Assembly (NCBI GenBank): GCA_036496425.1
Contig: DASXLG010000179.1
Coordinates: 1-34,543 of the forward strand
DNA length: 34,543 nucleotides
Direction of reading: 5' to 3'
From: Terriglobia bacterium
Lineage (GTDB): Bacteria; Acidobacteriota; Terriglobia; 20CM-2-55-15
Positions 1 through 34,543 of the stretch are shown one piece after another. The notes below the pieces were generated by a model that was given only the letters and a program-made list of their open reading frames with translations, had not been told where the DNA came from and did not search any database. The translations under genes were made by a program, and so were the position numbers. Positions within the stretch are counted from its first letter, which is position 1; each line of letters begins with the position of its first letter.

Positions 1-1720
1 TCTGCTGTGCGGCAAGGCGGGAGAAATGGAACTGGATAAAGCCAAACCGCTGCTTCAACTCGCCGGCGGAACAGATGTCCTGAAAAACTGCGAATCCTGC
101 ACGCGACACGCAAAACGCGGCCACCGTCCCGCCCGTCATCACGTACTCAATCAATATCGTGTCTGGTGCAAGCGCCTGCTGTATTTCTTCCAGTGACGCC
201 GAGCGCGCTTGCTTGAGCGACTCCACGCTGCCTGCAAGAAGGTCGACCAGCGTCCGTGATTTGGCGCGCTCAGCGGTTTCAAAGGCTTCCCGGAGGCTCG
301 CCGGATCTCCAGTCTGAAGGTCTGTCCGCATGAGCCTTTCGTAAACCGGCACCTTGTCCTTGAAGTAGTTCAGCCGCAGTTCGTCGGCCGCGATATTCGC
401 TCTGACGGCTTCCAACTCCTGAATCGCCAGCCGGAACTCCGCAGCCGCATCCGCCAGATTGCCGCGGGCGCGGTGTATTTCGCCGGACAGCGCGTGCAGT
501 TGATGGCCCACCAGAGCGCGGGACGACTCGCGATGCAGGGCCGCGGCAATATCCACATCGAGAGATGCAGTATTTAAGTCGCCGGCCTCCAGGGCTGCTC
601 GCGCGGAAACGATGCGGGCGAAGGCGGCATTCGGTTTCACATCCTCTTTGGCGAACGCCTCGTAAGCGCTGAGAGCGAGCGTCCGTGCATCGACGTGTCT
701 TCCCTGGTGAAGCCACATCACACCTTGATAGAGGTCCATCCCTGCGGCGCGGACGTCATTGCCCTGGGCCTTGAACATCGTGCGCGCCCGATCGAACAGC
801 CGCGCTGCTTCCTGGAACTGCTCCCGCTCGCTCTGCGCGATGGCCATGACGGCAACCGCCTTGGCCATTTCGAATGGCTTATGGTTATCCTCGAAGCCCT
901 TGTAAGCCGCTTCCGCCGCCGCCATGGCTTCGGCGTACATATTCATTTCAAGGTAGATCTCGCTCTGTGTGAGATCGCACAACGGGCCGTACCAGGGATC
1001 TGCGGCAAGCGCAGTGCGTGTTTCGTTCAGGATGTCGAGCGCGCGCGTGTATTCTCCCTGCATGTAATGGAGATAGCCCAGATTGTAATTGCCGCAGGCC
1101 GCGAGCCACGTCTGCCCGCTTTCTTCCGCCTTGTCCTTCGAAAGCTGGTAATAAACCCGCGCTTCATCACCTCGATTGAGGCTCGTGAGCACGACGGCAT
1201 GGTTCATGTACACCATTGCCAGTGACCTGTCGTCGCCGATCTCACAGAGCAGCGCCGCGGCGCGCTCGAGCGTGTCGAGCCGCTCCTGGAATCGATCGAG
1301 GCGGAAAAAGACTTCTCCGAGATTGTTCAAACCTCTCGCCAGCAGTTGCTTTTCGCCGAAGCGTGCGAATATCCGGTTGCCTGCTTCTCCGTCGCGCAGC
1401 GCGTCTTCGTAGCGGGAGAGATGGCAGTAGGAGTGAACCCGGTTCATCCGGACTTTTGCCGCTGCGAGTTCGTCGTTTGCCGACTCGTAGAGCTGGATCG
1501 CCGTATCGTAGAGCTTCAAGGCGTTGAGGTGATCGTCGGTTCTGGCGAGCGTGATGCCTTTCGTGACGAGTGCCCGCGCGCGCACCGCGGGGTCCGGCAT
1601 GTTTGAGGAAAGCTCCAGGCAACGCTCGGAGAGCTGCAGCGCCGCTTCGAATTGCCCCGATTCCAGGAGCCGGCGGACTTCGTCCATGAGTTCGTTGATC
1701 CGATGAGCCGATTGCTGCAT
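1..1720 (-). CDS. TPR-CHAT domain protein, C-terminus cut by window edge
   Basis: The minus-strand frame is open from an ATG at 1720 to the window edge, giving 573 codons without a stop. An in-frame TAA lies four codons upstream of that ATG, which fixes it as the earliest start. There is no signal peptide. Residues from about 15 to 450 form helical repeats of the TPR type, with recurring A-x(3)-Y/F and G-x(2)-L-Y patterns such as ALKLYDTAIQLYESAND. Near residue 515 a segment reading DTILIEYVMTGGTVAAFCVS matches the first strands of a CHAT domain, a caspase-like peptidase fold. The catalytic His and Cys would lie beyond the window, so protease activity cannot be judged. TPR-CHAT proteins are common in multicellular-lifestyle bacteria and some are proteases in immune pathways. 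The fusion is well supported; the function is not known. Confidence 0.85.
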   Translation of the reverse strand, partial: MQQSAHRINELMDEVRRLLESGQFEAALQLSERCLELSSNMPDPAVRARALVTKGITLARTDDHLNALKLYDTAIQLYESANDELAAAKVRMNRVHSYCHLSRYEDALRDGEAGNRIFARFGEKQLLARGLNNLGEVFFRLDRFQERLDTLERAAALLCEIGDDRSLAMVYMNHAVVLTSLNRGDEARVYYQLSKDKAEESGQTWLAACGNYNLGYLHYMQGEYTRALDILNETRTALAADPWYGPLCDLTQSEIYLEMNMYAEAMAAAEAAYKGFEDNHKPFEMAKAVAVMAIAQSEREQFQEAARLFDRARTMFKAQGNDVRAAGMDLYQGVMWLHQGRHVDARTLALSAYEAFAKEDVKPNAAFARIVSARAALEAGDLNTASLDVDIAAALHRESSRALVGHQLHALSGEIHRARGNLADAAAEFRLAIQELEAVRANIAADELRLNYFKDKVPVYERLMRTDLQTGDPASLREAFETAERAKSRTLVDLLAGSVESLKQARSASLEEIQQALAPDTILIEYVMTGGTVAAFCVSRAGFAVFQDICSAGELKQRFGFIQFHFSRLAAQQ

Positions 1721-1780
1721 CGGCAGAGATTATCTTTTTGTATAACCAGGTCATAACTTTTAGTTTTCCTGACAAAGGTT

Positions 1781-1871
1781 TTAGCCGCAGATGACGCGGA
1801 TGACGCAGATGGGGCGCAAAAACGAATCTTTGAGGCGCCCCATCAGCGTCATCCGCGTCATCTGCGGCTAA
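1781..1871. repeat. Long inverted repeat, 37-bp arms
   Basis: Arms at 1781-1817 and 1835-1871 are complementary at 36 of 37 positions around a 17-nt spacer. Each arm contains a short internal direct repeat, ATGACGC followed by GGATGACGC. It lies between the divergent TPR-CHAT and NHL genes, so it is not a simple terminator shared by convergent genes. The GCCGCAGATGACGCGGATGACGC word resembles an interspersed repeat I associate with many environmental bacterial genomes; that link is from memory. Confidence 0.8.
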
Positions 1872-1886
1872 AAAAAGTTTGGTTGC

Positions 1887-1905
1887 GGCATAGCCGCGCT
1901 ATGCC
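1887..1905. other. Short GC-rich hairpin
   Basis: GGCATAGC and GCTATGCC pair perfectly around a CGC loop and are followed by TTTT. It sits 55 bp upstream of the first NHL gene. It could be a weak terminator or attenuator, or part of the neighbouring repeat. Only the structure is visible. Confidence 0.4.
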
Positions 1906-1960
1906 TTTTGCGGCTAATCTCTTTTTGTTGAAGTAGACTCCAGCGAATCAGGAGGTCTCC

Positions 1961-3016
1961 ATGAGACGACTTGCGACCTGTTGCTTCATTTTCCTGCTGT
2001 CCCCGGGTCTGGCGGGTACGGCGTTTGCGCAGGCCAAGGCCACGGCGCAGAACGTTCCCGAAATCCCGTTTGATTCAGTGCCGAATTTTCTAAAGCTTCC
2101 GGCGAATTTGTATCTGGGCGAGGCGATCGGCGTGGCGACAAATTCGAAAGGTCATGTCTTCGTCTACACGCGCAGCGCGAACACGCGATTGTTCGAATTC
2201 GACCGGAATGGCAACTACATACGGGAGATCGGTGAAGGGAACTACGGCTTCGAGTTCGCGCATTCGGTGCGCGTCGATCCCCAGGACAACATCTGGGTTG
2301 TCGATGAAGGCACGAACCTCGTCATCAAGTTCAACCCGGCCGGCCGGATCGTCATGATCCTCGGCCATCGTCCCGACGTGATGGCCGGGGCGGTCGCGGC
2401 GCCTGCGGGAGCTGCGCCGCCGGCGGAGAAGTACACGCTCGGCCGGCCGACGGACGTCGCGTGGGACGCTCAAGGCAACATTTTCGTGTCCGACGGGTAC
2501 ATCAATCATCGGGTCGTCAAGTACGACAAGAACGGCCGCTTCCTCAAACAGGTCGGCAGCGAGAAGACCGGCACCGGGCCGGGCCAGTTCAATACACCGC
2601 ACTCGGTTGCCGTCGATGCGAAGGGGATGGTGTATGTCGCGGATCGCGGCAACAACCGCGTCCAGGTCTTCGACAACGACTTGAATTACAAGACCAGCTT
2701 CACGAACGTCGGAACATCATGGACCGTCTGCGTTTCGCCCGGACCGCATCAATATTTCTTCACCTCGAACTCGAATCCCAACGGCAATACGCCGGGTTCC
2801 TGGGAGATCACGGGCGAGATTTACAAGATGGAGCTCGATGGCACGATCGTCGGAAAGTTCGGCCACGCGGGCAAGCTGACGCCCGGCTTCCAGGTCGTGC
2901 ACATGCTGGACTGCCGAAATCCGAACGAGATCGTGGTCGCGGAAATCGAGTCCTGGCGCGTGCAGAAGCTGGTGCTGAAACCGCAATCCGTGACGAAGAG
3001 TTCGTCTTTGAAATAG
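1961..3016 (+). CDS. Secreted NHL-repeat beta-propeller protein
   Basis: A 351-aa protein with a clear signal peptide: basic MRR, a hydrophobic stretch to about residue 20, and AFAQA before the mature chain. The mature part is built of NHL blades with the hallmark patterns V-x-V-D-x-x-x-N-x-x-V-x-D and N-R-V-x-x-F, for example VDAKGMVYVADRGNNRVQVF near residue 220. A strong Shine-Dalgarno GGAGG at 1951-1955 supports the ATG at 1961. The next gene starts 9 bp after the stop and encodes a paralogue, so the two are probably co-transcribed and derive from a tandem duplication. Related proteins include peptidyl-alpha-hydroxyglycine lyase-like propellers, but no catalytic assignment can be made. 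It is likely periplasmic or extracellular. Confidence 0.88.
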   Translation: MRRLATCCFIFLLSPGLAGTAFAQAKATAQNVPEIPFDSVPNFLKLPANLYLGEAIGVATNSKGHVFVYTRSANTRLFEFDRNGNYIREIGEGNYGFEFAHSVRVDPQDNIWVVDEGTNLVIKFNPAGRIVMILGHRPDVMAGAVAAPAGAAPPAEKYTLGRPTDVAWDAQGNIFVSDGYINHRVVKYDKNGRFLKQVGSEKTGTGPGQFNTPHSVAVDAKGMVYVADRGNNRVQVFDNDLNYKTSFTNVGTSWTVCVSPGPHQYFFTSNSNPNGNTPGSWEITGEIYKMELDGTIVGKFGHAGKLTPGFQVVHMLDCRNPNEIVVAEIESWRVQKLVLKPQSVTKSSSLK

Positions 3017-3025
3017 GGAGGCCTC

Positions 3026-4162
3026 GTGAAACGCATCCTGCTCAGTGCATTAGCCGCTCTCGTTGTCGGTGGTATCCCGCCGCTCTCCGCGCAATCCGTG
3101 CCGGAGATTGCGTTCGATTCGGTGGATATTTTAAAACCGCCCGCTAATATCTATCTGGGCGAGGTTGGTGGTGTGGCGGCGAATTCGAAGGGCGATATCT
3201 TCGTTTACACGCGGACCGGCCATCCCACGATCACGATCGGCACATCACGGCCGTTCGCTCATGGCGGCTCGCGTCTGTTGCAGTTCGACAAGACAGGAAA
3301 GTTTGTTCGTGAGATCGGCCAGGACTCGTATGGATTCATGGTCGCGCAGCAGGTCCGCGTGGATCCGCAGGACAACCTGTGGGTCGTGGATCAGATGACC
3401 AGCATGGTCATGAAATTTACTCCGGGCGGGCAGATCCAGATGCTGCTGGGCCGGAAATCGGAATCCGAACGCGTGCCCGCCGCGCCGCTGAATCCGCAGG
3501 CGGCGGCGGGAGCCGCGGCAGCAGGTGGCGGCCGCGGCCGCGGCGCCGGAGCTGCAGTTAATGCTGAAGCGCCGGCCGGCGGACGAGGACGTGGCGGCCT
3601 TCCTGGTGCGGGCCAGCAGAGCGACGTATTTCAAAGACCTGCGGACGTGGCGTGGGATTCGGCCGGAAACATCTATGTCGCGGACGGTTTCGGAAACGCC
3701 CGCATCGCCAAGTTCGATAAGGCCGGCAAGTTCGTGAAAACCTGGGGTTCGCGCGGGACCGAACCTGGTCAGTTCAGCACCGTGCACGGGATTGCGGTCG
3801 ACGCGCAGGGGAACGTCTACGTGGCGGATACCGGAAACAAACGGATTCAGGTGTTCGATACCGACGGCAACTTCAAAACGCAGTTCACCGGTATCGGCAG
3901 TCCCGCCGCGATCTGCCTGACGCCGGGGCCGCGGCCAGTCCTGTACAGCTCCAATTCGAATCCCCCGGAAGATATCGATTCCGGCGGCGAGATTTATAAG
4001 TTGGACCTGACCGGCAAGGTGCTCGGGAAGTTCGGCAAGGCCGGAAAACAGATGAAGGAATTCGGAACCGTAAATCAGATCGACTGCCGCAGCGAGAACG
4101 AACTCCTCGTGGGAGAGATCGGGAACTGGCGAGTTCAAAAGGTAACGCTGCATGCGAACTAG
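3026..4162 (+). CDS. Secreted NHL-repeat protein, paralogue with Ala/Gly/Arg-rich insert
   Basis: A 378-aa exported propeller paralogous to the preceding gene; the two share phrases such as QVRVDPQDNLWVVD and a final NWRVQK or SWRVQK blade. Translation starts at a GTG at 3026, preceded by GGGAGG at 3015-3020, with a signal peptide ending near LSAQ. It differs from its neighbour by a low-complexity insert at about residues 150-197 made almost only of Ala, Gly, Arg and Pro, placed between two blades where the first protein has a shorter Ala-rich loop. This suggests an expanding surface loop rather than a new domain. Co-transcription with the upstream gene is likely from the 9-bp gap. Ligand and reaction are unknown. 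Confidence 0.88.
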   Translation: MKRILLSALAALVVGGIPPLSAQSVPEIAFDSVDILKPPANIYLGEVGGVAANSKGDIFVYTRTGHPTITIGTSRPFAHGGSRLLQFDKTGKFVREIGQDSYGFMVAQQVRVDPQDNLWVVDQMTSMVMKFTPGGQIQMLLGRKSESERVPAAPLNPQAAAGAAAAGGGRGRGAGAAVNAEAPAGGRGRGGLPGAGQQSDVFQRPADVAWDSAGNIYVADGFGNARIAKFDKAGKFVKTWGSRGTEPGQFSTVHGIAVDAQGNVYVADTGNKRIQVFDTDGNFKTQFTGIGSPAAICLTPGPRPVLYSSNSNPPEDIDSGGEIYKLDLTGKVLGKFGKAGKQMKEFGTVNQIDCRSENELLVGEIGNWRVQKVTLHAN

Positions 4163-4170
4163 CGTTTATC

Positions 4171-4357
4171 GAACCGCGGAGCGGCGGCACTCCTCTTGCC
4201 CAGGGCGTTAGCCCTGGGATTATCTGGCCGCGAAGGTTGAGCCCCAGCGGGACGAAAGATCCTGAGGAACCTGTCACGCCTACGGCGCTGCTGGCTGGTT
4301 TATACATAACCCCGGCTTACGCCGTGGGCTAGAGGAATACCGCCGCTTCGCGGCTCT
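4171..4357. repeat. Intergenic repeat with two inverted imperfect copies
   Basis: The left copy (about 4171-4222) and the reverse complement of the right copy (about 4306-4357) share the order GCCGCG(G/A)AGCGGCGG, a CTCCTCT word, then a GC hairpin. The left hairpin is CCCAGGGC-GTTA-GCCCTGGG at 4199-4218; the right one is built on CCCCGGCTTACGCCGTGGG. The middle contains GAGCCCCAGCGGGACGAAAG. I recall similar elements from Acidobacteria and Planctomycetes genomes, but this was not searched. The right end comes within 8 bp of the next start codon. Confidence 0.7.
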
Positions 4358-4364
4358 ATTCGGA

Positions 4365-5102
4365 GTGTTATTGAGTCCGACCCTGGTTCATGTGTTACTC
4401 GTTCTCTTTATTGCCACGCTGACCCGGTCCGCTTTCGGGTTCGGCGAGGCGCTGATCGCCGTTCCGCTGTTGGCGCTGCGTATTCCTGTGGAAATCGCGG
4501 CGCCTCTGGCTGTGTTGGTGTCGATTACGGTTGCGGCGGTGATTGTGGTTCAGGACTGGAGACACATTCATTTCAAAAGCGCCGGCGGGCTGGTGGGTTC
4601 GACCGTCATCGGGATCCCGCTTGGACTGGCGCTTTTGATCCGGGTCGATGAGAAGCACGTGAAGGTGCTGCTCTCGATTGTCATCGTGGCATTTGCGGTG
4701 TACTCCTTATTCGGGCGAAGCCGGCTGGAGTTGAAGAAGGACAGCCGCCGGTGGCTGCTCGGATGCGGCTTTTTTGCCGGCGTGCTTGGCGGCGCCTACG
4801 GAATGAACGGCCCGCCGCTGGCCATCTATGGCGCGATGCGCCGCTGGTCGCCCCAGCATTTCCGCGCGACGCTGCAGGGCTATTTCCTGCCGGCGAGCCT
4901 GATCGGAATGGTGGGCTACTGGTTGACCGGCCTCTGGGTTCCGGCGGTGACGCATTATTATCTCTGGTCGCTGCCGCTGGTCGTGGCGGCGGTTTTTCTT
5001 GGCCGCATGGTGAACCACCGGTTTGCAGGGGATGCGTTTTTGAAGTATGTGTGGGTGGGGCTGATCGGGATCGGCGTGGTGCTGTTTATCCAGGCGATTT
5101 GA
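4365..5102 (+). CDS. TauE/SafE-family membrane permease
   Basis: A 245-aa polytopic membrane protein with about eight hydrophobic segments and the family's features: an N-terminal RSAFGFGEALIAVPLLAL segment and a second-half counterpart GGAYGMNGPPLAIYGAM. These two G/P-rich re-entrant-like motifs mark the TauE/SafE (DUF81) sulfite/organosulfonate exporter family. The length is normal. The start is uncertain: GTG at 4365 gives the listed protein, while TTG at 4371 has a GGAG 5 bp upstream. The intergenic repeat ends just before it, so any promoter lies in or before the repeat. Substrate cannot be deduced, as no sulfur-metabolism gene is adjacent. Confidence 0.85.
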   Translation: MLLSPTLVHVLLVLFIATLTRSAFGFGEALIAVPLLALRIPVEIAAPLAVLVSITVAAVIVVQDWRHIHFKSAGGLVGSTVIGIPLGLALLIRVDEKHVKVLLSIVIVAFAVYSLFGRSRLELKKDSRRWLLGCGFFAGVLGGAYGMNGPPLAIYGAMRRWSPQHFRATLQGYFLPASLIGMVGYWLTGLWVPAVTHYYLWSLPLVVAAVFLGRMVNHRFAGDAFLKYVWVGLIGIGVVLFIQAI

Positions 5103-5141
5103 CATGTTCGTCCAACCCTCACACTCTGCTACCGTGACAAC

Positions 5142-6323
5142 ATGACGACCGCGCCCTTCGGACATTCCATGCTGGATCGCTGGATGCTCGATCCCTCCAT
5201 CACCTATCTCAATCACGGAACCGTCGGCGCGCCGCCGCGGCGCGTGCTGGAGGTCCAGCAGAAGCTGCGCGATGAAATCGAGCGGCAGCCGTCCCACTTC
5301 CTGCTCCGGGAAGTCTCGCCCAAAGGAGTCGGCGTCTGGAAACGTGAGACATCGCGGGTGCGTGATGCGGCGAACGCCGTCGCCGGATTTCTCGGCGCCA
5401 GAGGTGAGGACCTGGTCTTCGTGGACAACACAACTTCGGGTGTCAACGCCGTTCTTCGAAGCTTCGATTTTCGCGAAGGGGATGAGGTCTTAGTTCCGGA
5501 CGCCGCCTACGGCGCCATTCTCTACGCCGCGGAGTACGCGACGCGGGTTCGAGGCGCATGCGTTCGCATCGTGGAATTTCCAAAAATCGTTTTAAGTCCG
5601 GATGAGATCGTTCGGGTTGTCGACGAAGCGATCGGCCCGAAGACGCGCATCCTCATCATCGATCACGTGACCACCGGTACAGCGCTGATCCTGCCGATTG
5701 CGGAAATCGCCGCCCGCTGCCGGAAACGCGGTGTCGCGATTCTCGTCGATGCGGCGCATGCCCCGGGCGCGATTCCGGTCGATATCGCCGCTCTCGGCGT
5801 CGACTGGTACACGGGAAATCTTCATAAGTGGGGCTGGTCGCCGCGAAGCAGCGGCATCCTCTGGGTCAGCCCCGCCCGGCAGTCCTCGCTTCGACCGACG
5901 GTGATTTCGTGGGGACTCGACCAGGGCATGACGAGCGAATTCGACTGGCCGGGAACCCGCGATCCGACTCCGCATCTCGCGGCTCCCGCGGGAATCGCTT
6001 TCATGCGGGAACTCGGCGTGGAGCGCGTTCAACGCTACAACCACGACCTGGCATGGGCCGCGGGCCGGAGGCTGGCAGGACAACTCGGCACGCACCTTCT
6101 CGGACCGCAGGAAATGATCGGCACCATGATCACGCTGCCGCTTCCGCCGCGTTTCGGGTCGACGCCGGAAGAAGCCGCGGTTCTGCGCGACCGGCTGCTC
6201 TTCGAACACCACATCGAAGTGCATGCCGGCGCATTGAACCATCAGGTTTACATTCGCGTGTCGGCGCAGATCTATAACGAGATGGCGGATGTGGAGAGAC
6301 TGGCGGGGGCTTTGGTTAGTTAA
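5142..6323 (+). CDS. Class-V aminotransferase-fold PLP enzyme (isopenicillin N epimerase-like)
   Basis: A 393-aa cytosolic fold-type I PLP enzyme. The phosphate-binding region NTTSGVNAVL is near residue 97. The cofactor aspartate is in VDAAHAPGA (D203), and the Schiff-base lysine is in GNLHKWGW (K229). The arrangement and the start TYLNHGTVGAPPRRV resemble the isopenicillin N epimerase/cysteine desulfurase-like branch, whose members include epimerases, lyases and the ergothioneine lyase EgtE. No cephalosporin or ergothioneine genes are nearby, so the substrate is open. It follows the permease by 39 bp on the same strand. Its stop codon is the first part of a large palindrome shared with the convergent hydrolase gene. 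Confidence 0.88.
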   Translation: MTTAPFGHSMLDRWMLDPSITYLNHGTVGAPPRRVLEVQQKLRDEIERQPSHFLLREVSPKGVGVWKRETSRVRDAANAVAGFLGARGEDLVFVDNTTSGVNAVLRSFDFREGDEVLVPDAAYGAILYAAEYATRVRGACVRIVEFPKIVLSPDEIVRVVDEAIGPKTRILIIDHVTTGTALILPIAEIAARCRKRGVAILVDAAHAPGAIPVDIAALGVDWYTGNLHKWGWSPRSSGILWVSPARQSSLRPTVISWGLDQGMTSEFDWPGTRDPTPHLAAPAGIAFMRELGVERVQRYNHDLAWAAGRRLAGQLGTHLLGPQEMIGTMITLPLPPRFGSTPEEAAVLRDRLLFEHHIEVHAGALNHQVYIRVSAQIYNEMADVERLAGALVS

Positions 6324-6417
6324 GTCCATTGCATCAATGCATCATTTGACGTTTCTTCATTTCTTCAATTGAAGAAATGAACCAACGTCAAATGATGCAT
6401 TGATGCAATGGACTTAA
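6320..6417. terminator. 98-bp nearly perfect palindrome between convergent genes
   Basis: Outer arms 6320-6353 and 6384-6417 are perfectly complementary over 34 bp. Inside, after a 2-nt mismatch on each side, lies a perfect 26-bp palindrome (6356-6381) centred on AATT with no loop. The structure starts at the plus-strand stop (6321-6323) and ends 4 bp before the minus-strand stop (6422-6424). A bidirectional transcription terminator is the simplest role, but it is AT-rich, unusually long and loop-free, so a mobile or structural element is also possible. Confidence 0.75.
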
Positions 6418-6421
6418 TGTC

Positions 6422-7510
6422 TTAACGGTATTCCCTGATCATCTTCAAATACTCCTGATCAGCGGTATGTCCCCCCGCGCGCAGTCCGCTCAAGGTGCGC
6501 CTCGCGAGGCGGCGCTGGCTGGAATCCTCCGGCTGTTTTGCCTGTTCGGATAATTTCTTCAGGCGTTGCCGAAGATCCGCGAGTGCCCCTGCGCGATCGG
6601 AAGGTTCCGCAAGACGCGTTTCGGCGGACCAGATCGATTGCAACATCTGGATTTCGCGCTCGTCTTCCTCGGTGTCTTTCTTCAATCCATCGCGTACGGC
6701 TTTGCTTTTGCCCAGTTGCGTCGCTCGCGCCGCCACCGCCGAGACGTCTCTCAGTCCTTTGAAATCGGACGCTATCGATTGAAGCGCGAGGAAGGTGTCC
6801 TTGTCTCCCTGGTTCTGATTCGCTGCAGTCTGTCGTTTTGCGAGGATGCGATCGATCTCCATCTCGTCGCGCGCTTTCACACCCGACTTCATCGCCTGGA
6901 TCTCCATCCATTCGATAGCAGTAACGGCGAGTTCGCTCGAAAGCCAGACATGCGGTCCCGAAAAGATGGCAAGGTAGTGCGGTGACGTCAGATCGTGATC
7001 GAGCTGCCGCATTTCCCAGTGATTGAAATCGTCCGTGCCGGCCGTCGCGAATACGGGAAAGGGAAGTGTGGTCCGCGATTTGCCATCCGGGTAGCCGGCA
7101 CTCGACGCAAAGACGCCGGCAATTTTGAACGACGAGAGCGCCACGGAAAATGCGACGCGGGCGCCACCGGACATGCCGGCCGTATAGACACGTTTGGGAT
7201 CGATGCGAAAACGGGAGAACACATCGTTGGCCATGGACGCGGCAGCCTTTCCGGTTTCTGGCGATCCGTTCCGCGAGTTATTGGACCCGGCAATGATGTA
7301 TCCATATTGTTCGGCCGCTGCCTGGTATCGCTCGACGGCATTCCCGCCTCTTCCGCCCGGATCGAATCCCAGAATGACGGGCCAGGCCCGATCCGCCGTG
7401 TAGTTCGACGGCAGATACAAGGCATAGCTTTGAGACGCGTCGGCCGCACACTTCACATCCGGTAGGATCTGGCCGACGGGCAGGGCGAGAAGCAGAAGCA
7501 CGAAGAGCAT
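6422..7510 (-). CDS. Exported alpha/beta hydrolase, PHB-depolymerase/LpqC-like
   Basis: With the start set at the ATG at 7510 the protein is 362 aa and begins with a signal peptide (MLFVLLLLALPVG). The longer reading from 7570 would bury this peptide and overlap the divergent transporter gene. The core reads as an alpha/beta hydrolase: oxyanion region ILGFDPGGRGG, nucleophile elbow AGMSGG with Ser at about residue 114, then an Asp in AGTDDFNHW and a candidate His in SGPHVW. This layout matches esterases related to poly(3-hydroxybutyrate) depolymerase and LpqC. The final 120 residues are helical, charged and coiled-coil-like, which is not part of the usual fold. Substrate is unknown; probably secreted or lipid-anchored. 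Confidence 0.8.
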   Translation of the reverse strand: MLFVLLLLALPVGQILPDVKCAADASQSYALYLPSNYTADRAWPVILGFDPGGRGGNAVERYQAAAEQYGYIIAGSNNSRNGSPETGKAAASMANDVFSRFRIDPKRVYTAGMSGGARVAFSVALSSFKIAGVFASSAGYPDGKSRTTLPFPVFATAGTDDFNHWEMRQLDHDLTSPHYLAIFSGPHVWLSSELAVTAIEWMEIQAMKSGVKARDEMEIDRILAKRQTAANQNQGDKDTFLALQSIASDFKGLRDVSAVAARATQLGKSKAVRDGLKKDTEEDEREIQMLQSIWSAETRLAEPSDRAGALADLRQRLKKLSEQAKQPEDSSQRRLARRTLSGLRAGGHTADQEYLKMIREYR

Positions 7511-7581
7511 GCCCGAATTACAGCACAGCCGAACCGGTGAGACCAACTGGTTTTGGAAGGCGTCATGCACCCGTGATCGAC

Positions 7582-9012
7582 ATGTCGGCTCCCGCGCGCG
7601 TCACGACCGATATCCCGGAGCGGCTGGATCGGCTTCCCTGGAGCCGGTGGCACCTCCGGATGGTGACCGCCCTCGGCATCACATGGCTTCTCGATGGTCT
7701 CGAAGTGACCATGGCGGGCGCGCTGGCGAGCATCTTGAAAGACCCGCGCGCGCTGGGATTGAGCGACGTGGAAGTGGGCGCGAGCGCAACCGCGTACCTT
7801 GCGGGCGCGGTGGTCGGGGCGCTCCTGTTCGGATGGCTGACCGACCGGCTCGGGCGCAAGAAGCTATTTTTCGTAACCCTCGCCGTGTACCTGAGCGCCA
7901 CGGCGGCGACGGCGTTTTCGTGGAACGTCTGGAGTTTTGTCGCTTTCCGGGCGTTGACGGGATTCGGGATCGGCGGGGAATATTCGGCCATCAACTCCGC
8001 GATCGATGAGCTGATTCCGGCCGCCGTCAGGGGAACCGTCGACCTGATCGTCAATGCCACATTCTGGCTGGGAGCCGCGCTGGGTTCGCTGGCCACGCTG
8101 TTTCTGCTGGATTCCGGTCTATTGCCGCCCACCTTCGGCTGGCGTTTTGCGTTCGGTATCGGCGCCGTTCTCGGACTGGTCATCATTTTCATGCGTAAAC
8201 ACGTTCCGGAGAGTCCACGCTGGCTGCTGCTGCGCGGGCACACGGACGAAGCCGAAACGATCGTCACGAGCGTGGAGCAGGCTATTGAAAGGGAAAAAGG
8301 CCCGCTCCCGGCGGCGGAAGGTTCATTGACACTGACGGTGCGGCCGCATACGCCGCTGAGCGACGTCTGGCATGCCATGGTGCGCGAACATCCGCGGCGA
8401 TCGCTGCTCGGGTTTATTCTGATGTGTACGCAGGCGTTCTTCTACAACGCGATCTTTTTTACTTATGGCCTCGTGCTGACACAGTTTCTCCAGGTGGACA
8501 GCCGCCGCGTTTCGCTGTATCTCCTGCCTCTCGCGATCGGAAATTTTGCCGGCCCGCTCATCCTGGGTCGCTTCTTCGATACCGTCGGCCGTCGGCGCAT
8601 GATCGCCGGAACATACGGCCTGTCCGGAATCCTGCTGATGGGCGCCGCGTTCTTTTTTCGTCAAAACGATGCTGGGGCGATCGGACAGGCGATCTGGTTC
8701 ACGGCCATTTTCTTTGTCGCGTCCTCCGCGGCGAGCTCGGCCTATCTGACCGTCAGCGAGATCTTTCCGCTCGAAATTCGCGCTTTCGCCATTTCGATCT
8801 TCTATTCGGCGGGCACGCTTGTCGGCGGTGTCGGCGCGCCCGTCCTCTTCGGCCATCTTATCGAAACCGGTTCCCGTTCCGCGGTCTTTGAAGGCTACGT
8901 CATGGGAGCCGTTCTCATGATATGCGGCGCATTTGCGGAGGCTTGGCTTGGAATCGACGCCGAACGGCGGCCGCTGGAATCGATCGCCCCACCGATACAA
9001 TCGATTCGGTAG
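7582..9012 (+). CDS. Major facilitator superfamily transporter
   Basis: About 476 aa with 12 predicted membrane segments. The cytoplasmic loop 2-3 signature GWLTDRLGRKK and its second-half counterpart GRFFDTVGRRR are both present, and TM5 carries ELIPAAVRGTVD, typical of the sugar-porter/SV2-like branch. I place the start at ATG 7582; GTG 7573 is in frame with GGAAGG 12 bp upstream and is equally possible. The longer reading from 7537 would run into the divergent hydrolase gene. The roughly 70 bp between the two starts must hold both promoters. Substrate is not predictable; an organic acid or sugar would suit the subfamily. Confidence 0.87.
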   Translation: MSAPARVTTDIPERLDRLPWSRWHLRMVTALGITWLLDGLEVTMAGALASILKDPRALGLSDVEVGASATAYLAGAVVGALLFGWLTDRLGRKKLFFVTLAVYLSATAATAFSWNVWSFVAFRALTGFGIGGEYSAINSAIDELIPAAVRGTVDLIVNATFWLGAALGSLATLFLLDSGLLPPTFGWRFAFGIGAVLGLVIIFMRKHVPESPRWLLLRGHTDEAETIVTSVEQAIEREKGPLPAAEGSLTLTVRPHTPLSDVWHAMVREHPRRSLLGFILMCTQAFFYNAIFFTYGLVLTQFLQVDSRRVSLYLLPLAIGNFAGPLILGRFFDTVGRRRMIAGTYGLSGILLMGAAFFFRQNDAGAIGQAIWFTAIFFVASSAASSAYLTVSEIFPLEIRAFAISIFYSAGTLVGGVGAPVLFGHLIETGSRSAVFEGYVMGAVLMICGAFAEAWLGIDAERRPLESIAPPIQSIR

Positions 9013-9123
9013 AACAGCCGGCGGAAAAAACCAAGAGGCGATGTGGTGACTTCCGAAAGGCGCCTGTTAGGTTTCATAAATACTTCTTGGCGCCTGCACT
9101 TTGCCGTGTGTAGTATGGCGAAG

Positions 9124-9141
9124 CCGCCGGCACTCCGGCGG
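9124..9141. other. GC-rich hairpin in the 9013-9224 gap
   Basis: CCGCCGG and CCGGCGG pair around CACT. No T-run follows, so it is a poor intrinsic terminator. Upstream, the word GGCGCCTG occurs twice about 30 bp apart. A TAGTAT hexamer at 9112-9117 preceded by TTGCCG could be a promoter for the phosphoesterase gene. Nothing else is clear in this gap. Confidence 0.3.
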
Positions 9142-9224
9142 GCCCCCGAACAGCGTATCGAATCAGGCAGGCAGCACAGAAGCGCGCTTATGTGAGCGCT
9201 GCCCGCTTCTCGAAAGGACCATTC

Positions 9225-11615
9225 ATGACCCTTCGAAGGATTTGCTTTGCCGCGGCGGCTGTGCTCGCCGTCCTGTTGGGCTCCACCGCCCTTACGGCGC
9301 AAAACGTGTCGGCCTCGGCGAACGCCAATGTCCAACATGTCACGATCCTGCAAACGACCGACATTCACGATCACGCCAATGGCTCGGACCATGTCGGCCT
9401 TGACGTGAATCCGTTCACGGGCACCGGTTTGACCGGCGCCTATGCGCGCATTGCGAGCTATATCAATCATGTGCGTCTCACGGCCAACCATCCCGTGATC
9501 GTTGTCGATTCAGGCGACTGGACGATGGGTACGATCTACGACCTGATGGTTACGAAGCAGCCGGGGGCATTATTCTTTCTGCAGACAATGCAGTATGACT
9601 GCGTCACGCTGGGCAACCACGAATTTGATTACACCAGCGCCGGCCTGGCGCAAATGCTGGGTGCGGGTCAACGCGCTTTCGGATTCCGGATACCGATCGT
9701 TGCCACAAATATGAATCTCGGCGGGGATGCCGATCTGGCTCCGTTGTTCGGCCCCGGGAAGCTCATCGAGTCGTCTCATATCGACAGTCTGACGAATGGG
9801 CTGCGGGTCGGCTACATCGGGCTCATGGGCAGCAATGCCGCTTCCGATATCGCGGCGGCGGCGCCGGTAAGCTTCTGGGATCCGTCGGCGAATTACGCCG
9901 CCATCCAGGCGCAGGTGGATGCACTGCACAGGCAGGGCGTCCAGATTGTCATTGCGCTTTCCCATTCCGGTACCGACGCCACAGGCACTTCCGGCGAAGA
10001 CGTCGAGCTCGCGATGCACGTGCACGGAATCAATGTTATCGCGTCGGGTCACACGCACACGCCGCTGCCGCACGCTCAAACCGTGGGGAATGGAACCTGG
10101 AACACGTACATCGTAGATGCGGGCTGGGCGGGATCCAATGTCTCGCGCATCGACCTGACTTATCACCCGGCCACTGCGACGACCACGCTCGATGCATCCA
10201 GCAATCCCTTAATGACCGACTCCAGTCTCAAAGCCCTGGGCGTTTTTTTGCCGCTCGATCCATGGATGACGCTGGCGGTCGCTGGTGCGGATCTGGAGCT
10301 CAACACCACGTTGAAATCCTTTTTCGCTCAGACCTTCTCCGACTACAATCCGTTTCGCATCGGCACCGGTATTTATCATCCGGTTGGCACGACGGCGCAG
10401 ACCATGGCCTCTAACTCAACCGGCGTCGTGCCTGCGCCAAACGGCCTCGGTGATCTCGCCGCCGACTCCATTCGCGCTGCCGCCAACAACATCATCGCGC
10501 AAAATCTCGCCGCGACCGGAGGCAACCCGGGCAAAGCCCCGGGATTCGATTTCACGCCGATTCAGGTGGCGGTCGTGCCGACAGGAGCGTTGCGGGGCGC
10601 ATTGCAGGCGGGCGTGCCGCTCAGTTTCACCGATATGTACAGCATCTTGCCGCTCGGCTTCACGCCGGACTCGAGCCAGGCGCTTCCTGCCGGCTATCCA
10701 CTGATATCGACTTATTTCGAACCCGCCGACTTGAAGAAAATGTGCGCTCTGCAGCTCCTGGTGCAGAGCGGTCTGGCGTCCTCCGACGACTACGTGAACA
10801 TTTCCGGACTGCAGTACACACTTAATGCGGGTGGATCATACACGTATTTCAAGTACGCCACTGCGGCCGCGGTCCTGCAGTTAACGAGCGAAAAGGCGGC
10901 GTTCTCCGTTCAGGCCGGTAAAGCGCTGGTTGCTCTGACAACCCTCGGCAGCGATCAGGGCGCCGCGTTGCTTGCAGCATATGCCGCAGGCAATCCATAC
11001 GCGGTGGCGATGGTGAAGCTGAACGACGTTAACCCGGGAAGCGCGCAAATCGCACAGAATCTCGGTACTCTCGGTCAAGTTGCGGCGGCCGCGGCGGCGG
11101 ACAGCGTGAACGGTACCTCAACCCTGACGGCGCTTATCATGTCGACGGCTGTCGCTGCGGTCAACACCGTCGCGGGTTTTGCTCCGGGCGACAGTGCGAA
11201 TATCGGGCCCGCGACCCCGCTCTCATCCAGCGGCCGCGTGCGCGTGGTCCTGGATCTCTATACTCTCCTGCTCGTGAATGCGCTCGGCAGCGAACTGGGC
11301 GTTACCGTCTCGCCATACGCCGCAGCAACCGGAACCGTGGTTTTGTCGGCCGCCACCCTGCCCGCTGTCCTGGCCAACCGGATTGATGCCATGCCCTCCA
11401 TTCCCGGCATTCAGGAGCTGAAGGCATGGATGGCCTTGCTGTACTATGTTGGCTCTCCCCTCAGCGGCAGGATCACGTCGATCTATGCCTCGACCTCCGA
11501 CTTCAGCCAATTCGCGATGTTCGGCAGCGCCGTACGAAACAGGAGCGCCGTATATCCGGTCGCGAGCATCGGGCAGCTTCTGCTCACGGTAGAGAGCCTG
11601 ACGAGCGCCCCGTAA
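9225..11615 (+). CDS. Exported 5'-nucleotidase-like metallophosphoesterase
   Basis: The ATG at 9225 has GAAAGGA 6 bp upstream and starts a signal peptide (ALTAQ cleavage region), giving 796 aa. The N-terminal calcineurin-like domain carries the metal ligands in order: QTTDIHDH (residues 44-50), DSGDWTMGT (95-103), LGNHEFD (129-135), then ALSHSG and SGHTHT. The C-terminal half has the 5'-nucleotidase substrate-binding fold, with NGLGDLAADSIRAAANN and a DMYSILPLG segment. The usual N-G-G-I-R motif of that domain reads PTGALRG, so only the final Arg is retained. Expected role is hydrolysis of nucleotides or cyclic nucleotides in the periplasm for phosphate or nucleoside uptake. The extra ~300 residues at the C-terminus are Ala/Gly-rich and longer than in UshA. 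Confidence 0.87.
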   Translation: MTLRRICFAAAAVLAVLLGSTALTAQNVSASANANVQHVTILQTTDIHDHANGSDHVGLDVNPFTGTGLTGAYARIASYINHVRLTANHPVIVVDSGDWTMGTIYDLMVTKQPGALFFLQTMQYDCVTLGNHEFDYTSAGLAQMLGAGQRAFGFRIPIVATNMNLGGDADLAPLFGPGKLIESSHIDSLTNGLRVGYIGLMGSNAASDIAAAAPVSFWDPSANYAAIQAQVDALHRQGVQIVIALSHSGTDATGTSGEDVELAMHVHGINVIASGHTHTPLPHAQTVGNGTWNTYIVDAGWAGSNVSRIDLTYHPATATTTLDASSNPLMTDSSLKALGVFLPLDPWMTLAVAGADLELNTTLKSFFAQTFSDYNPFRIGTGIYHPVGTTAQTMASNSTGVVPAPNGLGDLAADSIRAAANNIIAQNLAATGGNPGKAPGFDFTPIQVAVVPTGALRGALQAGVPLSFTDMYSILPLGFTPDSSQALPAGYPLISTYFEPADLKKMCALQLLVQSGLASSDDYVNISGLQYTLNAGGSYTYFKYATAAAVLQLTSEKAAFSVQAGKALVALTTLGSDQGAALLAAYAAGNPYAVAMVKLNDVNPGSAQIAQNLGTLGQVAAAAAADSVNGTSTLTALIMSTAVAAVNTVAGFAPGDSANIGPATPLSSSGRVRVVLDLYTLLLVNALGSELGVTVSPYAAATGTVVLSAATLPAVLANRIDAMPSIPGIQELKAWMALLYYVGSPLSGRITSIYASTSDFSQFAMFGSAVRNRSAVYPVASIGQLLLTVESLTSAP

Positions 11616-11659
11616 GGGCCGCAAGCTGGATCGGCAGCGGAACGCTCAGGTGTGTGCAG

Positions 11660-12514
11660 TCAGTGTCTGATCTCCGCCATGCGTTTCAGCAGAGCTTCGA
11701 GAGGCAGGCCGCCGAAATTCAAATCCAGAATGATATGGTTTACTCCGATGTCTTCGAGGGTTCGGTATTCGTCGGCAGAAGGATTCGAGAATGCGCGGTA
11801 ATACACGCCGAAATCCTCCGGCCGCTTTCCTTTCGCTTTGGCGGCCGCGTGTAGCCCGCCGATCATGCCTTTGAGATGCTCGAGCGGCACACCCGCAGGA
11901 TTCCATCCGTTACCGAGATCGATGACGCGCTCGAAAGTTTTTCCGACAAAGCCACCGAAAACGATCGGGGGGTGCGGCTTCTGCACCGGCTTCGGGCCGA
12001 TGTAGGAGCTGGGAATATTGAAGAACTTTCCGGAGAACTTGACAGGATCATCCGCCCAGATTGTCTTCAAGACCTGTACAAATTCATCGGCCCGCCGTCC
12101 GCGAGTCTTGAATTCGACGCCCGCCGTCTCGATTTCATCGGGGGACCAGCCGACTCCGAATCCACAGATCAGCCTGCCATTCGAAAGCACATCCAGCGTT
12201 GCAAGCCGGCGCGCCAGGTCCAGTGGTTCGTGATTGCTGAGAACGATGACGCTGCTTCCGAGCCGGATGCGCGAGGTCACCGCGGCTGCAAACGTAAGCG
12301 ATTCGATCGGATCGAAAACGATCTTGTACTCCTCCGGAAGCTTGCCGTCCGGCGACGCAGGGTAAGGCACCTTCGGATGGACCGGCACCAGGGTCCGCTC
12401 GAGCACCCAGAGCGAGTCATAGCCAAGCGTTTCCGCATGCTGCGCTACCGACCGGATCGCCTCTGCCGAGGCAAGTTGTCCGACGTGTGGTAGTGAAAGC
12501 CCGAATTTCAGCAT
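11660..12514 (-). CDS. LLM-class (luciferase-like) flavin/F420-dependent oxidoreductase
   Basis: Translation from ATG 12514 is favoured because GAGGAG lies 10 bp upstream and the protein then begins directly with the first strand, MLKFGLSLPHVG. The 284-aa product is a bacterial-luciferase TIM barrel: AETLGYDSLWVLER, RIRLGSSVIVLSNHEP, and the hallmark LDVLSNGRLICGFGVGW, followed by PPIVFGG. This arrangement is typical of F420-dependent LLM oxidoreductases, although FMN cannot be excluded. It is the last gene of a same-strand series starting with the sigma factor and lies 54 bp after the kinase-like gene. Substrate unknown. Confidence 0.9.
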   Translation of the reverse strand: MLKFGLSLPHVGQLASAEAIRSVAQHAETLGYDSLWVLERTLVPVHPKVPYPASPDGKLPEEYKIVFDPIESLTFAAAVTSRIRLGSSVIVLSNHEPLDLARRLATLDVLSNGRLICGFGVGWSPDEIETAGVEFKTRGRRADEFVQVLKTIWADDPVKFSGKFFNIPSSYIGPKPVQKPHPPIVFGGFVGKTFERVIDLGNGWNPAGVPLEHLKGMIGGLHAAAKAKGKRPEDFGVYYRAFSNPSADEYRTLEDIGVNHIILDLNFGGLPLEALLKRMAEIRH

Positions 12515-12568
12515 CTGATATTTACTCCTCTCAACGCTCCATAGCGCGGTCACTGCGTTTTTTCGATG

Positions 12569-13777
12569 TCAGCCTCTGCGGATTTCGGAGCCGGGGAACC
12601 GGATCTGAATGCGATAAACCTTTTTGATCCGGCATTCGATAGCGCCGGTCTTCAGATCAAACCGTTCGGGCACATCGAGGCGGTGGATGTCCACCACGGC
12701 GTGATAACCGCGTTCGGAAAACACGTCGATCAGCATGGCGAGAGCGAGCGGATCATCGAGCACGGGATCTTCGGTGTTGATGTGTGCGATGCCGGAGATG
12801 GCGTGCCGCAGCACGATCGGAATCATTTTCTTTTCGATGAATGAGACCACGCCGGCGAACAGCTGGCTGTAGTCGTGTTCGTAGCTGTCGAGGCGCTTGA
12901 CCATCTCCTGCCGGGCATGGACCGTGATCGCGCTCGCCACCGGCACCCCATGCAGTCGATCGACGGTCCGGGGATCGAGTTCGAGCGTGCTCTGGTACTG
13001 CAGCTCGTCCAGGATGTTCTTTTCGACTTCTTCGAACGTGCCCTGGGCGCTGATGAAGTGATAGTGAAAGATCTCCTTCAACGATTGCAGCGCGTCCCAG
13101 GTCTGCTCTTTGAACGTCTGATACCGGCGGCGGGCGAGAGCTTCGTCGTGGTCGGTCGGGCGATCCTCGAGCAACGCTCCCATTCCCGAGCGCACCACTT
13201 CGGAGTTGTGGTCGTACGTTTCGCGCCCGCGCTTCAACTGCCGGATGACGGATTCGGTCTCATCGACGAACAGAACCATGATGTGGATTGTCGGGCGGGG
13301 AAAATGTGCGCGTGACGGACCGTTATAGAAGCTCTGCCGGAGTTCATTGAGCTTGTCGACCAGCAGTTTCAGGGACTCGACCTGAACTTTCGTTCGCGGA
13401 AAACCGTCGAGGATCACGCCATGCTCGTATTCCTTGCGAAGCAGCTCTCGCAGGACGAGGCCGATCACTTCCCGATCGCCGACCATGTTGCCCGCGTCTT
13501 TCAGGGCTTTTGCCTCCGGCGAGTCGAGCAGGGCACTGATCACGATGGGCGGACAGATGATGCCGCGGGTCTTCGCGATGAACGCGGTGTTGGTTCCTTT
13601 ACCGGCGCCGGGCGCGCCGCCCAGCAGAATGATTTCCTTCGGAAATCGGAGGCGTTCGCGGCCGAACTCGTCCTCGAGTTCCTGCCAGGCCGATTGAAAA
13701 ATCAGCTGGGCGTCCTTGATCTCGAGATCGGCCGATTTGTCGGAGCCGGGTTTTGGGGCAGTTTCCGAAAGTTGCAT
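12569..13777 (-). CDS. Adenylate kinase-like protein with extra C-terminal domain
   Basis: A 402-aa protein, about twice the length of normal adenylate kinase. After a ~45-residue N-terminal extension comes the P-loop GGAPGAGKGT (53-62), then a lid-hinge motif DGFPRT (124-129) and an R-R-x-Y-Q-x-F segment near residue 218, all as in nucleoside monophosphate kinases. The AMP-binding T/S-G-D-x-(L/M)R element is replaced by ISALLDSPEAKAL. From about residue 270 to the end is an unrecognised alpha/beta segment ending in a charged strand-rich tail. It probably phosphorylates a nucleotide or related substrate, but it is unlikely to be the housekeeping Adk, and a non-canonical acceptor is possible. 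It follows the ZAS protein by 48 bp. Confidence 0.75.
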   Translation of the reverse strand: MQLSETAPKPGSDKSADLEIKDAQLIFQSAWQELEDEFGRERLRFPKEIILLGGAPGAGKGTNTAFIAKTRGIICPPIVISALLDSPEAKALKDAGNMVGDREVIGLVLRELLRKEYEHGVILDGFPRTKVQVESLKLLVDKLNELRQSFYNGPSRAHFPRPTIHIMVLFVDETESVIRQLKRGRETYDHNSEVVRSGMGALLEDRPTDHDEALARRRYQTFKEQTWDALQSLKEIFHYHFISAQGTFEEVEKNILDELQYQSTLELDPRTVDRLHGVPVASAITVHARQEMVKRLDSYEHDYSQLFAGVVSFIEKKMIPIVLRHAISGIAHINTEDPVLDDPLALAMLIDVFSERGYHAVVDIHRLDVPERFDLKTGAIECRIKKVYRIQIRFPGSEIRRG

Positions 13778-13825
13778 GCGGGCGAAGATTAACCTCGAAC
13801 GGGACGATCCGCAATTAGAGATTAA

Positions 13826-14449
13826 CTATGAGCCCTGCGAGGGCAGGCTTGAAATCCGGACAACGCGATCTGCAAGCTGGATCTGGAGGCTGTACGCGGC
13901 ATCGCTCAAATCGGGAAAAATGAACTCCCCCCAGTCGCTGAGCGGAGAACTGGCGATGTGGTCCCCGTCTTGAACCAGGTCGACGTGGGCCGAAGGGTCG
14001 GCAATCGGAGAGGCATTTTTCTGTGAAACCTGGCCGGTCAGCGTGATTTTCCGGCTGCCGGAAGGCCGGATCGAGATCGCAACCTCGATGTCGGCCGCCT
14101 CATAAGTCATCTCGCGGGAGCCGCCTTCAGAGCGGCGAACGCCGGCGGTAGCTGGACTGGATAAGCTGTCGAATGTTAAAGATGCAAGGATATAATTGCC
14201 GAATTGCTTTAAGTAGTCCGGGCGCCGGGCGAGGCGCAGAACCGAGTCCAGCGCCGCCTGCGGCGGTTCGAATTCCATTTCCTGGGGGCCGAGATCCGCT
14301 GATGCCTGCATCCATGAGAGGCGATCCATGCATACGGCGCAATCTTCGAGGTGCGATTTGGAGGCATCGTCCAGTTCTACCTTCATTTTCGCGAACTCGA
14401 ACAGGGCGCCGACGCCAACATGGCTGTTATTCCTGAGAGTCATAATCAT
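13826..14449 (-). CDS. Putative soluble ZAS-type anti-sigma protein
   Basis: A 207-aa protein encoded 63 bp downstream of the sigma factor on the same strand. Residues 33-40 read HLEDCAVC, the H-x3-C-x2-C signature of zinc-binding anti-sigma (ZAS) domains, preceded by an amphipathic helix as in that family. Unlike most ZAS anti-sigma factors it has no hydrophobic membrane segment. Instead, residues 120-200 form a strand-rich domain (KITLTGQVSQKN, HVDLVQDGDHI, WGEFIFPDLSDAAYSLQI) resembling carboxypeptidase-regulatory-like beta-sandwiches. A role as partner and inhibitor of the adjacent sigma factor is inferred from motif and position. No clear Shine-Dalgarno precedes the ATG, which may indicate translational coupling or a different start such as the ATG at 14443. 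Confidence 0.65.
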   Translation of the reverse strand: MIMTLRNNSHVGVGALFEFAKMKVELDDASKSHLEDCAVCMDRLSWMQASADLGPQEMEFEPPQAALDSVLRLARRPDYLKQFGNYILASLTFDSLSSPATAGVRRSEGGSREMTYEAADIEVAISIRPSGSRKITLTGQVSQKNASPIADPSAHVDLVQDGDHIASSPLSDWGEFIFPDLSDAAYSLQIQLADRVVRISSLPSQGS

Positions 14450-14512
14450 AGTGTCTACTGTTAAGTGGCCGCTAAACCCGAAAAAAGTACGGGGGCGGAA
14501 AAATTCGGGAAT

Positions 14513-15076
14513 TCAACGCTCGTAGCCCTGATTCTCCAATAACTTACCTAGCCGTTCAAGACACCGGTCACGGGTAAACCCGATGGAGTTAGACGACAAA
14601 CCAAGCCGTTTGGCGATTTCCGCATACGTCGGAAAGGGGTCCTCAAAAAAAAGCGCCTGGATCACCTGCTTGCATCGCGGACTGAGTTGCTCGATGCCAG
14701 TCCGGATCATGTGTTCCTGATCCAGCCGCCGGACCAAACCTCCACTAGGGTCATCGGACAAACTGTCGCTTTCCAATAGACCCACCATGGCGGGATCGCT
14801 CTGATTTTTCTGCCGGAAACGGTAACACTTCCGGACCGCAATCCGGACGAGCCAGGCTTGAAGCCGGTCCAGATCCCGGAGAAGCCGGAGTTCCTGAAAG
14901 CAGTCGAGCCAGACAGCCTGGAAAATTTCCATCGCGTCCTCGCGTGGGAGCCCGTATTTGTAGGGAATCGAATAGATCAGTCGTTTGTAGCGGTTGACGA
15001 TGATTTCCCAGGCGTCGCCGTCGCCGTCGAGGCAGGCGCGGATCAGTTCCGGATCGCTGCGTTCGGAGGCGGGCAT
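14513..15076 (-). CDS. ECF-type RNA polymerase sigma factor
   Basis: 187 aa with the two conserved regions of sigma-70 family ECF factors. Region 2 covers about residues 10-85 (AWEIIVNRYKRLIYSI, EDAMEIFQAVWLDCF, AWLVRIAVRKCYRFRQK). Region 4 covers about 125-182 (IEQLSPRCKQVIQALFF, TYAEIAKRLGLSSNSIGFTR). Region 4 contains the helix-turn-helix that reads the -35 element. It is followed by the ZAS-type gene, the usual arrangement for a sigma/anti-sigma pair, and lies divergent to a small gene at 15124. The target regulon is unknown, and no pair of matching promoter motifs is obvious in the window. Confidence 0.92.
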   Translation of the reverse strand: MPASERSDPELIRACLDGDGDAWEIIVNRYKRLIYSIPYKYGLPREDAMEIFQAVWLDCFQELRLLRDLDRLQAWLVRIAVRKCYRFRQKNQSDPAMVGLLESDSLSDDPSGGLVRRLDQEHMIRTGIEQLSPRCKQVIQALFFEDPFPTYAEIAKRLGLSSNSIGFTRDRCLERLGKLLENQGYER

Positions 15077-15123
15077 TAAAGCGGCCCGCGGACCTGCCGA
15101 TAAAGAGGTTGAGGTCTTGGCAT

Positions 15124-15300
15124 ATGCGATTTGTGCGAGTGCAATACGACGGTTACAACCGGCAATTCAAATTGGCCGATCGCGAGTTCGCTTCCGAACT
15201 TGAAGCCGGTGGCACGTATCTGATCGCGGATCTTTCGCCTTCCGACTTCATTCCCGTCGGCGAACTGGAACTCGAGATCGCTAAGGCGCGATTGGACTAG
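15124..15300 (+). CDS. Small hypothetical protein (58 aa)
   Basis: The ATG at 15124 has GAGG at 15111-15114, 9 bp upstream. The product (MRFVRVQYDGYNRQFKL through ELEIAKARLD) is short, acidic at its C-terminal half and has no membrane segment or recognised motif. Composition looks protein-like: alternating strands then helix. It is divergent from the sigma gene (47-bp gap) and its last 20 bp overlap the end of the convergent gene at 15281. It could be a regulator of or target for the sigma factor, but that is only positional. Confidence 0.6.
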   Translation: MRFVRVQYDGYNRQFKLADREFASELEAGGTYLIADLSPSDFIPVGELELEIAKARLD

Positions 15301-16111
15301 TCTTCGAGTCGGCCGGGCCTTCGAAAACGGCCTCGGGAAAATGGTTGTTATCCTGGCAAACATACTCGAAAAGGTCCAACCCCTCCGTCCAACGCAGGTT
15401 GAACCCGCTTGACCATGGCGCAGTGTAAGCGCCCGGGTCGTCGATCGTCACTTCATATTTCAAGGTTCGGGCATCGCTGCGCGTGAAGCGCTCGGTGAGA
15501 TGCAGCCTGTCGGTGTGCGGCAGGCCGTCGCGGCTCAGCCAGAACTTTTCATTGAAGCCGACGGCATCGACGACCAGCGTATCGCCTTCCCAATGGCCGA
15601 TCGAATCCCCGTAATAGCTGGGCAGCAGGTTTTTGGGATGTTCCTTCCGGTCCATATAAATGGTGCGGAACGAATGCGGTCCGCCGATGTCGAAAATGAA
15701 AACGCGTTGAAGCTCCGGCATTTCCACAATCTCAAATCCGTAGGGCGTCACGAACTCGCGTGGTCCGCCCGAAGGCTTGCATCGGGCATGCGGCTCAAAG
15801 CGGAGCGTTTCGGCATGACGTTCGTTGACCATCGCTCGCGCCCAATCCTGGAGCGGAACATCTTTGATATCGATCCAGGCATTGAGCGTGGTACGCGCCT
15901 CGTAGCTCTTCGGATTGATGACGAGGCGCCCGTCACCCTGCCAGACACCGGATTTCCCGGGCACGGCCGCTAAATTGACATGACCGTTGGCAAGCCGGGG
16001 AGCCGGACCGGCCGGGGCCGGGGCCGCGGCATTTCCGCGCTGTCCCTGTTGTGCGGCTAAAGGTAAACAGGTAAGGAGCACCAGGCATGTCACGATCGGC
16101 CAATTTCGCAC
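15281..16111 (-). CDS. Secreted conserved hypothetical protein
   Basis: A GTG at 16111 preceded by GGGAGG (6 bp away) starts a 276-aa protein with a signal peptide (NWPIVTCLVLLTCLPLAAQ). The longer frame from 16189 runs through a repeat-like CCTTTTGTGGCC tract and lacks a Shine-Dalgarno. The mature protein starts with an Ala/Pro linker, then a conserved-looking domain with DSIGHWEGDTLVVDAVGFNE, DGLPHTDRLHLTERF and KYEVTIDDPGAYTAPW. I recognise this as an abundant uncharacterised family in Acidobacteria and Proteobacteria, rich in His, Asp and aromatic residues. Activity is unknown. It ends inside the 3' end of the convergent small gene. Confidence 0.8.
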   Translation of the reverse strand: MRNWPIVTCLVLLTCLPLAAQQGQRGNAAAPAPAGPAPRLANGHVNLAAVPGKSGVWQGDGRLVINPKSYEARTTLNAWIDIKDVPLQDWARAMVNERHAETLRFEPHARCKPSGGPREFVTPYGFEIVEMPELQRVFIFDIGGPHSFRTIYMDRKEHPKNLLPSYYGDSIGHWEGDTLVVDAVGFNEKFWLSRDGLPHTDRLHLTERFTRSDARTLKYEVTIDDPGAYTAPWSSGFNLRWTEGLDLFEYVCQDNNHFPEAVFEGPADSKTSPIAP

Positions 16112-16310
16112 TGTAACCTCCCGAAGGAATCCCAATATACTGCAGCATCGCATAAACGGTTTTGTAATCTTTGTGCCTTTTGTGGCCATTCTTCTTCCCT
16201 CCGGTGGAATCCCCGGACCCTGCCGGACTCGAATTCACGCGCCAAAGTGTTGGTAGACCGGATGCAGCCTTCTCTGACGTCTCTCAAAATTCCACCCAGG
16301 AGATAACTGA

Positions 16311-16997
16311 ATGGCGAGAAATTACGAACGCGACGAGCGTGAAGGTTGGCGGCGTCAACAACAGAACCGTGACTACGATTATGGCTGGGGCCACCGGCAA
16401 GAGGACCGCAACTGGCGAGAAGATCAGGAGATGGCTGAAGGTAACCGCGGGCAAGGTATGCCGCGTGGTTGGGATCGGGGCAATGAGGGCCGTCCAGCAT
16501 GGCAAGGCGGGCAAGGCGGCGGCTGGCAGGGTGACCGCTGGCAGGGCGGCGACTATCAAAGTTCCCGCGGTAACGACAATCGCCAGTGGGAAGGCGATCG
16601 CGAAATGGAATCGCGCGCCGGACGAAACGACTGGAATCGGGGAATGGGTGGAGGCTGGAGTCCGAATGCGGAACGCTGGAAACAGGGGAATTGGAATCAA
16701 GGCATGCACGGCCAACATGCCGGCCGCGGGCCCCGCAGTTACAAGCGCCAGGACGACCGCATCGAAGAAGACATCAACGAACAACTGACCCGGCATTCGA
16801 TGATCGATGCCACCGACATCGAAGTCAGCGTCCAAAACGGCGAAGTAACCATGCGAGGCCATGTCGAAAATCGTGAAGCCAAACGCATGGCGGAAGACAT
16901 TGCGGAATCCTGTTTTGGTGTGAAGGAAGTCAACAACCAGATCAAGATCAAGCACCACGGCGAAGGGGAAGAGCGGCGGGAGCGAAGAGCGAGCTGA
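16311..16997 (+). CDS. BON-domain protein with Arg/Gly/Trp-rich N-terminal half
   Basis: 228 aa, no signal peptide, AGGAG 7 bp before ATG 16311. Residues 149-213 form a single BON domain (RIEEDINEQL, ATDIEVSVQNGEVTMRGHV, AEDIAESCFGVKEVNNQIKI), a module associated with membrane or phospholipid binding and osmotic-shock proteins. Residues 1-145 are low-complexity with repeats of W-x-G-x, R-D and G-N, rich in Arg, Gly, Trp, Asp and Gln, and look intrinsically disordered. Disordered RG/W-rich tails can bind nucleic acid or form condensates; applying that here is speculation. It stands alone: the upstream gene is divergent and the next gene is separated by a palindrome. Confidence 0.85.
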   Translation: MARNYERDEREGWRRQQQNRDYDYGWGHRQEDRNWREDQEMAEGNRGQGMPRGWDRGNEGRPAWQGGQGGGWQGDRWQGGDYQSSRGNDNRQWEGDREMESRAGRNDWNRGMGGGWSPNAERWKQGNWNQGMHGQHAGRGPRSYKRQDDRIEEDINEQLTRHSMIDATDIEVSVQNGEVTMRGHVENREAKRMAEDIAESCFGVKEVNNQIKIKHHGEGEERRERRAS

Positions 16998-17020
16998 GCT
17001 TCGAGAAACCAAGGAACTAT

Positions 17021-17096
17021 ATTGGAAGTTGCACCATTCGAGATTTCTGCATTTGAAATTTGAAATGCAGAAACCTCGAATGATGCAACTTCCAAT
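17021..17096. repeat. 76-bp imperfect palindrome after the BON gene
   Basis: Outer arms 17021-17042 and 17075-17096 pair at 21 of 22 positions. After a single mismatch, inner arms TTTCTGCATTT and AAATGCAGAAA pair perfectly around GAAATTTG. The plan of outer stem, short mismatch and inner near-loopless palindrome is the same as at 6320-6417, and both carry the word AATGATGCA. It lies between co-directional genes, so a terminator for the BON gene is possible. Confidence 0.7.
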
Positions 17097-17132
17097 AATT
17101 TCCCACCTTGATTCCAGAGTACAATCCCGGAA

Positions 17133-18605
17133 ATGTCCGACATCGAGGTTCCAGTCTTAATCGTCGGCGGGAGCCTTGTCGGGATGTCCGCTGCGCTGCT
17201 GCTGGCCCAGCATGGAGTCCGCGCCCTGGCGGTCGAGTATCATCGGGGAACGGCGATCCACCCGCGCGCGGCGCAGATCAGCCAGCGGACCATGGAAATC
17301 TTTCGAACTGTGGGCGTCGAGCAGATCGTCCGGAAAAAGTCCGGCCAGCAATTTGTTCAGGACGGCGCCATCATGGCCGTCGAAACTCTCGCCGGCAAAG
17401 AGCTCACCTATTTCATTTCCAACTTGAACGAAGGTGTGCGCGACGTCAGTCCGACAGAGCGCATTTTCATTTCGCAGAGTCTGCTCGAGCCGCTGTTGAA
17501 ATCCAGGGCTGAGGAACTGGGCGCTCAGCTTCGCTTTGCCACGGAGTTGATCGCGTTCGATCAGGATGCGGACGGAATTTCGGCAACCCTGCGTCAGCGC
17601 GATTCCGGACAAACCGAAAAGGTTCGAGCGCAATACATGATCGCGGCCGACGGCGCGCATAGCCGTGTCCGCGAACGGCTCGGCATCGGGATGAGCGGCC
17701 GCGGCGCATTCTCGAACAGTGTCACGATTTACTTCCGCGCCAACGTTGCGCCGCTGCTGCGTGGCCGGAATCTGAGCGTGATTTATGTGAACAACGCGAC
17801 GCTGCGCGGGTTCTTCCGCTTCGAGAAGCCTTTCGATTCAGGTTTCCTGGCGATCAACGCGCTCGGGGATCCGAAAGATCCAGTGACGGACGTTGCGACC
17901 GGGCTGACGGAGGAACGATGCATTGAACTCGTCCGGATCGCGCTGGGTTCAGAAAGCATTCCGATCACGATTGAGAGCCTCATGCCATGGAAGGCGGCGG
18001 CCGAGGTTGCCGACCGTTTTCAGAGCGGACGGATTTTTCTTGCCGGCGATTCGGCTCACATCATGCCGCCCAATGGCGGCTTCGGCGGAAATACAGGGGT
18101 CCAGGATGCGCACAACCTGGCGTGGAAACTGGCCAGCATTCTGAAAGGGAAGCCGGACCGCGAACTGCTCGACACCTACGAACGTGAGCGCCGACCAGTG
18201 GCACAATTCACCGTGGAGCAGGCCTATTCACGTTACGTCACGCGAACAGCGCCGTACCTGGGAACGCTGGACATCCAGCCGGTAGAAAGCGATCTGAATG
18301 TCGAGTTGGGCTACTGCTACGAGGGCGCTCCGCACGAAAACCCACGTGAGTCCAAGGCGCGTCCCGGCTCCCGCGCGCCGCATTGCTGGGTGGAGCACAA
18401 GGGCGAACGCATTTCGACCCTGGATCTGTTCGGAAAGAACTGGACATGGCTGGCCGGCCCCGAGGGTTCGCGCTGGCGCGAGCAGGCCGGCGGCGCCGAT
18501 TTCCACATTATTCGCGATGAGGGTTTCTGCGACGCCTACGGCATTGGTTCCTCGGGCGCTGTTCTCGTGCGTCCCGACGGTTTCGTCGCCCGCAAAATAG
18601 GGTAG
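17133..18605 (+). CDS. FAD-dependent aromatic-type monooxygenase
   Basis: 490 aa of the PHBH-like flavin monooxygenase family. The N-terminal dinucleotide fold reads VLIVGGSLVGMSAALLLAQ (a G-G-S-x-x-G variant of GxGxxG). The DG motif is AADGAHSRVRERLGI near residue 170, and the GD motif is GRIFLAGDSAHIMPPNGGFG near residue 300. Together these bind FAD and NAD(P)H in enzymes that hydroxylate phenols or polyketides. The C-terminus ends shortly after the thioredoxin-like part with VLVRPDGFVARK, as in PgaE/MhpA-type enzymes. The substrate is unknown and no pathway genes flank it. Confidence 0.87.
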   Translation: MSDIEVPVLIVGGSLVGMSAALLLAQHGVRALAVEYHRGTAIHPRAAQISQRTMEIFRTVGVEQIVRKKSGQQFVQDGAIMAVETLAGKELTYFISNLNEGVRDVSPTERIFISQSLLEPLLKSRAEELGAQLRFATELIAFDQDADGISATLRQRDSGQTEKVRAQYMIAADGAHSRVRERLGIGMSGRGAFSNSVTIYFRANVAPLLRGRNLSVIYVNNATLRGFFRFEKPFDSGFLAINALGDPKDPVTDVATGLTEERCIELVRIALGSESIPITIESLMPWKAAAEVADRFQSGRIFLAGDSAHIMPPNGGFGGNTGVQDAHNLAWKLASILKGKPDRELLDTYERERRPVAQFTVEQAYSRYVTRTAPYLGTLDIQPVESDLNVELGYCYEGAPHENPRESKARPGSRAPHCWVEHKGERISTLDLFGKNWTWLAGPEGSRWREQAGGADFHIIRDEGFCDAYGIGSSGAVLVRPDGFVARKIG

Positions 18606-18818
18606 GAAAAGGAACCACAAGAAGCAGAAAAGCTTTCGTACGCAAAGAAATAAGAAGAGTCGAGGACCTGGCGGATATCGAGGTCTCCGGGGCTGGGAGG
18701 TTTTGGGAAATCCAGATCGGGATGGCCTTGCCTCTGTTCGTCGAGAAATTTCTGCAGAGGCCGCAGCGTCCAGAATTTGCTAACTCATAATTTGTGGCTA
18801 AAATCCATCGAGGGATTT
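18606..18818. other. Intergenic stretch with possible decayed coding fragment
   Basis: No complete gene is visible. On the minus strand, from about 18779 down to 18645, one frame reads a protein-like segment with KFWTLRPLQKFLDEQRQGHP and then GDLDIRQVLDSSYFFA. It is bounded upstream by an in-frame TGA and has no start codon. The plus strand also has an open frame here, ending at a TAA at 18787-18789. The minus reading stays open past its end and runs into CTTCTTGTGGTTCC, related to words near 23335. It may be the remnant of a gene end; I do not recognise the family. Confidence 0.3.
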
Positions 18819-19823
18819 ATGTCAAGTTGGCTGGACCTATACAACCTCGCCGGCCGGGTGCGCAAGATGGCGCCGTGGGACTGGATGGATGAAATCGATA
18901 TTTTCGGTGTGCAGGCGCATCCCGGCCGCGATCCGTTTTTCATCAGTGTGATGGGGGCGGGAGGTGAGCATTTTGCGATGGCGATGTATCCGGACATTGG
19001 AGCACTCTCGCAATTGTGGGCTCTCCGGGAAGTGCAGTACGTCGAACCGGAGATGGTACTGGAAATTCCTCAGACGCAACTCTCTTTCGAAGACCGCGAA
19101 TACCTGCAGGAAGACGATCGCAATCTCCTGAAGCGGCTTGGTCTGAAATTCAAAGGCGCGAAGGCGTGGCCGCAGTTCCGAACTTATCGGGGAGGCTTTT
19201 CACCTTGGCTGCCGAGTCTCGAAGAATTAGAGCCGTTCAGAGTCGCCCTCGAACAATCATTAGAGGTCGCGCCGAGGCTGCAAGAGCATCCCGAGTTGAT
19301 CCATCCTGAAGACCCTGCGAGCTATCTGGTGCGGACGGCAGATCCAAACGGCAAGTGGCGGGATGAGTTTCGAAAGATCCAGTTAACGCCCATACGTCGG
19401 GTTCGCAGCATGCCGGACGCCGGCCAGGTGCGTCGTGGCCGCGCGATGCCGAAAGGCGAGGGTCGCCTCGAAGTGGACTTTTTCATGATTCCCACACCCG
19501 TTCTCACTGGCAAGGAGCACACCTTCTATCCCTATGTGCTTCTGCTGGTCGAGTCCAAACAGGGTCTGGTTGTCGGTCAGCAGCTGCTGAGCGTCGAGAC
19601 GACTGTTGACGATATGCTCCACCGCGTCCCCGAAGGATTGCTGGCGCAGTTCGAGCGCATCGGAAACCGTCCCTCGACGCTCGTCGTTCGCCCAGGGCGC
19701 ATGGAGAATCTCCTCCGTCCGTGGTGCGAAAGCCTCGGCATTAAACTCATGGTTCATGAGCACCTGCAGCATCTCGATGAAGCCAAACAGGGCCTGATTG
19801 AGTTTCTATCGACCGGAGGCTGA
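18819..19823 (+). CDS. DUF7309/DUF6930-like hypothetical protein
   Basis: ATG 18819 has GAGGG 4 bp upstream; the longer frame from 18777 lacks one. The 334-aa protein starts WLDLYNLAGRVRKMAPWDWM then DEIDIFGVQ, which I recognise as the pattern of DUF7309, and the second half (FYPYVLLLVESKQGLVVGQQ, NRPSTLVVRPGRMENLLRPW) matches DUF6930. The two commonly occur together in uncharacterised bacterial proteins, sometimes with a SEC-C zinc motif, which is absent here. No catalytic residues can be named. It is cytosolic and apparently monocistronic, convergent with the large NHL gene. The family names are from memory. Confidence 0.75.
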   Translation: MSSWLDLYNLAGRVRKMAPWDWMDEIDIFGVQAHPGRDPFFISVMGAGGEHFAMAMYPDIGALSQLWALREVQYVEPEMVLEIPQTQLSFEDREYLQEDDRNLLKRLGLKFKGAKAWPQFRTYRGGFSPWLPSLEELEPFRVALEQSLEVAPRLQEHPELIHPEDPASYLVRTADPNGKWRDEFRKIQLTPIRRVRSMPDAGQVRRGRAMPKGEGRLEVDFFMIPTPVLTGKEHTFYPYVLLLVESKQGLVVGQQLLSVETTVDDMLHRVPEGLLAQFERIGNRPSTLVVRPGRMENLLRPWCESLGIKLMVHEHLQHLDEAKQGLIEFLSTGG

Positions 19824-19857
19824 TCAGGCCGCCCGCTGAATTTTCGACCCGGCGTCT

Positions 19858-22800
19858 TTATCTCAACGGCACGGCGAATGGTTCGCCCGATTGCTGGAAC
19901 AAGCCGATCGATCCCGATACCGCCTGGCCCGGGTCAGCGCTGAACAAAATCAGTTCCGTTGCGAATCCGCCGCCGTCGGGCAGGTGCGGAACCAGCAATG
20001 GTTCCGTTCTCGCCGCGGCAGTCTCGCTGACCGGCGGCGTTGTCGTGATTAGAAATTCCCCGCGTTCGTTATATCGCGTGCGCAACCCGATGACGGACAC
20101 GTCTTGAGACGGGGTGGAAACGCGCAAGACGCCCTTGAACGGATTCGGCAGACCGGGGAATACCTCCGGAAGAAACCTGGCGGCGTGCGCAAATGCGGGC
20201 AAGGCCACAGACGCATCTGGCGGCAGACCGGTTTTCGATCCATCTAAATTTGTAAGCTCCAGCGTCACTCTGTTCTCACTGGCTCCGTCGTTGGCAATCG
20301 CGATCGCGCTTTGAGTCGAGTTCGGACGTCCATCGGTTCCATCGGATTCCACATAGACACGCAATGCTGTGCCTGCAACGGAAGGAACGCTCGCCTGTGT
20401 CACCGTCAGCGTTCCTCCAGGCCGATACGAAAAGTTGATGAGGGGCACCGGAGCCGCTGCTCCGTCCGCCGGGACGACTCGGACGGATCCCGTCACCGCA
20501 GCCGCACCGCTTCCATCCGGGACAAGCTTCCGGGAAGAGTGCGGAGGAATGGTGTAGGTGAAGGAATTGTCGCTTTGTCCATCGATCGTCACGCCGGTGA
20601 GGTTTCCGGCATCGTCGTGGAATTCCACAAGCCCGGACAGAGGGCCCTCGCCCGGATTGACCAGGAGGATCTGCGTTGTCCATCCACCGCCGTTGGCGAA
20701 ATGCGGAACAACGATGGTCTTCATAGGCGTGGCCGCAGAGGTGTCGATCACAGGCAGCGCCGACATCAGAAATTCGCCGCGCTCATTGAGCAGCCCGCGT
20801 ATTGCGATCGCGCCGACAGGGACATCGGACGTGAAACTGAAGGTTCCTTGAAAACTCCCGCCCCCGAATGTGTTGAACGGTTCTGCGTCGAGGAACCGGG
20901 CGATCTGCTGGTTTGCGCCGATCGTGGCCGTGCCTGAACCGAGGTCATGGCCTGCAGCATCGGTATAGAAAAACCGGATTGTTGCCGTCTGGCTGTTGGG
21001 ATTAGCGATAGCGACTCCCGTCTGGAGAGGGCCGTCGATTTCCGCATAGATCCGCCCGGAAGAAAGCGCGGGCGCTGCCAGAATCCCGGTTTCGCTGATC
21101 AAAGCGCCCGCGCGGTCACTGAAGATGGCCAGCGCCGCAGGCGGAGTCGAGCCGGTGGCTTCAATTTGTGCGTAGCCCGTCTGAATGGTTGCGGACGTTC
21201 CTGTACTCGCCAGCAATGTCCCGCCGCGATCCACGAGTGTGAAGGGAATCTCAGTCAAGACAATCTTCCGGATCCGATTGCTGAAAGTATCCGAGATGAA
21301 CAGCGTGTTGGCGCCATCCACCGCGATACCATATGGCGAGGTGATCTCAGCGGCGATAGCGGAACCGCCATCGCCGCTGAAACCGTAGGCGCCGGTCCCT
21401 GCGACACTCCGGATGATACCGTCCGGCGTGACTTTGCGGATGCGCTGGTTGTTCGTGTCGGCGATGAAAAGATCGCCGGATCCGTCGATGGCAATCGCCT
21501 GCGGGTAGGTGATATGTGCTGCCGTTGCCGGACCGCCGTCGCCGGAAAAGCCTATCGTGCCGGTGCCCACGACCGTTGTGATAATGCCGTTGGGCGCAAC
21601 CCTTCGTATGCGATTATTGACGGAGTCGGCAATGAACACATTGCCGGCGGCATCGACGGCGACTGCGGCAGGGAAGGCCAGCTGAGCGGATGTCCCGGGC
21701 CCTCCGTCGCCGCTGAATCCCATCGTTTTATTTCCCGCAATGGTGGTGATGACTCCGGCAGGATTGATGCGCCGGATGCGATGGCTGCCGGTTTCGGCAA
21801 TGAATACGTTGCCTGCGCTGTCCACGGTCACTCCGGCGGGTTCATTGACTTCCGCCTGAAGCGCCGGACCGCCGTCTCCGCCGGCGCCGCCGGCTCCCCC
21901 CGCGCTGCCGGCTCCCGCAATAGTGCTGATGATGCCGCCTGGCGTTACTTTCCGAATGCGCTCGTTTCTGGTGTCCGCGATGAATAGATTGCCGGCCGCA
22001 TCGACCGTGATGCCGGCCGGATAGTACAGCTGCGCCGACGTTGCGCTTCCGCCATCGCCGCTGAATCCCCCGGTTCCGTTGCCTGCGACGATCGTCATCA
22101 CCCCGCGATTCGTGATCTTGCGGATGCGGTGAACGTCCGTATCGGCAATATAGAGGTTCCCGGCGCGATCGGTTGCGATCGTGTTTTGAAAGAAAAACTG
22201 CGCCGCCAAAGGCGAATTGCCGTCATCGCTCTTTCCGGCTACCGAACTGATGAGCCCCGCTGCATCGATCCTGCGGATGCGGTAGTTGGCCTGGTCCGCC
22301 ACAAACAGATTGCCGATTCCATCGGCAGCGACATCGACCGGCAAAGTGAATCGGGCGGAGACCGCGGGGCCGCCATCACCGCTGAATCCAGGGACTCCAG
22401 TGCCCGCAACGGTATGAATCGACCCATCGGGACTTACCATGCGGACGCGGTTCGTGCCGATATCGGCGACAAAAACATTCCCTGCGGCATCTGCAGCGAT
22501 GCCGCCCGGATTCGAGATCACTGCCGAAGTCTTGATGACGCCGGCGGCGGTAACCATCCGAATACGATTGTTATGTTGGTCGGAGATCGAGATGTTGCCC
22601 GCGGCATCGACCGCCACCGCGACGGGTTGGTTCAGCGTTGCGGCTGCCGCCGGGCCGCCATCACCACTGAATCCGGCGGTTCCATTCCCTGCAACCGTCT
22701 TGATGATGCCGGACGGCGTCACCATCCGGACCGTATTGTTTCCGGCGTCGGCGATGAACAGATTGCCTGCGCGATCGACCGCCAGGCCTCTCGGCCCCGC

Positions 22801-23277
22801 AAGATGCGCCGAAACCGCAGGGCCGCCATCGCCGCTCAGTCCGGCTCCGCCATTTCCGGCAACCGTTGTGATAACGCCCGCCGGACTGATTTTGCGAATC
22901 CGATTGTTCTTCGAGTCCGCGACGAAGACATTTCCGGCGCCATCCGCCGCCACGCCTTGCAGGTAATTGAATCGGGCGGAGGAGGCGGGCCCGTTGTCTC
23001 CGCTGAATCCAACCACTCCACTGCCGGCGAGTGTCATCAGTCGACCGTCCGCCATGACGTGATAGACCTTATTCTGATTCGAGCCGATATAGAAACCGCC
23101 CGCTCCGTCTGCGCTGATCGCTTGTGGTACCCCGATGGTCTGCGTGAGCGCCTGGGAACCATCTGCTGGAAACTCCGGTCCCGCATAGGTCGAAATGATC
23201 GAGGTCTGAGCGAAACCGCTCGATCCGAATAGCATTAAAAAGATATAAGTTAGCGACGGAACACGATGCACCCTCAT
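19858..23277 (-). CDS. Large secreted NHL-repeat protein with C-terminal beta modules
   Basis: 1139 aa with a signal peptide (LTYIFLMLFGSSGFAQ). Residues ~30-660 hold about eleven NHL repeats of ~55 residues, each with the nearly invariant phrases VAGNGTxGFSGDGGPA, then V-A-V-D-A-A-G-N, then F-I-A-D-x-x-N-N-R-I-R. This is enough for two six-bladed or one larger propeller. The last 470 residues contain two copies of a strand-rich unit, each ending (Y)NERGEFL then VPH-(F/L)-x-(N/D)-GGG. The second copy stops soon after, at the natural stop. GGGAGGG lies about 12 bp upstream of the ATG. Likely an extracellular or surface scaffold or binding protein. The DNA repeats at 21300-23050 are these coding repeats. 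Confidence 0.88.
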   Translation of the reverse strand: MRVHRVPSLTYIFLMLFGSSGFAQTSIISTYAGPEFPADGSQALTQTIGVPQAISADGAGGFYIGSNQNKVYHVMADGRLMTLAGSGVVGFSGDNGPASSARFNYLQGVAADGAGNVFVADSKNNRIRKISPAGVITTVAGNGGAGLSGDGGPAVSAHLAGPRGLAVDRAGNLFIADAGNNTVRMVTPSGIIKTVAGNGTAGFSGDGGPAAAATLNQPVAVAVDAAGNISISDQHNNRIRMVTAAGVIKTSAVISNPGGIAADAAGNVFVADIGTNRVRMVSPDGSIHTVAGTGVPGFSGDGGPAVSARFTLPVDVAADGIGNLFVADQANYRIRRIDAAGLISSVAGKSDDGNSPLAAQFFFQNTIATDRAGNLYIADTDVHRIRKITNRGVMTIVAGNGTGGFSGDGGSATSAQLYYPAGITVDAAGNLFIADTRNERIRKVTPGGIISTIAGAGSAGGAGGAGGDGGPALQAEVNEPAGVTVDSAGNVFIAETGSHRIRRINPAGVITTIAGNKTMGFSGDGGPGTSAQLAFPAAVAVDAAGNVFIADSVNNRIRRVAPNGIITTVVGTGTIGFSGDGGPATAAHITYPQAIAIDGSGDLFIADTNNQRIRKVTPDGIIRSVAGTGAYGFSGDGGSAIAAEITSPYGIAVDGANTLFISDTFSNRIRKIVLTEIPFTLVDRGGTLLASTGTSATIQTGYAQIEATGSTPPAALAIFSDRAGALISETGILAAPALSSGRIYAEIDGPLQTGVAIANPNSQTATIRFFYTDAAGHDLGSGTATIGANQQIARFLDAEPFNTFGGGSFQGTFSFTSDVPVGAIAIRGLLNERGEFLMSALPVIDTSAATPMKTIVVPHFANGGGWTTQILLVNPGEGPLSGLVEFHDDAGNLTGVTIDGQSDNSFTYTIPPHSSRKLVPDGSGAAAVTGSVRVVPADGAAAPVPLINFSYRPGGTLTVTQASVPSVAGTALRVYVESDGTDGRPNSTQSAIAIANDGASENRVTLELTNLDGSKTGLPPDASVALPAFAHAARFLPEVFPGLPNPFKGVLRVSTPSQDVSVIGLRTRYNERGEFLITTTPPVSETAAARTEPLLVPHLPDGGGFATELILFSADPGQAVSGSIGLFQQSGEPFAVPLR

Positions 23278-23395
23278 CCTGCAGGTCCCTCCCCGCTCTA
23301 TCGGTTAGCTTGGTATTTGCAAGATGTTGGCCTTTTGTGCTTCTTGTGTTCCTTCCCCCTGTCATACAGTTAAGTTCTGCTATAGTTTTCCGGCT

Positions 23396-24490
23396 ATGCG
23401 CACATCTGTCCTTTTTCTGCTGGTTTTTGCTGTGGCCGTGTTCGCCGCAGGTTCCAAAGCGCTCGAAATTTATGTCGTCGATGTCGAAGGCGGGAATGCG
23501 ACTCTGTTCGTATCCCCCTCGGGCGAATCCGTTCTCATCGATAGCGGGAACGGCGGAGCCGCAGCGCCGCGTGACGCCGGCCGCATCATGGCGGCGATGA
23601 AGGATGCCGGGGTTCAGCAGATCGATCATCTGATCACGACGCATTGGCACGCCGATCATTTCGGAGGAATGGCCGAACTGGCTTCTCACGTCACGATCAG
23701 GGAATTCATCGATCACGGTCCAAACGTTCCGACGGATCGCGCTGCGGACGAATTCGTCAAGACGACCTATCCGCAGCTCTACGCCAAAAGTAAACACACC
23801 GTCGCAAAGCCTGGTGATCGGATTCCGGTTGCCGGGCTCGAGTGGCGTATTGTCGAAGCCGGCGGGCAGCACATCACGTCGCCGGTGCCGGGTGGTGGAA
23901 AACCGAACGCCTCCTGCGCGGCTTTCAAGGCGCAGGACGTGGACATGACCGAGAACGCGCAGTCCGTCGGCAGCCATGTGATGTTCGGAAAATTCCGCGC
24001 GCTGCATCTCGGCGACCTGACGTGGAACAAGGAATTCGACCTGATGTGCCCGCAGAATCGCCTCGGCGCCGTCGATCTCTGGATTGTTTCGCATCACGGC
24101 CAGGCGATTTCGAACTCCGAAGTGCTTGCGCATGCGATCCAGCCGCGCGCCGCGATCATGAACAACGGCACCCGCAAGGGCGGCCAGCCCGAGGCCATGC
24201 GGATCATTCATTCGATACCGGGTCTGGAAGATCTCTGGCAATTGCACTTCTCACAGCTCAGCGGGCAGGAATACACAGTGCCGGGTATGTTCATCGCGAA
24301 TACGGTGGATGATGCGCAGACGGCGATGCCGATCGCGCCGTTCCAGCAGGCGGCAGGCGCGCCAACGCCACCGGCTCCGGCTCACAACGGCACAGCCTAC
24401 TGGATCAAGGTATCGGCTCAAGCGGACGGCACTTTCACAGTAACGAACACGCGGAACAATTTCAGTAAGACCTACAGACCCGGAGTGTAG
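23396..24490 (+). CDS. Exported metallo-beta-lactamase-fold hydrolase
   Basis: Starting at ATG 23396, the protein is 364 aa with a signal peptide (MRTSVLFLLVFAVAVFAAGS). The metal-binding motif H-x-H-x-D-H is THWHADH at residues 82-88. Further ligand candidates are the Asp in HLGDLTW and the His pair in VSHHGQ. The motif order and VVDVEGGNATLFVSPSG start resemble the ComEC/Rec2-type MBL branch, here as a stand-alone secreted enzyme. The longer frame from 23324 would replace the signal peptide with Cys-rich residues and was rejected. The following MFS gene starts 1 bp after the stop, implying a two-gene operon: extracellular hydrolysis followed by uptake of a product is a natural but untested reading. 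Confidence 0.88.
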   Translation: MRTSVLFLLVFAVAVFAAGSKALEIYVVDVEGGNATLFVSPSGESVLIDSGNGGAAAPRDAGRIMAAMKDAGVQQIDHLITTHWHADHFGGMAELASHVTIREFIDHGPNVPTDRAADEFVKTTYPQLYAKSKHTVAKPGDRIPVAGLEWRIVEAGGQHITSPVPGGGKPNASCAAFKAQDVDMTENAQSVGSHVMFGKFRALHLGDLTWNKEFDLMCPQNRLGAVDLWIVSHHGQAISNSEVLAHAIQPRAAIMNNGTRKGGQPEAMRIIHSIPGLEDLWQLHFSQLSGQEYTVPGMFIANTVDDAQTAMPIAPFQQAAGAPTPPAPAHNGTAYWIKVSAQADGTFTVTNTRNNFSKTYRPGV

Positions 24491-24491
24491 A

Positions 24492-25724
24492 ATGTCGCGC
24501 GAGCTAAAGACGGTAGCGTTGGACGCGCCACGCGCGGCATCACGCGAGCACTGGTACGCCGTTCTTGCATCCACGATCGGCTGGACGCTGGATTCCTTCG
24601 ATTACTTCGTCGTGGTCATGGTTCTCACGGAGATCGCGAAGGAATTTCACCGCACAAACGCCGAGGTCGCACTGACGATCACACTCACGCTGGCGATGCG
24701 GCCCGTCGGGGCATTCCTGTTCGGTCTGATGGCGGACAGATACGGCAGGCGCATTCCCCTGATGATCGATGTGATCGCGTTCTCCGTGTTGTCGGTCGCT
24801 ACGGGGCTGGCCCCGAATTTCAAAACGTTCCTCATTGTGCGCGCCCTGTTCGGCATCGCCATGGGAGGGGAGTGGGGCGCCGGTGCATCCCTCGTGATGG
24901 AGAAGGTCGCGCCGAAGTGGCGCGGTTTACTGTCCGGCGTTCTGCAGCAGGGCTATACGACAGGGAATCTGCTGGCTTCGCTGGCCTACTTTCTCATCGT
25001 GCCGCATTTCGGATGGCGGGCTCTGTTCTTTGTGGGAGGAGCGCCGGCGCTGCTGGCCTTTTTCATCCGCCGCAATGTCAGCGAGTCCGAAGTATGGGAA
25101 CGGACGCGCCGTAAGGAATGGCGGGATCTCTGGGCGGTGATTCGCGCGAATTGGAAGGTTTTCGCTTACCTCGTGCTGTTTCTGACGTTCATGGGTTTCT
25201 GCGGTCACGGCACGCAGGATATGTATCCGACCTTCCTCAAGACGCAGCGCGGCTTCTCGGCTCAGGGCGCGGCCGTGATGACGATGATCGCGAATCTCGG
25301 CGCCCTCGTCGGCGGCATTCTTGTCGCCATGACGTCCGATCGTTTCGGCAGGCGGAGGTCGATCGCGTGCGGCCTGGGTATTGCGATTCTTGTGATTCCG
25401 CTGTGGGTGTTCGCTCCGACGACAGCCATGCTGGCGGCGGGCGCTTTCCTGATTCAATTCGGCGTCCATGGAGCATGGGGCGTCGTGCCCGCGCACATTT
25501 CCGAACTGGCGCCGGATCAGATCCGCGGCTTCATGCCCGGTTTCGCTTATCAATGCGGAATTCTGCTGGCGGGCAGCATCACCTATCTTCAGGCCAGGTT
25601 TGGAGGAATGACGAGCTATTCCAACGCGATGGCGTTAACGGCGCTTGTGGTTTTTGCATGCACCGCGGCCGTGGTTTCGGCCGGCCCGGAAAAGAAGGGT
25701 GTCGTGTTTGGAAGTCCCCTGTAG
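24492..25724 (+). CDS. MFS transporter, SHS/AAHS-like
   Basis: 410 aa with 12 membrane segments. It starts with WYAVLASTIGWTLDSFDYFV, a pattern seen in the sialate/lactate (SHS) and aromatic acid (AAHS) proton symporters. The loop 2-3 motif GLMADRYGRRIP and TM4-5 GIAMGGEWGAGASLV fit these families, and MTSDRFGRRR repeats the loop motif in the second half. One base separates it from the MBL gene, so translation is probably coupled. A carboxylate or amphiphilic organic acid is the likely kind of substrate by family; the exact one is unknown. Confidence 0.87.
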   Translation: MSRELKTVALDAPRAASREHWYAVLASTIGWTLDSFDYFVVVMVLTEIAKEFHRTNAEVALTITLTLAMRPVGAFLFGLMADRYGRRIPLMIDVIAFSVLSVATGLAPNFKTFLIVRALFGIAMGGEWGAGASLVMEKVAPKWRGLLSGVLQQGYTTGNLLASLAYFLIVPHFGWRALFFVGGAPALLAFFIRRNVSESEVWERTRRKEWRDLWAVIRANWKVFAYLVLFLTFMGFCGHGTQDMYPTFLKTQRGFSAQGAAVMTMIANLGALVGGILVAMTSDRFGRRRSIACGLGIAILVIPLWVFAPTTAMLAAGAFLIQFGVHGAWGVVPAHISELAPDQIRGFMPGFAYQCGILLAGSITYLQARFGGMTSYSNAMALTALVVFACTAAVVSAGPEKKGVVFGSPL

Positions 25725-25733
25725 GCGCGGTGT

Positions 25734-26471
25734 TTACCGGGCCGAAGCGGCGCGGGTAATCATTACGAATGCGACGATGCGGCCGTCGAGCGACATCGTG
25801 TGCTGCGTCATTTCGACGTTGAGGATCGTTCCGTCCTTGCGCCGGTGTCGTGAGGCTGTGATTTCAACGACGTTGGGAATCGGCGGTAATTCCGGCGCCA
25901 TGTGGCTTGGATCTTCCAGTATCGCGTCAATATGTTCCATCAGTAGAAATTCATCGCGCGAGTAGCGATAGAGGCGCATGGCCGCGTCGTTGACGGCGAT
26001 GAACCGGCGGGTTGTCAGGTCGTGCACCCACATTGGTTGGGGATTGCCGTCGAACAGCAGCCGGTAGCGGCCCTCGGATTCCCGGAGCGCTTCTTCAGTC
26101 TTGCGCCGCTCGGTGATGTCGCGAACCTGCAGAAGAATTGCCGTCCCCCCCATGTAGGGAATGGCACTGGAGCGAATCGACACCGGAATGCGGTTGTTGC
26201 CCGCGCCGAGACTGTAGCCTTCCACTTCGCCATCGACCAGCCTGTCCGAGCGAACAACGGATTCGCGGTACTCCGGAGGGACGAGGTCCGAGACGTTTTT
26301 CCCGACCAGTTCATCCCGGCTCAGGCCGTGCAGCTGGCAGGCCGCGGGATTCACATCGAGAACATTGCCGTCAAGGTCTTCGATAAATATCGCGTCGGGA
26401 GAACTCTCGAAAACCGTGTGGAAGAGGCGTTCCCGTTCTTCGAGTTCGTATCGATTCGTCGCGGCCTTCAT
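25734..26471 (-). CDS. Double-PAS sensor protein without output domain
   Basis: 245 aa with two PAS domains in tandem: residues ~14-122 (FHTVFESSPDAIFIEDLDGN, ILLQVRDITERR) and ~133-241 (YRLLFDGNPQPMWVHDLTTR, RHRRKDGTILNVEM), joined by an ERRKTEEALRESEGRYR linker helix typical of sensor kinases. No kinase, GGDEF, HTH or other effector follows; the stop comes right after the second domain. An in-frame TGA four codons upstream limits the start to ATG 26471, which has no good Shine-Dalgarno. It lies 45 bp after purA on the same strand and may be its last co-transcribed gene. It may act by protein interaction, or be a sensor that has lost its output. Confidence 0.87.
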   Translation of the reverse strand: MKAATNRYELEERERLFHTVFESSPDAIFIEDLDGNVLDVNPAACQLHGLSRDELVGKNVSDLVPPEYRESVVRSDRLVDGEVEGYSLGAGNNRIPVSIRSSAIPYMGGTAILLQVRDITERRKTEEALRESEGRYRLLFDGNPQPMWVHDLTTRRFIAVNDAAMRLYRYSRDEFLLMEHIDAILEDPSHMAPELPPIPNVVEITASRHRRKDGTILNVEMTQHTMSLDGRIVAFVMITRAASAR

Positions 26472-26516
26472 GGAGGAATGGCATCATAACGACAGAGCCT
26501 GCCGCTGTCAATGTTG

Positions 26517-27797
26517 CTACAGCCGGATGGTTTCGTCGCGTCCGGGCCCCGTGGATACCATGCTTATCGGAACGCCGAGATATTCGGAGAGAAACTTCAA
26601 GTAGTCTTGAGCAACCGCCGGAAGCTGGGACCATTCTTTGATTCCGGCGAGCGGCGTCTTCCAGCCCCGAATGTTCTTATAAACCGGCTGAACTTCGGCA
26701 AGGATTGCCACGTCGGCGGGAAATTCCTTCAATACGGATCCCTTGTACTTGTAGTCGACGCAGAAGGGGATTTCGTCGAACGTGTCGAGCACATCGATCT
26801 TGGTGACGACAATCGAATCCAGGGCATTGATCATCGTTGCGTATCGCGCGGCCGGCCCGTCGAACCATCCGCAGCGCCGCGGACGCCCGGTTGTGGAGCC
26901 GTATTCATTACCCCGGGTTCGAAGCTGTTCGCCGGCGCCCTCCGGAGACTCCGTGGGAAATGGACCGGCGCCGACGCGCGTGGTATACGCTTTCGAGACT
27001 CCGGTCACACTGTGCACATATTTCGGGGACACGCCAAGCCCTGTGGCGACGCCGCCTGCGGCCGCACTCGACGAGGTGACGAAGGGAAAGGTGCCGTGGT
27101 CGACATCGAGCAGCGTGCCCTGAGCCCCTTCGAAGAGGATCGCTTTGCCGGCACGGATCATCTCGTTGAGCATGACGGAGGTATCGACAACGAACGGTTT
27201 TATTCTGGCGCCATACTCCGCATACGAATCGCAGATCGGTTCCGGATCGATGGTCTGCGGATATTTCAGCGCCTCGAGCTCGCGGTTCTTCTCGGCAACC
27301 TGTGCCCGGATCTTTTCCGGAAGCGTCTCGGGGCTGATCAGATCGCAAACGCGCAGCCCGCGGCGGCCCATTTTGTCTTCGTAGGCGGGCCCGATGCCGC
27401 GAGAGGTCGTACCGATACGCCGTTCGCCGAGTTGCTTTTCGATCGCAGCTTCGAGCACCCGGTGATAGGGAAGAATGACGTGACAGCGATTGGAGACATA
27501 AAGTCGTCCTTCGACGGAGACATCCATCGCCCTTTGTATCGCCTGCGATTCTTCGATCAAGGCGAGCGGGTCGAGCACGACCCCGCCTCCAATCACGCAT
27601 TTCACATTGGGCTGGAAGATGCCGGAAGGAATCAGGTGAAGGACATGCCGCCGGTTGCCGAAACTGACGGTGTGTCCGGCATTGTGGCCGCCCTGATAGC
27701 GCGCGACGCAGTCGTACGCCTCCGAAAGGATGTCGACAATCTTACCCTTTCCCTCGTCGCCCCACTGGGCGCCTACAACTGCGAGATTTCTGCTCAC
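26517..27797 (-). CDS. purA: Adenylosuccinate synthetase
   Basis: 426 aa, the usual length. It catalyses the GTP-dependent joining of IMP and aspartate, the first committed step of AMP synthesis. The N-terminal G-Q-W-G-D-E-G-K-G-K variant reads AQWGDEGKGK (residues 10-19). The catalytic His region is GGHNAGHTV, the conserved GTTSRGIGPAYEDK follows near residue 135, and the C-terminal region has VSTGPGRDETI. Translation starts at a GTG that shares its first G with the trxA TAG stop (TAGTG), so the two are translationally coupled. Linking a housekeeping purine gene to thioredoxin is unusual, and both may be expressed with the small protein upstream. Confidence 0.97.
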   Translation of the reverse strand: MSRNLAVVGAQWGDEGKGKIVDILSEAYDCVARYQGGHNAGHTVSFGNRRHVLHLIPSGIFQPNVKCVIGGGVVLDPLALIEESQAIQRAMDVSVEGRLYVSNRCHVILPYHRVLEAAIEKQLGERRIGTTSRGIGPAYEDKMGRRGLRVCDLISPETLPEKIRAQVAEKNRELEALKYPQTIDPEPICDSYAEYGARIKPFVVDTSVMLNEMIRAGKAILFEGAQGTLLDVDHGTFPFVTSSSAAAGGVATGLGVSPKYVHSVTGVSKAYTTRVGAGPFPTESPEGAGEQLRTRGNEYGSTTGRPRRCGWFDGPAARYATMINALDSIVVTKIDVLDTFDEIPFCVDYKYKGSVLKEFPADVAILAEVQPVYKNIRGWKTPLAGIKEWSQLPAVAQDYLKFLSEYLGVPISMVSTGPGRDETIRL

Positions 27798-28123
27798 TAC
27801 AGATGTTTATCGAGAGCTTTGGTGATCACGCTCTTGTCGACGGCCCCGACGATCTGTTCCTTCACCTGGCCGTCTTTGATCACGAGCAGCGTTGGAATAC
27901 CCCGGATATTGAACTTCGCGGCCGTTGAGCCGTTGGCATCGACATCGAGTTTGCCGACTTTGACGCGGCCTTTATATTCTTCGGCGATCGCGTCAACGGT
28001 GGGAGCGAGAGCACGGCATGGCGCACACCACGCTGCCCAGAAGTCCACCAGGACTGGTGTGTTTGCCTTGACCACTTCGGCTTCGAAGTTGGTGTCCGTG
28101 ATCTCAATCGTGTTAGCGCCCAT
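27797..28123 (-). CDS. trxA: Thioredoxin
   Basis: 108 aa, the complete thioredoxin fold. The active site WCAPC is at residues 32-36; the common form is WCGPC, and an Ala at this position occurs in some thioredoxins and may shift the redox potential. The cis-Pro segment GIPTLLVIKDG and the preceding DVDANGSTAAKFNIR are standard. GGAGG lies 5 bp upstream of ATG 28123. It is the second gene of the small protein-trxA-purA series, with an 18-bp gap upstream and a 1-bp overlap downstream. It is a cytosolic disulfide reductase partner for thioredoxin reductase, which is not in the window. Confidence 0.97.
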   Translation of the reverse strand: MGANTIEITDTNFEAEVVKANTPVLVDFWAAWCAPCRALAPTVDAIAEEYKGRVKVGKLDVDANGSTAAKFNIRGIPTLLVIKDGQVKEQIVGAVDKSVITKALDKHL

Positions 28124-28141
28124 GTATCCTCCAGAAAAATT

Positions 28142-28324
28142 CTACACTAACACGTCAATCTTCGGTGGCTGCTCCTGCTCGATTTCTCCGCTCGGAGTGT
28201 AAATGGGCGCCGATGCGATCCGCTCGCGCTTAGGCTGCGGCGGCTTGCGTTGCTGTTGCTTTCGTTCGTCATGCTGCGAGGACCCGGCGATATTCGCGAA
28301 GTTGCTCAGTGGCATGATCTCCAT
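28142..28324 (-). CDS. Small hypothetical protein (60 aa) upstream of trxA
   Basis: ATG 28324 has AGGAG 6 bp upstream, and the frame ends 18 bp before trxA. The protein starts MEIMPLSNFANIAGSS and continues with a strongly charged middle rich in Lys, Arg, Gln and Pro, then ends in an acidic PPKIDVLV tail. It has no Cys and no hydrophobic segment, and is probably disordered. The longer frame from 28489 would overlap the divergent methyltransferase gene. The spacing and Shine-Dalgarno argue that it is expressed as the first gene of the trxA operon; the role is unknown. Confidence 0.6.
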   Translation of the reverse strand: MEIMPLSNFANIAGSSQHDERKQQQRKPPQPKRERIASAPIYTPSGEIEQEQPPKIDVLV

Positions 28325-28388
28325 AGAGTTCTCCTGATGGGTATATCGGTCTGGGAAGCTTTCGACTTTATGGGAAAATGAATTTGAC

Positions 28389-29033
28389 ATGAATTTCAAG
28401 CATCGCGAAGATCTGACGGAGATCATGGACGACGTCAACCGTCCGGAGCACGAGTTCCAGCTCGCATATCGGGAGCTGAAGGTCATCAACGAACGGCTCG
28501 GCGGAATCCGCGCGATCGAGCGCTTTTTGCCTCAGGTTCCCAATCTGCTCATCCTGGATGTGGCTGCCGGCGGCTGCGACGTCAGCGACGCGTTGCTTGA
28601 TCGTATGCGCTGCCGGGTTGTCGGTTTGGATTTAAATGCCGGCGGATTGAAGCTTGCGAGGCGCACCTGGCCGGTTGCGGGAGATGCGTTAAAACTGCCC
28701 TTTGCGGATAAGACCTTTGATGTCGTGATGTCGTCGCTGTTCTTTCACCATGTCTCCAATGATGATTGTCCCCGGGTGCTGGCCGAAATGTGGCGCGTGT
28801 GCCGGCGGCGCGTTATCGTGAACGATTTGCATCGGCACGCCGCGGCGTATTACTCGTTTCGATTGCTCGCCGCGCTCTTCAGTAAGAGCGAAATGGTGAA
28901 ACATGACGGTCCGGTGTCGGTACGGCGGGCTTTTCATCCTCAAGACTTATTAAAGTTCTCGGAGCGTGCGGGAGTGCCGGCGCGCGTTCATCGCAGTTTC
29001 CCGTTTCGCCTGGTCCTGGTGGCCGACCGATGA
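28389..29033 (+). CDS. Class I SAM-dependent methyltransferase
   Basis: 214 aa. Motif I is LILDVAAGGCDVSDAL near residue 53, followed by VVGLDLN (motif II), GDALKLPFADKTFDVVMSSL (motif III/IV) and HHVSN. The start MNFKHREDLTEIMDDVNRPE and the order of motifs resemble UbiE/COQ5-like enzymes that follow type III polyketide synthases, but no such synthase is in the window. It overlaps the FAD gene by ATGA at 29030-29033, so the two are translationally coupled. It is divergent from the trxA operon, with 64 bp between the starts. The methyl acceptor is unknown. Confidence 0.87.
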   Translation: MNFKHREDLTEIMDDVNRPEHEFQLAYRELKVINERLGGIRAIERFLPQVPNLLILDVAAGGCDVSDALLDRMRCRVVGLDLNAGGLKLARRTWPVAGDALKLPFADKTFDVVMSSLFFHHVSNDDCPRVLAEMWRVCRRRVIVNDLHRHAAAYYSFRLLAALFSKSEMVKHDGPVSVRRAFHPQDLLKFSERAGVPARVHRSFPFRLVLVADR

Positions 29034-29977
29034 TCCAGCGGGATGTTGTCGTGATTGGCGGCAGCCTGGCCGGTTCGGCATGTGCGCGTGAGCTGGTGCG
29101 ATTGGGTGTGGACGCCGTCGCTCTGGAGCGTGACCGGTTTCCGCGGCACAAGGTGTGCGGTGGATTTCTATCGCCCGGCGCTGTTGCCGGCCTGAAGGCG
29201 CTCGATATTCTGGAGGATGTCCGGCGCGCGGGGGCGGTGGAAGTGATGTCGGCGCGAGTCCGGGCCGGCTCGGCCGATGTGGAGATTCCATTCGAGCGGC
29301 CGGGATTGGGAATCTCGCGCAGCACGCTGGATGACATCGTGGCGCGGTGCGCCGCGGTGGAGCAAGGTCATGCCGTGCAGCACGTCCGCCGTTCAGGGCG
29401 GGGCTTCGTTGTGGACGATGTGTCGTGCCGCGTCGTGATTGACGCAGCAGGGAAGCTCAGCCGCTTCACAAAACGGCGCACTGAAGATGAATTCGGCATT
29501 CAATATTTTGAAGGAGGCGGGCATGGGCCGGTGCTCGACTTCTGGTTCCTTGATGACGCATACGGCGGAGGCGTGTCGGTGGACGGAGGCCGGTCGAATT
29601 TTTCTTTTCTTATCCGGAAAGACGCATTGCGGAAGTACACCGATCGGCCGGGCTGCCTTGTAACGGGCCCTCTCGCTTACGAGCGGGTTCCGGGTGATTT
29701 TATCGCCATCGGAGACGCCTCCGGGATGGTGGATCCGTTCTGCGGTGAAGGCATGCGGCACGCTCTTGAAAGCGGTATCCTTGCGGCGCGTGTCGTCGCG
29801 GCCGGGATTCGGCGCGGCGCCCGGTATGAAGAAATGAAATGGGAGTATGAAGCGCGATGGCAACGCCGCTGGGCCGTGCGAAGGGAAATCGGCGCAGTGC
29901 TGCGCCGTTGGCGGGGATGGTTCGGGCCCGCGCTGCGTGTTGCGCCGGCCTGGCTGGTAAACCGGATCTGGGACTGA
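29030..29977 (+). CDS. FAD-dependent oxidoreductase, geranylgeranyl-reductase/UbiH-like
   Basis: 315 aa. The N-terminal Rossmann motif reads VVVIGGSLAGSACARELVRLG, and a conserved PRHKVCGG follows near residue 38, typical of the geranylgeranyl reductase family. The later FAD-binding segment is FIAIGDASGMVDPFCGEGM, with the usual GD and helix-capping Gly. Such enzymes reduce isoprenoid double bonds or hydroxylate polyketide-derived rings. Pairing with an overlapping methyltransferase is a recurring motif in specialised-metabolite clusters. The domain is slightly short (normally ~370-400 aa), lacking part of the C-terminal substrate domain. The C-terminal ~45 residues are Arg/Trp-rich. Confidence 0.87.
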   Translation: MIQRDVVVIGGSLAGSACARELVRLGVDAVALERDRFPRHKVCGGFLSPGAVAGLKALDILEDVRRAGAVEVMSARVRAGSADVEIPFERPGLGISRSTLDDIVARCAAVEQGHAVQHVRRSGRGFVVDDVSCRVVIDAAGKLSRFTKRRTEDEFGIQYFEGGGHGPVLDFWFLDDAYGGGVSVDGGRSNFSFLIRKDALRKYTDRPGCLVTGPLAYERVPGDFIAIGDASGMVDPFCGEGMRHALESGILAARVVAAGIRRGARYEEMKWEYEARWQRRWAVRREIGAVLRRWRGWFGPALRVAPAWLVNRIWD

Positions 29978-29998
29978 CGCCAAATTTCAGCATGGCGT

Positions 29999-30136
29999 GT
30001 GAGCGACCCCCTGCCGTGCGCTTCGCGCCCGGCTCTCCCCCTGTATCAGGGGGAGAGTCGTGTTGAGTTAAGCGGGTTGCTGTCCCCCTGATACAGGGGG
30101 ACAGCCGTGCCGGAGGCACGGCAGGGGGTCGCTCAC
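29999..30136. repeat. Intergenic repeat with inverted copies and GC hairpins
   Basis: GTGAGCGACCCCCTGCCGTG at the left reads again, inverted, at the right end. Each copy contains a hairpin: CTCTCCCCCTG-TAT-CAGGGGGAGAG on the left and a perfect one built on GTCCCCCTGATACAGGGGGAC on the right. It fills most of the gap between the FAD and glycosyltransferase genes. Its transcription could terminate upstream messages or be processed. Confidence 0.75.
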
Positions 30137-30166
30137 GACGACTTTTTACATTTTCCGAACGCATCA

Positions 30167-31291
30167 ATGTACATTCTCGCCATCATCGCCATTCTGCAAG
30201 GCCTGCTGACGCTCGTCGACGGCATCCGCAGCGCGCGCCATATGCGGACGTACCGTCCGGGGCGGGCCAATGGCCATCGGCGTGTCGTGGTGTTTTGCCC
30301 ATGCAAGGGTATCGATCAGGGATTCGACAAGAATATTCGATCGATCCTGAACCAGGACTATCGCAACTATGATGTGCAGTTTATCGTCGAAGCCGACGAC
30401 GATCCCGCTTATTCGGCTCTGAAGCGCCTGGGCGCGAATATCCTCGTCGCGGGCCGGGCATCCGACTGCGGGCAGAAAGTTCACAACCTTGCCTACGCCG
30501 TGGCGCGCAGAAGCGACGCCGGGATTTATGTGTTCTGCGATTCCGACGTGCGATTTCCCCACGACTGGCTGTCCCATCTCATCGCGCCACTCGATGCCAC
30601 CAACGTCACGACCGGCTACCGATGGTACGTTGCCACCCGCTTCCATTTTCCGACGCTGCTGCGTTCCGCCTGGAACGCGTCGTCCGTCTCAATTCTCGGC
30701 GATCACGGCCGGAATTTCGCCTGGGGCGGTTCCACGGCGTTATATCGCTCGACCTTCGAGCGTCTGAAGATTCTCGACGCCTGGCGGGGATCGATCAGCG
30801 ACGATTACGCCGTCACACGCGCCGCCCAGCGTCATGCGTCGAAAATCGTCTTTGTGCCGCAGTGTCTGGTCCCGTCCTACGGGGAATGCAGCTTCAGTGA
30901 AGCGCTGGAATTCACGACGCGACAGGTCGTTATTACCCGGGTTTACCATCCCGGGCTCTGGCGCGCCGGGTTCCTCGGACATGCGATCTTCAACGCCGCA
31001 TTCTGGATTCTTCCGTTCTTTCATCCGTGGCTCTGGCTCGCGCTTTACAGCCTTTCGGCCACCAGGGCCGCGATCCGGCAACGCGCCATCCGGACGGCGC
31101 TTGCGCCGGAGGTCTGGTCCGGTCACGATTGGTTCTATATTCTGTGTTCGCCGCTGGTGGCTCTGTTGTATCTGTACAACATGGTCGCTTCGGCGCTGGG
31201 GAACGAGATCGTATGGCGGCAGATCCACTACAAACTCATTTCTCCCAACGAGACACGCGTGTCTGGCGGATCCGCTGCAAGCGAAAGCTGA
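30167..31291 (+). CDS. Membrane-associated family 2/21-like glycosyltransferase
   Basis: With ATG 30167 the protein is 374 aa and starts with a membrane helix (MYILAIIAILQGLLTLVDGI). The longer start at 30107 lies inside the repeat. The catalytic GT-A core shows FCPCKGID, then SDCGQK near residue 99, then the metal-binding D-x-D as FCDSDVRF (125-127), then SDDYAV and an R-rich TTRQVVITRVY where GT21 enzymes have (Q/R)xxRW. Two membrane segments follow (FNAAFWILPFFHPWLW and CSPLVALLYLYNM). This plan fits ceramide-glucosyltransferase/HpnI-like enzymes acting on a lipid acceptor. The last 79 bp overlap the radical SAM start in the +1 frame. Confidence 0.85.
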   Translation: MYILAIIAILQGLLTLVDGIRSARHMRTYRPGRANGHRRVVVFCPCKGIDQGFDKNIRSILNQDYRNYDVQFIVEADDDPAYSALKRLGANILVAGRASDCGQKVHNLAYAVARRSDAGIYVFCDSDVRFPHDWLSHLIAPLDATNVTTGYRWYVATRFHFPTLLRSAWNASSVSILGDHGRNFAWGGSTALYRSTFERLKILDAWRGSISDDYAVTRAAQRHASKIVFVPQCLVPSYGECSFSEALEFTTRQVVITRVYHPGLWRAGFLGHAIFNAAFWILPFFHPWLWLALYSLSATRAAIRQRAIRTALAPEVWSGHDWFYILCSPLVALLYLYNMVASALGNEIVWRQIHYKLISPNETRVSGGSAASES

Positions 31292-31335
31292 ACACGATGA
31301 TTCGAAATTGCCTCCGTGAAGCGGGACGCTGCTGA
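31213..31335 (+). pseudogene. Truncated 5' end of a radical SAM gene (left copy)
   Basis: An ATG at 31213 opens a frame whose first ~29 codons (MAADPLQTHFSQRDTRVWRI through KLNTMI) match the start of the radical SAM gene at 33841. After 31298 the sequence diverges and the frame ends at 31333-31335, before any iron-sulfur motif. It is the left junction of the inserted region. Confidence 0.75.
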
Positions 31336-31416
31336 CGGAATGGTAGGAATTGTTCAACAGGGATCGCCGTCGATGGCGTGGTGGGTTTTCCGCGCATATC
31401 GGGCATTGGACTAAAC

Positions 31417-31815
31417 CTGTTCACATGTGACGCGACAGGCTTCCGCATCAGCGAAGCCGTCCTCTTGAAGCCTGGCCATATCGACTCCGGCCGAATGGTG
31501 ATTCGCGTCGAATAAGGCAAAGGTCAGAAGGATCGCTATGTGATGTTGTCACCACGCCTGCTGGAGACATCCGGCCCTGGTGGCGTACCGCCAGGCCGCA
31601 AGTCTGGCTTTTTCCGGGCCAGCGCGGCGACAAACCGATCACGCGCCATGCGGTCGAGAAAGCATGTGCCATGAGGCGCACCTCCGTTCGAATATTTCTA
31701 AACCCATCACGCCCCACTGCATGCGGCTCATGCGTTTCGTTCCATATGCTGAAAAACGGCACCGCCGTCCGTACCATCCAGCTCCTGTTGGGGCATCGCA
31801 GTATGCATTCCCAGG
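31417..31815 (+). pseudogene. Decayed tyrosine recombinase (XerD/IS91-associated type)
   Basis: Pieces of one integrase can be read in order on the plus strand: CDATGFRISEAVLLKPGHID, RMVIRVE, an in-frame TAA (probably from CAA), GKGQKDRYVMLSPRLLE, then a frameshift to RPQVWLFPGQRGDKPITRHA, another shift to AHLRSNISKPITPHCMR, and a third to TAVRTIQLLLGHRSM. The Arg of the GxRxSE box, an HxxR-like box and LGHRS are visible, but the catalytic Tyr is lost and the N-terminal domain is absent. The nearest known type is the integrase family that accompanies IS91-like elements. It is inactive. Confidence 0.8.
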
Positions 31816-31914
31816 AAGGGGAATGCATTGATCTGGGCCAACATGCGCGAGTGCGGATCGAAGGAGCGGCCCGATCCAGAATGCGTACGAGCGGCGCTGT
31901 AAGGCCTGGTCCCG

Positions 31915-32040
31915 ATGATCGCCCTATCGACGGGAACGCAGATCCGGATTGCCGCCGGGGTAACGGATCTGCGGCGAGGATTCACGGGGCTGAGCACGCA
32001 GGTGCAGACGGTTCTGAAAGAAAGTCCGTTTTCGGGCCGA
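31915..32040 (+). pseudogene. Truncated IS66-type TnpB (Orf2) fragment
   Basis: ATG 31915 starts a 42-codon match to the N-terminus of IS66 family TnpB: MIALSTGTQIRIAAGVTDLR, then RGFTGLSTQVQTVLKESPFS. Functional TnpB is about 115 aa; here the match stops at GR, 3 bp before the stop codon of the convergent Fic gene, so the Fic segment interrupted or replaced it. No IS66 transposase (TnpC) is present. Confidence 0.75.
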
Positions 32041-32043
32041 AGC

Positions 32044-33372
32044 CTACTCGGACTTTTCCAGAATCGCGGCTTCGACGCCTTCGGGATAGAGGTTTGGAAA
32101 GTAATAAGGCACGGCTTTCGCAGGGACGGCCAGGCGGATTGGACCCTTTGCGGTCGTCGGTGAGACCAGGCCTTGCTTCAAGGTTTCGTCAAGAATGCGG
32201 CGGGCCGTTCGCTCCGGCTTGCCTGTAATTCGAGGAACCTCACCGCGGGCAAGTTCGCCGTGTGTCAGCACTTCAACAAGAATGTATTTCGCTTCTTCAG
32301 GCAATCCAAACGCTGAGCGTCGCTGCACGTATTTCGCAATACGGTGTTCCAGCCCGGGGAGATCTAATAGCCTGGTCATGAACCGAACCTGATCCAAAGC
32401 CGTTTGCAGGAAGAACTGACAGAATATCGCCAATCCAGATTCGGATAGGTTTCCGCGACCATCGAGATCGCCTTGCCTCGGCTGATCGGCGCCGACCAGA
32501 GCCGCAATATATTGGTCCTTATATCGACAGAGCCCCCTGGTGACAGTCCACAGACCATGTGAATCCAATCCAACTCGAATCATGTACGCGTTCGTAAACA
32601 GGCGCGTCACGCGCCCATTTCCATCGATGAATGGATGGATCCAAGCCAGCCGGTGGTGTGCCGCGGCGCATGCGATCATCTTCGTGAGACTCTTTAGACT
32701 CCAGGGTTCATATATTTCCTGGAAGCGATCCAAAAATGATTGAAGATGTTTGTGATGCGGCGCAACATGCTGACCAACTTTTACATTCCTGTGTCGCAAC
32801 TCGCCCGGCTCAAACCGCTCCGTGTTGCCGTCGCTATCAGTTACGACGCGAAACTCGCCAGGCATTCGAGAATAGAATTCATAATGGACCCACCGAAGGA
32901 AATCCGTCGAACAGATCGCTAAATCCTCTTCTGCCCGCAGCCTATCTTCCAAAAGGATTTGTACTTCAATGTGCGCCTGACTCTCGAGCTGCAAAGCCCT
33001 CTTCTTAGGCTCTGCCGAGTAGTCTTTGTGCAAGGCTTTTTCAATATCCAACGGAAGAGTGTGATGCCCTTCTATTAAATTCGAATAATAACTGTTCATC
33101 TGGCGCAACAAAGCGACTACTGCCGAACGCGTTATGGGATGGAGTGAGCCTGCTAAAGCGCTCGCCTCCCGGACAAGCCTTAAGGCCAGTTCCTCTAACG
33201 TGCCGTCGCTTCCTCTTGGAAGCATCGGCTCCAATTCCCGTGGATGAGTGTAAAGTTGGTCCTCTGTAAGCTCGATTGCCGGTCTTGACGCTAAACTTGG
33301 CCGATCCTTAGCCGCTTCTTTAAGCCGCTCAATGGCCGGTTTCTTGGCCGGTTTATTCCGCTTAACACTCAT
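32044..33372 (-). CDS. Fic-domain protein with N-terminal inhibitory motif and wHTH-like C-terminus
   Basis: 442 aa. The Fic active site is HPFIDGNGRVTR at residues 246-257, matching HPFx(D/E)GNGRxxR exactly, so it should transfer AMP or a related group from a nucleotide to protein side chains. Upstream, S97-N-L-I-E101-G fits the inhibitory motif (S/T)xxxE(G/N) that autoinhibits class II Fic proteins. The C-terminal ~100 residues (HGELARGEVPRITGKPERTA then LVSPTTAKGP) look like a winged helix. The N-terminal 60 residues are Lys/Pro-rich. The gene has visibly lower GC than its neighbours, sits between mobile-element relics and lacks a good Shine-Dalgarno, all of which suggest horizontal acquisition. 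No toxin/antitoxin partner is next to it. Confidence 0.9.
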   Translation of the reverse strand: MSVKRNKPAKKPAIERLKEAAKDRPSLASRPAIELTEDQLYTHPRELEPMLPRGSDGTLEELALRLVREASALAGSLHPITRSAVVALLRQMNSYYSNLIEGHHTLPLDIEKALHKDYSAEPKKRALQLESQAHIEVQILLEDRLRAEEDLAICSTDFLRWVHYEFYSRMPGEFRVVTDSDGNTERFEPGELRHRNVKVGQHVAPHHKHLQSFLDRFQEIYEPWSLKSLTKMIACAAAHHRLAWIHPFIDGNGRVTRLFTNAYMIRVGLDSHGLWTVTRGLCRYKDQYIAALVGADQPRQGDLDGRGNLSESGLAIFCQFFLQTALDQVRFMTRLLDLPGLEHRIAKYVQRRSAFGLPEEAKYILVEVLTHGELARGEVPRITGKPERTARRILDETLKQGLVSPTTAKGPIRLAVPAKAVPYYFPNLYPEGVEAAILEKSE

Positions 33373-33479
33373 ATTATTTTCAATTAGTTGCGCCGCTCAA
33401 TGTGCCAATACTACACCCACTTCAGGCCGATCCATAGAAGTATAATCCGGGGCCAATTTGGCCGATCTTCTGGCCGGTC
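33299..33479. repeat. Six GGCCGRTY words around the Fic start
   Basis: GGCCGATC or GGCCGGTY occurs at 33299, 33334, 33346, 33425, 33460 and 33472, all in the same orientation. The spacing is 35 and 12 bp in each set of three, and the sets are 126 bp apart. Three copies are in the coding N-terminus and three in the upstream region. The word GCCGCTCAATG also occurs twice (33324 and 33392). This could be an operator array for autoregulation or a diverged local duplication. The rest of the 33373-33667 gap shows no gene. Confidence 0.55.
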
Positions 33480-33667
33480 TTTTGACTGTAAGGATAACAG
33501 AGGTCTATTTCGACCAGCTACTCAGGACCCAACAACGCTTCTTCCAGGACACGTTGATTTGCGCAGCTGGAAATGGAAGTTGCTTGGCTCAAGTCGTTTA
33601 GTTGAGATCGTATCTGGTAAAGGATTCTTCAGTTGAATCCGAACATTCCGGCTTTGACGCGTCTCTG

Positions 33668-33919
33668 TCGATTTACGGCCTTTCGGCCACCAGGGCTGCT
33701 ATGAGGCAGCGCGCCTTCCGGACGTCGCTTTCGCCGGAGGCCTTGTCCGGTCACGATTGATTCTATATCCTGTGTTCGCCTGTGGTGGCTCTGTTGTATC
33801 TGTACAACATGGTTGCTTCGGCGCTGAGAACCGAGATCATATGGCGGCAGATACACTACAAACTCATATCTCCCGACGAGACACGCGTGTCTGGCGGATT
33901 CCCCGCAAGCGGAAGCTGA
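33668..33919 (+). pseudogene. Glycosyltransferase 3' fragment (right copy)
   Basis: This stretch aligns without gaps to 31041-31291, the end of the intact glycosyltransferase gene (about 27 mismatches in 255 bp including the shared overlap). In the glycosyltransferase frame it reads YGLSATRAAMRQRAFRTSLS, then SGHD followed by TGA where the intact gene has TGG (Trp), then FYILCSPVVALLYLYNMVAS through a final TGA at 33917-33919. It lacks the rest of the gene and is not functional as a glycosyltransferase. Confidence 0.85.
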
Positions 33920-34543
33920 ACACGATCATCTTTTTCGTCACCTCGCGGTGCAATGCGACGTGCGAGACGTGTTTCTATTGGGACGAGCTGAATCAGCAGG
34001 GAGATCTGTCATGGGACGAGATTGTCAAGCTGTCCGGCACAACGCCGCCATTTACGGACCTGTGGTTCAGTGGCGGCGAGCCGACGCTGCGAAAGGATCT
34101 TCCCGAAATCATCGATCTCTTTGTCCGGAATAACGGTGTACGGTACATCAATCTGCCGACCAATGGCCTGAAACCGAATCGGCTTTATGAAATCGCGGAG
34201 CATGCGCTTACGGCGAATCCGGGCCTCGAACTTCACGTCAACATCGCGCTGGATGGGCTGCGCGAGTCGCACGATTTCATGCGGGGCGTGCCGGGTAACT
34301 TCGAAAAGGCGTTGGAAAGCGGACGCTTACTGCGGAAACTGAAGCCGGCGTTCGGCTTGCGCCTGATCGTAAACATCAACACCGTCATCACTCGCGACAA
34401 CCTCGATGAGATTCTTCCGCTGGCCGAACTCATCTGTGCGGAGAGGATTGCCGACGGCCACTACTTCAACCTGATTCGCGGAGATGCCAAGGACCCGGGT
34501 CTCAAGGAGGTTCAGCGTGAAAAGCTCCGGTCCATTTATAGAG
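33841..34543 (+). CDS. Radical SAM protein, C-terminus cut by window edge
   Basis: Open from ATG 33841 to the window end (234 codons). The [4Fe-4S] cluster motif C-x3-C-x2-C is CNATCETC (C37, C41, C44), followed by FYW, and the SAM-binding GGE motif is LWFSGGEPT near residue 78. The start lies inside the glycosyltransferase tail and overlaps it by 79 bp. The same geometry is kept in the left copy, which supports the start. These proteins generate a deoxyadenosyl radical to modify small molecules, lipids or peptides; the subfamily is not recognisable from this part. It probably works with the methyltransferase, FAD enzyme and glycosyltransferase in one pathway. Confidence 0.88.
   Translation, partial: MAADTLQTHISRRDTRVWRIPRKRKLNTIIFFVTSRCNATCETCFYWDELNQQGDLSWDEIVKLSGTTPPFTDLWFSGGEPTLRKDLPEIIDLFVRNNGVRYINLPTNGLKPNRLYEIAEHALTANPGLELHVNIALDGLRESHDFMRGVPGNFEKALESGRLLRKLKPAFGLRLIVNINTVITRDNLDEILPLAELICAERIADGHYFNLIRGDAKDPGLKEVQREKLRSIYR

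What the first reader, a model, noticed from the sequence alone, without database searches (positions are those of the whole stretch)
31041..33926. Duplicated glycosyltransferase-tail/radical-SAM-head flanks a mobile segment
About 258 bp at 31041-31298 recur at 33668-33926 with roughly 27 mismatches and no indels. The left copy ends an intact glycosyltransferase and a radical SAM start of ~29 codons; the right copy has a nonsense mutation in the glycosyltransferase frame and leads into an open radical SAM gene. At 89% identity this is too diverged for a target-site duplication. I infer an old tandem duplication of a GT-rSAM module that collapsed to one functional gene of each kind, with mobile DNA between them. 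This may have uncoupled the pair's expression.
Basis: partly seen in the sequence, partly recalled or inferred. Interest (0 to 1): 0.75.

Follow-up and report, generated by a model that had tools for sequence, protein, structure and literature searches.

The report
Duplicated gene junction flanking mobile debris
In a soil acidobacterium, two neighbouring genes that probably overlap were pushed apart by 2.4 kb of mobile-element debris, and both survived because the stretch where they meet is present on both sides of the insert; a related genus shows the same kind of event at the same spot.

Summary
Window 31041-31301 and 33669-33929 are a 261-bp direct repeat with 29 mismatches and no indels: the 3' end of a glycosyltransferase (GT) gene plus the 5' end of a radical-SAM gene (rSAM). 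The left copy ends the intact GT. The right copy has a nonsense codon in the GT frame and leads into an rSAM that crosses the contig end and is followed by panB on contig C73. Relatives G001 and G002 have GT-rSAM directly adjacent, so 2,367 bp of mobile debris was inserted (IS91-type integrase remnant, IS66 TnpB remnant, intact Fic gene). Sister-genus genome G006 has its own GT-tail copies around a different insert, with homology ending at the same CTGAACACG motif, and one copy is recombinant. G005 and G008 lost rSAM with breaks starting at about the same point. The junction is a recurrent breakpoint. Whether a duplicated overlap merely permits insertion, or an integrating element brings the GT tail (as e14 does at icd), is unresolved.

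The parts
28389..29033 (+). SAM-dependent methyltransferase, first gene of the cluster here
   Evidence: Pfam Methyltransf_11 1.8e-16; NCBIfam PRK06202 family below cut-off; synteny in relatives
29030..29977 (+). FAD oxidoreductase related to the geranylgeranyl reductase family
   Evidence: FAD_binding_3 5e-7; TIGR02032 6.4e-27, below cut-off
30167..31291 (+). Intact glycosyltransferase (GT family 2/21, distantly HpnI-like). Start ATG 30167 chosen by comparison with relatives; the listed ORF starts at 30107
   Evidence: Glyco_transf_21 7.4e-12; TIGR03472 6.7e-30, below cut-off; 45-71% identical homologues in the family
31041..31301 (+). Left copy of the repeat: GT 3' end plus vestigial rSAM head (ATG 31213)
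31302..33668 (.). Inserted mosaic segment, 2367 bp, absent from G001 and G002
31416..31801 (+). Broken tyrosine integrase of the kind encoded beside IS91 transposases (stop codon and frameshifts)
   Evidence: Phage_integrase 3.7e-15 on the piecewise read-through; 65-69% DNA identity to plasmid integrases, two of which were checked and sit next to IS91 transposase genes
31915..32060 (+). Truncated IS66 TnpB
   Evidence: PF05717 1.1e-6 over profile positions 2-47 of 101
32044..33372 (-). Intact Fic-domain protein, SoFic-like, with motif HPFIDGNGR
   Evidence: Fic 8.9e-15; PADLOC SoFic 3.3e-27; PDB Fic proteins
33669..33929 (+). Right copy of the repeat; nonsense codon in the GT frame at 33758-33760; carries the presumed rSAM start ATG 33841
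33841..34543 (+). Radical-SAM gene, cut by the contig end; the rest is at G000 C73:1-426, followed by panB
   Evidence: Radical_SAM 1.7e-14; C73 continuation and panB

Best explanation
The ancestor carried GT and rSAM back to back, probably overlapping by 79 nt (rSAM ATG inside the GT tail). A duplication of just the junction (about 261 bp: GT tail plus first rSAM codons) arose together with, or before, insertion of mobile DNA between the copies. The left copy keeps the GT complete and the right copy keeps the rSAM start, so both genes survive. Each copy is then free to decay in the frame it no longer needs. If the overlap is real, an insertion at the junction that does not duplicate the overlap would break one of the genes, which would explain why insertions kept here come with a duplicated GT tail. 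Shown: the repeat, the adjacency in relatives, the insert contents, the open GT and rSAM frames, the separate G006 case. Inferred: the duplication step and its order relative to the insertion, the rSAM start codon, and the selective reason.
For: Uninterrupted GT-rSAM in G001 and G002, with rSAM followed by panB in G001 and GT/rSAM frames overlapping in G002. G000 rSAM continues on C73 into panB, as in G001. Repeat ends coincide with insert ends; no second GT 5' part or first rSAM body in the insert. G006: GT plus two further GT-tail copies around a different insert, homology of copy 2 again ending at CTGAACACG, copy 2 a recombinant (9/60 differences to copy 1 in its 5' part, 0/123 in its 3' part). 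Tree: L and R are sisters (98), the G006 copies group together (100). In the overlap, two L changes are silent in GT but alter the rSAM frame, and two R changes are silent in the rSAM frame but alter GT (small numbers). No second case of this kind in 712 kb of this genome, so it looks locus-specific.
Against: The shared right boundary just past the GT stop in G000 and G006, and the similar left breakpoint of the rSAM losses in G005 and G008, is more precise than a random local duplication predicts. Changes on the L branch do not clearly show purifying selection on GT (about 6 nonsynonymous to 3 synonymous). A junction duplication without an insert was never seen.
Confidence: 0.52

Rival explanations
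1. One reading: a whole GT-rSAM module was duplicated in tandem; later the first rSAM body and the second GT body were deleted while mobile DNA moved in.
For: Gives the observed order and one working gene of each kind; a single deletion accompanying IS insertion would suffice. The uninterrupted pair exists in relatives.
Against: No remnant of either deleted body; no tandem modules seen in the relatives searched; the deletion would have to end ~10 nt past the GT stop here and ~5 nt past it in G006.
Confidence: 0.2
2. e14-like integration or uptake from a relative: the mobile DNA brought its own GT tail, which replaced the host tail (left copy), while the native tail stayed in front of rSAM (right copy). 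The 11% divergence then predates the event.
For: Same layout as e14 at icd, where the prophage supplies the 3' end and leaves a 163-bp duplicated pseudo-icd on the far side (PMC6379469). Recurrence at one boundary in two genera. Relaxed-looking substitutions in L.
Against: The only integrase is a broken IS91-type remnant; the left ends of the repeats differ between G000 and G006; no terminal inverted repeats; L and R are each other's closest relatives and about equally far from other species.
Confidence: 0.22
3. Assembly artefact from mixed strains in a metagenome.
For: A draft in 407 contigs with 4.2% contamination; the contig ends inside rSAM.
Against: No shared sequence at the insert/right-copy joint that could misjoin; a parallel structure in an independent assembly; synteny continues as expected into panB.
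Confidence: 0.05

Closest known systems
e14 prophage at E. coli icd (duplicated 163-bp gene 3' end, pseudo-icd on the far side; PMC6379469)
   Same: Gene 3' tail present on both sides of inserted mobile DNA; the proximal gene is intact and the distal tail is a pseudogene
   Different: No complete integrase or prophage here; the far copy is still the 5' end of the next gene; the left boundaries differ between genomes
Partial tandem duplication with IS insertion and divergence
   Same: Direct repeat of a gene segment flanking IS debris; copies diverge
   Different: The duplicated piece is the probable overlap of two genes, and the locus is hit repeatedly in one family
IS target-site duplication
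   Same: Direct repeat flanking inserted DNA
   Different: 261 bp is far longer than target duplications of IS families (own knowledge), and the insert is a mosaic without terminal inverted repeats

Membership tests
e14/icd-type integration into a gene 3' end | Gene 3' end duplicated on both sides of the insert, proximal gene open | tested here: met
e14/icd-type integration into a gene 3' end | Element encodes an integrase of its own | tested here: not met
   Only a truncated, frameshifted IS91-type integrase remnant
e14/icd-type integration into a gene 3' end | Common crossover core at the start of the repeat in independent cases | tested here: not met
   Left ends differ between G000 and G006
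Tandem GT-rSAM module duplication | Traces of second GT body or first rSAM body, or tandem modules in relatives | tested here: not met
Tandem GT-rSAM module duplication | Uninterrupted GT-rSAM pair in relatives | tested here: met
   G001, G002; also G056
Intact composite or simple transposon | Terminal inverted repeats and full transposase | tested here: not met
   only remnants of an IS91-type integrase and IS66 TnpB
Fic AMP-transferase (SoFic type) | Fic domain with HxFxDGNGR motif | tested here: met
   Motif in the translation. Activity not tested

The most novel reading that the evidence does not exclude
The GT/rSAM junction is a true recurrent target: DNA that enters at CTGAACACG in this family brings or makes a copy of the GT tail each time, either by an undescribed integration route or because only insertions that duplicate an overlap are compatible with keeping two overlapping genes.
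Probability: 0.2. Interest if true: 0.55.

Novelty: new variant of a known kind. Interest (0 to 1): 0.36.

Why it matters
It gives a concrete route by which overlapping, probably co-translated genes can be separated without loss of either: the overlap is present twice, DNA sits between, and each copy decays in one frame. Two cases at one junction in two genera, plus losses with a similar left breakpoint, make it testable with more genomes of this acidobacterial family.

Tried and rejected
Remnant of the rSAM 3' end after the left copy in G000: suggested by eye, not significant. Extension of GT homology left of the right copy: p 0.01 against shuffles but 0.2 against genomic controls, rejected. 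IS91 GAAC target specificity: homology runs past GAAC to ACACG in all cases, so not supported. Terminal inverted repeats, RNA families and tRNA genes as att sites: none. Foreign origin of the rSAM side judged from gene-by-gene identity: no discontinuity. Other direct repeats of similar size in 712 kb of the genome: the one closest in size and identity is a pair of small-protein paralogues. New promoter for rSAM: none predicted upstream of it. Across the class the rSAM homologues whose surroundings were read are not next to this GT, so the adjacency is not universal. A script error left one neighbourhood listing empty; only the tblastn part of that call is used.

Full report
What is there. Self-comparison of the window finds one long direct repeat at this place, 31041-31301 and 33669-33929, 261 bp, 29 mismatches, no indels. 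The own genome holds no third copy. The left copy is the end of an open glycosyltransferase (GT; distant similarity to HpnI, below the curated cut-off) and stops 10 nt past the GT stop codon. The right copy has TGG to TGA at 33758 in the GT frame, and its other frame runs into a radical-SAM gene. Mismatches are spread over the whole 261 bp. Neither end shows further homology above genomic controls.

The rest of the locus. Contig C179 ends inside rSAM. The remaining rSAM codons and panB, panC and a menaquinone gene lie at the start of contig C73, the order seen in relative G001. So rSAM looks complete, apart from a gap of about one codon at the contig break. Between the copies lie a broken tyrosine integrase with plasmid homologues (two checked) that sit beside IS91 transposases, a truncated IS66 TnpB, and an intact Fic protein on the minus strand related to SoFic, together 2,367 bp. 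A piece of about 60 bp near the left edge (31339-31402) recurs at two other places in the genome.

Relatives. Named records among them are gp5 Acidobacteria metagenome assemblies. In the same genus, G001 and G002 have methyltransferase-FAD-GT-rSAM without insert; in G002 the GT and rSAM frames overlap, and in G001 the overlap is replaced by a short hairpin-bearing spacer with a possible new GTG start. G003 and G004 have GT directly followed by panB. G005 has lost rSAM: the GT tail runs to TTGAACACG and shortly afterwards come 21 bp identical to the rSAM 3' end (E 5e-7). G008 breaks shortly after the same motif. In G006, a different genus, the GT sits at a contig end, and a second contig carries two further GT-tail copies: copy 2 ends at CTGAACACG and is followed by an SMP-30 gene and a glyoxalase gene, and copy 3 leads into rSAM. 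Copies 2 and 3 share their left boundary; copy 2 differs from copy 1 at 9 of 60 sites in its 5' part and at 0 of 123 in its 3' part, which indicates recombination between tails. G009, same genus as G006, has a short GT-tail fragment in front of the same SMP-30 gene. Across the class, rSAM homologues are present in 28 of 121 genomes, and the eleven neighbourhoods read hold no such GT; G056 in another family does have the pair side by side.

Timing. L and R are each other's nearest relatives (support 98) with branches of 0.053 and 0.072; the G006 tails form their own group (100). L-R differs at 12 of 83 GT third positions, L-G005 at 34 of 83. The simplest reading is two separate duplications, each younger than the split of the sampled species. 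One older duplication kept similar by gene conversion cannot be excluded, given the recombinant copy in G006.

How it most likely works. If rSAM starts at the ATG inside the GT tail (31213 in L, 33841 in R), the genes overlapped by 79 nt. Foreign DNA placed at such a junction would break one gene unless the overlap is present twice. The arrangement fits that rule: L serves GT, R serves rSAM. Within the overlap, two L changes are silent for GT but alter the rSAM frame, and two R changes are silent for rSAM but alter GT. The numbers are small. The start codon, the order of duplication and insertion, and the selective reason are inference.

Alternatives. A whole-module duplication would give the same final order but left no trace and has no parallel in the relatives read. 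An e14-like integration, in which the incoming element supplies the GT 3' end and leaves the native tail as a pseudo-copy on the far side, has the same layout (icd, 163 bp; PMC6379469) and would explain the recurrent right boundary, but no integrase survives and the left boundaries differ. Assembly error is unlikely because a second independent assembly shows the same kind of structure.

Verdict. The repeated use of one junction in one family is the interesting part; the case in this window on its own is a modest structural curiosity.

Noticed in passing
window 27797-28389: A FabF-like ketosynthase sits upstream of the methyltransferase in G001, G002, G003, G004 and G006 but is missing here; the likely orthologue (81% identical) lies on contig C356 of the same genome, so the cluster seems split in G000.
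   Followed up: partly
window 30030-30115: Palindromic repeat-like DNA (CTCCCCCTGATACAGGGGGA) between the FAD gene and GT; a hairpin also sits in the GT-rSAM spacer of G001, and hairpin-rich DNA follows GT in G005.
   Followed up: no
window 6320-6417: Nearly perfect 49-nt inverted repeat with no loop between two genes.
   Followed up: no
window 31339-31402: Dispersed short repeat (GGTAGGAA...CGATGGCGTGGTGGG), also at C309:12105 and C133:36467; nature unknown.
   Followed up: partly
L119 (G000 C13) 9734-10320 and 16178-16762: Two 125-aa small-protein paralogues (MSEITQAQFLQRYGNLMVQIWG...), possibly RiPP precursors, flank an asparagine-synthase-like gene and others.
   Followed up: no
window 31251-31264 and 33879-33892: Perfect 14-bp palindrome AGACACGCGTGTCT inside both repeat copies; may only reflect the GT codons there.
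   Followed up: no
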